Positions 1-64,000 of a DNA stretch of 64,000 nucleotides are shown in pieces. Under the pieces are notes generated by a model. It did no database searches. It was not told where the DNA came from and worked only from the letters and a program-made list of their open reading frames with translations. Location of the stretch: the NCBI GenBank assembly GCA_028641055.1, contig CM054063.1, forward strand, positions 44,370,220 to 44,434,219. Direction: 5' to 3'. The position numbers and the translations under genes are program-made. How positions within the stretch are numbered: position 1 is the first letter of the stretch; the number at the start of each line of letters is the position of its first letter. The DNA is from Alopecurus myosuroides (Eukaryota; Streptophyta; Magnoliopsida; Poales; Poaceae).

Positions 1-430
1 GTCAGATTCTGCAGATTTATTCAATTATGGGGGGACTCCGGAGAGAAATACGATGCAAAGTGCTTGGAAAAGTAGATGCATTTTGGGTGCATCAAATGCT
101 CATTCTCAAGAGCCTTTTCAAGCTCTTCTTCATTGCAAGTGTGACCTCCATGGCTTTCCAAGGTCATGATAATATCCTCCTTTTCATCTACAAGAGAGTT
201 AGCCTCATCAAGTTGCCTCAAAAGGGCATGCACTTTCTCCTTAGTCTCACCTTTAAGGCTAGCTAGCCAAATGACTAACTCTTTAGCCTCACCATCCTCC
301 TCACAAACATTCTCAACACAATCCAATAATGAAGGAGGGTTAGTGATAATGGTCTTGGAGTTAGAAGAGCATACCGAAGTGGCTTTTGCCATAATACATC
401 GAGGTCGGGTAGCCACGATCTCATTGGGGG
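1..430 (-). pseudogene. Distal gag segment of element A, downstream of the CACTA-1 insertion
   Basis: Minus-strand open frame from 430 to a stop at 21-23. It continues the gag of element A that is read from 29943 to 28441 on the other side of CACTA-1. The sequence is acidic and coiled-coil-like (runs such as KVHALLRQLDEANSL and EEELEKALENEH) with several Cys and His but no recognisable catalytic domain. Removing CACTA-1 and one GGG duplication leaves six G where five would keep the frame, so a slip in the G run or an older frameshift is likely. It is cut by the window edge. Confidence 0.6.
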
Positions 431-765
431 CACTACTAGGAAAAGCTTACCCGTGACGCACCAATTAGCTTATCCGTGACGCACCAGGGCGCGTCACGGC
501 TATCACGCCGCGCCTATTGGTTTAGTCGTGACGCACCGAGCTGGTGCTTCGCGCCTATTGATACCCGTGACGCACGGTCACGGTGCGCCGCGGATATTGC
601 GAGGCACGTCACGCCTAACTAAGGAGGTGCGCCACGGCTAGGAATATTGGTGCGTCACGGCTAAGTTACTGGGTGCGCCACGGGTATGAACTTTTGCGCG
701 TCACGGTTATCCGCCCAGGTGCGTCACGGGTATCCTTTTTGGTGCGTCACGGCTATATTGTGCTG
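431..765. repeat. CACTA-1 left TIR and subterminal repeat region
   Basis: After the TIR come roughly a dozen copies, in both orientations, of a motif close to GGTGCGTCACGGSTA (also seen as CCGTGACGCACC). In En/Spm elements such subterminal motifs are where the element's own DNA-binding protein acts. Many copies keep the CpG-rich GCGTCACGG core; others carry GCGCCACGG or GCGCCGCGG variants. Confidence 0.85.
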
Positions 766-1063
766 TATTTTTTGAAATACACAGTACCGTATTTATATAG
801 GTATATACACAGCTCAAATACAGAAAAATATCAGTAAACAAAATGTATCAAAACAGTTCTCTGACGAACAAATGATATATCATAGTTGATCATACTGTTT
901 AGAATTCCGAATAGCTACATCAAACAGTTGATTATGAATACAACAAAGTGTTTATCAGAGTCAAATAGACCTACATCATACGGTTAATCATCGGGACCGA
1001 TTACATCGATCGATGATGCTTCATCATCGGGACAAGTGACCTATCTAGTCGCCGATAACCTAA
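766..1063. other. AT-rich internal spacer of CACTA-1
   Basis: No gene is seen. The stretch holds short AT-rich self-complementary pieces such as TATTTATATAGGTATATA and repeated CATCATCGGGAC-like blocks near 985-1035. Confidence 0.5.
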
Positions 1064-1327
1064 TCATCTAACTAGGAACCATAGCATGACGAGCGAGGCG
1101 ACGGCGACAAGAGCGGCTGCGATGGTCTTCATCCACTTGTTGTTGTTGTTCTTCTTCTTCTTTTGTTCCTCCTCGAGATGGATGAACCACCTAGCTTTCG
1201 CCGCCACTCTTGTGTTGTAGGATTTGTAGGCATTCCCTTTGAACTTGTTCACCTGCTCGAAGCAGTCTTCCGAGTGATCGTAGACTCCTGGAACCCTGCC
1301 TCTAAACACCACGTAGCACCTCGACAT
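1064..1327 (-). CDS. Small ORF with RNase H1 N-terminal (viroplasmin-like) domain and C-terminal membrane segment
   Basis: An 87-codon minus-strand frame begins at the ATG at 1327, directly behind a good 3' splice site (TTACAG), so it is probably the last exon of a longer gene. Residues about 4-48 match the RNase H1 N-terminal / Cauli_VI pattern: YVVFRGRVPGVYDHSEDC, then EQVNKFKGNAYKSYNT. That domain binds RNA:DNA hybrids or dsRNA in RNase H1 proteins. It is followed by a Lys/Asn tract (KKKKNNNNK) and a hydrophobic helix (IAAALVAVASLVMLWFLV) at the very C-terminus, which looks like a tail anchor. No RNase H catalytic domain is present. The family assignment is from motif recognition; the function in the transposon is unknown. 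Confidence 0.6.
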   Translation of the reverse strand: MSRCYVVFRGRVPGVYDHSEDCFEQVNKFKGNAYKSYNTRVAAKARWFIHLEEEQKKKKNNNNKWMKTIAAALVAVASLVMLWFLVR

Positions 1328-1486
1328 CTGTAATGACAAGAAAGAAAAACAAAAACAATAGTTTTAAACATGTCTGCAATAAGTAGTAAGTGGAGAAATA
1401 TGACATAAATAAGATGAAAGTTAAACACAAAGGAACAAGATGATCATCGGGCCTTGATGTGAAGTTGGACATTTTGTGCTTGCTAC

Positions 1487-1794
1487 GAGGTAGTACACGT
1501 GATGGTGGTCCGGAGAAGGATGAAGACAGGGGTTTCTGGAAATATTTGAAACTAAACAAAATCATATATATAACATCGTGAGATCCGAACAAGGTTAGAC
1601 CCTTTTGTCCACATACATAATGGAGACATTCTTCGTAACCCCGGAAGGGATTTCTGAGGAATGTCACCATTACGTATGTGGACAAAAGGGTTCAACTTCG
1701 TTCGGATCTCACGATATTACTTATCTGACGTTGTTTAGTTCTAGAAACCCTCATCTTCCTCCTTTCCCCAGATCACCACCGCCTGTAGTACCTC
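1487..1794. repeat. Fold-back unit 1 (long imperfect inverted repeat)
   Basis: The left arm starts GAGGTAGTACACGTGATGG and the right arm ends in its imperfect complement (CACCGCCTGTAGTACCTC). The arms are about 135-150 bp each, with a short centre near 1625-1665. CTTTTGTCCACATAC on the left pairs with GTATGTGGACAAAAG on the right. A transcript through it would form a long hairpin. Confidence 0.8.
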
Positions 1795-1861
1795 TTAACA
1801 GGAACAAGATGGTCATCGGGCCTTGATGTGAAGTTGGACCTTCACATTTTGTGCTTGCTAT

Positions 1862-2167
1862 GAGGTAGTACACGTGATGGTGGTCCGGAGAAGGATGAAG
1901 ACAGGGGTTTCTGGAAATCTTTGAAACTAAACTAAGTCATATACATAACATCGTGAGATCCGAACAAGGTTAGAACATTTTGTCCACGTACATAATGGGG
2001 ACATTCTTCGTAACCCCGGCAGGGATTTCTTAGGAATGTCACCATTACGTATGTGGACAAAAGGGTTCAACTTCGTTCGGATCTCACGATTACATATCTG
2101 ACGTTGTTTAGTTCCAGAAACCCTCATCTTCCTCCTTTCACCGGATCACCACCGCCTGTAGTACCTC
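1862..2167. repeat. Fold-back unit 2, tandem copy of unit 1
   Basis: Same structure as the unit at 1487-1794, repeated in the same orientation with about 375 bp periodicity and a moderate number of base changes. It again begins GAGGTAGTACACGTGATGG and ends GTAGTACCTC. Confidence 0.8.
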
Positions 2168-2195
2168 TTAACAGGAACAAGATGGTCATCGGTCT

Positions 2196-2985
2196 GTGTG
2201 CCTCATATTTAGGGTGGACACATACAAGCGGCCTTGAGGGACCTGGTGCGCAAAGTGGGATGCACAAGATCCTAACTTTGTGAAAATCACAAGGCGCACC
2301 AGACCACCAAGGCCATCTTAGTGTGAACCAACTCTTGTAATCATCGGAATTTATTTATTTAAAAGATCAAACGAACATCACAAGTAAAACTGCAATAATA
2401 AAAAGCAAGATAATCAAGCGATGTACGATTCATAACCGTAACGATGTGTGCCTCATATTTAGGGTGGACACATACAAGCGGCTGTAGGCGGTGCCGCTGC
2501 GCCAAGTGGGATGCACAAGATCCTAACTTTGTGAAAATCACAAGGCGCAACGGACCGCCTAGGCCATCTGAGTGTGAACCAACTCTTTTAATCATCGGCA
2601 TTTATTTATTTAAAAGATCGAACGAACATCACAAGTAGGACCACAATAATAAAAAGCAATATAATCAAGCATTTACATAATTGAGCATCAGTTACAGAAT
2701 GGACGATTCATAACCGTAACGATGTGTGCCTCATATTTAGGGTGGACACATACAAGCGGCCGCAAGTGGTGCAGCTGCGCCAAGTGGGATGCACAAGATT
2801 CTAACTTTGTGAAAATCACAAGGCGCAGCTGACCACCTGGGCCATCTGAGTGTGAACCAACTCTTTTAATCATCGGCATTTACTTATTCAAAAGATCGAA
2901 CGACCATCACAAGTAAGACCGCAATAATGAAAAGAAAGATAATTAAGCATTGAAATAATTGAGCATCTGTTACACGATGGACGAT
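2196..2985. repeat. Three tandem ~250-280 bp repeats
   Basis: Copies start at GTGTGCCTCATATTTAGGG near 2196, 2446 and 2724 (spacing 250 and 278). Each contains CACAAGGCGCA and ends with a CATCACAAGTA block. The most variable part is a GC-rich stretch after ACATACAAGCGGC that is partly complementary to a later segment of the same unit. Minus-strand frames of 60-80 codons recur in two copies but match nothing I know. Confidence 0.75.
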
Positions 2986-3047
2986 TCATAACCCTAACGA
3001 TTGAGTTCGACTAATTTCGGAAAATGTAGCAAGCCTTACAATAGTTC

Positions 3048-6000
3048 TCACTCCTTCTGACTCATCCTCCCAGGGATTACAACGGGACAGCCCTCCTGAG
3101 TGATGAAGGGCCTGTCGTCACAGGCAGTTGCTAGGTAGGTATCTATGTCGCGGTTCGGCATGTTGAACCGGCAGTAAAATGTCCCACTCTTGTTCACCAC
3201 TTCACGAACGATTTTCGTGGCAAAGCACTTCTGGATATCATATATCTCTTCTCTAACCTTGTCATCGCCGACCATCGACAAGCGGGAGGCCCATTGTTGG
3301 ACTTGACTAGGCAGGGTAAGGAACTGTTGATCCCGTACGTACGCCCGCATATGATGGAGGACATAGTAGGTGTCTTGGTTACTGCCTGCCGGCTGCTTGA
3401 CGCACGCGAAATTCGTCGTGTGGGTGAACACCCGAGCGCCCTGAACGACCTTCTCCCTAGCGATTATGCCCCCCTTGCGTGGTAGCCGGTGAGAGCATTA
3501 TCCAAAACTTTCTTCACCGTGGAGTAGTCTTTCTTCACCGCACTCCCTGAGTCGAGATACGTCGCATGCGAATGACTGATACAAATGCAAATGAGTGTGC
3601 ATTGTGTATATCTGCGCGGAACAATCCAAACAAAGTGTTGGAAAGGAGCGATGAAAATCTAAAGAAAATCCCTTTCGATTCGGCTAAGAATATTGACTTA
3701 CCCGGCAAAGTAAGGCTTGAGGATGTAATCCTTGGTCTAGTTCGCCAGCATGAAGTCCCGGAGATATGTCGACGCGACTGCCTGGTTCCCGACGGAGCAC
3801 AACACGTCGTGGCGCATGTAGAAGGGGTCCACTATCGCGATGCCCGGTGTACTATCCCTGCTGACTTGCACCGCCAGACTGAGCGAGTATAGGCGGACCA
3901 TGGAGTAGTGCAGCGGATTGCTATGGAACATATCAAAGATGTCCGAAAACTGCAGTACTATCCTATCCGCGCCGGTTGATTCGACGAAGCCCAAGTCCTT
4001 TGGCACCATGGCAACGAAAACCGGGTATGATGGATCCTTGCTTTGAACAAGGCGCGTTTCAAGAAAAAGAATGTTGTCATGCAAACTCCGCATATCCCCA
4101 CTTGCGGCTTTGAGCTTGCTCTGGCTAAGCATAGGCTGACCAATCACATGCATCTTCATATGCTTAGATGTAGGTGGGCCGTCCTGAACATGGAGCGGCA
4201 TCTTAGCAGGCTGGCTCGTGGACTTTGCGGCCTTGGATCTAGGTCCTCTTTTCCGCGGCTTCGGCGCTTTCGGAATGATCTCCTTCTCAATATCCTCATT
4301 AGCCGCCTTACGGATTGTGCTAGGGCTGAAAATAACTCCTCCCTTCGCACTTTTCTGAGTCTCGATGCAGGGGGCGACATCTGGAGGCGTGTCTTCCTGA
4401 GAACCGAAAGAGACGCTTGCAATTGGATTTATCCGCAGGAGGAGCCTCACCACGAGCCTCCGTGCTATGGAAGGGTTCTTCTGGGGGAGGAGCAACGTAA
4501 TCTCCGCCATCAAAGTCATCAGCGATGAAATCCATGGCATCAAGATCAACGTCATTCTCCAGGTCTTGTGCCATCTCCATGTCAGGGGTAGGCGACGGCG
4601 CGGCGACGGTCTTGCCATGGCTCCGTTCCGGAGCTTCTAGAGGGGTTGTCTTCGAGGTGGTGCCTCACGCCGGTAGTTCTAGAGGCGATGTCTGCGGGGT
4701 GGCGCCCCTCTTCCCCAGGCGAATCTGGCTCTTCGGCCATTCCATGTTCCAAGGTATGCACTGGAGCAGCGTCAGGGTATCGGGGTCATCTTCTTCTTGG
4801 TAGGGTTGAATGGGAGGCAACAAGTCGTCGTAGCCCGCCAGCACCCGAAGCAATCGAACTCTATATACGTCTTCGTGCATCGGCCTGTTGTGGAACCTGC
4901 GGGTTGACGGTTGAACGATCATACCCACAATAACATCCTTCAACACGCCGTCCACTGTGTGTAAGAGAGTGCATGGAACGTCGTTGTTCTGCGGAAAACA
5001 TGCAGGGCGTCAGAGATGCCAGTCTAAGGCAAAGGAAGATCGACGCTCCAACGCTTAACTATTTACCTGGCTGGCGAGGGCGTCGAGCTCCTCTAGTGGC
5101 GAGGGGCCAACGACGGCGGGCGTGCTACTGCTGACTGGCGAGGGAGAACCGGTGGCGGGCGTGCAACCGATGGCCAGGCGGCGGTTGTTCGTTGGTGCAC
5201 GCTCTTCATTCGGCGGAGGACCGCCCACTGTGGGCGTGCAACGGATGGTCAGGCGGGTAGAGGCGGGCGGAGTCACTATCGGCGCCATGGTGTAGACGGG
5301 CGGAGTCACCAGTGGGTCCGCCATCGTGGCGTTGGCCGGCGAGACTCTGGACAAGTCTCTTGAGTTGCTGCCCTGCACGCTAGGCACCGGGCACGGCCCC
5401 ACTCGACCTCCTTCATTCCATTGAGTAACCACATCGTAGATGGTAGGCAAAACGCTGCCCATTTGTTCTGCCAAAGCTGTTTTGACAATATTAGGAATAT
5501 CGGCAACTCTGGCCTTGAGGTATGCAATCTCGCGATCGCGGGCTTCGTCACGTTGGATATCTTCGATGGTCCTCTTTCTATTCCTTCTCGCCTCCCTGGG
5601 CTCCTTGAAGTACTCTCTGAGCTTCGTCGTCGTGCCCAGGCCACAAACTCGGCCACCTGACGGCCTTTTGTGCTTTTCCTTCCCCTGCGTCACGTTCACC
5701 GCCCTGTTTAAACTGTCGTCCCACGGGCCGTGCAGCCTCGGCATGGATGACGAGGTTCCACCACTTTCGATTTCTAAGTTCTGCACAATTAGCGTGAACC
5801 GTTTAGAATTCCACCAGTACACTATAATGCAATCGACTAGATCGTCGAGAGCAAACTAACTAGGGTGGTGTATTTACTTACCAAGTTGTCATACAACGTC
5901 TTCACCTTCTCATCATCGGTAGTATACTCATTAGCTACCGGGTCATATGTAAACCGGGCCCTGATGAAGTTTTTTGTCCGCGGCGAGTACTTTGCGAGAG

Positions 6001-6839
6001 GGTCAGGGATGCCCTGTTCTGCACGTTTGGCGTCCTCCTTCTCCCAATTGGGAATCGCCGCTCTGTAACCGCCGCATCCCAGTTTGTGGGAACCAATGTT
6101 CAACTTCCGCATCCTCTGCCCCCAATCAGCGTTAGCCTTGGCGACTTCGCTCTGGCAAAGTACCTTGAAGTCCCGGAGTTCAGCTTCGGTGATTCTCGGC
6201 TCACTCGCTAAAACATCCTGCAAGCTATTTTTGGGGTCCAAGACCTTAACCTTCACCCAGTGTTTCCAGTTGGCCAAGGCGGTGTTCATCTTACCAATGG
6301 CGCAATGGTTGACCTTATTCCCCTCCAGATTATCGTTATTGTACTTAAACGGCTCGTCTGGCGGATGCGGGTACAAGTATCGTCCGTGCAGCTTTCTAAA
6401 GAGAAGAACCCGATAATGTTCATTCTCTTTTTTCCTTAGATCATCGGTTAAGATCCTGATAGTGTCCCGGACAATGCAACCAATCTGGTTGCCGAATCCT
6501 TTGACCACCGCCTCGGGCGCGATTGGATACCCAAAGCTATCAATTTCCGTGATCTCTTCACGGTGTGCGGAGAGTGTTACTTTTCCGTTTTCTCGTTGCC
6601 GTCCTCTTCTTCTTGGCTTTGCTACCACCATCTGTCTGACCGCAGGCATCAGTGGTGTCATTTCCGCCGGCGGCGCCACTAGTGGTATCACCGGCGCCAC
6701 TAGTCGTGGCGTCATCCTCCTCGCCACCGCTAATGTCCGCGTCAGCCCCGGCATCCGCCGTCGGGTCGTATTGCTCATCTTCTTCGTCGGTGATTTGCCA
6801 GAACGGCTTAGAACCGCCGGCCTCGTCGTCGTGTGCCAT
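3048..6839 (-). pseudogene. CACTA-1 second gene: Transposase_24 domain plus Ulp1-like C-terminus, decayed
   Basis: The gene starts at the ATG at 6839 (MAHDDEAGGSK), behind a 3' splice site (CCCCCTTCAG). Recognisable parts in order: an acidic N-terminus; a Plant transposase Ptta/En/Spm-like domain (about 6560-5886, with NHCAIGKMNTALANWKHWVK); a donor GTAAGT at about 5884; exon 5782-5067 with a charged coiled coil and proline-rich repeats; exon about 4998-3702; then a final exon from 3546 resembling the C-terminus of Ulp1-type cysteine proteases (VFTHTTNFACVKQPAGS). Breaks: a frameshift near 6590-6620, TGA at 4665-4667, a frameshift near 4440-4460, TAG at 3737-3739, and a one-base loss in the C run at 3469-3474. 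The position where Ulp1 proteins carry the catalytic Cys reads Asp (AGSNQDTYYV). Confidence 0.75.
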
Positions 6840-6934
6840 GTTCTGAAGGGGGAAATTATTGGTTAATATCTAAAGGAAACAAAAAATCGACATACTACTC
6901 GATCACGGGAAAACGGCTAAGTCCTAAATTCACG

Positions 6935-7038
6935 GGAAAATTTCGGCATGACCTTTGCTAATTTTCTAACACTAGAGTGCCCGATTCTCGCCGAAACGGA
7001 AATTAATCAACATTTCGGCGAAAATGGGCAACTCATTT
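6935..7038 (-). promoter_or_regulatory. Module shared by both CACTA-1 genes, copy upstream of the second gene
   Basis: About 104 bp beginning GGAAAATTTCGGCATGACC and ending CAACTCATTT on the plus strand. It resembles the segment at 27483-27586, which lies the same distance (about 90-100 bp) upstream of the TNP2 start. It is therefore a candidate promoter, leader or intron element common to both genes. Confidence 0.55.
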
Positions 7039-7059
7039 GAATTCCCTGCAAAGTTTTAA

Positions 7060-7831
7060 ACGGCTCGATGGCCGGACAGATTTCCAAATGTGGTACCAAC
7101 ACCAAAGTGGTACCAGCACCAGCACCAACACAACACAACACCAGCACCAACACAAGAAAACCAGCAGCAGAACACCTTCAAAAATCAGCCACAACTCCCT
7201 GTGATAGGCAGCAACAGCAGCTAGGAGCAGCAACAGCAGTGCAACAGCAGCTAGAGTACCTATATGATTACAACACTTGTAGCAGCAATATATCACAGTA
7301 GATACCAACCATATGCACTAGTAAATAAGAAATCTGAGCCAATCATACATAACATGATGTCGCTAGTCTATGCACGGTTTGCTTTTTTCGCCGAGCCGGA
7401 CGACAGTTATTGAACAATGCACATCCTAAACAGGGTTCAATTTTTATTATCTGCAGCACCAGCAAGCAGTACCAACACATCAGCAGTACCAGCACAACAG
7501 CACAATTGTTCTGATGGTGCTTGCAAGTTCAGTATACTGAACCTACTAGCTAGTGTCTTGTTTCACATGAACTACTGTAAGAACACAACTTTCAGTCATA
7601 TCTAAAAACAGTGAACCAAAAGAATAAATCACATGGTTCACATACATGTAAGCCAGGGAAAACAACTTAAGCTAGGGAGTTCATCAAGATTTAGTTAACA
7701 TGGCTTTCTTACATCTGCAGATAGATATCGCACAAGTCAAGTTGCTGCAGGATAAAGAGCAGCGCTCAGTGCGATTCTTTTCCTTTCGCTAACATGGCTT
7801 TATTACATGATGACAATTGTTTGATTTCCAG
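7060..7831. other. CACTA-1 linker with (CAR)n-rich sequence; no gene
   Basis: 7085-7250 is rich in CAGCAC/CAACAC/CAGCAG triplets (an open frame there is Gln/Thr-rich low complexity). A 20-bp near-duplicate, TTAACATGGCTTTCTTACAT versus CTAACATGGCTTTATTACAT, lies at about 7695 and 7791. No protein family is recognised. Confidence 0.5.
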
Positions 7832-7901
7832 GTGCTTGATGGTAGGAACATACGGGTGCACTATGCAAACCGTGGTTGATCTGCTGCTGCTGTCGACACG
7901 A
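7832..7901 (+). pseudogene. Captured exon of an RRM (glycine-rich RNA-binding) protein gene
   Basis: A plus-strand exon-like block lies between a 3' splice site (TTTCCAG, ending 7831) and a GTAAGG donor at 7902. It encodes VLDGRNIRVHYANRG followed by an in-frame TGA. This is the RNP-distal end of an RRM (LDGR-x-IRV-x-YA), typical of small plant glycine-rich RNA-binding proteins. Only this exon is seen and intron-like sequence flanks it, so it looks like a genomic gene fragment picked up by CACTA-1. Confidence 0.6.
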
Positions 7902-8614
7902 GTAAGGTGCATATTTGATGTTTTTAGTGTGTGATGTTATATCATATATTATGCATGTTAGACTGATGAACGTTGAACTGTTGGTACCCTCATTAGGTCC
8001 CAGGGAAATAGCTGTTCATCCAGTAGTATATTATGTATACCGCAGCAATCTTTTTTTTGACAAATTTATTTACTGGTCAGTAGCAAGTACGAGCTTTATT
8101 TGGGAAAATTTACTATCAGGAGAGTTGTTATCTGAAGCTTGTGCATAGAATCAACACTATGCTATCTGAAGCTTGCAACGCTGCAGAAATTCATGATGGC
8201 CATAACACAAAGACTTCACCTACATCAGATTAGAAGTTTAGAACTAAGAAATTTGGACGCAGGCATAACGGAAATTTGGATGCTTCAGGAACAACTACGA
8301 TGAGCACGAGCACAGGAACTTGCAACTGAGCCGTGGTTTCGGTCAATGGACGCCCAGGCTCAATGGAGGATCAGCGACTGGCCACCACACGCCGGCGCGC
8401 GCTTCTGCGCCACCACCGGTGGCTCGTCTCCCGCTTCTTGGACTGCCTCCCCGCGAGGTGAGGAGGGTAGCGGCTAGGCCGTTATATGGTGCTAGTCAGA
8501 GGTGGGGAAGATGGGGGGATGGACTCACCTTTCACGTGATGGCGAAAATGATGCTCGTTGGAGGTGCTTGTTGGCGTCCCGGTCCGGCTCCCTCCTCGCG
8601 GTTCGATGCTCCTG
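7902..8614. other. CACTA-1 linker up to the Gypsy insertion
   Basis: AT-rich intron-like sequence to about 8290, then a GC-rich block (8340-8460). The block contains an ATG-initiated frame (MEDQRLATTRRRALLRHH) running to a possible GTGAGG donor at about 8457. This could be another captured first exon, but no family is recognised. Confidence 0.35.
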
Positions 8615-8619
8615 GACGG

Positions 8620-11600
8620 TGTAACATCCCAAGTATGAAAATACCCCTAGAATGCTTTGTTCTTTGTTTTATTTCAAGCAATGCATCATGTCATCATGTT
8701 TACTTATTGTTTGCATTTATTTCTATCTGTTTTATCCTGTTTTCACAACTCAAACTTAAACCTTATTCAAACATGGTTTCATACTTGCTCTGTTACAACT
8801 TTTGGAACCAAAATAACAAATAAAAACAACCCTTTTATTCTTTGTTTTTCACTTCTCAAATTGTTGCTTTAATCAAACCAATTTTCCAATCAATTAATTC
8901 AAGTCAGTAACTCCTAAATTATCTTCCATTTCAAACCAATCCTTTAAAGTCAGTACCTATTTGAAACCATAAAAATTCACCACACTTTGTACCTTCTAAT
9001 TCATTCCAAAAACCCTAGGGGTGACCCTATTTAAATGCATGTTTTATTAATGGTTTATTAACATGAAAATTCCTCTAATTTGGGTTCAATACCAAGTATC
9101 ATGTTAAAACTCAATTTTTGAAATCCAACCCTACAATATGTTTTCTAATTACCTAACAAGCCTAAACTAATTTTTCTGTAATTTTTATTAACTAAACCCT
9201 TAACAGTTTTCTTTCAAAAGCAAACTACAAAAAAAAATAAAACAAAAATATAAATAAAAGGCAGCAACTAACCTACAGCGCGCGCAGCAGACAAGCAGCA
9301 GCCCAACCCAACTAAAACCTAGCGCGCGCGACCCAGCCCGCTATCTCCTCACTTACCGTTTCGCCGCGCGCCAAGATTCGTGCCCCCTTCTTTTTTCTCC
9401 TTCGTCACCCCGTACGGCAGCAAATCGAGCGGAGCCACCGCAACCCCGACGCGATTCCGGCGGCCACCAGGCGACTCCGCGCCTCTATAAAGCACCTAGG
9501 GCACCAGGCACCAGCCCTAGCCCCCCTAGGTTTCCTCTCCTCGCTCCGCCGCCGCCAATCGCTTCCACCTCGACGTTTTCCCTCTGCTACTGCTACCTCG
9601 CCGGAATCCACCTCTGAACCCGACCACCGCGCCGTCGCCATGACCCTCTACACTCCCACCTATCCCCTGAAATCAAAAGCCCTCTCTCCCCTCTCCCGTT
9701 TAGACACTTAAACCACCCCGGAGACCACGTGGATCTTCCCCGCCAACCTCGACCACGCCGCGGCCGCCCTCCGTCGTCAGAACCACCACGGACACCTCCC
9801 GGTGAGCTCCACCATCTCCATCCCTCCCTCTGCTAATCTGCTACTGCACCGTGCGCACACCCACGTCCAGCATGCACACACACCTCAACCACGGCGAGCA
9901 CGGCCGTGTTTCCACGCCGGCGTCCACTTTCTGTCAGGCGAGCAACAAATTGTTCGTCAGTTTCGTCAGGCTTAAGAGCGGATCTGAACCTTAACCTCAC
10001 TGCAGCGCTACTACTGTCAAACACACAGCAGCAGCGCAGCGGTCCGGGCCTTTTGCGCGCACAGCGAGCTCGCGGGATCGATCCCCCGCGGCCGCAAAAA
10101 TATTTTTCATTTTTCTTCCACAGCAGCCAGGCCCACCGTCAGCCTCCCCTGTGGCCACGCAAGCGTGTGCGCCACGCTGGCCCCGCAGGCCCACAGGGCA
10201 GTGCCTGTGGGTACGCTTCCAGTGCGTATCAAAAGGAATAAAAAGAAATCTGTTTTAATTTCTATTTTCTTTTAATTAACAGAATAAACAACAAACTTTG
10301 AAATTCAATAACTTCTAATCTGTTAATCCAACAAATAAAAGTTATATATGTTTTCTGTTCAAAATTTTATAATCTTTCCAATTATTCCATTTGTGTTCTG
10401 TTTTGAGTTTTCAAAATTCATTTAAATTTCAAATTTGAATAACTCAAATGCAATTTGTAATAATTCATAACTAATTCATACTGTTTTCAAATAATTCAAA
10501 TAAAATATGTTTTTCATACCATTTTGAATGTGCTATTCAAATATAAAATTTGTTTTCTGTTTTGAATAATTTAAATTGCCTAAACTATTTAAATCTTGTT
10601 TAATTCAATTAAAAATTGTTTAATATTGTTTAATTCATAATTAATTAATCCTAAGTCCAATTTCAAAATGTGAAACATGTAATCCAACTAAAATTTGATA
10701 ACCTTTTCAAATATCAATTTTGTTATTTGTTTTGCACCCTTTAACTTGATGAAAACAACAACTACTTGTTTAACATCATTAAGTAACCAATAATTTCCAA
10801 AACTTAATAATTGTTTTCTTAACTTGTTAACCCTCATTACAATTGCAATTAATATTGTTATTTTGTTGTTATCTTGTCATCATCATCATGCATGCATCAT
10901 GATAACAACTATCACCTAATAAATAATTGTAAATCATTTGTTCCACTTATTTCAATGGATCCTTTTCCATATGCAACCCTTGCATATGGGTCCATTTAAT
11001 TTGTGCTATCTTGTTAGTCAATTTATTTTGATGCACCCATTAAATTGTCATGCATCATATTGACTGTGCACAATGCCATGACCCTGATTGTTTACCTTCC
11101 TGTTTTGTTTGTTTGCTTCTTCTCGAATAGACGACGACGTTGAGGCAGACGACCTTTACAGCACCCCTTCTGAGGATCTAGCTCAGTACCCGGCTGATCA
11201 GTTTGCAGGCAAGTTATCACTCACATGAACCATCGTGTTCCTTTCAACCCTGGTTACCGATACTTTCCGTTGTCTATACTTGCTAGCCTTAGTGGTAGAT
11301 GTTTCCGTTACGAACCTATCACATGAATCCTTTAACCCATGATATTGCCTCATCACCCCTCCTACAACCCATTGATTGAGCCAGTGTCTTTCTAGCATGC
11401 TTAGGTGGTTTTTGCTCGAGTCTGTTACCCGTTACTTTCAGTTACTATATCTTTATTATGTTCTGGGGGCTCGATGTTTAATCAATCAACCAATCATGCT
11501 AATGTTATTACTGTTAATAATAATTTGATGATAAGGCACCGGCAGGAGGCCCATGAGAGGTTTTGAGGCCTGCTAGTGTCGACCCTAATAGGAAAAGGGT

Positions 11601-12989
11601 CTTGTCTACTGATCCATGATGAGCGCACTACCCGCATGTGGGGAGCGAGTATGGGCGCCCCCCTCAATTTGATTCGATTCGCATCTCGTCCAAATCATCT
11701 CATTTAGTTCGTGCTTTCTATTTGCCGCATGCATGTTTTTGCGAGCCCAGCGCAGGGTGGAACTTTTGTAGTCGGCATATAGGGGGACACGGTCTTAGAG
11801 TGCTATGAGGGTCCCTTTTCTTCGGGGCTTGATTAGCCGTGCGCCCAAGGTGCTTTGGGCTTGATGCGGAGAAGAGTTGAATTGTGTTGAGTGCCCCGCT
11901 TGGTGGGAGGCATCCCATCTGGCGGGTTATTCATACGTGTACGGCCAATTTGGTGCAACCCTGCAGGGATAATCTTCTCGAGAAGCCGTGTTTTCCGCGG
12001 TTATGGATTACTTGGTGAAAGTACTGGCTAACAAGTACTCAGGACAACTTGAACATAATTATCAAACATGTTTCACCCAATGATTAATAATTTGACTAGT
12101 AACAGGTTATTCACACAATAACTTGATTTCACCTTATCACAACTGTGTGAGTTATCCTCGGATTGCTTCTTTGGATAAGGGGCGAGATCCAGGATGGGTT
12201 TGTTTGCAGTTATCTTTCAGTTGGTTACAAACCTCGATCTTATCCCCTTTCTAATAGTTGGATATGATAGAATCTCTGTAGTTGGTTAGCGCAGCCAGTT
12301 GCAGCATTATTTACATCCCCTTCTTTCCGTTGAACCAAGTCATCTGTGCTGGTGTTGACGGGCTATACTTTGGTGAATTGTGAGTCTTGCTTGCCAGTAC
12401 TTGCATGTACTGACCCCGTTGGGGCTGTGGTTTACGCAGACTACGACTACGGCTACGATGACCACCAGGATGGCTACTTCGTGGAGTTTGACGAGACTGC
12501 AGACGAGTAGTTAGCTGGACCAGGGCAGGATCCAGAACCTACGTGGATGGACTTCGTCTTCTTTATTTTCTCCGGCTTCTTAAGCCTGTTGGATTTGTCT
12601 GTACCCAGACACCTTTGATTGCTTCCGCTGTTGTAATGGATGATATGTTGGGACATGTGTCCTCTGGATGATTGTATTCGCTATTTCTGCCTTAGTGAAG
12701 GCCAGTTGCAACTTTATTTCTATCTTTTGTGTCGTAGAGATAAGTTGTGATAATCATTCGTTCAAAGCTGTTGACGTACAGTGCGTGCTTGTTATGAAGT
12801 ACGTCGACATTAGTGCCTATGACTCCTAATGGATAGTTTACATCGACGGTGGAATAGTAGGGCTTGTGTTGTCGCGCATAAGCGCAGGCCTACCAGGAAG
12901 CTGGGACGTGGGAGCAGTTATGCCCCATAATCCAAGCACCTACTATCCAGTTCGTACGGTGAGTATCCCTTAGAAGCCAGGGTGCGACA
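8620..12989 (+). repeat. 5' LTR of the Gypsy chromovirus
   Basis: 4370 bp, TG...CA. A TATA box (CTATAAAG, TATAAA at 9486-9491) lies in the first quarter, followed by a pyrimidine-rich GC region that looks like the transcript leader, then about 1 kb of AT-rich sequence (10230-11090) and two exon-like segments (11131-11208, 12440-12510). Confidence 0.95.
11131..12510 (+). CDS. Spliced acidic ORF end inside the 5' LTR (two exons)
   Basis: Exon 11131-11208 follows TCGAATAG and ends at a GC-AG type donor (CAG|GCAAGT). Exon 12440-12510 follows TTTACGCAG and ends in TAG. Joined, the phase fits exactly: DDDVEADDLYSTPSEDL... reads through the junction GCA-GAC into DYDYGYDDHQDGYF and stops after ETADE. 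The product end is strongly acidic and Tyr-rich. The upstream exon is not settled; an open frame ending PPSSEPPRTPP before a GTGAGC donor at about 9801 is in the right phase but has no clear ATG. No family is recognised. Coding status is inferred from splice phase alone. Confidence 0.45.
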
Positions 12990-12991
12990 AA

Positions 12992-13003
12992 TGGTATCAG
13001 AGC
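12992..13003 (+). other. Primer-binding site (tRNA-iMet) of the Gypsy element
   Basis: TGGTATCAGAGC two bases after the 5' LTR end matches the complement of the 3' end of initiator methionine tRNA. Confidence 0.9.
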
Positions 13004-13365
13004 CTGTCTGCCTATAGGATCCCTTTTTACTGGTCGCAGTTGAGTCTAGAAACTATTTTGTAGCTATATAGGAAAAATGAAACGTGAGAGTAGGAATTCT
13101 GCCATTTTTCTTCTTTCCCCACCCACCCACCCTTTTCTGGTAAGGAAGTGCAACGTTGTTTTCTGTTCTCACCTAAACTTTCAAGTTAGGATTTCACGTG
13201 TTTTGGGTTCTCTGTAGTACCTCAGGACTTTTGGTCTCGTTTTCCCGATGTTGCTTCGATATCATGTTCTTTTCAACATCCTTTTCGTCCGTTGAACCTT
13301 GTTGTTGTTTTCCACATCCTTTTCACCTACCGGAGTCTAATCAAAACCTTCCAAATCATCTGCAG

Positions 13366-14181
13366 ATGGGTCTCAGCTACTACCCGCAGGTGGTTCGCAT
13401 GACTCGCTATGAGAGCACCGCCGGTTTTCCGGAGATGCTGAGAGACATGGTTACCTATCTGGGGTTCCGTTGGGCACCAGAGTACCAGGTCTACGAGCAC
13501 CAGCGCGAGTTCGACCAGACTTTCTACCGGGCTATCGTCTACATTCTGTCGGATGATGGCAGGAGCATTGCCCACCGCTACGAGGCAGTAGGTTCCACAG
13601 TGGATATGGCCGTGCAGCAGGCAGCGTACGTGAGTCTCACCGTTCTCCGTGCTGACTACTGGGGGTTTGATGATTCCATCTATCGTCACATCCCCCGTGG
13701 TTACATCACGGCAGCGGGAGTTCACTTCACTCTCCACCGCAACCTGGATACTTACGAGGATGATAGCTCCAGGCTGCACACCACTGCACAGTTCGTGTGG
13801 CACAGTGACGTCGTTGCTTCCACACTTGCTCAGGAGTTGGTCTCAGTCAGGGAGCAGCTCTACCTCGCGTTGACGCGTCTGGCGACGTACACCACAGACT
13901 TCGTTGGAGACGAGCGCTTTGCGCGTTTCCAGCAGACACTGGGTTTTCCTCTGCCAGATGCTGGAGGTTACGAGCCGATCAGAGGCCCACTTCTCGACCT
14001 CGGAGCTGGTTACACAGGGATTCCCCGCTATGGAGCACAGGGAGAGGACGCTTTCTACTTCACCACACCGAGAGTTGCTCTCAGAGCAGTTCCTATCTAC
14101 AGGGATCGTCGTCATACCTACTTCCGTGGGATTCCTCCGCACCGTATCTCTCGTCGTACTACTCACCGCCGTCCTGCGTGA
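13366..14181 (+). CDS. Extra ORF upstream of gag, possible dsRNA-binding-like fold
   Basis: 271 codons from the ATG at 13366; the frame is open 56 codons further upstream, but that stretch is leader-like and hydrophobic. No retroviral domain is visible. Residues about 13-95 have the order of a double-stranded RNA-binding domain: a first helix (EMLRDMVTYLGF), PEYQVYE, a strand FDQTFYRAIVYIL, then GSTVDMAVQQAAYVSLTVLR, resembling the G-x-S-x-x-x-A-x-x-x-AA-x-x-x-L-x-x-L end helix. The Lys residues usual at the RNA contact are absent. The rest is Arg/Tyr-rich with no known motif. The ORF is intact and sits where some grass Gypsy families carry accessory ORFs. The fold assignment is a hypothesis. 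Confidence 0.55.
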   Translation: MGLSYYPQVVRMTRYESTAGFPEMLRDMVTYLGFRWAPEYQVYEHQREFDQTFYRAIVYILSDDGRSIAHRYEAVGSTVDMAVQQAAYVSLTVLRADYWGFDDSIYRHIPRGYITAAGVHFTLHRNLDTYEDDSSRLHTTAQFVWHSDVVASTLAQELVSVREQLYLALTRLATYTTDFVGDERFARFQQTLGFPLPDAGGYEPIRGPLLDLGAGYTGIPRYGAQGEDAFYFTTPRVALRAVPIYRDRRHTYFRGIPPHRISRRTTHRRPA

Positions 14182-14390
14182 TGAGCATGGGAGTACCGTT
14201 GTATCCATTCCTAGCTATGTTTAGTTATCCTTGTCTTTCGAACCATGTATTGGTCTGTTGGATATTCTGATGTATTTGAACATGTGATGATGTACCTGTT
14301 GGTTATCTATTCATGCGTCGGAATAATCTATCTTTCGGTTACCAAGTCTATCCTTTTCTGTTGTTGTGCTAAAATGAATTTCTGTTCAGG

Positions 14391-15701
14391 ATGCCTCCAA
14401 CCAGGAACAACCCGCCTCCGCCACCACCAATGGGGGAACTGTTAGCTCAGATGACCCAAGTGGTGACACAGATGGCCCAGATCCAGGCTAACCAGCACCA
14501 CAACCAGAATGCTCCAAGGGTCACCATCAAGGACTTCCTCAGCTTGGGCCCAAAAGCTTTCGTGGCAACACGTGAGCCCCTGGATGCTGATGACTGGATC
14601 TGTGACGTAGCAAGAGCTCTGGAGATTGCTCATGTTGCGGAAGAGGATAAGGTCAAGTATGCCACCTACCTACTGAAGGGTCAGGCAGCTACTTGGTGGG
14701 AGAACTACCAGACCATGAGAGCTGGCTTTCCTATCAACTGGGGATGTTTCAAGGATGCCTTCCTGAAGCACCACATCCCGGATGGTCTCATGGAAAGGAT
14801 GCGTGAGGAATTCTGCTCTCTCAGACAGGGCAAGCTGGACGTCCTCGGCTACCAGAACGAGTTCAATCGTCTCGCTCGGTACGCTGGTGACGAAGTGTCC
14901 ACTGAAGCCAAAAAGATGGCAAGGTTCCGCCGAGGTTTTAACCCGGAACTGAAGTACGCTCTCACCAACATCAAGTGCAAGGACTTCGTGGAGCTCCTGA
15001 ACACCGCGCTCAATGAGGAGAATGGGCGCAAGGCGTTCGAAGAGTCCCGCAAGCACTCGCGTGAGGGTGGTTCCTCCTCCAACATGACCACCCCTCCGCA
15101 GAAGCGCCGCATCTGGGTGCCAAATGGTGCTGTCACTCGGGCTCCAAATGCCCAAGCTTCTCCAGGCTTTGGTCCCCGCCCACCCAACCCATCTCAGATG
15201 CAGGGTCAGAGGTTTCCGATGGGGCAGCCAAGGCCAGGTCCTCCTCGTGTCGTCACTTGCTTCAAGTGCAAGGAGACTGGACACTATGCTGATAAGTGCA
15301 CGCAGAAGCAGCTACCCCTACCTCCTCGCCCCAACACCAACCAGGCTATGGTTCGTGCTCCCCCGGCTAAAGCCTTCAACTCCAACAACAGGCCTGTCGG
15401 GAGGAACGCGAGGGTGAACCATATCAAGGCCGACAAAGCTGAGGAAGCTGCTGACGTCGTTCTCGGTATTTTACCCGTAAACTCTATTCCAGCTAAAGTG
15501 TTGTTTGATACTGGAGCATCGCATTCGTTTGTGTCAAAGATCTTTGCTACAACGTACAATTTAGCTCTGGTTCCGCTAAGCAATCAAATCTATGTGCACT
15601 CTCCGGGAACTAAAATGATTACTTCCAAGATAAGCATGGACTCAGATCCTAATTGGAGGTCGCATATTCCTTGCTTCACTCATGTTGCTGGGAAATTCTG
15701 A
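14391..15701 (+). CDS. Gypsy gag and protease
   Basis: 436 codons. Residues about 60-205 are a Retrotrans_gag domain ([34 protein letters not shown]), forming the virus-like particle core. Residues 290-303 are a CCHC zinc knuckle ([14 protein letters not shown]) that binds the element RNA. Residue 373 begins the aspartic protease motif DTGA inside [13 protein letters not shown]. The frame then runs into a stop at 15701, while RT continues in the +1 frame, so the protease C-terminal part lies across a frame change at about 15635-15690. In related elements gag and pol are usually one frame, so this is either a one-base error or a frameshift site. Confidence 0.92.
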
Positions 15702-18700
15702 CATTGATGTCATTCTGGGTATGGATTGGTTGAAGACCCACAAAGCTAAAATTGACTGTGCTCAAAAGTCAATAACTCTCTCCCACACTTCAGGCCAGAT
15801 AGTCTATTCTCCATATGGATCAAGTTCTGTTCAGCTGTTCAACCTCGATGCCAAACCCCTTCCTGCAATTGAAAATGTTCCGGTGGTTTGTGAATTCCCT
15901 GACGTCTTTCCAGAAGAGTTGCCAGGGATGCCTCCCGACAGAGCAGTTGAGTTCGTGATCGAGCTTGAGCCAGGTACTGCTCCAATCTCTAAGCATCCAT
16001 ACAAGATAGCTCCTCCTGAACTGAAATTGTTGAAGGAGCAAATCGATATGTACATGGACAAAGGTTACATTCAGCCTAGTTCCTCCGCTTGGGGTTGCCC
16101 AACTCTGTTTGTTGCCAAGAAGGATCAAACAAAAAGACTCGTGGTTGACTATCGTCCTCTCAACGAGAAAACAATCAAGAACAAGTATCCACTTCCTCGT
16201 ATCGATGATCTTTTTGATCAACTTGCTGGAGCCTCAATATTCTCAAAGTTGGACTTGAGGATGGGGTACCATCAGATAAAGATCAGAAAGGAAGATATTC
16301 CTAAGACAGCTTTCACCACTCGGTACGGTCTATATGAATACACCGTCATGTCCTTTGGTCTCACCAATGCACCGGCAACATTCTCAAGACTCATGAATTC
16401 TGTCTTCCATGAATACCTCGACAAGTTCGTTGTGGTATATCTCGATGACATTCTAGTCTACTCAAAATCCGAGGAAGAGCATGGAGAACACCTTCGTCTC
16501 ACTCTCATGAAACTTCGCGAGCATCGTCTGTATGCCAAGTTTTCCAAATGTGAGTTCTGGATTCCAGAGGTTGCATATCTTGGTCATATCATCTCTGCCA
16601 AAGGCATTGCCATTGACCCGGAAAAGGTTAAGGCAATTGTTGATTGGAAACCCCCTAAGACGGTGAAGCAAGTCAGAAGTTTTCTTGGCTTGGCTAGCTA
16701 TTGCCGTCGTTTCGTCCAAAACTTTTCCAAGATTGCCAAACCTCTCACTGATCTCACAAAGAAGGACAAGAAGTTCGTTTGGACTCCACAATGTGATGAG
16801 AGTTTCAACCTCCTGAAGACTAAACTCACTTCCACACCTGTTCTAGTTGGCCCAGATACCACCAAACCTTTCCAGATATTCTGTGATGCATCTCTCCAAG
16901 GCCTAGGAGCAGTTCTTATGCAAGAACGTCAAGTTGTGGCTTATGCTTCACGTCAGTTGAATGCACATGAGCAAAACTATCCCACTCATGATCTTGAACT
17001 TGCAGCAGTTGTGTTTGCCCTCAAGAAATGGAGACAATACTTGTTGGGTAACAAAACTGAAATCTTTTCCGATCACAAGAGTCTGAAATACATCTTCACT
17101 CAGCCAGATCTGAACCTCAGGCAAAGGAGATGGATTGAGAAGATTAAAGACTTTGATCTCACCATTTCTTACACTCCAGGCAAGGCTAATGTTATGGCCG
17201 ATGCTCTCAGTCGCAAATCCTATTGCAATAATCTCATGATCATGGAAAGCCAACCTCCACTTCATGAAGAATTCCAGAAGCTGAACCTTGGTCTTGTTCC
17301 TGAAGGATACCTTGCTAGCTTGACAGCCAGCCCAACTCTCGAGGACAAGATTCGTTCTGAACAACTTCGTGATAATGAAATCAAGAAGATGGTAGAGCAA
17401 ATCAAGGAGGGCAGTGATAAGTTCAAGTCCTTCTCAATTGATGACAAGGGAACTGTGTTCTTCGAAGGACGCATTGCAGTTCCTCAGATTCAAAGTCTCA
17501 AAGATATCATTCTCAAGGAGGCTCATGAAACTCCTCTATCCATTCACCCTGGAAGTACAAAGATGTACCAGGATCTCAAGACTCTGTATTGGTGGTCTGG
17601 CATGAAACGTGAAATTGCTCAATACATTTCTGAATGCGACGTTTGTCAACGTGTTAAAGCAGTCCATCAGAAAACAGCCGGTCTTCTCCAACCTCTGAAA
17701 ATTCCTGAGTGGAAGTGGGACATGATTGAAATGGACTTCGTTACTGGGTTTCCAAAGTCCAAAAAGGGCAACGATGCAATCTTCGTTGTTATTGATCGTC
17801 TCACTAAGGTTGCTCACTTCTATGCTGTAAAGGAAACTATCTCAGCTAGTCAGTTAGCAGAGCTCTACACAGCAAAGGTTGTTCCTCTTCATGGTGTTCC
17901 ATTGGAAATAAGCTCAGACCGTGGAAGTATTTTCACTTCTCATTTCTGGAAGAGTTTTCAAGAAGCATTGGGCACCAAACTTCTGTTCAGCACAGCTTAT
18001 CACCCTCAGTCTCAGGGGCAAGTCGAAAGAGTCAATCAGATTCTCGAGGATATGCTCAGAGCATGTGGTCTCTCCTTTGGCATGAAATGGGAGGATTGCC
18101 TTCCATATGCTGAATTCTCCTACAACAACAGCTACCAGGCAAGCCTAGGCATGGCACCATTTGAGGCACTGTATGGCCGCAGATGCAGGAGTCCAATCAA
18201 TTGGTCTGGAGCTGGTGAACGTTCACTCTTAGGCCCTGACATTGTTAAGGAAGCCGAGGAGAAGGTTCGAATCATTCGTGACAATCTCAAGATTGCTCAG
18301 TCTCGTCAGAAGAGTTACTATGACAGCAAGCACCGGGACATGGTCTATGCACCTGGTGACAAGGCATATCTCCGTGTAACTCCCCTCAGGGGCACTCATC
18401 GTTTTGGTGTGAAAGGAAAACTTGCACCAAGATACATTGGCCCTTTCAACATCCTCTCAAGACGTGCGGAAAATGCCTATCGTCTCGAGCTTCCAGAAAA
18501 ACTATCAAAAGTGCACGATGTGTTCCACGTGTCACAGCTCAAGAAGTGCTTCAAGGATCCAGATCGTGCAGTTGATCATGATGATATTGAACTGCAAGAT
18601 GATCTCTCTTATGAGGAGCACCCTATACAAATTCTCGATGAGACCGTTCGTAAGACTCGCAACAAGAGCACCAAGTTCTTGAAAGTGCAATGGTCACATC

Positions 18701-18777
18701 ATTCTGATAAAGAGGCAACATGGGAGACCGAAGAGGATCTTCGCAAGAAGTATCTGCACCTGTTCATTTCTCAGTAG
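15682..18777 (+). CDS. Gypsy pol: protease end, RT, RNase H, integrase, chromodomain
   Basis: 1031 codons as given; the frame is open a little further upstream. Reverse transcriptase has YLDD at residues 253-256. RNase H follows with FCDAS (Asp 402). Integrase has a zinc site H615-x6-H622-x29-C652-x2-C655 and a catalytic triad Asp685, Asp746, Glu782 with exactly 35 residues between the last two. A chromodomain covers about residues 975-1028 ([28 protein letters not shown]), which in chromoviruses directs integration to marked chromatin. All catalytic residues are present. The only defect is the change of frame from gag. The stop is followed within 25 bp by the polypurine tract. Confidence 0.95.
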
Positions 18778-18801
18778 GGAATCTCGGGGCGCGATTCCTT
18801 C

Positions 18802-18815
18802 AAGGGGGGGCATTT
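18802..18815 (+). other. Polypurine tract of the Gypsy element
   Basis: AAGGGGGGGCATTT directly abuts the 3' LTR and would prime plus-strand synthesis. Confidence 0.85.
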
Positions 18816-21800
18816 TGTAACATCCCAAGTATGAAAATACCCCTAGAATGCTTTGTTCTTTGTTTTATTTCAAGCAATGCATCATGTCATCATGTTTACT
18901 TATTGTTTGCATTTGTTTCTATCTGTTTTATCCTGTTTTCACAACTCAAACTTAAACCTTATTCAAACATGGTTTCATACTTGCTCTGTTACAACTTTTG
19001 GAACCAAAATAACAAATAAAAACAACCCTTTTATTCTTTGTTTTTCACTTCTCAAATTGTTGCTTTAATCAAACCAATTTTCCAATCAATTAATTCAAGT
19101 CAGTAACTCCTAAATTATCTTCCATTTCAAACCAATCCTTTAAAGTCAGTACCTATTTGAAACCATAAAAATTCACCACACTTTGTACCTTCTAATTCAT
19201 TCCAAAAACCCTAGGGGTGACCCTATTTAAATGCATGTTTTATTAATGGTTTATTAACATGAAAATTCCTCTAATTTGGGTTCAATACCAAGTATCATGT
19301 TAAAACTCAATTTTTGAAATCCAACCCTACAATATGTTTTCTAATTACCTAACAAGCCTAAACTAATTTTTCTGTAATTTTTATTAACTAAACCCTTAAC
19401 AGTTTTCTTTCAAAAGCAAACTACAAAAAAAAAGGCAGCAACTAACCTACAGCGCGCGCAGCAGACAAGCAGCAGCCCAACCCAACTAAAACCTAGCGCG
19501 CGCGACCCAGCCCGCTATCTCCTCACTTACCGTTTCGCCGCGCGCCAAGATTCGTGCCCCCTTCTTTTTTCTCCTTCGTCACCCCGTACGGCAGCAAATC
19601 GAGCGGAGCCACCGCAACCCCGACGCGATTCCGGCGGCCACCAGGCGACTCCGCGCCTCTATAAAGCACCTAGGGCACCAGGCACCAGCCCTAGCCCCCC
19701 TAGGTTTCCTCTCCTCGCTCCGCCGCCGCCAATCGCTTCCACCTCGACGTTTTCCCTCTGCTACTGCTACCTCGCCGGAATCCACCTCTGAACCCGACCA
19801 CCGCGCCGTCGCTATGACCCTCTACACTCCCACCTAGCCCCTGAAATCAAAAGCCCTCTCTCCCCTCTCCCGTTTAGACACTTAAACCACCCCGGAGACC
19901 ACGTGGATCTTCCCCGCCAACCTCGACCACGCCGCGGCCGCCCTCCGTCGTCAGAACCACCACGGACACCTCCCGGTGAGCTCCACCATCTCCATCCCTC
20001 CCTCTGCTGCTCTGCTACTGCACCGTGCGCACACCCACGTCCAGCATGCACACACACCTCAACCACGGCGAGCACGGCCGTGTTTCCACGCCGGCGTCCA
20101 CTTTCTGTCAGGCGAGCAACAAATTGTTCGTCAGTTTCGTCAGGCTTAAGAGCGGATCTGAACCTTAACCTCACTGCAGCGCTACTACTGTCAAACACAC
20201 AGCAGCAGCGCAGCGGTCCGGGCCTTTTGCGCGCACAGCGAGCTCGCGGGATCGATCCCCCGCGGCCGCAAAAATCTTTTTCATTTTTCTTCCACAGCAG
20301 CCAGGCCCACCGTCAGCCTCCCCTGTGGCCACGCAAGCGTGTGCGCCACGCTGGCCCCGCAGGCCCACAGGGCAGTGCCTGTGGGTACGCTTCCAGTGCG
20401 TATCAAAAGGAATAAAAAGAAATCTGTTTTAATTTCTATTTTCTTTTAATTAACAGAATAAACAACAAACTTTGAAATTCAATAACTTCTAATCTGTTAA
20501 TCCAACAAATAAAAGTTATATATGTTTTCTGTTCAAAATTTTATAATCTTTCCAATTATTCCATTTGTGTTCTGTTTTGAGTTTTCAAAATTCATTTAAA
20601 TTTCAAATTTGAATAACTCAAATGCAATTTGTAATAATTCATAACTAATTCATACTGTTTTCAAATAATTCAAATAAAATATGTTTTTCATACCATTTTG
20701 AATGTGCTATTCAAATATAAAATTTGTTTTCTGGTTTGAATAATTTAAATTGCCTAAACTATTTAAATCTTGTTTAATTCAATTAAAAAATGTTTAATAT
20801 TGTTTAATTCATAATTAATTAATCCTAAGTCCAATTTCAAAATGTGAAACATGTAATCCAACTAAAATTTGATAACCTTTTCAAATATCAATTTTGTTAT
20901 TTGTTTTGCACCCTTTAACTTGATGAAAACAACAACTACTTGTTTAACATCATTAAGTAACCAATAATTTCCAAAACTTAATAATTGTTTTCTTAACTTG
21001 TTAACCCTCATTACAATTGCAATTAATATTGTTATTTTGTTGTTATCTTGTCATCATCATCATGCATGCATCATGATAACAACTATCACCTAATAAATAA
21101 TTGTAAATCATTTGTTCCACTTATTTCAATGGATCCTTTTCCATATGCAACCCTTGCATATGGGTCCATTTAATTTGTGCTATCTTGTTAGTCAATTTAT
21201 TTTGATGCACCCATTAAATTGTCATGCATCATATTGACTGTGCACAATGCCATGACCCTGATTGTTTACCTTCATGTTTTGTTTGTTTGCTTCTTCTCGA
21301 ATAGACGACGACGTTGAGGCAGACGACCTTTACAGCACCCCTTCTGAGGATCTAGCTCAGTACCCGGCTGATCAGTTTGCAGGCAAGTTATCACTCACAT
21401 GAACCATCGTGTTCCTTTCAACCCTGGTTACCGATACTTTCCGTTGTCTATACTTGCTAGCCTTAGTGGTAGATGTTTCCGTTACGAACCTATCACATGA
21501 ATCCTTTAACCCATGATATTGCCTCATCACCCCTCCTACAACCCATTGATTGAGCCAGTGTCTTTCTAGCATGCTTAGGTGGTTTTTGCTCGAGTCTGTT
21601 ACCCGTTACTTTCAGTTACTATATCTTTATTGTGTTCTGGGGGCTCGATGTTTAATCAATCAACCAATCATGCTAATGTTATTACTGTTAATAATAATTT
21701 GATGATAAGGCAACGGCAGGAGGCCCATGAGAGGTTTTGAGGCCTGCTAGTGTCGACCCTAATAGGAAAAGGGTCTTGTCTACTGATCCATGATGAGCGC

Positions 21801-23163
21801 ACTACCCGCATGTGGGAAGCGAGTATGGGCGCCCCCCTCAATTTGATTCGATTCGCATCTCGTCCAAATCATCTCATTTAGTTCGTGCTTTCTATTTGCC
21901 GCATGCATGTTTTTGCGAGCCCAGCGCAGGGTGGAACTTTTGTAGTCGGCATATAGGGGGACACGGTCTTAGAGTGCTATGAGGGTCCCTTTTCTTCGGG
22001 GCTTGATTAGCCGTGCGCCCAAGGTGCTTTGGGCTTGATGCGGAGAAGAGTTGAATTGTATTGAGTGCCCCGCTTGGTGGGAGGCATCCCATCTGGCGGG
22101 TTATTCATACGTGTACGGCCAATTTGGTGCAACCCTGCAGGGATAATCTTCTCGAGAAGCCGTGTTTTCCGCGGTTATGGATTACTTGGTGAAAGTACTG
22201 GCTAACAAGTACTCAGGACAACTTGAACATAATTATCAAACATGTTTCACCCAATGATTAATAATTTGACTAGTAACAGGTTATTCACACAATAACTTGA
22301 TTTCACCTTATCACAACTGTGTGAGTTATCCTCGGATTGCTTCTTTGGATAAGGGGCGAGATCCAGGATGGGTTTGTTTGCAGTTATCTTTCAGTTGGTT
22401 ACAAACCTCGATCTTATCCCCTTTCTAATAGTTGGATATGATAGAATCTCTGTAGTTGGTTAGCGCAGCCAGTTGCAGCATTATTTACATCCCCTTCTTT
22501 CCGTTGAACCAAGTCATCTGTGCTGGTGTTGACGGGCTATACTTTGGTGAATTGTGAGTCTTGCTTGCCAGTACTTGGATGTACTGACCCCGTTGGGGCT
22601 GTGGTTTACGCAGACTACGACTACGGCTACGATGACCACCAGGATGGCTACTTCGTGGAGTTTGACGAGACTGCAGACGAGTAGTTAGCTGGACCAGGGC
22701 AGGATCCAGAACCTACGTGGATGGGCTTCGTCTTCTTTATTTTCTCCGGCTTCTTAAGCCTGTTGGATTTGTCTGTACCCAGACACCTTTGATTGCTTCC
22801 GCTGTTGTAATGGATGATATGTTGGGACATGTGTCCTCTGGATGATTGTATTCGCTATTTCTGCCTTAGTGAAGGCCAGTTGCAACTTTATTTCTATCTT
22901 TTGTGTCGTAGAGATAAGTTGTGATAATCATTCGTTCAAAGCTGTTGACGTACAGTGCGTGCTTGTTATGAAGTACGTCGACAGTAGTGCCTATGACTCC
23001 TAATGGATAGTTTACATCGACGGTGGAATAGTAGGGCTTGTGTTGTCGCGCATAAGCGCAGGCCTACCAGGAAGCTGGGACGTGGGAGCAGTTATGCCCC
23101 ATAATCCAAGCACCTACTATCCAGTTCGTACGGTGAGTATCCCTTAGAAGCCAGGGTGCGACA
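18816..23163 (+). repeat. 3' LTR of the Gypsy chromovirus
   Basis: 4348 bp, nearly identical to the 5' LTR. It lacks about 22 bp of A-rich sequence near 19430 that the other copy has near 9230. TATAAA is at 19660-19665. Confidence 0.95.
21305..22684 (+). CDS. Spliced acidic ORF end inside the 3' LTR (two exons)
   Basis: Second copy of the two-exon frame: exon 21305-21382 (GC donor) and exon 22614-22684 ending in TAG. I saw no base difference from the exons of the 5' LTR, although substitutions occur elsewhere in the LTRs. Because the 3' LTR is downstream of pol, transcripts from its promoter would run into CACTA-1. Confidence 0.4.
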
Positions 23164-23454
23164 GACGGCGCGGGGGGTTCCTCCTCCTCCTTACGGCGCG
23201 GCGCGGCGGTGGCGGGTATCTCCTGCTCTTGGACGGCACGGTGGTGGGCGACGGGGCTAGGGACGCGAGCTAGGGCCGACGGGGCTAGGAGGCGTGCGGT
23301 GGAGAGAAGAAAGGGCGGCAGTGGCTAGAAAGGGAGGAGGCGGGAGGCGACGAAGGTGGCGGCGATGGTGGCTACAGAGATCTCGATCGCGATTTCAGAT
23401 CGAGAGATTGGAGAAGGAAACGGCCGAGCGCCTCTCTCTCTCTATACCACCTAT

Positions 23455-23575
23455 AGCCGTGGCGCACCAGAGCTGTGTGCGTCACGCGTAACTAATCCGT
23501 GGCGCACCAAAGCTATGTGCGTCACGCGTAACTAATCCGTGGCGCACCAAATCTGTGTGCGTCACGCCTATTATG
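23455..23575. repeat. Internal cluster of CACTA-type subterminal motifs
   Basis: Three tandem units of about 44 bp, each pairing CCGTGGCGCACC with TGTGCGTCACGCSTA. These are the same motifs as in the CACTA-1 subterminal regions, but they lie about 5 kb from the right end. They may mark the remnant end of a related CACTA absorbed into this one. Confidence 0.7.
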
Positions 23576-23594
23576 TCTTCTATTCAAAAGGGTA

Positions 23595-23700
23595 GAGCGA
23601 GGCTATCTATCACAACCGGCTCATCAGCCTAGTGGCTGGCCCCTCTCTCCCCAGCTCCATAGCACTGGTTCGAATCTTGCCACCCCCATTTTAATTTTTT
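23595..23700 (+). other. tRNA/SINE-like Pol III promoter sequence
   Basis: A-box-like CAGCCTAGTGG (23625-23635; 10 of 11 against TRGCNNAGYGG) and B-box-like GGTTCGAATCT (23667-23677; 10 of 11 against GGTTCGAANCC), spaced 31 bp, followed by a T-rich tail. It could be a degraded tRNA-derived SINE head. No acceptor stem or intact cloverleaf was confirmed. Confidence 0.35.
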
Positions 23701-23936
23701 TGTTTTTCCTTACGGAGTAATACAAAATAAATCAATATAAATTCAGAAAATGTGTTGATTAATATAAAATCAAGAAAATTGTTGATTATTGTTAACATCC
23801 TAGTTAGTGCATATATATTACATCGTCATCACTTCCTTCAAAATATGAAGTAAAGAAATGTGTTGATTAATATATATTACATCGTCATCACTTCCTCGAA
23901 TGCATGCAAACACCCGACACATCGTTGTTCTTAGAG

Positions 23937-26900
23937 CTAGCGTTTTACAATTTTCTTTCCCTTCTTTGCCGCGGTTGAGTAATTCAGTCCCGGAACACCA
24001 TGACTTCTTTGGTGGAATGGGCGACCTGTAGGTAGCGTTGTCCTGCTTCTTCTTGTTGTGTATTTCGTTCCATCGTCATTGTCATCTTCCATTTTCGGGT
24101 CACCGTACTGGTCAAAGTCTTGCTCGTTGGCTACTCCATCCATTCCGATGATGTTTCTTTTGCCTCTCCGCACGACAACACGGCTAGGCCTTGTCGGGTC
24201 AGTAATGAAGAAGCATTGCTCCACTTTGTTAGCCAAGACCCATGGCTCATTTTTTGCGGTGACATTCGTGCCGGATTTGGCTTCAGGTATCACCATGGTG
24301 GTGAAATATTGTCCTTCTTTCCTGACGCTCTTTGCCCATGTGACACGGAACATTGGCACCTTCTCTCCGCAGTAGTCGAGTTCCCATATCTCGTCGATCC
24401 TACCATAGTATCTTTCCTTGACGTCACCTGTTAATGATTCCATCGTTACCCCCCAGTTCTGGTATTCGCAGTTCCGGTCCTTATTTGCCGTGTAGAATGT
24501 GTAACCATTGATATCGTATGCCTGATATGTCATGAGGTTATGTGCGGGGCCTTGTGACAATGTGAGTATGAGTTTTTCTTCTTCAGAATAAGGCGTCTCC
24601 GGGTGATCGGTCATAATCTTCTTCCTGAACCACTATGTGAAATGGATGTTGTGCTCTCTGATTATTTCTGCTTCGGTCCTATTTTGTCCCCGGTCACTGT
24701 AGTACTTCGCGATTAGCAATTTGTGCTTTCCCAACCAAGGATCGACCACTGTTATATGTTGTAGCGCGACTAGGTTTGCTCTGTCAAAGTCGTTGCGTCG
24801 GCCCTGAAAGTCGACATTCATTTCGCGCTGGCCCTCGCGGTGTCCCCATCCACCGAGCCTGCCAAAGTGCCAGTTTACGGGCAGACCAGGGTTCTCATAT
24901 TTGTCTAGAAAATTCGTGCAGAAAGAGATTCACTCCTCTGTCAGAAAGCCCTTGGCAATGCTTGCGTCTGGACGGGCCCTGTTGCGGACGTATCCTTTGA
25001 TGGAACCATTCATCCTTTCGAACGCCATCATGGAGTGTAAAAACGGCGGCCCGAGCTGGATGATATCATCCACGACATGGACAAGGAGATGCACCATAAT
25101 GTCGAAGAATGCTAGCGGGAAGTATATCTCAAGCTCGCATAGTATCACCACGATCTCTTCCTGTAGCCTTGCGAGTTTCTTCACGCCAATCGACTTTCGA
25201 GAGATGACGTCAAAAAAGTTGCAGAGTCCAAACAGCGTTTCGCGGACGTGCTCGTCCATTATCCCTCGAATTGCAACTGGAAGTATCTGCGTCATCATCA
25301 CGTGACAGTCGTGAGACTTCATCCCGCTGAACTTCTGCTTTGGTACGTCTAGGTATCTGCTTATCTTCCCCGCATAACCGTAAGGAAATCTGACTCCAAG
25401 GAGGCATTTGAAGAATTGGTCGATCTCCTTCTCGCATAGCGTGAAGCACGAAGGGGGACAATAATATTCCGTCTTCTTGGCCTTTTTGCCCTTGCGGCGA
25501 CCTTCCGTCCCATCTAACACATCGTCATCATCATCGTCATCATCATCCGGTTTTCCTCCGTGGAGTTCGCCCCTGATATTCAAAAATCTCAAGTCGTTCC
25601 TTGCTTTTCGGCCCATCTTTGGTCCTCTCCGGCATGTTGAGCAGGGTGCCAAGCAGACTCTCGCACACGTTTTTCGTGATATGCATGAGGTCAAGGCAGT
25701 GGGGTGTGCGGAGAATCTTCCAGTACCTCAGGTCCCAGAGAACAGACCTTGTTTTCCATACACCCTCCAACGGCGCCGACGCCTGTCGCTTCTTTCCCGG
25801 CGCAGGGCACTCTTTCCAGTTCTTCAACGGCTCGTCGATTTCCTCGCCGCTCCTTTGACGTGGGGCTCTTCGCATCTCAACTTCATTGTTGAACAGATCT
25901 TTGCGTTTTCTCCACGGGTCATCCTTGCGAAGCCACCTTCGATGCCCCAAGAACACGGTTTTCGAAGACCCGGGGTTTCTCTCTAGCTGGACATACGTAG
26001 TGTCATCCATGCACCTAACGCATGCACAGAATCCGTGCGCCACCTGCCCCGCGACATATCCGTAACCGAGGTAGTCATGCACCGTCGTGATGAGCACGGC
26101 TCTCATTGGGAAAAACGTTTCTCCATAGGCGTCCCACGTATTGGCTGGCTCGTCCCATAACGTGGCTAGCTCCTCTTCCAACAACTGGACATACAGATTG
26201 ATGTCGTTACCTGGTTGTTTCGGCCCTTGAATAAGCATACTCATCTGTATGTACTTCCTCTTCAAGCACAACCAGGGGGGTAGGTTGTATATACATACAA
26301 ACACGGGCCAGGTGCTATGGGTGCTGCTCTGGTTGCCAAAAGGATTTAATCCATCTGTACTCATGCACAACCTGATGTTCCTTGGATCGTCGCCGAATTC
26401 GGGGTATTCGATGTCTAGCGCCTTCCACTGGCTAGCATCTGAGGGGTGTGTCAGCATCGTGTCATCCTTCTCCGGATCGATTCCATCATGCTCTTCTGGC
26501 TTCTTCCTTTCCGCGTGCCATCGCATGAGCTTCGCCTGTGTGGGGTCTGCGAAATACCGCTGCAGACGGGAAGTTATCGGAAAGTACCACACCACTTTTC
26601 GAGGAGAGGCCTTCTTCCCTGTCTTGTATCGAGTTGCGTCGCACACCGGGCATATGGTTCTCTCCGCGTCCGCGCCCCGATAGATGATGCAGTCATTAAT
26701 GCAAGCATGGTATTTCACGTGAGGTAAATCCAGAGGGCACACGACTTTTTTCGCCTCCTCGATGCTCGTTGGACACTTGTTCCCCGTGGGAAGACGGTCG
26801 TGCCAGAATGCCATGTTCTCATCGTAGCTCGCATCGGTCCATCGGTGTTTTGTCTTCATCTCGAGGGTCCTTAACGTTACGTTCAGACGGGTATCCTCGC

Positions 26901-27393
26901 TCACGCATCCTTCATACAATGGAGTGACGGCGTCTATCTCCAGTTGCGACAGCTTCGATTTCTCTCTAGCAGCAGCTCTGGTGTTGCTAGTCTCCTTGAG
27001 AAGCAGAGCTTGGACATGAGGGTCCTGCACCCAGTCCGATGATGATGTCACGACATCTTCATCATGATGTCCTTCGTCTTGATTATGATCATGTCCGACA
27101 TCTTCATCACGATGTCCTTCGTCTTGATTATGATCATGTCCTTCATCTTGATCATGATGTCCTTCATCATGTCCGGGCGACTCTTCATCTTCATCACTTG
27201 TCGGGTAAAGAGTGTAGCCATCCATGAAACCACGACGGATAAGGTGCGACTCCAAATCACCAGAATCGTATCTGATCAAGTGTTTCAGTTTGCATCTTCG
27301 ACAATGACATCTTATCTTCGTCATGCTATTTCGAAACATTTCGTCCGTCGCATGTTTCATAAATCTAGCCACGGTGCCTGTGCTTATATGCAT
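23937..27393 (-). pseudogene. CACTA-1 transposase (TNP2 family), decayed
   Basis: Reading from 27393: an N-terminal transposase-associated domain with a Cys/His cluster (CHCRRCKLKH); an acidic His-rich repeat (DEGH units, 27030-27190); the TNP2 core (PF02992 type, with KNVCESLLGTLLNMPERTKD); a DUF4218-like part (SHDCHVMMTQILPVAIRG); and a DUF4216-like C-terminus (GYTFYTANKD, IWELDY) to the stop at 23937. In En/Spm systems TNP2/TNPD is the endonuclease-like transposase. Three lesions: an extra base in the run at 25605-25608, TGA at 24930-24932 and TAG at 24633-24635. The stretch from 25694 to 23937 otherwise stays in one frame. A 3' splice site (TATGTAG) lies just 5' of the start. Confidence 0.88.
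27030..27190 (-). repeat. Minisatellite encoding a DEGH-type repeat in the transposase
   Basis: About four imperfect copies of a ~30-bp unit (GATGTCCTTCGTCTTGATTA...) that translates on the minus strand as alternating Asp/Glu/Gly/His. Both strands have open frames here only because of the repeat. Confidence 0.7.
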
Positions 27394-27482
27394 GGTTGCC
27401 TACATAGTAAAAAAAGATCAAATGAAAAATTAATTAGAATCAAATTATGTAATATATGGATGATGCATGCATGGTCGTCGAC

Positions 27483-27586
27483 GGAAAAATTCGGCATGAC
27501 CTATGCTAAAAATAGGACATTCTCGGAGTGCGTGGTCGCCGAAATGGAAATGAATCAACATTTTGGCAACACATGTCAACTCATTT
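27483..27586 (-). promoter_or_regulatory. Module shared by both CACTA-1 genes, copy upstream of TNP2
   Basis: GGAAAAATTCGGCATGACC to CAACTCATTT. It aligns along its length with 6935-7038. It ends about 90 bp upstream of the TNP2 start codon, separated from it by a likely 3' splice site. Confidence 0.55.
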
Positions 27587-28067
27587 TTAAGACATCCACA
27601 AATTTCATCAAAAATACGCAACCCAATTTCGCATATGTATATATGCAACCATATGAATCTTTTGTGACGACGCACGGCGCCGATACCGAGCGAGATCGAT
27701 CTATGAGAGATCTAGCGAGATCAACACACATACATACAACACATATACATATCCCTCCAACAACTCACCAACTATAGATCTTGCCGACACGAGACCGAGA
27801 GCGTACGTTTGTATGTGGCTATAGGAAGTGAAAAGATGGAAGGGAAAGTGGTAATAAAGTGAGAGATGGGGGTGGAGAGAAATGTTTACTAGATTCCCCT
27901 CACATATATATCAAATAAAATAGGTTAAATAAGTTTTAAATGGTGGGAAAATGGGGGAAATGGGATGGTGAGGAGGTGGGGGGCGACCAGATCTAAAATG
28001 GGGTGGAGATATAGGGGGATGGGAGGTGGGGGGGGTGGTCCCAACCACTTAAATTCGTCCCAGGTAT
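27587..28067. other. CACTA-1 right internal leader; no gene
   Basis: AT-rich with short CATACATACAACACATATACAT runs near 27730, then a purine-rich stretch with many GGTGGGG blocks (27930-28040). No open frame resembles a protein. Confidence 0.4.
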
Positions 28068-28437
28068 ACCCGTGACGCACCTAGGCCGCGGTGCGTCACG
28101 GCTATGTTGGATACCCGCGGCGCACCTTCCAGTGGTGCGTCACGGCTATAGATGCTACCCGTGGAAAAGATAGCCGTGACGCACCACCGGAAGGTGCGCC
28201 GCGGGTATGCAACATAGCCGTGACGCACCACTGCGTAGGTGCGTCGCGAGTATGCCTCGGAGGCTGGCCACCCCGGCCCCACACATAGGCGCGACGCGCC
28301 TTATATTTGGTGCGCCGCGGGTATGCCTTTAGGCGCGACGCACCAAACCGTGGTGCGCCACGGGTAATAGGCGTGACGTGCGAAACTTCAAGTGCGTCAC
28401 GGGTATCATCACTCCTATAGCCATTTTCCTAGTAGTG
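28068..28437. repeat. CACTA-1 right subterminal repeats and TIR
   Basis: About a dozen copies of TACCCGTGACGCACC / GGTGCGTCACGGCTA in both orientations, several as head-to-head pairs forming small palindromes, then TTTTCCTAGTAGTG. Confidence 0.85.
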
Positions 28438-28440
28438 GGG

Positions 28441-29943
28441 GATTCAAATAGAGAGATCGATGGAGATGACGCGGTAGCTATGGCGATGTGAGCAACTCCT
28501 ACCACTTCATCTTCTTCTTCATCTCCGGAGATATAGGTTTCTAGGACCGCCCCTTCTTGAACATAAAGGGCCCTTGGCACTCTTCTAGCGAAGTTCTTGT
28601 TTTGTGGAGCCTTGGCCTTGTTTTTGCGAACAAGCTTGCCTTCATTTTCTTCTCTTGGCTCAAAAGGGCACTCCTTCACGAAATGGTTTGCGCTACCACA
28701 GTTGTAGCATGTCCTTGGTCGCTCCCCCTTCTTCTTGTAGTTCTTGTTTCGTGGAGGTCTTGGAGAGCCGGCCTTGTGAGCTTCCCATCTCTTCCAATAT
28801 CCATGCATAGCAAGAGCAATGTATTTGTGAGCTCCGGTGCAGGTGTCCTCATAGTCTTCCTCATCATCATCATCTTCTTCACTTTCATCGACTCGAGCCA
28901 TTGCCTTTGACTTCAAAGTGAGGTTAGGTGACCTTCCCATTCCTCTAGAGCGAGCTAGAACATCATCCGCACTCTTGTGTGATAGAGAGATGGCGATGAA
29001 CTCACTACACCAATGGAATTGATATTATTGTAGTCCGCTCTTGTCCAGATACTAGTGGAGAGATTCTTCTCAAAGGGTGCAATGGCTTTGACAAATTTCC
29101 TCTTAATCCACTCATCGGAGATCTCTTCCTTTCCAAAGTCTCTCAATTGATTGGCAAGAGTGACAACTCTTCTATATAGCTCTTTCGGAGTCTCATCCTC
29201 ATGCATAACGAAGTTCTCGGAGTTATCAATGGCCACGTCATACTTGGAAGATTGGATGCTAGCATTTCCTTGAAACAAGGTGTCAAGCTTGTCCCAAGCT
29301 TCCTTGGCGGTCTTGCAACTGCGAATGTGAGTGAAATACTCCCTTGGGAGAGCCTTCTGGATGATGACAAGTGCAGTCTTGTTGAGTTGATATTCCACAT
29401 CCTCCCACGGAGTCAAGTTGCTCGGGTCATGAGGATGAAATCCATGAGTCACGCTCCTCCACAATGCGGTGCACGATCCGGAAATATGTGACTCCATTTC
29501 AAACTTCCAAGAAGAGAATTCATTAGTGTTAAGCATGGGAGGAATTCCAACATTAAGAATGTGTGGCATGGAAACAATTGGGTGGATGGAGTCATAATTT
29601 TGAGGTGGTGGAGCTTTTGGATTTCACCCCGAACCATTAGCCGTTTGAGACTTGGAGCCACCGGAACTCTCCTTTTCTTTGGCTTTAGCCTTTTGTGCGG
29701 CTTTAGCCTTTCCTCTTCCGAACTATCCTCATCGGAGATGTGGGGAGAGTTCGAGGGCCTCTTAGGTTTACCCATCATGTTCTCCAACATCTTCTTGATG
29801 GAGGAAACCTCAGAGCCTACACTAGAGCTAACCTTGGACAATTGGGTTTGGATGGTACATACCGTTGTCTCTAGGTTAGCTATAGTTTCATCCATTTTGG
29901 AGAGCTCCTCCTTAGAAGATCTGGGATCATCTCCGTTGACCAT
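28441..29943 (-). pseudogene. gag of element A (proximal part), frameshifted
   Basis: Starts at the ATG at 29943 (MVNGDDPRSSKEELSKMDET), 40 bp from the primer-binding site. The N-terminal part has a coiled coil and an acidic/Lys-rich stretch. A frame change at about 29560 leads into a UBN2/gag-polypeptide-like domain (LPREYFTHIRSCKTAKEAWD, DETPKELYRRVVTLANQLRD). A second frame change near 28990 leads into an acidic region and a CCHC knuckle (CYNCGSANHFVKEC, about 28730-28680). It then runs straight into the CACTA-1 insertion. No protease or RT is present here. Confidence 0.8.
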
Positions 29944-29982
29944 GATACTCTTAGGCGGTTAAGCTCGATAAAAAGAGCCGAG

Positions 29983-29994
29983 GCTCTGATACCA
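29983..29994 (-). other. Primer-binding site of element A
   Basis: The minus strand reads TGGTATCAGAGC two bases after the LTR end (CTTTCA). Confidence 0.85.
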
Positions 29995-29996
29995 AT

Positions 29997-31259
29997 TGAA
30001 AGTACACAAAGGTCAACTAGAGGGGGGGGGGGGTGAATAGGTGACCTACAAATTTGAATCCCTTTTTCAATTTTAGTGGGGCTTTAGGAAGCAAATAACT
30101 TGGTTATCTAGATGTGCAACTAAGTAGACACCCTATGTGAAAAGTAACGAGTATGCAATAGAAGTAAATGCAAGGCATAAGATAACCACAAGTGAAAACA
30201 CGGAGACGAGGATATGTTTCCCGTAGTTCCTTCTTAAAATAAGTACGTCTACGTTGGAGAGGTGGGGAGCCACCTAGGCGCTCCTCAATAGCACGGATGC
30301 GCACACCTTGTTCTCCTTGAGCTTCTCCGGTGAGGGAGATTCTCGTTTCCACTATGAGGTCGACTTGAAGGCGTTGACCAAACCTTTACAAGTGGTTGAG
30401 GCTACTCCACAAGTGAGATGGAGGCTCTCAACAATCCGAAGCTTCTTGCTACAAGGTGGAAGCTACAAGCACAAGGGTTTCCCTTGGATTACAAGGCAAC
30501 CAAGAGATTACAAGATCCCAAGAGGTATGGTGTGGGAACACAATTTTTGGCTTGGTAGAAAGGTAGATCTAGGCCTCTTCCATGAGATCCTTGAAGGGCA
30601 TCGAGTTTGGTTGGAGGAGGAGGGAGATCGGGGCGTTTTGAGCTCTTGAACAATGGAGGAGAGAGAGGAATGGACGAACTAGCTGTCTAGAGGAAGAAGA
30701 CAATTATTTATAGGCTCCTCCAATTTATGACCGTTGCAGTGCGCCAGGGACGGAATATTCCTGGGTTAGAACTGGAAATTTCCGGTGCAGCAAGGCCAGA
30801 TATTTTAAATATCCGGGGGGGGGCGGAATTTTGAATATTCCGGGGCCTGAAAATTCTGGCCAATATTCCGCCCCCATCTCTGCGCGCGGGCAGCAGCACC
30901 ATGCTGAAATTCTGCTAAGGACCAGGCCAAATATTTGTAATATCCGGGGGGAGAATTTTTGAAAAATCGGGGGCCGAAAATTTCCGTCCAATAGTCCGCC
31001 CCCATCTCTGCGCGCGGTCACCTGTGAAATCTCCAAAAACTGCTAAGGACCAGAGGGCCGGAAATTTGCCCCGGAATATTCCGGGCAAATATCCGCCCCA
31101 CCTTCTGTGCGCGGGCAGTTGGAGAAGGACACTTCGTCGTTTGAAGAGGCCAGAGGGGACGGAATATTCTGGTGCAAGGGCCGGATATTCCACCCTATAT
31201 CCACCGGAAATTCCGGGGCCAGCACCTGAAAAATCTGGTTGCAATATAGATCATTTTCA
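29997..31259 (-). repeat. LTR of element A, with palindrome-rich U3
   Basis: 1263 bp bounded by TGAAA...TTTCA on the minus strand. A minus-strand TATA box (CTATAAATA, about 30704-30714) lies mid-LTR. Upstream of it (30750-31220) the U3 contains many variants of an AT-centred palindrome such as GGAATATTCC and GGAAATTTCC, separated by GGGGCC and CCGCCCC. A run of 13 G lies near 30020-30033. Confidence 0.75.
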
Positions 31260-31396
31260 GAAAGCCTCTTTGAAGTTTTTGACAGCATTATCAATAATCA
31301 TATGAGAGGCCAGCTGTAGACTCTTAAACAACATTGTTAGAGAGAGGATACCCGCGTTGTTATCATCAACAAAATCATTAGAGGGATCATGAGCTT
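31260..31396 (-). other. Unresolved junction between elements A and B
   Basis: A minus-strand frame (DPSNDFVDDNNAGILSLT ... NAVKNFKEAF) ends exactly at the start of the element A LTR. It reads like coding sequence but does not continue the element B gag in a recognisable way. A deletion or a further element boundary is likely near 31390. Confidence 0.35.
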
Positions 31397-32107
31397 TCAG
31401 TTTCCTCCTGACTTATCCTTGTTCTTCTTAGTCCAAGAACTCTTCTTGAACTTAGCCTTATTATGCACAATCAACACTTGACTAACGTCTTTATTGAGAT
31501 CATCCTCTGCCGTTTTGAGCATCCCATGTATTTCAGTGATCTTCTTATCCATACCATGCATATGGTAGTTCAAGATGAACGGACCATACGCACTAGGAAG
31601 GGAGTTCAGAATTATATCAGTAGCGAACTCTTCGTTAATTGGGAATCCCAGCCGATCCAAAGACTGCACGTAACGAGTCATCTTGATTACATGCGGACTC
31701 AGTGGATCACCGTCTTTAAGCTTACAACCCAGCAAAGCTTGAGATACTTGATACCTCTCGGTCTTTGCCGGAGCCTGGAACATACTTTTGAGGCTTTCGA
31801 TCATATCGTAGGCCTCAACATTCTCAAACTGCTGTTGCAAGTCCGGTTCCATGTGTGCAAGCATAAGACAGCTAATTTCCGTAGACTCATCTCTAGTCTT
31901 ACGGTAGGCATTCATGATAGCGACAGTCGTATCATCATCAGGCTTTTCTGGAAGTGGAGTTTCTAGAACATGTTCTATCTTGTCATGCTTGAGGACTATC
32001 CACAGATTACAATACCAGTTGGTGAAATTAGTTCCATTAAGCGTATCTTTCTCTAGGATTGACCTCAACGCAAAAGTGGACAATTGAGGAAGGTTGGTAG
32101 GTGCCAT
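31397..32107 (-). CDS. Copia gag (element B), 3'-truncated
   Basis: 236 codons from the ATG at 32107 (MAPTNLPQLSTFALRSILEK). Residues about 20-200 are a UBN2/gag_pre-type domain (LNGTNFTNWYCNLWIVLKHD, SQALLGCKLKDGDPLSPHV, TDIILNSLPSAYGPF), which forms the particle shell. The C-terminus is Lys-rich (KFKKSSWTKKNKDKS) and the frame stops before any zinc knuckle or protease. The stop is probably created by the junction near 31390. The preserved part has no internal stop. Confidence 0.8.
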   Translation of the reverse strand: MAPTNLPQLSTFALRSILEKDTLNGTNFTNWYCNLWIVLKHDKIEHVLETPLPEKPDDDTTVAIMNAYRKTRDESTEISCLMLAHMEPDLQQQFENVEAYDMIESLKSMFQAPAKTERYQVSQALLGCKLKDGDPLSPHVIKMTRYVQSLDRLGFPINEEFATDIILNSLPSAYGPFILNYHMHGMDKKITEIHGMLKTAEDDLNKDVSQVLIVHNKAKFKKSSWTKKNKDKSGGN

Positions 32108-33445
32108 TGATCTACAAAAGAAAATATGCAAAACACTTAAGACATGTATTCATAAAAGAGCAGGCATAGTAAACACTTTAATACTTATGCTCCCACTAGA
32201 ACTAACACCCCTCCGATGGTTGCTAAGTGATTCAAGATCCTAAATAAGCAAGCCGACTAGTGAGCTTTAGCATCACCGCTAGCCGTCAAGTGATCTAGGT
32301 AGGCAACACCTTGCCAATCGTATCCAATACGACTCGTGTTAGTTGGGTGGCATCACATGCCCCTGCTCCCAACCTACCTCACCCCGAGCTGCACAACCGT
32401 TGTGATGGACTCGTCTAGCTTACCAAGTGCTTCCGCTATAAGAGTCCGACTCAAACCCACCTAATCGGAAAGAATTGGTAGCACCTCAATTTTATGAGCA
32501 AACTATCAAGAATGTCCGACTTGTGATGGTGCAGCACTGGCGGGGCGACCGACTAGACCTCATTTGAGGGATTAAAATCTACCAACTATCTAAATAGAGG
32601 TAAAAAGAGACATATCAATAACACAAATAAAGCAATTATAATGTGAAATGGTATGGCTCTCTTCATGGTGATCTCCATATCCGTAAAGCTTGTAAGTCGG
32701 CTCGTGCCAACTCTTATCACGTGTCATCTTACTCCATTTAGCCGACTTGTGCATCGACTTGCATGTCATCCGGGTTCTCCAACAAGCTACACTATCTAGT
32801 AAATAAAAAATTACATAGAGAATCTGACACGCAGGCCGTTATACAACAAAATGACAGCACCTAGGCTCTAGCCGGCTGACAACAACATGATACGCAGATC
32901 ACGTATGGATTACACACATCACATGCACATAAGCCATACCATTCACAACATCATGCAAAAACAAGTTATGCGTAGAAACGATATCTACCGGCGTTGTGAA
33001 ACTCGTAACGACATCTAAAGCGCTACGACAGGGCGAAGCCGGCGGTCCGTGTAATCGGGCAGCGCCCGACGTTTTTGGAAAACACAGATCTCATCTGCAT
33101 TCCGAACATGGGTTTCTTCATCGGATAAAACGATTTTACCCAAATCTGACCCGTATTCCGATTCGACCAAACTCTTTGATCTTCGATCACCGCAACTGGA
33201 TTTATGTGTCACGGTAATACCCCGATGGCGGAAACCGACCGATAGGGGTAAATTGTTTCACGACCTTAGTAGTATGATCACGGAAACCTGATAATCCATT
33301 AACCCCGAGTACGATTGATCTAATCAACCTTTATACAAAACCGATCTATCTTATAGAACGACCACCAAAACAGCAATTAGATCCAATCTAACACCAACTA
33401 CATATCCTATATGTGCGGATCTCGGGCCTAAAACCAGAAGCTACC
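32108..33445 (-). other. Untranslated leader of Copia element B
   Basis: No gene. Long leaders between primer-binding site and gag are usual in BARE-like elements. Confidence 0.6.
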
Positions 33446-33457
33446 GCTCTGATACCA
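33446..33457 (-). other. Primer-binding site of Copia element B
   Basis: The minus strand reads TGGTATCAGAGC one base after the LTR. Confidence 0.9.
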
Positions 33458-33458
33458 C

Positions 33459-34772
33459 TGTTGGAACGCGTAGAGATAAACGAAAACTTTTCTACGCGGT
33501 ACTTCCAAGACCTAGCCGAGGTAGAAGGCCATGAGGATTACCACTAGACGCGCGGTTGCGGACTATCGATGAAGCGCGTCAATGCAGTGTAGTCCCACGA
33601 TCTGATCCAGCCGATCCAATCCCACGAATGTCGAAGTGCTGAACGTACAACACCTCTGCCAGTATCCACACGTACGAGGAGGAGCTCCGACGGCGGACTG
33701 CTAGGTCCGGTGCGACGGCTGGACTGAGTGGGGCTAGGGGTCCCAACGCATGGGAGTGGGGTAACGTGCCCGCTGGGCAACCTGCGCCCCTCTTTATATA
33801 GCGAATGGTAGTGGGCTTCACAACACTTTTGGACCATTCCCTCTGTGATTCTGACTCACAAACTCAGTCCGTTTCCGGTTCGGGTCCAACCAGACCAATA
33901 TACTTGCTCCCGCTCTTAAGTGTACGACCCTGCAGGCTCATGGCGACTTGGGCAAGATTGGAGTCCGACTCCCAATCGATCAATCGGTAGCGACTCCTAG
34001 CAGAACGTGCCGAATCCCAATTGCCATAGAGTCATGACGACATACCTTCCAATGTGACTTTCATCTTAGTCCCTTTTGCCCCACGATATACCTTGTCGAA
34101 CTATAGGCGAATTATCGTCATCCTTAATAGCTCAACTCTCTTCTCGGTCTGTGATATATGATTCATCTGACTAACTCTTAGTCAATAGACCCAGTTAACA
34201 CTTAACTGAGTCACGCATGGCCATGCTTCTGGAATTATATCACTAGAGAGGGCCTAGAGAATATCTCTCCATTCGGAGGGGCAAAATCCCATCTTGATTA
34301 TCCACATCACGCAACTTACTTCTCATTTGACCCGAACTCTGCCTTGTTAAGGAATATCGTTTGACAGAACCTAAGTCGGTGATCCACAACTCGGATTGTG
34401 CAACAATCTCAGGTTTAAGGATTACATTGATTGAGACATGCAAATGACGACTTGCTCGTTGCATCTCAATATGGGTCAGCCCGACTTGCTAAACTCTTTA
34501 GCCAAGTCTGTGAACGTTTGAATGGCATCGTCATGCCCATGACAAGTGGAACCGAGTCATCAGCCAACACTCACATTAGTCTAGGGTGTGTGTCCAGCAC
34601 AACCTTGATGACCAAGTACAATTTAGTATGAATAACATGAATACATAGTTCCACAATCGAATCACATATTCAATGACATATATCAGATGTTCAAAACAAG
34701 GACGACTTAATGACTTTATGAATACATTGAGAATACATCATACATGATTTCCTCTAGGGCATATTCCCAACA
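33459..34772 (-). repeat. LTR of Copia element B
   Basis: 1314 bp, bounded by the inverted pair TGTTGG / CCAACA. A minus-strand TATA-like CTATATAAAG lies near 33795. The flanking base block at the outer end is CGTCG (34773-34777); its partner is not in the window. Confidence 0.88.
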
Positions 34773-35217
34773 CGTCGGAATCTGTATCCGAGGGACTAGA
34801 TCCGGTTTCTGAGTCTAGTTTTGCTTCACTAGCTGCAAGGATAGAATCATGTTTTGAGATTTCTGCTTGATTAGCAGGTTTCTGGTCTTCCACTTGTTCT
34901 GTGGGTTCTGCATATTCCGCTTGTTCAGCAGGTTGTATCTGTACTGTACCGACGAAGTGCGATCTGGATGCAGGCATCTTCTGGGAGGTGATGGATCCAG
35001 TCATGCTTTCGCGATATGCAGTTATTAAATATCGATCTGTCTCAACGTATGAGTAAGATAGATCGGGTCCAAAGCCGTCTTCGATTGGGCAGAGGGCGGG
35101 TGGGATAAATTTACTTCCACCACGGAACCCTAGCGCCTCCGCCGTTAAACCTATGAAAATATTAGCGGATCCAATAGGAATAACGCAAGCACTTACCGGA
35201 TGGTTCCGTGCTGGCAT
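34773..35217 (-). pseudogene. N-terminal gag-like frame of element D, cut by element B
   Basis: A minus-strand frame starts MPARNHPVSACVIPIGSAN, contains DLSYSYVETDRYLITAYRES, then an acidic Glu/Gln-rich low-complexity stretch, and reaches the element B LTR at 34772, where the native sequence ends. No zinc finger or enzymatic motif. Identity as gag comes from its position after the primer-binding site only. Confidence 0.45.
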
Positions 35218-35351
35218 GTAGGAGTTGTTGTTGATGATGCGTGCTCCATATTCGTCGACCTCGAGGCTCCCGATCGCGTCTCACCGATTCCACCAGTAGC
35301 CTCGCTTGGAACATAACCCCGGACGCAGCTGGCCCCATGGTGGGCGCCAAC

Positions 35352-36230
35352 TGTCGAGTGATCATAGTAGGATTCATGGCAGGGGGTTCCATAACCCAAA
35401 GGTAGTACATGGGTACTAGACGTAGCGAAGTATCCAGTGGCGAAGATTCGATTTTACCTAGGTTCGATACTTCGCAACAATGACAACTCCCTACTTTTGC
35501 AATTTCACAATATCATGTCTAAAGACTGAAGTACACGATATAATGACTGAAGTACACGATATAATGCATCAGTATGATTGAGATCTCTCTTGCCTCTAGG
35601 GTTGCTCCTGTCCGACTTTATACCGGACTAGGGCTTACAGAAAAGGAAACTATTCATATTAGAAAAGTATCTCTAACTTGGACGTCAAGACGTCCGACTT
35701 ATTTTCCAAGCCGGACTGCGCATTGGGCCGCACTTCGGTTCTTCTAGAATCCGCCTTCCCGCGCGTCGGCCTACTAGGCCACTCGGTGAAGAATTCTGCT
35801 TCACCACCAGTGGGCCACCCTGATAGGACAACTTCTGGCCGATGCTGGATAACCCTAGTTCGGCGTATCCCGACAGGTCTAGGATAGAAGCAACATAATG
35901 CCACTCGTCCTCGCACCAGTCACCGGCGTCGGGCTCCTTTACTGCTGCCTCCTTGTACAAACAACAAAGGACCTAGGGTTTCAACAACCAAGGGGAATGC
36001 ACAGCGAGGGGAAGAAGGGGAACATGAGGAGTGGATAGAGGGGAACGGAACCGACCTCGTCCAGCGCTCGTCGAAGAAGGTTGCGTCAACGGAGCAAGCG
36101 TCGTTGCGGTCGCCTCCCACGTCGCATCAATTCCGTTCAGGAATGAGGAGAAGGTACGATTGGAGGAGGGAGGAGGTTTGGAATAGGAACTATCACGCGA
36201 CGTGAGAAAAATCTAGGCCGCACCATGACA
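35352..36230 (-). repeat. LTR of Gypsy-like element D
   Basis: About 879 bp, minus-strand ends TGTCATGG...CTCGACA (4-bp inverted TGTC/GACA). The inner end is fixed by the primer-binding site. The outer end is inferred from the TG/CA rule and is less sure. Confidence 0.6.
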
Positions 36231-36774
36231 CACGATATAATGGCGCTCGACCAAATGACGAGAGAGTTCCAGCCTCCGGTGTAGAGAAGACTTGTCACAA
36301 ATGAAAATTTTCAAGTATGTACATAATAAATACTATTAGAATTAAGAAAAATAAAAGTACGGAAAAAACAAATAATTTTTTTATCAAAATACTAAAAAAG
36401 AAGATAGCGAAAAAAAGCTGTTAAGCTGGCCCATTAGGCATGGCGATTACAGATTAAGGCACGCAATGAGCGTTGTATAGGATGTGCTGCTGGGCTACAG
36501 GGTACAAACAAGAGTCTTCTGCTACCCACAAGCATGGCAAGAACCGGCCCAACCCAGGCCGCCTGCCCGTACTTGCTCGCACGCTCCCCTCTCCTTACTC
36601 TCCTACTGTCGCACCCGTGCACCGCCCCACCACTACCAAAGGGGAACGAGCGCCGCCGTGCACGCACGCACGCACGCACGCACGCAAGCCTCCCTCCCGC
36701 CGGAGCACGAGCGCCGCCCCGACCTCCTCTCTCGCATACGGCGTTTCACCGCCCTGCCCCCCCGCTTTGCTGGA
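36231..36774 (+). promoter_or_regulatory. UEV1 promoter and 5' UTR region
   Basis: 544 bp between the element D LTR and the UEV1 start codon. It begins AT-rich, then has a site-II-like TGGCCCA at about 36426 and a pyrimidine/GC-rich probable 5' UTR from roughly 36540 containing a (CACG)n run. No TATA box at a convincing position. Confidence 0.5.
36661..36686 (+). repeat. (CACG)n microsatellite in the UEV1 5' UTR
   Basis: About six CACG/GCAC units; likely length-polymorphic. Confidence 0.8.
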
Positions 36775-38804
36775 ATGGCGTCCAGCGGCGACGCAGCCGG
36801 AGTTGTCGGTAAACCCTACCTCGCTCCCCGTACCGCTCCTGCTACCTTCCACTCCCCGTGGTCCGCCAGTTCCCAAACCGACTCGATGCGGTGCTCTAGC
36901 CCGTGCAATCGGCGGCGGATTCGTTCGCTGTGCCCTGGATCCGTTTCCCGTCCGTCAACCCATGCCTCGAGTCGAGTCTTCTCCGGCTCACGCGCGCGGG
37001 GCGAGGAGATTTTCCCGGGCTCAACTACTGTTGCTAATAGCAGCTTGTTAATTTCAGGAATAAAACTGCGGTTCAGTTCATTCAATTCGTGGGACTCGAG
37101 TTTAGGTCGTCGTCTTCATACTTAGTCATAGGTTAGCATATAGGAAGGATTGAGGAGCTGCCATATGTATCCGTCCGCCTTTCCGGCCATGTCTTGGCTG
37201 TAGGGCTCGCTAGCATATAAGGCAACAACTATTGTTCCCATGGCGAGAAAATTATGGGAAGTAGTCTTTCATCAGCGACACCATGGTACGATGCACAAAT
37301 TTCTGCACCTGAGACATACCTTGCTGGCGTCCCATGCGACTAGGACGTTGACACTGAATTGCCTGTTTGGATGGAACATATAACGTGATAGTGAAGTCCA
37401 TAGCTGTCGACAATCTTTATGATGGAGTTAGGAGCGTTAGAGGCTTGTACATACAAAAGAAAGGAAGAATCTAATGAATTTGCTGATAGCGATATTTTAG
37501 TAGAACGCAGTACATATGGACTAGCTTTGTGCAAACTAGACTAACAGTTCTTCATTTAGTCCCGAGCAGTGCTAGAATGAATACTCGTGGTTTATGTATT
37601 CCATATTTATTCTTGTGTGCTGTTACAACATGAAATAGTTTGTTGGCAGCCTGGTCCCTTTTGTTCCGGGAACATCACTACCCGAGTTTGCAAGGTGTAT
37701 TCTATTTTGAGGCCTCACTCAAAAGGGAAGAGATGTACACTATTGTGTAGAGCTTGTGAAGAGATGTACGTTTTGGAAGTACGAAATAATTGCACTTCTG
37801 TGATTGTTTAGCTGTCTAAATGCGAGTAATCTTCTGATGGGGTACACAGCCAAGGGAGATGGTAAACTAGAATGTTAAGCACAACATTAGGTAGAATTCA
37901 AGATATCCGAGAATTGTTCTCATTCGAGATTATGATAATCTACTCTGTGCAGTAAGCTGCAAATATTCTGTGGTTGTCTACTGACTCCTAATTGCTTATT
38001 GGAATACTTTGTGTTAGAAATTTTGCAAGTAGAGTAAGAATTATCAGTAAGCTGTCCATTGTAAGAATATCTCACCTGGTTCTTTGTATCTGGGTTGAAT
38101 TAGCTGCCCTAACATCAGATTTGGTTTGATGTGCCTATGCTGAAGCTATTAGTGCTTTTGGAAGCGAACTATTGACACTTTTACCTTCATAAAATATTTC
38201 TGTTCTGTAGTGCCGAGGAACTTCAGACTGCTGGAAGAGCTTGAGAGAGGAGAGAAGGGCATTGGGGATGGAACAGTTAGCTATGGAATGGATGACGCGG
38301 ATGACATATTCATGCGCTCTTGGACAGGAACAATAATTGGTCCCCACAACGTGAGATATTTCCACTTGCTTACTCTTGTTTTCTTCAAATGTGATAGTTG
38401 CGTTTCTGAGTTTGTGTTTTTTTGTTGACCACTTGGCGTATATTTGGCTCTGTAGACTGTCCACGAGGGCCGAATTTATCAGTTAAAGCTTTTCTGTGAC
38501 AAGGACTATCCAGACAGGCCACCCACCGTTAGATTTCACTCAAGAATCAATATGACCTGTGTAAATCCTGAGACTGGAATGGTACGGCAGTGGGTCTATG
38601 ATTCTGATAATTTTTCATCACTTGTTCTCCTTGTATTTCAAACTTAATTTGGAGTAAATGCAGGTTGACCAAAGGAAGTTCAGCCTGTTATCCAACTGGC
38701 GCCGTGAGTACACAATGGAGAACATCTTGATACAGCTCAAGAAAGAAATGGCGACATCACACAACCGGAAACTAGTGCAGCCTCCGGAGGGGACATTCTA
38801 CTGA
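36775..38804 (+). CDS. UEV1: Ubiquitin-conjugating enzyme E2 variant (UEV1/MMS2 family), 4 exons
   Basis: Exons 36775-36808, 38211-38350, 38456-38581 and 38664-38804 join in frame into 146 codons; all introns are GT-AG. The protein starts [19 protein letters not shown] and ends VQPPEGTFY. It is a complete UBC fold ([59 protein letters not shown]). The E2 active-site Cys region is replaced by [20 protein letters not shown], as in UEV proteins. These pair with UBC13 to build Lys63-linked ubiquitin chains for DNA-damage tolerance and signalling in nucleus and cytosol. Length and exon phases fit plant UEV1 genes, with no lesion. Intron 1 is long (1.4 kb). A Gypsy LTR lies about 0.55 kb upstream. 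Confidence 0.97.
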
Positions 38805-39190
38805 AAGCATTAGTCTCACTTGCCATCCAAGAAATCAGCAGTTCTCAATTTGGATATTGCATAAGATCAAACCTTAATCCAACATTTGGTGCAAACGATT
38901 GTACTTGAAACTTTGCCATGTCCTTTGCATGGTTCTGGTGTGTCTTGTCTCGCTTTCTTCGATAGTAGTAGCCGCTATGGCATTATCTTGTCTTGCTTTC
39001 TTTGTTAGTAGTAGCCGCTACGGCATTATCTCCTGGCCAAACCTTTGTTGTAATGACACACTTCAGCTTCCGCTATTGTTCTTAAAATTATCAGTACGTT
39101 GCTTGGTTATTGGATTGCAATTCCTATGTTTGGCTATTTTGTCTGAAGGACCTTATGTTGCATGGGAATCCGTATTGCGTGTGGTATAAA
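38805..39190 (+). other. UEV1 3' UTR and flank, with a tandem duplication
   Basis: 38943-39031 is a ~45-bp direct duplication around TAGTAGTAGCCGCTAYGGCATTATCT. No clear poly(A) signal was pinned down. Confidence 0.5.
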
Positions 39191-39273
39191 GAGGAGTACT
39201 AGTGTTTCACAACAGTACACTGCAAGTGATTGCTTGTACTACTTTGCCAATGGCTTCGGTCCCCTTATTTCTA

Positions 39274-39376
39274 CTCCCTCCAATCCATATTAATAGGTGC
39301 TGAAGTGGATGTATTTAGACATGTTTTATTGCTAGATACATCCACTTCAGCTCCTATTAATATGGATCGGAGGGAG
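39274..39376. mobile_element. Stowaway MITE
   Basis: 103 bp, nearly perfect hairpin with CTCCCTCCAATCCATATTAA at the left and the complement (GATCGGAGGGAG) at the right, flanked by TA (39272-39273 and 39377-39378). A Tc1/mariner-derived non-autonomous element. Confidence 0.95.
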
Positions 39377-39796
39377 TACTTATCTTTACTATTAAGCTTG
39401 CTGTGGTGGTATGGTGTCACACTTGCACTAAATTACATAAGGAATGCCACCGCACAACCTCACATCTAGATAATTACGGGGAATATGCCACCGCCTCGTC
39501 CTCAATTTTCTCCCCTAACCTCCTGTGAAAAAAATTCTACACAACCACAAAAATTGCGTAATCCTCTCCTTGATTTACTCAACAAATTTCTACTCTCTGC
39601 CTTTATCTCTATCTCTACTCAACAAAAAGTGTTCCTTCTCCCCCCCGCTCCGCGATACGTGTCGGTTTGGTCACTCCAACCTTCCACGTTTTCCCCGTCT
39701 TTCTTCGAGCGCCCTCTGGCGAAACGAATCGCGCCGACAGCGGGCCACTCTTCTTTTCTCGCCTAAATCTAGCATAACCGCTGACGCGAAGGGCGC

Positions 39797-40372
39797 TTGG
39801 CAATCTTGGAGGATCTCGGTAGACCTAGCATCGAGACGCGGCGCAGGTCCTCCTCTTCGGCGCCCTCCTTCTCTTCCCTGTCCTCCTGCCCTTCTCATTC
39901 TCCTCAGGGGACGAACGACGCCTTGATGCTCTCCACCCCGAGCCCTCCCCGGGGTCTCTCACCTTTGTCTTCTCTCTGCAGGCACGGCTCCTCCATGAAG
40001 CAGAGGACAGGGGCGACCACCATGCGAGCCTCCGACGACCAGCTCAGGTACGGAGCTGCCGCCTATCTCCCTCCACTATCCCTGTCATATCTCTCTCTGC
40101 TCACTGTCTCCTGTCTCGATCTCACTGCTCTCTGCAGGTACGCGCGGAGGGGAGCTGCTCTGCCACTCAGAGCTCTCTTCTCCGACGCCCCAACCATGAC
40201 CTCGAGCCAACCCTCTCTCCAAAGCGCAGCTAAGGCTCGCTTCCTCCTCCGGTGCGTGGACAGGACTCAACAACCCTTTCCAAGAACTGTTTCTGCAGTG
40301 AGAAGAGTCCCGGCAGATCTGGCACTTTCCGATAGTTTATCGGTCTTCAATGGATTGCGAGATTTTGTCTGA
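39797..40372 (+). other. Possible transcribed region with open frame; identity unknown
   Basis: A 191-codon plus-strand frame (MAILEDLGRPSIETRRRSSS...) in GC-rich sequence. Inside it CAG|GTACGG (about 40047) and CTCTCTGCAG (ending about 40137) could delimit a 90-bp intron whose removal keeps the frame. The sequence is Ser/Pro/Leu-rich and matches no family I know. Downstream to 40720 there are further exon-like GC islands. It may be an unannotated gene, a non-coding transcript or gene debris. Confidence 0.25.
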
Positions 40373-42760
40373 ACATGTGTACTCTGACTGAAGAATTATG
40401 GTCTGGCTGTAGTAAATCAGAGGTCAATTACAATCTTCAACACTGGTCAAGGGAGCTCATCTTAATCTTGAACACTTTTTTTTGTGGGATGTGTATGCAG
40501 TCACTGATGATTTTTTTTTTTGTTTCATGCATTGTCAATGGCAGGCTGATCTTCTGCACTTCTGCTGGCAACAAAATGAGCCCGCTGCTGTCTGCATGCA
40601 TGGACCTTGGTGGTCTCCATTAATCCTTACAAATCAGCTGGGAGATGGCTTATTCTGGACAGAGGCATGCTGCAGTCTTGGAGCTGATCGCAGCATGGGA
40701 GTTGCTTGAACGGGAAGGCTAACTCAGTTGAGTTACTTGAAAGGGGATGGTGGGGATGCGAATTCTTGTGCTAAAGCTATTCACATAATTGCAACAATGC
40801 GTGGCTGAAATGGTTTACCTGAAGCCTGAGACAGGTAACGACCATGCTACATTCATATTTACAGTCTGTAATGTTGGCTGTGAAGCAAAATTTGTTGATA
40901 TGGTTACTGAAAAAGTCGGTTAGTAACAACGCTGAATGTTGTCGGAACTGGTTATTTTGGGGTTGTATATGAGGTAACAGTGGCTGGACATGGCGAATTG
41001 GCACAACGCCGACTCTTATATGGACAGATGTTGGGCGATGCGCGTGATGCAGCGGTAGCCTAACTGTCCGAGGATGGAGCACCCATTGTATGTGATTCAG
41101 ATGTTGAAGTACCAAAGTGATCTACACCCGATGCAAACATCACACTCAGAAGCATGCATCTGTTGGCATGAAAGGAGTGATAGATAGCCTTGGAGCAAAT
41201 GTCTTTGGACAAACTAAATTCCATCACATGAGCATGCACACACGAGAGCTTCATGTTTTAAAACCAAAATTAGAGTAAACTCTGACAATATAAATATGAT
41301 GCCTAATTTGTATGCGTAATAACTTGAACTAAAGTGTTGAAAATCAGTACCGACAAGTGAATTATGCTAAATACTAAAAATTATGATCAACAACCATACT
41401 TGGATTTTCAGTATTTCAACTAAACATCTGCGAGGTCACACTGGGATATTCAGGTTTCTAAAGTTTAGAATTTTATATAAATATATATTACTATTGCATA
41501 GTGGTAGCTCCGCTTATATATTGAAAATTAATTAATTGTACAAATTTAGATTACTTTTATATTCATGTTGTATAAGTCTCCATTATATAGATTCAGATTA
41601 TATATTTAAAATTAATTAACTGTACAGATTTAGATTAACATGTGGGGTATAAGTTCCCATTTGAGCAAACTGTTCATTTATGTTTCATTAGCCATATTAC
41701 AAAGTCAAAAATTGCAATGTACTGAATGGAAAAGTTTTTTGTTGGCAAGTCGAGCTATTTATATGAACTAATATATCTTTCCTTCCAGAATGCCATTCTA
41801 TTCTATTAGCGGCTTATGGAATCGAGCATGGCAGGGTATGCTTGTAAGAGCACCTTTCTACTTGTGACAACCAGTACCTTTGTACCCTCCATTCAGCTTG
41901 TTGAGAAAAGGAACATGTCCTCTTAACCTTTTGTTTTACCTTGGGGATTTCCTTTTTCTTATTGACATTCATTCAATCCTAAATACGACCTCAAAATTTA
42001 CACAGTGACCAGATGCGATCAAGATGTTTCTGAACTACTGGAGCATTTAATTGGAACTGATAGTACATTTCGCTTCAGTCTGGTAGCTAGAGCGAGCAAC
42101 CTCCCTTGATCTGTACAGTTCGGTTGAGATGACCCTAATCTGTTGTTGGTTTTGGCTGGCGACGCGGTAGACTGGAATGGTCGGTGTACGTGTAGCTTTC
42201 AGTTTCTTTTGAATGAATTAGTTGGCTTTGTGTAGTATGTAGTTTTACTCTACCCATCTTGCAAATTATTTGAGTGATTTGGCTAATTATAAGTGTGCCC
42301 ATTACACTTCTAATTCTTGTAACATGAAATCCCCATTTTTTTTTCACCTGGAGGTTGAGCATCTCGAATTCTTATTCATCAATTAAGCTGATGCCAGGCT
42401 ACATTCAGCTTGCGTATGACATGATTTAACCATGTGCCTTTCGTTGTTTCCAGGACAAGGCCTCTGTGGATTTATTTATATTCAGGTTTTTCCATCCCCC
42501 ATTGCTCTCATTGATTTTCAAGAGGACAGAGTATAGCTGATAAACATGGGCTTCTTACTGGCATTTTTTCTCCTTCATACCGAAGCTGCTCTTCACTGCC
42601 AAAGAGTGCCAGGCTAACTTCATTATTGTCAAGGGCCTGTAGCTGATTATCATGTGGTTCGGTGAGAATGGAGGCAATGTTTGTGAATTTTTTTACAAGC
42701 GGCTCAGTCTGCATCATGTGTCCTCCTTTTGTGTGAGCTCGACAATTGCCACACAGGTTT
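40373..42760. other. Intergenic, no supported gene
   Basis: Mostly AT-rich. 41510-41640 holds an imperfect direct repeat (TATATATTGAAAATTAATTA / TATATATTTAAAATTAATTA, about 85 bp apart). Confidence 0.5.
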
Positions 42761-43910
42761 GTGTACCCCTCTCCCTAGCATTGTCTTTGGTGCGACATCT
42801 TCCATGGCTTAAAGATGTTGTCGTATAACAGAGAGGAGACAGCGATGCTCTGGTGGTGGGACAGATATAGTGAATCAGCTACTGACAAAGATGTTCGGTC
42901 CACCGTTGGATAAAAGAAAAAAAACAGTGGTGCCCACCCCCGACCGCGCCGCCGTTCTCCTCCAGCCCGACCCCTCATCCCTCTAGACGGCTGTCTCCAG
43001 TACTACCTCCACCAGCCGGAACACATCCTCAACTGGAAGAGCTCATCCTACATGCTGTTGACGGTGCCGTCGTCGACCCGCCTCCGGACTTCACCGCCGA
43101 CGCGCTCGCCTAGATCGACGACAACGAAGACGGCATGGGTATGGCACGGATGCGTCGACGTGCAGGAGCAACATGGCCGCCATGCGTGGAGGAGGCGGAG
43201 GGGCACGAGGAGACAACTATGGCCGTACAGCGAGGGACTCGATGGGACAACTATGGCCATACGGGAACGCTGCCCGCCCATCCCCAGCATCAGTGGCTAC
43301 ACCAGCGAGCGGGACACCGTCCCGCCCAGCCCCAGCATCAATGGCTACGGCGGCGAGAGGGACAGAAGCCTCGCCTCCAGCGCCGGCGACGGCAGCGTGG
43401 AGGTTCGTGCATAGAGTTCCAGATTCCTTCTCGTCCCCCATTTTCAGGCTCGGACTGGAATTGGTTGACCCCGACCATGTGGAAACTAATTTTCAGACTG
43501 ATGCAGGGTCGGAGTACTAAGGTGTTGGCTTCGTGAAGTACTAAGGTGTTGGCTTCGTGAAGTACATAATCCAAAATTGGTCTTTGTGCTGCAGTGCTTG
43601 TGTGCTGCCCGTTCTTTGCCTAAACTGTTGTTTGTCATTAAACTTGAGAAGCCCTTGGGATGGATTTGATGGTAGGTGCTATGGTACCGTGCCTGCTGTA
43701 CCTCTCCGTCCTTGTCTGCATTTTCTCGCTTGGCCAGAACTTCCTATTTGCAATCAAAATTTAGAAGCTCTTGAGATGGATGTGATGCTAGGTCCTACGG
43801 TGATGTGCCTGTTGTATCCACTTAATAACAATTCAGAATCCATCATCTTTTGTGTGTATGGTGATTTCAACCTGCATGATGAAGCATCATCTTTGTGTGT
43901 AAGGTGACCC
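42761..43910 (+). other. GC-rich gene-like debris with short tandem repeats
   Basis: 42940-43430 is GC-rich with exon-like composition, but frames on both strands are low complexity and mutually overlapping, so none is called. 43513-43560 is a perfect 24-bp tandem duplication (AGTACTAAGGTGTTGGCTTC unit). 43650-43700 and 43755-43810 are imperfect ~105-bp-spaced repeats (GAGAAGCCCTTGGGATGGAT / TAGAAGCTCTTGAGATGGAT). It may be cargo of the Helitron ending at 45278. Confidence 0.35.
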
Positions 43911-44668
43911 TCGTAGGTCGCTGTAACTTTTCTGATTAGCCCCTCGGGTTTTTTTTATATCAACCCGCAGTACAACTAAGTTATGTGTCCGGTTCGCTCA
44001 GTTTCTCTCCCAGTCTCCCTTCGCACCTGACGTCCGACCAGGAAAATCCCCTCAGTCGCCTAGGATCTTTTTCGGCGACCGGAGTTCCTGCCCTCCTCCC
44101 TCTTCCGCATGTCTTATCGAGCGGAGGTGCAGCTTCCCGCAGTGCAGGACGGTGGCTGGGGCCGTGACGGCCGTTCAGCACCTGGCCGAAGAAACGAGAG
44201 GGGAGGGGTTAGAAGAGGAGGTGATATGGACGAGGCATCGTGTTCGTCTGTAGTAGCAATAGCAGTAGGTAGGAAGGAGGGAGCAGATAAGATGGATATG
44301 TAATAGGAAAACGAGAATAGCAGAATGTACTAGCATATATCAACAAAAAAGCAAAAAAAAAAATGCATAATGTAGCATATATATCAACATGAAACTATTT
44401 AAAAACCTCGGCTGTTATCGTAACAAAAGCCCAACCAAGACACGAGCAGGTTTTATTTTTTATTTTTACTTCCTGCATGATCTCTTCTACACAAATCATT
44501 CACCTTAGTTTTCATATATTCCGAAAGTCGGTGGACACAAAACAATTTAGGTTCTCTAAAAAAAACAATTTAGGGGAACTCACTTTTTTGTTAAGGAACT
44601 TCATCACATACGGCCATGATCTTGTTAGATTGACAATTAAAAATTTGGACGTATTCTTTTATTAGAGT
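43911..44668. other. Intergenic, no supported gene
   Basis: Short overlapping ORFs only; AT-rich from 44300. Confidence 0.4.
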
Positions 44669-44677
44669 TATATTTAT

Positions 44678-44888
44678 CGGATATTTAAGTCCGTGCCCCT
44701 GTTTTCTTAGTTGTGCTCACTTTTTTCTATTCGTTAACTTTTTGCTCACTTTTTCCCATGTCTCTAAATTTTGCTTTCACATTTCGCTCACATTTGCGCC
44801 CGAAAAGTTGCTCAAAACCACGATGAAATGAGCGACTGGGGAAAAGTGAGCAAAACTAAGAAACCGGAGGCACTAACTAAAATATCCC
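44678..44888. mobile_element. Mutator-like MITE
   Basis: 211 bp with long TIRs (right end complement begins GGGATATTTTAGTTAGTGCC and continues CCGGTTTCTTAGTTTTGCTC; the left end matches with a few changes). The flanks TATATTTAT (44669-44677) and AATATTTAT (44889-44897) match at 8 of 9 positions, fitting the 9-bp duplications of Mutator elements. No coding capacity. Confidence 0.6.
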
Positions 44889-45250
44889 AATATTTATAGT
44901 TCGCTTAAATAAAACATAAATGTTTGTGATATTATCGACAATTGATTGCAGTTGTTTCTTTGATTGCGCAAAATATGGGAGACTTGTAGTTGGTAGTTTC
45001 ATAGATGAACTAATACTTTTTGAGAAGCAATGCTTGATATTGGTTTGAGGTATATTCAAATAATGACTATATATACTACTCATTGCGATCGTAAAAAAAT
45101 GTCGTGGGTTATATATAGGTATAAGTTGTACAATAATAGTTGGTTTCCAGCTCCACTTATACCAGGTCTAAGGGACTACAAGTTTTAATTCATATTTTCC
45201 ATGATATTGTAGCCAATGTGATTTATTCTTATCTATATTCATCATGATTC

Positions 45251-45278
45251 CGTGGCAACGCACGGGCACTCTGCTAGT
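45251..45278 (+). mobile_element. Helitron 3' terminus
   Basis: Hairpin CCGTG-GCAACG-CACGG followed by GCACTCTGCTAG and then T, the usual Helitron 3' end (stem-loop about 10 bp before CTAG, insertion before T). The matching 5' TC end was not located, so the extent is unknown. Confidence 0.55.
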
Positions 45279-46542
45279 ATATAATAAAAGAGTAAACCTA
45301 TCTGAAACATTAAATCTTATGCGTTCAAATAGCCTTCAATCAATGACCTAAAAGTTGTTCCAATATTGAGCACATCTCAACAAAGCAAACTAAATTTTAG
45401 CATTTAACACCCCCGCAAAAAATCACGTACAGATTTGGTACCAAAAGACAGCGCTGATCTTGGAAGAATCTTGAGATGGCCACACTCATCTTAGTAGAAT
45501 CTTGAGATGGCCACACTCATCTTAGGATCTATGAATTAACCAATGTTTTGTGGGTTTTCTTGGGGTTTTTTCTGAATGAATGGGGTCGCTCGAGTTCGGG
45601 GAGGACACAGCCCTAGGACGGTCCCACTTGTTAGAACTCAGCCCCGTAACTATCATTTCCTAAAAAAAGTCTCGTAACAGTCATTCTCTTAGTGTTTCCA
45701 TGTAGGATGATTGTTGAGGTGGAAGAGAGAAGTAAAAAAAGAGTTTATCTTCTTTTATCTAAAAGATGATCTATTAGCAACACGTGTCTCACCACATGGA
45801 TAGGGGTAAGACTAAAAGATAAACCATTGTACGACATATTTTATTGTCATACCAAATTAGTCGGGTCTAAGATAAGATTATTTTATAAACCATTGTACAT
45901 GCTAAGGGAATTTATCGTTCACCTTACCAGGGATTAGAGCACGGCGAAAATAATTTTCTCACAATCTGTTTATGGTTGGCCAATTAACCAAGCATGAAGA
46001 TTTTGGAACCACATAGCCAAGCCGAGGAATTGCAAGCAACCAAACATGGCCTAAATTTTCCTATATATGTGGTTCGGCGTAATTTGAATTTAGAATTTAT
46101 TTTTAGAGCTAACCCCTTCATGTGCCACGCTACTAGTACCCATGAAGACGAGGAACTATCCGCTGCATCGACACTTGTAGTACAACCAGTGTACCTGCTG
46201 TCAGGACACATCTACAATTTTCGAAAAGAATTAAAAATAAATTACAACACAGATATAACAAAAAATTAGCATGGGACAAAAATTTAAATTCAAATGTGGA
46301 ACATAAGAGTGAGCTGAAAGATTCCACAGTAGAATTCACGCCACTCACGTGCGATCCCCATGTTTTCCTCGAGCCAGACGTGAAGTGAAATTTCTCAAGA
46401 ATTCAAAGAGGAGAAGTGGACTTCTATATATTTGGTTCTATGAACTTAGATTTTAATATCTAGAAATTTCTAAGAAAAACCTAATCCTTACATGTGCCAA
46501 TTAATAGTACACATGAAGATGGGAGAGATTGGAGAACCTATC
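45279..46542. other. Intergenic, no supported gene
   Basis: Contains a 31-bp perfect tandem duplication (45465-45526, AGAATCTTGAGATGGCCACA unit). A stretch at 45680-45905 has MITE-like composition, but no convincing paired ends were found. Confidence 0.4.
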
Positions 46543-46554
46543 TGTTCACATTCT

Positions 46555-47773
46555 GGGGGAACTCTACGAAGCCTCTCGCTCGCGTCGCTCCCAGGGGGCG
46601 GCACAGGCGAAACCCTAGCCGCCGCCGCCCCCACACCCCCTCCTCCACATCCATCCGCCGCCGGCGGAGGAAGCCACCGGGGGCACAACCCTCCGCGTGG
46701 TGGACGGCGGCCGGCGGGTCCTCGCCTCCTCAGCACAAACACGGCAGGAGGCCTCCGGCCAGATGCGTTGGTCGGCCCTGGACGTCTTGCGCCGACGACG
46801 GAGCATGGACGCCGGGGCGGCGGCCCTGGTTCTTATGGCGGCGGCTAGTGGATGGGTCTGCGTGGGCAGCCGGCGCTGGCCGGGTGGTGGCGCCGCCGAT
46901 GGGATCTGGGGTGGCTCGGCCATGGTGCGGTGGCCGCGTGGCGGCGGCGGCGCCATTGGCTTGGCTCCCGGGCGGCGCGGCCTCCTATGTCTTTGGCGGC
47001 GGGAGGCGGTGGTGCTAGGGACCGTCGGCGGCAGGGCTCCCAGTGGCAGCTGATGCGGAACCCTCCTGCAAATTCCCTGCTGGAAGTCGTTTCCCGGCGT
47101 CGGGGCTGCGAGACATCAGAATAAAGTAGGTGGTCCTTGGGTTTCCCATCGCGCGAAGATGAAGATCCTGATGTATGTTCTCTTCGATCAAGCAGGGGTG
47201 TCGACCCGAAAGGGTCCTCCGGCGAACTCACATCGCCTGGAGATTGCTGGATCGGTGGAATTCGGTCACAATGCTCAGACATCGAAGGTGAGATTGGAGG
47301 ACTAGCAACGGTATTCGGAATCTTTGCATCGATGGGGAACTGGCTTGGAGTTACAAGATTCGTGGCAGCCGTATGTAAGAGGGGGCGACAACATGCGTGA
47401 AGTCCAAAGTCCTACCTTTCAGGGTGAAAGCCCAAGGTCTGGCCTTAATTGGTTGTGCGCACTGGTCTTCTTGGAGCCGTTGTTTTGAGAGTGGGGATTA
47501 TCTTTAGGGTGAAAACCCAAGGTCTGGACTTAATTGGTTGTGCCTGACACCGTTCTTCTTGGAGACGTTGTTTTCGAAGAGATGGACATCAGCTGTTGTT
47601 TAGGTGGTGGTTGTGCGGATACCGCGTGGACTGTAACTCTGTAGCGGGACTTTTCTTTTTTATTTTCTTCTTTTTATTGTCTTTCGGCTGTGTGCATCCA
47701 TTGCGTTGTTGCAGAGGCCGGGTGTAATTTGTATCTCCGTGATATTAATATACTTCCCTTTATCAAAAAAAAA
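46555..47773 (+). mobile_element. Short non-autonomous LINE-like retroposon with intact target-site duplication
   Basis: 1219 bp. The flanks TGTTCACATTCT (46543-46554) and TGTTCACGTTCT (47774-47785) match at 11 of 12. It starts GGGGGAACTC, has a GC-rich CCCTAGCCGCCGCCGCC leader-like 5' part, internal imperfect repeats (GGTGAAAGCCCAAGGTCTGG / GGTGAAAACCCAAGGTCTGG), and ends GATATTAATATACTTCCC-TTTATC plus a run of A, a tail typical of grass LINEs. No RT or endonuclease is encoded, so it must have been mobilised in trans. Confidence 0.7.
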
Positions 47774-47902
47774 TGTTCACGTTCTACAAGTTGCCAGTTT
47801 TTTTTTAAATAGTTTATAACATAGACATAACCAGAATGTAGCATGTCACAAAATTTCAAATTCAATTTTTTTCAAAGCTGAACAGTAGGTTTCCCCGCTA
47901 TT

Positions 47903-48901
47903 ATTTTTTTACTCATTTTCAAATAATAACAGAGTTATGTACATGGGGGAGCTCAAGGTAAGCTCCAATCAGCTAAAGAAAGAGAGATTACATAGAACAT
48001 TAGCGAAAAGCTTCCAAGATGACAGACCAACATAGGCCCTCCTTGAGGCTTTGTGGACTAGAAGATCAATCTCTGTCTTGAAGATCTTGCGGCAGCCATA
48101 GATGCTGGGAGGAACTGCCTCCAAGACAAACGTATTCCGTGTCCTCCATAATGCCCAGCATACAAGAATAATGAGCTCCAGAGCAAAGGGTTGTCCAATA
48201 GCCTCTTTAGGCTGTGTAGGAAGGAGACCAGGCAGGGCACAAATACTTCCAGCATAGAATAGCGAAGGGGCATTCAAAAAACAAATGCAACCGAGTCTAA
48301 CAAATGCAACCGAGTCTTTGCAGCACTTGAAGCACACACAGGGCAGGAATAATCAGGCAAGAAAAAATGCTATATGAGAAGAAGCTCCCTTGTGAATGAG
48401 CAGCCAAAAGAACACTTCATGCTTGGATTGACAACAAGTTTTCCAAAGCCATTTCAGGGCAGGGAAACCAAATGGCCACTCATGGTCTGTATAAACAGAG
48501 GAAACCTTTATGGAAGTTTAACTCTTAAAGATCAACCATTTGTCACTGTCATCAGAATCTGATAGTCCCATCAATAGAGCCTGAAGCTGTAACAACTCAT
48601 CTTGAGCTTGAGTGGACAGTGGCAAATGGAAAAGATTCTCCAAGGAGTGTATTCCCATGACTTATTGCATAGACAGGTTTTCATTTTTCTCAAACGAGAC
48701 TAGTCTTGGCATCTGCCTAGAAATAGATTGAGTCGACCAGTGATCATGCCAAAATAAAACTGACTGACCAGAGAGGACAATGGACCGAGCCAAGGATTTA
48801 AAATATGGCAGGCATTTCAAATAGTCCTCCACCAAAAACAAATATATCTGGCTTTGGCAGGTGGTAGGGCATTTGAATAAATAGTAAAGGTGCACGTGCA
48901 A
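47903..48901 (-). pseudogene. LINE 3' fragment (end of RT ORF, zf-RVT)
   Basis: Minus-strand remnants of the LINE ORF2 C-terminus: SGQSVLFWHDHWS near 48780 and a zf-RVT-like region with ILVCWALWRTRNTF near 48150. An A-run of the element (T run on plus, about 47903-47911) marks its 3' end. Several frame breaks; 5'-truncated. Confidence 0.65.
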
Positions 48902-49269
48902 TGCACGTTTTATTCTAAACTAAATTCTGAACTCATCAGGCTTATAATTTAAATGCACGTGAAACCGTTTTATAATCCTCCATGCGCAATGACTTACATG
49001 TACCCAATGAGTTTAAATGCGATTGAATCTACTTATTCTCAAAATAAGCTATTTCTATTAATCAAGTATGCTGAAGACCACATCAAGTTTTTCTCTTACT
49101 GTGCAAATAAAAAGGGCATCTTTCATCTATCAGGTGTACGGTATCATCATCAACCTACTACAGTAGATTAATTTAAGATTAACGATGGACGTAATATACT
49201 GTAGTGCGCAAAAAAGTATTCAACTCATAATCAGACTAATCAGTAGCCAACGAATTGCCTATACCAACC
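48902..49269. other. Intergenic, no supported gene
   Basis: AT-rich. A hairpin CGTGCAATGCACG at its start loosely resembles a Helitron end but lacks a proper CTRR. Confidence 0.35.
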
Positions 49270-49280
49270 AATACATTTTC

Positions 49281-52200
49281 TCAAGTCTCAGACTTGCTTT
49301 CCCCAGCGTGTGTTGCGATTGAAGCATGGAACTTGTTAGAGGAAGCCCACGTCTCAATCCAGGTAGTGAGGTTGCCCACCAGCTTCCACGCCTCAATCCT
49401 GTCTTCAGGCTTCATTGCGGGTATCCATAGCTGTAGGAAAATCAGAGTTTTGAAAATATTGTCAGCAGGATGGTGGATGACAAAACCTTCCATAGCATGT
49501 TTGTTTCTAATGTGCCAAAGCGCCCAAGCTAGGGCAAGGAACACAGCCCAAACTGATCTACGTTCGCAGCCCGACAGAGAGGAGAGTACCGCATGAAATT
49601 GCGCAAAGTTGGCTGGGTACCAGGGAACATCCAAAGAAGATGTGTTGGGCATTTTCTGGCATGGCGCATAGATGGCAGTTGAGGGACCGGAACGAGAAGC
49701 TAGCTGCAGTCCGGTTGGCAATTTGTCAATGATGAGCTGCCAGGCAAACACTTTTATTTTAAGGGGCAGTCTTGCCTTCTAGATGTCGTCTGCGTGCGCC
49801 ACTGTCGCCCCTTGAGATAGCGCCGCATACATAGACTTTACCGAATAGACGCCAGAGGGCTCCAGGGACCAAGAGATGGAGTCATGGATCTCATAGAGCG
49901 TCGTGGAGTTAACGATGTTGTCAAGTTCCCTCCATTGGGCCAAGCCTGGAGGGTCAAGAGATCTACGTAGCCGACAGCCGTGACTAATGATCTGCGCCAC
50001 CGATGCCTCTTGGTCGTCGCAGATGCTAAATAGAAGGGGGAACCTGAGACAAAGTGGGCCCTCCCCAACCCACCCGTCCTTCCAGAATGAGGTGCGCAAA
50101 CCATTATGCACCTCGTGCTTGGCCCTGGACTTGAAGAGGTATTTAATTTTGTGCAAACTTTTCCAGAATTGGGACCCCCCTCTGGGGGAGCAGGCGAAGA
50201 TGTCCCCCTCCCTGGTATACTTGTTTCGGATGATCCCAGCCCAAATGGAATCATCCATTTCGTATAGCTTCCAGATCCATTTGATCATAAGCGCCTCGTT
50301 CATCTTCCGGGAGTTGGTGAGCCCGAGGACACCGAATTCCTTAGGGCGACACACCGAAGGCCAATTCACCATGTGGTATTTGCGATCCGGGCTAACCCCT
50401 TCTGAGAAAAACCTAGTGCGAAGAGAGTCCATTTGTTTATGAGTGCCGAGATGGAGAAGGAAGAGTCCCATCGCATACGTGGGGAGATTGTCGAGGCATG
50501 CATTCGAGAGAATAAGCCGTCCGCCCGAGGACAGAAATCGGCCCATCCAAGTTTCAATCTTCCTCGCCAGCTTTTGGACAAGGAACTCCCACTGCTCCTT
50601 ACTGAGTTTGGAGTCGGCAATTGGTAACCCCAGGTAGGTCATTGGGAACCTTCCCAGATTGCAGTTGAGGTGCCTGGCCACCCTGGCCTGGACCTCCTGG
50701 GGTTGGTTAAGCACGATGACTTCACTTTTGTGATAGTTAATCTTTAGTCCTAACATGTTCTCGAAACACATCAGAAGAAACTTGAGGTTTGCGATCTCTA
50801 GGTCGCCGCTCTGGATGAGGATAATCGTGTCATCAGCATATTTAAGGTGGGTAATGCCCCTGGCACCAAGTGAGGGACCACCCCCCGGATATGGCCTGCT
50901 TCGTTAGCCTTGGAGAGAAGCACCGAGAGACCTTCCGCTACGAAGTTAAAGAGCAAAGGTGAAAGTGGGTCACCCTGCCGCACCCCCTTTTGTTTCTAAA
51001 GAAGGGCCCCATCTCGCCGTTAATGGAAATGGCCGTCTGACCCCCTGAAATGAGTTGGGAGATACGATGGATATACCCCGCGTCGAAACCTTTACAATGC
51101 AAAACTTCTAACAGGAACTCCCAGTTCACTCTGTCGTACGCTTTCTCGAAGTCGAGCTTAAGAAGAATGCCCCCGAGATTCTTGGTCTTGATCTCATGGA
51201 CGATGTCATGAAGGGCCAACGCTCCATCCAGGATGAAGTGTCCCTTGATGAACGCCGTTTGGTTGTGGCTGATGGTTTTATGGGCAACTGGGTCAAGTCG
51301 GGAGGCGAACGCTTTGGCGATACTTTTGAAGATCACGTTAATTAACGCGATGGGCCTAAACTGAGAGATACGCTCCGTCCAAGGGAGCTTAGGTATGAGA
51401 GAAAGGACGCCAAAGTTGAGTCGAGAGATGTCAACCCGCCCGAGGATGAAGGTATTTAGGATGTGTAGCACCCCGTGCTTTACCAGCGGCCAACACTTTT
51501 TGAAGAAAGGGACCAGAAACCCATCCGGTCCGGGGGCTGTATCTGATTTCATCTCCTTAATGATTTCTTAAAGCTCCTCCTCCGAGAAGGTTCTGCAAAG
51601 GTTCTCGTTATCAATAGGAGAAACTTGGTTGGCCCCTGCCCACACGTTGGGGGCCAATCCACACAGACGGGAAGCCGAGGTACCTAACAGGTCCCTATAG
51701 AAAGCATAGATGTGCTCCTGCAGCGGGAGTTTCCCAGATATGGACACCCCCTCATCTGAAAGAAGTGAAGAGATGTTGCACTTTCTCCTCTGGCCGTTAG
51801 CCACTGCGTGGAAATACGCTGTGTTTGCGTCACCCTATAGTGTCCACTGGACCCTGCCACGTTGGCGCCAATATTCTTCTTCTACCCTGTACAGCTGCAC
51901 GAGTTGTTCCTCTAAGTGATAACGGTAGGCCCACTCCTCATCATCCAGACCGTAGGGGTCGGCTTTCAGGTCAATGGACTTGATGTCATCCATGAGGGTC
52001 GCTTTCTTTACCCTAGCGTCTTTGTCCAAATTTCTACTCCAACCTCGGAGGATTTGACGCAGTCTTCCACTCATAAAGTGCCATCAGTAAATGATGTCTG
52101 TACCTCGCACCTCCGAAGCAAGCCTCTCCCAAGAGGCCAGAAGGAGTGGTTGAAACACCGGCATTTCAAACCACCCGGTTTCAAAGAAGAAGCGGTTGCT

Positions 52201-52834
52201 ACGGTTTGGAAGGCCCTCTCCCGAATCAAGAATGAGGGGGGGGGGGTATGGTCAGACCCGATGCTAGTCTCTGCCACCAGAGAGAGAAGGGGAAAGGAAA
52301 GGTCAATGGAGGGTGAGATGAACACCCTATCCAACACGCATCTCACAGGGTTCAGCCGTTTATTCGTCCAAGTGTACCTAGCGCCCGATCTTTGAACAGC
52401 CCGAGGACCCCAGTTCGCGATGTGAGAGTTGAAAAGGGCCAACCGTGGCTAGTTGATGTTGTCATTGTTGTTATCGGAGCTCTCTCGGATCAAGTTAAAG
52501 TGCCCCCCCATAATAACCGGGTCGGGGCAACGAGCAATCTTGGCAGAAATCTCGTTGAGGAAGCGAGAGGTGAAGGAGTGGTCCGCAGGTCCGTAGATAT
52601 TGATGAATTAAAACTTTTTCTTGGTAGGTTTATGAAAGACCAGTAAACTGAGGAAGAACTGGCCACTGCCCATGGCACCCACGTCAAACATAGAATCCCG
52701 AGCACCGATGAGCATCCCCCTAGAATGCCCATTGGCTGGGAGCCAGTTCCAAAAGAACTGCTCCCCAAGGCTAAGGCTACACAGCTCCGCGTCAGAGAAA
52801 GATTGCTTAATGGTTTCTTGGAGAAGGATAACAT
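49281..52834 (-). pseudogene. LINE ORF2: endonuclease, reverse transcriptase, zf-RVT (decayed)
   Basis: In order on the minus strand: endonuclease with LLQETI (about 52815) and, later, SGARYTWTNKRLNPVRCVLD with GSDHTP (about 52380-52200); reverse transcriptase with DTAPGPDGFLVPFFKKCWP (51540), RPIALINVIFKSIAKAFASR (51350), LDFEKAYDRVNWEF (51150) and YADD at 50829-50840; then LGLPIADSKLSKEQW; and a C-terminal zf-RVT domain ending with ALAWALWHIRNKHAMEGF near 49500. At least five frame changes or stops separate these blocks, including one just before YADD (near 50865). Catalytic motifs are still recognisable, so decay is moderate. Confidence 0.85.
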
Positions 52835-53060
52835 CACTAGTGGAAAGAGGGCCTTTTGTCCCGGGTCGTAAGGGCCAGTTGTCCCGGTTGTGCAACCGGG
52901 ATGGGCTGGCCGGGACAAATGGCCCGTCCCATTGGTCCCGGTTGTGCCAGGACCCGGGATGGTAAGCACAGGCCACGTGGCGAACCTGGGCCAGGGAGTT
53001 CGTCCCGGTTCGTTCAAGGGACCGGGATGGATACTTTTTTGACAAAAAAAAATATAATCG
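52835..53060. repeat. CACTA-2 left TIR and subterminal repeats
   Basis: TIR, then repeated TTGTCCCGGTTGTGC / GCAACCGGGAT and GGTCCCGGTT blocks in both orientations. Confidence 0.85.
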
Positions 53061-53585
53061 TCCAGGCCCCACGTTTTTTTGGGCTCCTGTCTCCCAATCA
53101 CGAGCCGGCCTCCCCTTCCCCAACCGCGTCCAGGCCCACGTCTTTTATTAAGCCCACTGGTCACATTTTTTTGTCAAAAGGGCCCACTGGCCCGCGTCTT
53201 TTATTATGGTCAGTCAACGGTTCGAAGGGCCCACTGGCCAGCGTGGTCAGTCAATGGTTCGAAGGGGCCACTGGCCAGCGGCCCGTTGGCTGGCTCGCCT
53301 GGTCCCTTAAATTAAGACTACAGGACGGTCAAAGGGCCAGTCGCCTCGTATCCCCGCCCCGCCTCGGCTTCTGCCCGCGCCCCCACTTCCCCACGCGCGC
53401 GTGCCACGGCTGCAACCGCCGCCACGCCTCGGCTCCTGCCCGCATTCATGGCCGCCTGCAACCGCCGCCACGTCCAGGCCGCCGGTTGGCATGCCAGCCC
53501 ACCCCGGGTCCTTTTTAAAGGCCCCCCGCCGCCCGTACAACCCATTCACCCCGGCCGCGCCCAAGGCAGACCAACCGTAGCCACC

Positions 53586-54649
53586 ATGTCCCGCTGGTTC
53601 GGCAGCGGCTCCGGCAGCGGCTCCGGCAAGCGCCCAAGGAATGAAGGCGGCTCCTCGAGCGGCGCCGGCCGCGTCCCACCACCGCCGGCGGAGGCCTTCG
53701 GCTACGGCCCTGGAGGTGTCCGCCTCGGGGGGACGCCGCGCGTCCCCGCGCCACCTCCGGCTGCACGCCCGCCGCCCAGCGCCGCGCCCAAGGGCAAGCG
53801 GTTCCGCCGGTACGTCCGGGTGGACGAGGCCGAGTGGCACTGGAACAACTCCACGCCGGTGTTCTATGCCGACGTCCACCTCCCGGACGGCTGGCACCTG
53901 AACCCCCAACGGATCCCTGTGCCGCCGGCCCCGACCGGCCAGGCACTGCTGGAGGAGGTCGACCGCCGGCGCGAGCTCCTGCCGGCCCCGCGCCGCAGGG
54001 AGCGGATGTACGCGCGCGGCTCCCCCTATTGGGCCGCCTAGCTCGAGCAGGAGCACGAGCTGCGCCGGCGCTCCTTCATCCCCGCCCCCCACGAGGTGGA
54101 CGTCGAGGACTACCCGCCGCCACCGCCCGGCCGCGAGAGGGAGCTGTGGTTCCTCGAGGACATCCCGGAGGACTTCTCCGGGGAGGAGGACCCCGTGCTC
54201 CGGGCCGCCATGGAGGATGCCTGCGAGGCCTCCCGCCTCTCACTCGTCGAGGACGAGATCAAGCGGTGGGAGCGGGTCGTGGCCGCCGCCCGCGCCGACG
54301 CTGCCGCCATGCCGCCGCCGCCGCCCCCCCTACCGAGCCTACCCCCTGGTGGCACGCCCTCTACGCCGAGTACGAGGCGTCCGAGGACCAGCCACCGCCG
54401 CAGCCGCTCCCCCCCGGGCTGGAGTACGGCATGTCCTAGGCCTGGACCGGCGGCGTTTGGGCGCCGGGGTCGCCGGAGCAGGAGGAGGAGCTGCCCCCTC
54501 CGCCGCCGCCGCCGCAGGAGGTGCTGCCCCCGCCACCGCCGTACCCGCCTCCGATGCCCCCGATGCCTGCACCCCCGGCCCAGGCGCCGCCTGCCCACCT
54601 GTGGCAGCCGCCCCCCTACCAGTGCATCTCCGACGACGAGGAGGACTAG
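53586..54649 (+). pseudogene. CACTA-2 plus-strand gene of unknown function (Ser/Gly and Pro-rich)
   Basis: Starts MSRWFGSGSGSGSGKRPRNE after a Kozak-like CCACC. It has a Pro/Ala-rich linker, a conserved-looking block WHWNNSTPVFYADVHLPDGW, an acidic block (EDIPEDFSGEEDPV) with a charged helix (EDEIKRWERVVAAARADAAA), then a Pro-rich end finishing SDDEED. TAG at 54039-54041 and TAG near 54437 interrupt it, and a slip in the C run near 54320-54330 changes frame. Proteins of this style are a recurrent second ORF in grass CACTA elements; the role is unknown. It is convergent with the minus-strand TNP2-derived gene. Confidence 0.6.
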
Positions 54650-54989
54650 TAGATCGGCCGGTCGCCTGTGGCCGCGCCGCCGCCCCCTATTCTATGTAAG
54701 CAAGGCCCCTAGCTACCCCCCAAGAAACGGCCGGCCGCCTGTGGCCGCGCCGCCCGCCCCTTTATGCAAGTACGGCCGGCCGCCTGTGGCCGCGCCGCCC
54801 CCTATCTATGTAAGCAAGGCCCCTGGCCTTTTTTAATATAAGTTGTGTGCCCCCTAGTCCACCGTGTCCCTAGCCCATACCCGCCGGCGGTCCGCCGGCG
54901 GGATCTGACGACTCGTTCCCGCCTCCGGCAGGGCTTCGCCCAGCCATGTCCACTCGTACCTGTCCCTGGGGTGTTCGTTCGGCCTGGAG

Positions 54990-55095
54990 AGAGGGCCGCG
55001 TTTTTTATACACCTGGGCCTCTAGTCCCGGCCCTTGCCACCAACCGGGACTAGAGCCCCTTTGGTCCCGGTTGGTACCACGGCCCGGGACCAAAA
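54990..55095. repeat. Internal subterminal-type repeats of CACTA-2
   Basis: CTAGTCCCGGCCCTTGCC, ACCAACCGGGACTAGAG, TTTGGTCCCGGTTGG and GCCCGGGACCAAA lie in the middle of the element and resemble the end of another CACTA. The DRM-derived part begins about 300 bp further on. Confidence 0.65.
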
Positions 55096-55427
55096 ACAAA
55101 TTTCGAATTTCGGTGGCACCCCTGCGCGCCCAAAATTTTTTAGCGCCAAAATTTGAAAAGGGTTAAGTTTGCACATTAACAACTTCTATATACTTTCAAA
55201 TTTGACAAAAATTCCAACATGAAAAATGCTAGAATTTGCAAAACTAATTTAAATCCATTTTTCGTTTAACTAAATAATTATTCTAACTATTGAAACTATT
55301 AATTATTTTTTCATTTGTATATAATTTGAATATAAAAATGTTACAATTTTTGATTTCTCTCGTGATCTTCCTAATTCAAAGCGAGTTGCACCTTATTGAC
55401 ACGGTGAATTTGGGATCTTCGTCTACA
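55096..55427. other. AT-rich spacer between internal subterminal repeats and the DRM array
   Basis: No gene supported. TTAGCGCCAAAATTTGAAAA-type sequence of the kind found near CACTA ends. Confidence 0.4.
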
Positions 55428-56895
55428 ACAGAAATCACTGTCTTCATGTGGATGACAAGCCTGTGCAAAGCTATCTCTCCTCCTCGAATACCGGAGAATA
55501 AGGACACCACATTAACACCATTGGGAAACATGTTCTTCAACACCGACAAGTGGCAACCCACAGTATCAATTTGGAATGAATTGCATTCCGTGTACGCTAT
55601 CATTACTGAGAGACTTCACCTCGGCAATCTCAATTAAAGTGCCAGTTTGTGTCTGATCCCACCAACCCCTCAAAATCCTCCTATTAACTTCACCTATCTC
55701 AACTCAAATCACTGTCTTCATGTGGATGCAAAGCCTGTGCAGAGCTATATCTCCTCCTCCAATACCGGAGAATAAGGACACCACATTAACACCATTGGGA
55801 AACATGTTCTTCAACACCGACAAGTGGCAACCCACAGTATCAATTTGGAATGAATTGCATTCCGTGTACGCTATCATTACTGAGAGACTTCACGTCGGCA
55901 ATCTCAATTAAAGTGCCAGTTTGTGTCTGATCCCACCAACCCCTCAAAATCCTCCTATTAACTTCACCTATCTCAACTCAAATCACTGTCTTCATGTGGA
56001 TGCCAAGCCTGTGCAGAGCTATCTCTCCTCCTCGAATACCGGAGAATAAGGACACCACATTAACACCATTGGGAAACATATTCTTCAACACCGACAAGTG
56101 GCAACCCACAATATCAATTTGGAATGAATTGCATTCCGTGTACGCTATCAGTACTGAGAGACTTCACGTCGGCAATCTCAATTAAAGTGCCAGTTTGTGT
56201 CTGATCCCACCAACCCCTCAAAATCCTCCTATTAACTTCACCTATCTCAACTCAAATCACTGTCTTCATGTGGATGCCAAGCCTGTGCAAAGCTATCTCT
56301 CCTCCTCGAATACCGGAGAATAAGGACACCACATTAACACCATTGGGAAACATGTTCTTCAACACCGACAAGTGGCAACCCACAGTATCAATTTGGAATG
56401 AATTGCATTCCGTGTACGCTATCATTACTGAGAGACTTCACGTCGGCAATCTCAATTAAAGTGCCAGTTTGTGTCTGATCCCACCAACCCCTCAAAATCC
56501 TCCTATTAACTTCACCTATCTCAACTCAAATCACTGTCTTCATGTGGATGCAAAGCCTGTGCAGAGCTATCTCTCCTCCTCCAATACCGGAGAATAAGGA
56601 CACCACATTAACACCATTGGGAAACATGTTCTTCAACAACGACAAGTGGCAACTCACAGTATCAATTTGGAATGAATTGCATTCCGTGTACGCTATCATT
56701 ACTGAGAGACTTCACGTCGGCAATCTCAATTAAAGTGCCAGTTTGTGTCTGATCCCACCAACCCCTCAAAATCCTCCTATTAACTTCACCTATCTCAACT
56801 CAAATCACTGTCTTCATGTGGACGCCAAGCCTGTGCAAAGCTATCTCTCCTCCTCCAATTTGGAACCCACAGTATCAATTTGGAATGAATGGATG
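55428..56895 (-). pseudogene. Tandem array of a captured DRM methyltransferase segment (5 x 274 bp plus a partial unit)
   Basis: Units start on the plus strand at CACTGTCTTCATGTGG, positions 55436, 55710, 55984, 56258 and 56532, with a shortened sixth at 56806. On the minus strand each reads NSFQIDTVGCHLSVLKNMFP, then NVVSLFSGIGGGE and IALHR, then HMKTVI, TGA, VEIGEVNRRILRGWWDQTQT and GTLIEIADVKSLSND. This is the AdoMet-binding motif I region and the following segment of DRM-type (domains rearranged) cytosine methyltransferases, which carry out RNA-directed de novo methylation. Units 2 and 5 keep FSGIGGG; units 1, 3 and 4 have FSGIRGG. 274 is not a multiple of 3, so the frame shifts at every unit. 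The catalytic Pro-Cys motif is absent. Confidence 0.9.
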
Positions 56896-57059
56896 TAGCC
56901 TCTTTCTTGAGCAGCTGCACAGAAGTGCTTAGAATCCACAAACTCCGGCTCTATGTCATACAAATTTCTGGAAATTTCCACCCATACACTTTTTGGAGCT
57001 AGGGCCTCATTTTCATTTGGAATAATAATGAAGTCAGACTGGTCATAGTTGTCAAGCAC
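56896..57059 (-). pseudogene. Captured DRM methyltransferase, earlier segment of the catalytic domain
   Basis: The minus strand reads NENEALAPKSVWVEISRNLY, DIEPEFVDSKHFCAAAQERG and YIH. It is then joined directly to SFQIDTVG of the truncated sixth array unit, followed by a stop. In DRM proteins the ALAPKGVW...GYIH region lies well before the NSFQ-DTV motif, so over a hundred residues are missing at this junction. Together with the array it shows capture of at least two parts of one host gene, in native order, followed by deletion and amplification. It cannot encode an active enzyme. Confidence 0.9.
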
Positions 57060-57276
57060 TCAATGCTTGCCAGCTTTTGACCGATCAATACAAATTATTG
57101 GTCAAACTTGCACCTACTCCATTCATAATCACATAATATGTATAAATATTATTTTGGTTAACAAAATCTCGTTCATACTACGTTATAAGAACTATGATCA
57201 TGTATTCCACGTTTATTATTACACATCAGCAACAACATCCCTATCTAGTCTTCTGAATTTTCTTCGTGTCCCTTGC
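57060..57276. other. Spacer between the DRM pieces and the TNP2-derived gene
   Basis: AT-rich, no open frame of note. It may be DRM intron or TNP2 3' UTR sequence. Confidence 0.4.
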
Positions 57277-58956
57277 TTATGATCGCTTCGGCCGTAACCA
57301 TGGAGCATCTTCATTATTTAACGGGATGGTGGGGTCAGCTTTCACTGTGAAGGGTGGAATTTCAACAAACTTATTATAATCTTCTGACATGTCTGTCGTA
57401 TCCTCGATTCCCACGATGTTTCTTTTCCCTGAGAGAACTATGTGACGCTTCGGCTCATCGTATGATGAAATTGTTCCCTTATTTTTTCTTTTCTTCGGTC
57501 TGGAAGACATGTCCTTCACATAGAAGACCTGAGCCACATCATTGGCTAGAACGAATGGCTCGTCATTGTAACCAATACAGTTGAGATCCACTGTTGTCAT
57601 TCCATAAAGCGGGTCTACCTTTACCCCTTCTCCATTCAGGTTGACCCATTTGCACTTGAACAAAGGGACCTTAAAAGAAGGTCCATAGTCAAGTTCCCAT
57701 ATCTCCTCTATGTAACCATAGTATGTGTCAGTTTTTCCATTCTCGTTTGTTGTATCAAAGCGGACACCACTGTTTTGGTTGGTGCTCTTCTTATCTTGGG
57801 AGCTCGTGTAAAATGTATTTCCATTTATCTCGTACCCTTGAAAACTCCCAATAGTCGAAGATGGTGACCCTGCCAACATGTATAGCTGATCTTCAACAGT
57901 GGTGTCATTTATAAGACGTGTTTGCAACCAACTTCCGAAAGTCTCCATGTGTTCGCGTTTAATCCATGAGTCATCCTTCCCCGGGTTTGCAGACCGTACA
58001 ATATTCTTGTGTTCCTCGACATACGTAGCCATGAACATAGAATTTTGTAGAACTGTGTAGTGTGCTTTGGTCAAAGAATGCCCGTCCCTAGGTATCATTG
58101 TTTTCTTTCCCAGCGTTCCTTTTCCCCTCAGTCTCCCCTCATGCCGCGATTCAGGAACACCAATTGTCTTAAGGTCAGGAATAAAGTCAACACAGAACCC
58201 AATGACCTCCTCTGTTCCATAGCCCTTCGAGATGCTTCCTTCTGGCCTAGCACGGTTATGAACATATTTCTTCAAGACTCCCATGAACCTCTCAAAGGGG
58301 AACATATTGTGTAGAAAGACCGGACCGAGAATATGAATCTCTTCACATAGGTGAACAAGGGGATGAGTCATAATGTTGAAGAAGGATGGTGGGAACACCA
58401 ACTCAAAACTAACAAGACACTGGACCACATCCCTCTGTAATCTTGTCAGAATTTCTGGATCGATTACCTTCTGAGATATTGCGTTCATGAATGCACATAG
58501 CTTCACAATGGGTACTCGAACATTTTCCGGTAGAAGCCCCCTCAATGCAATCGGAAGCAATTGCGTCATAATCACGTGGCAGTTCATTGCAGTATCGTCG
58601 GGCTCTTCTGATGCCTGTTCTTGATCACCTCCTTCTTCTGCATTCTCTTCCATTGCAGTATCGTCGTATTCAGGGAACAAAGGATCTTCTTCTTCTTCTT
58701 CATCGTCTTCCATCACAACCCCTCTTTCTCCATGCTTGGTCCAGCAATTATAGCTGGGCATGAAACCTCTCCGAAGTAGATGGCCGTGAAGGATTCTTTC
58801 GGAAGAATGTTCTCTGACGTTCCGACAATCAACACATGGGCAACACATGAAGCCATTATCTTTGTTCGCCTGAGCTACAGCAAGAAATGCATTCAGGCCT
58901 GCCATATACTCGGAGGTGCGTCGGTCACCGTACATCCATCGCTGCCGTGCATCCAT
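57277..58956 (-). CDS. Internally deleted TNP2-derived protein of CACTA-2 (no transposase core), open frame intact
   Basis: 559 codons from the ATG at 58956 (MDARQRWMYGDRRTSEYMAG), just behind a CAG splice acceptor; an upstream in-frame ATG would add 22 residues. It contains the N-terminal transposase-associated domain (CCPCVDCRN, HLLRRGF), an acidic linker, then jumps to a DUF4218-like domain (NCHVIMTQLLPIALRG, MFPFERFMGVLKKYVHNRAR) and a DUF4216-like C-terminus (GYEINGNTFYTSSQDKK, YGYIEEIWELDYG). The whole TNP2 core between them is missing. The copy of ATTGCAGTATCGTCG at the junction (about 58587) also occurs at about 58652, pointing to deletion between short direct repeats. No stop or frameshift remains. 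It probably keeps DNA-binding or assembly parts without cleavage activity. Confidence 0.85.
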   Translation of the reverse strand: MDARQRWMYGDRRTSEYMAGLNAFLAVAQANKDNGFMCCPCVDCRNVREHSSERILHGHLLRRGFMPSYNCWTKHGERGVVMEDDEEEEEDPLFPEYDDTAMEENAEEGGDQEQASEEPDDTAMNCHVIMTQLLPIALRGLLPENVRVPIVKLCAFMNAISQKVIDPEILTRLQRDVVQCLVSFELVFPPSFFNIMTHPLVHLCEEIHILGPVFLHNMFPFERFMGVLKKYVHNRARPEGSISKGYGTEEVIGFCVDFIPDLKTIGVPESRHEGRLRGKGTLGKKTMIPRDGHSLTKAHYTVLQNSMFMATYVEEHKNIVRSANPGKDDSWIKREHMETFGSWLQTRLINDTTVEDQLYMLAGSPSSTIGSFQGYEINGNTFYTSSQDKKSTNQNSGVRFDTTNENGKTDTYYGYIEEIWELDYGPSFKVPLFKCKWVNLNGEGVKVDPLYGMTTVDLNCIGYNDEPFVLANDVAQVFYVKDMSSRPKKRKNKGTISSYDEPKRHIVLSGKRNIVGIEDTTDMSEDYNKFVEIPPFTVKADPTIPLNNEDAPWLRPKRS

Positions 58957-59149
58957 CTGCATCATATAATTAAGTTTATCAAAATACATATTAATACAGA
59001 GATGACCACAGTACATCGACAAATAATACTTTTTATGTATCAGTTACAGATGAAAAAGATAATTTGTTAACCTCGGTCGAAGATACCATTTTCAATGAGC
59101 TTGTGTGCGTCTCGGGAATTTCGTCGAACACCTCGTGTGCATAGTAAAT

Positions 59150-59502
59150 AAAAACACACTAACACCACACTCTCTCACACCTCCAAGCAAAAAAAAAGAT
59201 GGAAGGAGGGGGGGCTGGGGCAGTATATATAGGGGAAGGGGGCATTGGTCCCGGTTCGTGGACTGAACCGGGACAACAGGTCATGCGCGTGCCACGTGGC
59301 CTGTGGCTAGGCATTGGTCCCGGTCCGTGGCACGAGCCGGGACCGATATGCCCCCCACGAACCGGGACCAATGCGCCCAGGCGATTCCTGTTGCCCCGGG
59401 CGCACGAACCGGGACCAATGCAGGGCATTTGTCCCGGATTTGGTTGCAACCGGGACAGCTGCCCCCCGGCCCCCTGGACGAGAGGGGTTGTTTCCACTAG
59501 TG
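59150..59502. repeat. CACTA-2 right subterminal repeats and TIR
   Basis: Repeated CATTGGTCCCGGTTCGTGG / CGAACCGGGACCAATGC and TTTGTCCCGG blocks, then TTTCCACTAGTG. Confidence 0.85.
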
Positions 59503-59700
59503 CATCTATCCCGTGTGTCCGGATTAGGTCTTTGGTCATGGTTCAGCGACCCGGGACACCGAAACCACGAATGTTGAGAATTAGCCAACACATTAGGAAA
59601 CGACTCTCAGGACCCGTGCTCGGTGGGTGGGAGGGGGATTGGGCGATGTCCTAGAGGACTTGGCCTGGCGGGTGTAAGGAGTGCGGGGGGTTAAGGGGAA
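59503..59700 (-). pseudogene. Start of the LINE endonuclease domain, right of CACTA-2
   Basis: The minus strand reads NIRGFGVPGR, a TGA, then TMTKDLIRTHGID, which joins VILLQET at 52834 once CACTA-2 is removed. It is the first strand region of an L1-type AP endonuclease. It is cut 5' by the Copia C LTR at 59701. Confidence 0.8.
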
Positions 59701-61351
59701 TGTTGCATAGAAAACAAAAATTTTCCTACGCGCGATAAACCCGAATGGCCAAGATCTAATCTATGAGATGAAAGGCAACGGGGAGAAAGAGAGTCTTGAG
59801 ATAACATACCCTCGAAGACTCAAAGTGGTACGAGAAAAGATCTCGTTGTTGGCGTAGTCGTTCTCACGCCGATCCCGAGCGAGAAGAAGAGCACCGCAAT
59901 CCGGCGGTGCCTCCGTAATCGGTCACACGTTCAGCTCGATGAAGACTTCCGTTCCCTCGTTCCAGCGGGTTGCGGAAGTAGAGGATCCCTCCGAAATTCC
60001 AGCAGCACGTCTGCATGGTGGTGGTGAAGAATCCCACGGTCAGGGCTTCGCCAAGCCGGAGACCATGGAATGGAGCAGCGGGTGGAAGGGAAAAGAAGTG
60101 TGCAAGTGTGTAGAGAAGAGAGAGCCCTCACCCTCCTTTTATAGGGGAGGGGGAGGCAGCTCAAAGGGGGGGGGGGGTGAGGCCAGCCATGGGTGCCCCC
60201 ACCCATTCCTCTCTTCATGTGAGTGGAAGCTCCACTCACACCCACTCAAAATTCCTTAATTTCTCACTTAGAAAATCCAAAGGTTTTTCTTTAATAAATA
60301 AATAAAACATTTTTATTTCTTTATTTATATTTGTTAATTCCATTAAAAAACATTTGCATGCAGCACCTCAAACCATTTGTTAATTCTATTAACAAACATT
60401 CAACGAAAAACCCCTTGAACTATTTCAATTTTCCCCGAAACAATTCCGGAGCTGCCCAAAATATTCTTCGGTATTCCGTATCCTCTCTAACGCTTCATCG
60501 AACCTTAAGTGTGTCTCCCTACGGTTCGCGAATATTATAGACATGATGGAGACTCCTCTCCGATCAATAATCAACAGCGTGATCTGGAGATCCGTGATGA
60601 CTCCTATATATATTCAACGATGACTCTCGTGATCGTGTGAACCTTTCAACGTCGTAACGATTTCCCTTTGTCTCGCGATATATTACTTGTCCGAGATCCG
60701 ATCATCGGTATGGACTATACCTTGTTCGATCTCGTTATCCGACAAGTACTCTTTTCTCGTTCCCGTGATATAACATCCTTGTGATCATATCACTTGCTTG
60801 CAAGCAGTGTCGATGTGCTATCACCGAGAGGGCCCTGAGTATATCTATCCGTCATATTGGATGGACAAATCCCATTCTCGATCCATGAGCTTCAACTAAC
60901 ACTTTCCGAATATCCAATGCCACCTTTATAGTCACCCTTTTACGGTGTGACGTTTGATTTCATCAAAGTATTCTTTCGGTATTAGTGATTAACATGATCT
61001 CATGGTCTAAGGAATAATGTTACTCCGAATGTAAGACATAACAACAAATTTAAATGACTTGATCGTATTATTATACTTAGTTAGGGTTTAAGTTCATCAT
61101 GTCATTCTCCTAATGACATGACCCCGTTATTAACAACATCCAATGTCCATGATCAAGAAACCTTGATCATCTGTTTAATCAACGTGCTAGTTAAAAGAGA
61201 GGCTTCACTAGGAACGTCGGTTTGTTTATTAATCACACATGTATCAACATTTCCGGTTAATACAATTCTAGCATGAGAAATAAACATCTACCATAAACAA
61301 GGAATAACATAATAAACACTTTATTATTGCCTCTCGGGCATATTCCCTTCA
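59701..61351 (-). repeat. 3' LTR of Copia element C
   Basis: 1651 bp, TG...CA. Its start is fixed by the adjacent polypurine tract. It contains no supported gene; a run of G lies at about 60157-60178. Confidence 0.9.
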
Positions 61352-61384
61352 GTCTCCCACTTGCACCAGGGGCAATAATCTATA

Positions 61385-64000
61385 TTACATAGTGATGAAT
61401 CTAACACCCATTGAATTCTGGTGTTGATCATGTTTTTCCCTTGAGAGAGTTTTAGTCAATGGATCTGCCACATTCAGATCCGTATGTACTTTGCAAATCT
61501 TCACAACCCCATCTGCGACATGCTCACGGATGGAGTGAAAACGGCGCTTGATATGCTTGGAATTCTTGTGAGACCTTGGTTCCTTAGCATTGGCTATGGC
61601 ACCATTGTTGTCACAATAGATAACCATTGGATCCAACGCACTCGGAACCACGCCTAGTTTGGATATGAACTCCTTCATCCAAACTGCTTCCTGTGTTGCC
61701 TCCGAGGCAGCAACATATTCCGCTTCTGTTGATGATCCCGCCACCATGGATTGCTTGGAACTCCCCCAGCTTACAGCTCCTCCATTCACAACAAATACGT
61801 AACCGGACTGAGACTTAGAGTCACCTGGATCAGTGTCGAAGCTAGCATCGACGTAACATCTTGCGACGAGCTCTTCTTCACCGCCATATACGAGAAACAT
61901 ATCCTTAGTTCTTCTCAAGTATTTAAGGATATTCTTGACCGCAGTCCAGTGTTCCTAACCTGGATTGGATTGGTACCTACTAGTCAAACTAATAGCATGT
62001 GCCACATCTGGTCTTGTACATAGCATAGCATACATGATAGAACCTATGGCGGAAGCATAGGGAGTCTTATTCATCCTTTCTCTATCTTCTGCTGTAGCTG
62101 GACATTGAGTCTTACTCAACGTTTTGCCTTGCAACATAGGTAGGAACCCCTTCGTACTATCTTCCATTTTGAACTTCTTGAAAATCTTGTCAAGGTATGT
62201 ACTTTGCAAAAGTCCAATTAAGCGTCTTGATCTATCCCTATAGATTTTGATTCCTAATATATAAGCTGCTTCACCGAGGTCTTTCATCGAAAAACTACTG
62301 TTCAAATAACCTTTTACGTTTTTTAAAAGTTCTATATCATTTCCAATCAACAATATGTCATACACATATAGTACTAGAAATGCTACATAGCTCCCACTCA
62401 CTTTCTTGTAAATACAAGCTTCTCCGTATGTTTGGACAAATCCAAAACCTTTGACCACCTTATCTAAACGGAGGTTCCAACTCCGGGATGCTTGCTTCAG
62501 TCCATAAATGGAACGTTGAAGCTTACACACCTTGTCAGCATCCTTAGGATCAACAAAACCTTTGGGTTGCATCATATACAACTCTTCCTCAATGTCACCA
62601 GTAAGGAACGCCGTTTTGACATCCATCTGCCATATTATCATAATCAAAAATTGCAGCAACTGCTAACATAATCCTAACTGACTTAAGCATCGCTACTGGT
62701 GACAAAGTCTCATCGTAGTCAACTCCTGGAATTTGTCGGAAACCTTTTGCGACAAGTCGAGCTTTATAGACGGTCACATTACCATCAGCGTCAGTTTTGT
62801 TTTTAAAGATCCATTTGTTCTCAACGGCCTTGCGGTCATTGGGTAAATCCACCAAAGTCCAAACTTGGTTTTCGTACATGGATCCTATTTCGGATTTGAT
62901 GGCTTCAACCCATTTGTTGGAATCTTGGCTCATCATCGCTTCCTCATATGTCGCAGGGTCATCACCTCCATCTACCATCAAGTTTAATACGTGATCTCCG
63001 TACAGTTCAGGAGCTGTACGCTCCCTAGTTGACCTGCGAGGTGCGGTAGTTTCCTCTACTGGAGTTTCATGATCTTGATCATTAACTCTCTCTTCAACTG
63101 ACGGGGTCGGCTCCGGAACAACTTCTGGCGCTGCGCTACTCACCATTCCAAGAAGAGAAGGTTCAATAACCTCGTCGAGTTCTACCTTCCTACTATTCAC
63201 ACCTTTCGAGAGAAACTCCTTCTCCAAAAAGGATCCATTCTTGGCAACGAAAATCTTGCCTTCGGATCTGTGATAGAAGGTGTGCCCTATTGTTTCTTTA
63301 GGGTATCCTATGAAGACGCATTTTTCCGCTTTGGGTTCAAGTTTATCAGGTTGAAGATTCTTCACATAAACATCGCATCCCCAAACTTTTAGAAATGACA
63401 GCTTAGGTTTGTTTCCAAACCATAATTCATACGGTGTCGTTTCAACGGATTTAGATGGTGCCCTATTTAAAGTAAATGCAGCGGTCTCTAGTGCATAACC
63501 CCAAAACTATAGTGGCAAATCTGTAAGAGACATCATAGATCGAACCATATCTAATAAAGTACGATTACGACGTTCGGAAACACCATTACGCTGTTGTGTT
63601 CCGGCAGGTGTGAGTTGTGAAACTATTCCACATTGTTTCATATGCATGCCAAACTCGTAACTTAGATATTCACCTCCGCGATCAGACCGTAGAAATTTAA
63701 TCTTTCTGTTACGATGATTTTCAACTTCACACTGAATTTCTTTGAACTTTTCAAACGTTTCAGATTTGTGTTTCATTAAGTAAATATACCCATATATACT
63801 CAAATCATCTGTGAAAGTGACAAAATAACGATATCCACCGTGCGCCGATACACTCATTGGTCCACATACATCAGTATGTATGATTTCCAGTAAGTCTGTT
63901 GTCCGTTCCATAGTTCCAGAAAACGGGGTTCTAGTCATCTTGCCCATAAGGCATGGTTCACATGTTTCAAATGATTCATAATCAAGTGATTCTAAGAGTC
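61385..64000 (-). pseudogene. Copia C pol: integrase, RT, RNase H (decayed)
   Basis: From 64000 down: integrase core with IHTDVCGP, FLRSDRGGEY and NGVSERRNRTLLDMV (63947-63507), a TAG near 63508, and the integrase C-terminal region (KCVFIGYPKE). RT follows with NKWVEAIKSEIGSMYENQVW and YKARLVAKGFRQIPGVDYDE, a frameshift near 62640, then MDVKTAFLTGDIEEELYMMQ. The catalytic YVDD box is changed to YVYD (codon at 62361-62363). After SNPG a TAG near 61957 precedes RNase H (CYVDASFDTDPGDSKSQSGY, SSTEAEYVAASEA, HIKRRFHSIREHV). So two stops, one frameshift and one lost catalytic Asp. Sequence is close to the Angela/WIS type. Confidence 0.9.

Follow-up and report, generated by a model that had tools for sequence, protein, structure and literature searches.

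A CACTA transposon family of Alopecurus myosuroides carries and amplifies part of a host DRM gene that lacks catalytic motif IV

Why would a transposon carry, in many copies, pieces of the gene for an enzyme that is used to silence it? The question is raised by a 64-kb stretch of DNA from Alopecurus myosuroides (here "the window," on contig C7 of a genome of 3.57 Gb in 3227 contigs). A preliminary description, made from the letters alone, had recognized on the minus strand of a CACTA element the signatures of DRM, the methyltransferase of RNA-directed DNA methylation (RdDM). It placed them in their native order, with the second part repeated five times at a strict 274-bp period, and it proposed that RNA from this array might act against the host DRM mRNA. 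The features on which the discussion turns are these, in window coordinates, where P0001 is a DRM protein from Alopecurus aequalis.

52835..59502, no strand assigned: complete CACTA element, 6668 bp, internally deleted, a member of a high-copy family, recognized by its terminal inverted repeats, its 3-bp flanks and its sister copies
52832..52834, plus strand: target-site duplication CAT, left copy (right copy at 59503-59505)
52835..52846, plus strand: terminal inverted repeat, left
53587..54649, plus strand: the element's second gene, GC-rich and in convergent orientation to the DRM sequences
55582 to ~55427, minus strand: terminal partial array unit (P0001 residues 434-485)
55583..56678, minus strand: four full 274-bp units starting at 56678, 56404, 56130 and 55856, each with P0001 residues 434-521 and a short non-DRM linker
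56679..56891, minus strand: shortened array unit of 213 bp
56871..57014, minus strand: DRM piece 1 (P0001 residues 270-316, 89% amino acid identity)
57277..59043, minus strand: transposase remnant that keeps Transpos_assoc, DUF4218 and DUF4216, the catalytic Transposase_21 being gone
59491..59502, minus strand: terminal inverted repeat, right

The similarity to DRM is robust. The 72-amino acid minus-strand frame at 57059-56841 matched DRM crystal structures by phmmer (4onj, E 7.6e-18; 7l4h, E 1.7e-15), and the best of 15 matches in a protein search with the same stretch was P0001 (E 1.1e-20, 89% identity). When P0001 was compared with the window by tblastn, the element scored 172 bits, against 22.3 for the rest of the window and a maximum of 23.9 in 50 shuffles. 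This rules out chance similarity; no further DRM similarity was found by tblastn in the 64 kb outside of the element. Piece 1 and one unit, taken together, are identical to P0001 at 121 of 133 aligned positions. A search with a single unit gave 13 protein matches, and the eight that were inspected are all pieces of DRM genes, none with an array. A search with P0001 in viral contigs and genome contigs confirmed no relatives there. Thus, the minus-strand signatures were read correctly, and their best protein matches are, as had been predicted, DRM methyltransferases.

The arrangement needs some correction. The order of the parts is indeed native, but P0001 residues ~317-433 are missing between piece 1 and the array, which itself stops short of motif IV, the motif that holds the catalytic Pro-Cys. 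The 274-bp period is also real, but the five repeats are actually a shortened unit, four full units, and a partial one. The full units differ from one another by 4-6 bases in 274 (four units, six comparisons), and all four contain an in-frame TGA at codon 51. Since 274 is not divisible by three, this stop and the shift of frame together mean that no DRM protein can be read through the array. A protein encoded by arrays of this type was likewise rejected: of the 111 full units from the loci fetched and the window, 106 have TGA at codon 51 (the other five have TCA), and the frame is lost at each unit. The window also holds another tandem array, at 2195-3001, with a 278-bp unit in ~2.9 copies.

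The element that surrounds the array is what it was said to be. Both ends of 52835-59502 are CACTAGTGGAAA, the CACTA-type terminal inverted repeat, and a 3-bp target-site duplication (CAT/CAT) flanks its 6668 bp. No Transposase_21 (TNP2-type transposase) was found in the window copy; it is present in the sister elements L015 and L029, and the remnant in the window is ~1.6 kb shorter than its counterpart in L029. Within its family, the window copy has thus been altered by deletion, and it has neither a DDE transposase domain nor a readable DRM protein. It holds host coding DNA within CACTA termini together with an incomplete transposase, and in this respect is a Pack-CACTA. Recombination between two 16-bp direct repeats (58585 and 58651) was considered as the origin of the transposase deletion and rejected: both repeats are still there, which makes filler copied at the break a better fit.

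Read along the minus strand from the right end, the transposase remnant is followed by piece 1 and then by the array, and the sense orientation of DRM is that of the transposase. The GC-rich gene lies to the left on the plus strand and points at the array, which thus sits between convergent genes. No Pfam family matched this second gene, and a TAG at 54039-54041 breaks it where the sisters L029 and L030 have tryptophan. Elsewhere in the window, at 23937-27399 on the minus strand, is another transposase region of the CACTA type, in which Transposase_21 and Transpos_assoc were recognized and DRM similarity was not.

How far has the array spread? In the window's own genome, an array query gave at least 132 matches from 40 of 1443 candidates scored. 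Twenty loci were chosen from the top-scoring matches, and all of them hold the array, with 5-10 unit starts each at the 274-bp period (in two of the 20, one spacing is 272 or 273). The 111 full units lie on average 2.3 bases from their majority sequence. An exact 30-base core of the array occurs 691 times genome-wide (control 0). The same array is thus present in other copies, a point that the preliminary description had proposed to check. In some arrays (for example, C1:16971952-16974995 and C1:17003447-17007311) the exact core recurs every 548 bases, a sign of two-unit higher-order repeats in long arrays.

The family itself is larger. A 30-mer from the transposase end has 2303 exact copies (control 0). 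At the first 100 of these places listed on C1 (to 62.7 Mb), ORF or array patterns were found at 14 loci, a figure that counts exact patterns read by eye and would miss diverged pieces. From these counts, DRM-carrying elements are probably a minority of the CACTA family. Here as elsewhere, the match counts from genome searches are lower bounds, and the matches scored are the most similar ones, which biases upward any share of open frames.

Which host gene did the piece come from? The best set of matches to the N-terminal UBA part of P0001 lies at C4:291763000-291769000, where separate N-terminal matches accompany one large open exon that covers residues 192-563 and lacks motif IV. Genome-wide, 46 matches were found for the UBA part, all 66 candidates having been scored. 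Residues 317-433, which the window array lacks, gave at least 150, with 150 of the 556 candidates scored; these include the donor gene, are 93-96% identical and have a stop in 23 cases. This disparity argues that the direction of capture was from host gene to element.

Of 264 bases compared, 254 are shared by the majority array unit and the donor exon. They include uninterrupted matches of 66, 66 and 63 bases, and 146 of the unit's 244 21-mers are matched exactly; the window array contains 255 of the exon's 883 21-mers. The unit thus passes the test of nucleotide identity with a host DRM gene. On these comparisons of sequence, DRM capture and amplification by CACTA is established, as the preliminary description had it. 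Its view of the donor as an active de novo methyltransferase gene fared less well, because the best donor is a paralogue, a host DRM gene in which the catalytic motif IV was already missing. Between the majority unit and the donor, the codon differences are 8 nonsynonymous to 1 synonymous, as would be expected if no coding constraint acts on the array unit.

The lost motif is not peculiar to this gene. Trees were built from 48 rows, comprising 3 window rows and 45 proteins selected from search matches (the search with P0001 listed 120 of 784). In the careful tree, the window rows join P0001 with support of 100/95. In the quick tree, they fall in a group with eight proteins, one from a metagenome (P0118) and seven from the named genera Alopecurus, Puccinellia, Lolium, Avena and Festuca. 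These genera belong to the tribe Poeae. The DRM proteins nearest to the window are those of Alopecurus and Puccinellia, on which ground a host from the Triticeae was rejected, and the members from other genera are 78-84% identical to P0001.

All eight proteins of the clade share an identical 16-residue deletion of motif IV, and all eight keep motif I (F.GIGG, in one case GVGG). The clade nests among grass DRM2 proteins in these 48-row trees, which contain no known DRM3 row. A pseudoenzyme DRM lineage, nested within grass DRM2, is therefore the likely description. The DRMs seen with this deletion are P0001-P0003, P0016-P0019 and P0118, together with L048 and L049 in the window's own genome. A separate protein, P0036 from Triticum dicoccoides, also has no Pro-Cys; it has a different deletion and another place on the tree, which implies that motif IV was lost at least twice on this tree.

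These facts bear directly on the idea that RNA from the array serves the transposon. On this view, array-derived RNA, antisense or small, would reduce the level of host DRM mRNA and shield the transposon from silencing, making the array a functional analogue of rice miR820. This precedent was not named in the preliminary description. In rice, according to Nosaka et al. (2012; PMC3459959), CACTA elements carry pre-miR820, akin to exon 2 and intron 3 of OsDRM2, and miR820 lowers OsDRM2; the same paper states that miR820 was not found in maize or Arabidopsis. The array, moreover, matches its donor exon closely enough to pair (the 254 of 264 bases and 255 of 883 21-mers given above), lies between convergent genes, and is represented by 691 exact cores.

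However, the best target of such RNAs would be a gene without the catalytic motif. Five other DRM exons were read. The three with motif IV intact (L050, L051 and L052) are only 82-87% identical to the unit, and the exact 21-mers that they have in common with the window array number 11, 18 and 16. Small RNAs from the array might thus find a good match in the donor gene and only a poor one in these three intact DRM genes. A further exon without motif IV, in L049, is 91% identical to the unit with 47 shared 21-mers; another without Pro-Cys (L053, at C1:621687300) shares none. Read-through from the transposase would, in addition, yield sense RNA, as DRM sense lies on the transposase strand, and any small RNAs made from the array should act against the element that carries it as well.

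Nor is there a fold-back. Neither strand of the array unit folds better than shuffled sequence (z 1.28 and 1.06), and because of this the array does not look like a precursor of the miR820 type. Among the longest 25 of the 53 inverted repeats listed, none touches the array apart from short partial ones. A miRNA precursor like that of miR820 was rejected on the lack of a hairpin and of any Rfam match at gathering score within the window. The miR820 sequence was also tried and has no match in the window with up to five substitutions allowed. The proposal that the array lowers host DRM mRNA to the transposon's benefit is, on balance, very unlikely.

A different possibility comes from those sister elements that contain what the window lacks. 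ORF loci were picked from the rows of the residue 317-433 search. Three of these (L029, L030 and L031) were read over 9.9 kb each; 16 more were shorter, one of which (L032) is the host gene. L029 and L030 belong to the same family, being 98.8% identical to L015 over the transposase side. In both, the array is replaced by an intronless ORF for P0001 residues 264-563, which corresponds to the donor exon from its middle to just 5' of the stop. It encodes the methyltransferase domain with motif IV, and so the catalytic Pro-Cys, deleted.

The element in L029 is complete, measures 8377 bp between TAT/TAT flanks, and has its transposase split into two frames; the far end of L030 was not found within the 251 bases fetched there. 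The element in L031 (1927-7253, 5327 bp, TTG/TTG) is a deletion derivative in which an open frame of 461 amino acids joins part of the transposase to the DRM domain. Target-site duplications were also read in L013 (ATA) and L019 (ATG), the far ends of the other fetched copies lying beyond the stretch read. L015, which is of the array type, has an open transposase frame of 1127 amino acids with all four Pfam domains.

In six of 18 sister copies, the ORF begins at a new ATG (MNKPPYFYYEN) and stays open across the motif IV site. The frame in L038 is open across that site too and extends further at its 5' end; in L033 and L039 the 5' part is a different one, and the open tail frames measure 296 and 336 amino acids. 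The remaining nine are fused, cut near residue 521, frameshifted or deleted. The RMNKPP junction is common to 12 of the 15 shorter copies (flanks within 1351 bases). L033, L038 and L039, whose membership in the CACTA family is putative and rests on flanks of at most 1351 bases, also include residues 246-263, so that the captured segment may at first have extended further upstream.

The ORF is widespread as well. An ORF-only 32-mer has 147 exact copies, all but the one in the host gene (146) lying outside it. A query for the tail across the motif IV deletion gave at least 149 matches from 150 of 169 candidates scored, host DRM genes included. Outside host genes, 37 tail matches (counted from the table, at 42 of 42 query positions or more) lie in stop-free frames of at least 310 amino acids. 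All seven sister ORFs that are complete to the motif IV site lack Pro-Cys. The L029 ORF matches PF00145 only, without the N-terminal UBA domains, and keeps the SAM-binding motif I.

Could such a protein work as a decoy? A DRM domain without UBA or motif IV might pair or compete with host DRM2, or with its pseudoenzyme relative, and thereby weaken RdDM; the window array would then be a dead relic. The six open copies and the 37 long frames would suit this, as would the retention of motif I both in the eight clade proteins and in the L029 ORF. A predicted model of P0001, of moderate confidence (mean pLDDT 63.5), finds its best matches among the NtDRM crystal structures. Further, a catalytically mutated DRM with a role in RdDM is on record: DRM3 (PMC2965745) indicates that loss of Pro-Cys need not prevent a DRM from mattering to this pathway. 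On the other side, the donor had already lost motif IV, so the loss was not selected in the transposon, and DRM-bearing elements are probably a minority of their family.

The structural evidence for pairing is equivocal. The structure 4onq, reportedly a dimer-interface mutant, has five altered positions. P0001 keeps two of the five (R and Y), which would speak against pairing, but active grass DRMs vary at these positions too, and for both reasons dimerization is neither claimed nor excluded here.

What does selection say? Among the 18 copies, pN/pS for the ORF is 0.51, near the 0.54 of the transposase in 19 of 22 copies (the short loci L013, L019 and L026 being left out). This, with an ORF that is open in part of the copies, speaks against the view that the ORF is a mere passenger, without proving the point. 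Among the seven most complete ORFs, however, pN/pS is 0.99. Codon changes found in single ORF copies stand at 34 nonsynonymous to 10 synonymous, a neutral ratio; those shared between copies stand at 6 to 5, with no significant departure from the single-copy changes (p 0.15). In the transposase, by comparison, shared changes are 6 to 14 against 140 to 45 (p 7e-5), a clear constraint.

Fixed differences between the ORF and the host exon number 5 nonsynonymous and 7 synonymous; of the five, one falls on the transposon side, three on the host side, and one is ambiguous. The constraint in the fixed differences may date from before capture, and the low pN/pS relative to the host gene may likewise stem from its time as a host gene. 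A protein decoy with the array as its relic is judged unlikely. Quite unlikely, too, is a compound of the two ideas, where the family would have made its own gene from a pseudo-DRM (with motif I and a new start, without motif IV or UBA) that poisons RdDM as a decoy partner, and where the window array would be a non-coding descendant, with the possible addition of RNA directed at the same gene.

One further proposal concerns tolerance rather than attack. Carrying a piece of a needed host gene could make silencing of the transposon costly, so that the host leaves it alone. Such camouflage has been proposed for captured essential genes (PMC13317346), and the near-identity of array to donor exon would suit it. 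But the donor here is a paralogue of unsettled importance, and the proposal is highly improbable.

Capture alone, of course, is no evidence of function, since the capture of genes by transposons, CACTA elements included, is well known; PMC13317346 says as much, and describes captured fragments in maize as reservoirs of siRNAs against donor genes. The reading that we favor, and hold to be reasonably probable, is that a CACTA element copied the last exon of a host DRM without motif IV, that the array is a by-product, and that its siRNAs would mainly methylate the element itself.

The steps would be as follows. The last large (methyltransferase) exon of a host DRM was captured when it was already without motif IV, as the donor exon documents. 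It is then met in two forms, both read directly in the loci: in sister elements, as an ORF free of introns that starts from a new ATG, and, in the window copy and others, as a shortened exon piece with head-to-tail 274-bp units. The array would descend from the ORF form, an order suggested by structure, but both could derive from an older form. The array itself would be a by-product of capture and repair, spread by multiplication of the family. Its RNAs, if transcribed, would give rise to small RNAs that methylate the element and touch the donor through 96% identity, DRM genes with intact motif IV being poor targets.

How does this case compare with known systems? The rice elements with miR820 are likewise CACTA elements in a grass, with a DRM-family piece that is multiplied along with them. 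They differ in having a fold-back precursor, from exon 2 and intron 3, and a tested miRNA, whereas the window family has an array or an ORF, without a hairpin, derived from the large exon for the catalytic domain (for the ORF, residues 264-563). Further, miR820 targets OsDRM2 itself, while the donor here lacks motif IV. With another part of the gene, another form and another donor, the window case looks like an independent capture. That DRM was captured by a rice CACTA too makes a reading by chance a little less comfortable.

Pack-CACTA and other Pack-TYPE elements share with the window copy the host coding DNA within CACTA termini and the lack of a complete transposase; here, the family also includes L015, with its open transposase, and has other copies in which the captured exon is an ORF. 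The VANC genes of VANDAL elements resemble the sister ORF in being transposon-borne and potentially opposed to DNA methylation, and differ in that VANC is described as sequence-specific. VANC proteins are not known to be related to methyltransferases. DRM3 shares with the clade a DRM-type domain without the Pro-Cys of motif IV; the present clade differs in nesting, in the 48-row trees, among grass DRM2 proteins and in its 16-residue deletion, and the transposon ORF also lacks UBA. A literature search found no report of a DRM methyltransferase domain or array borne by a CACTA element.

Thus, the DRM piece in the window copy consists of decayed non-coding repeats, and some of its sisters keep a readable ORF that is apparently catalytically dead. 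The resistance of plant transposons to silencing is poorly known. With a second CACTA family, in another grass and with another part of DRM, the choice between a repeated strategy and chance becomes directly testable. The case also exposes, in five grass genera, host DRM proteins without the catalytic motif.
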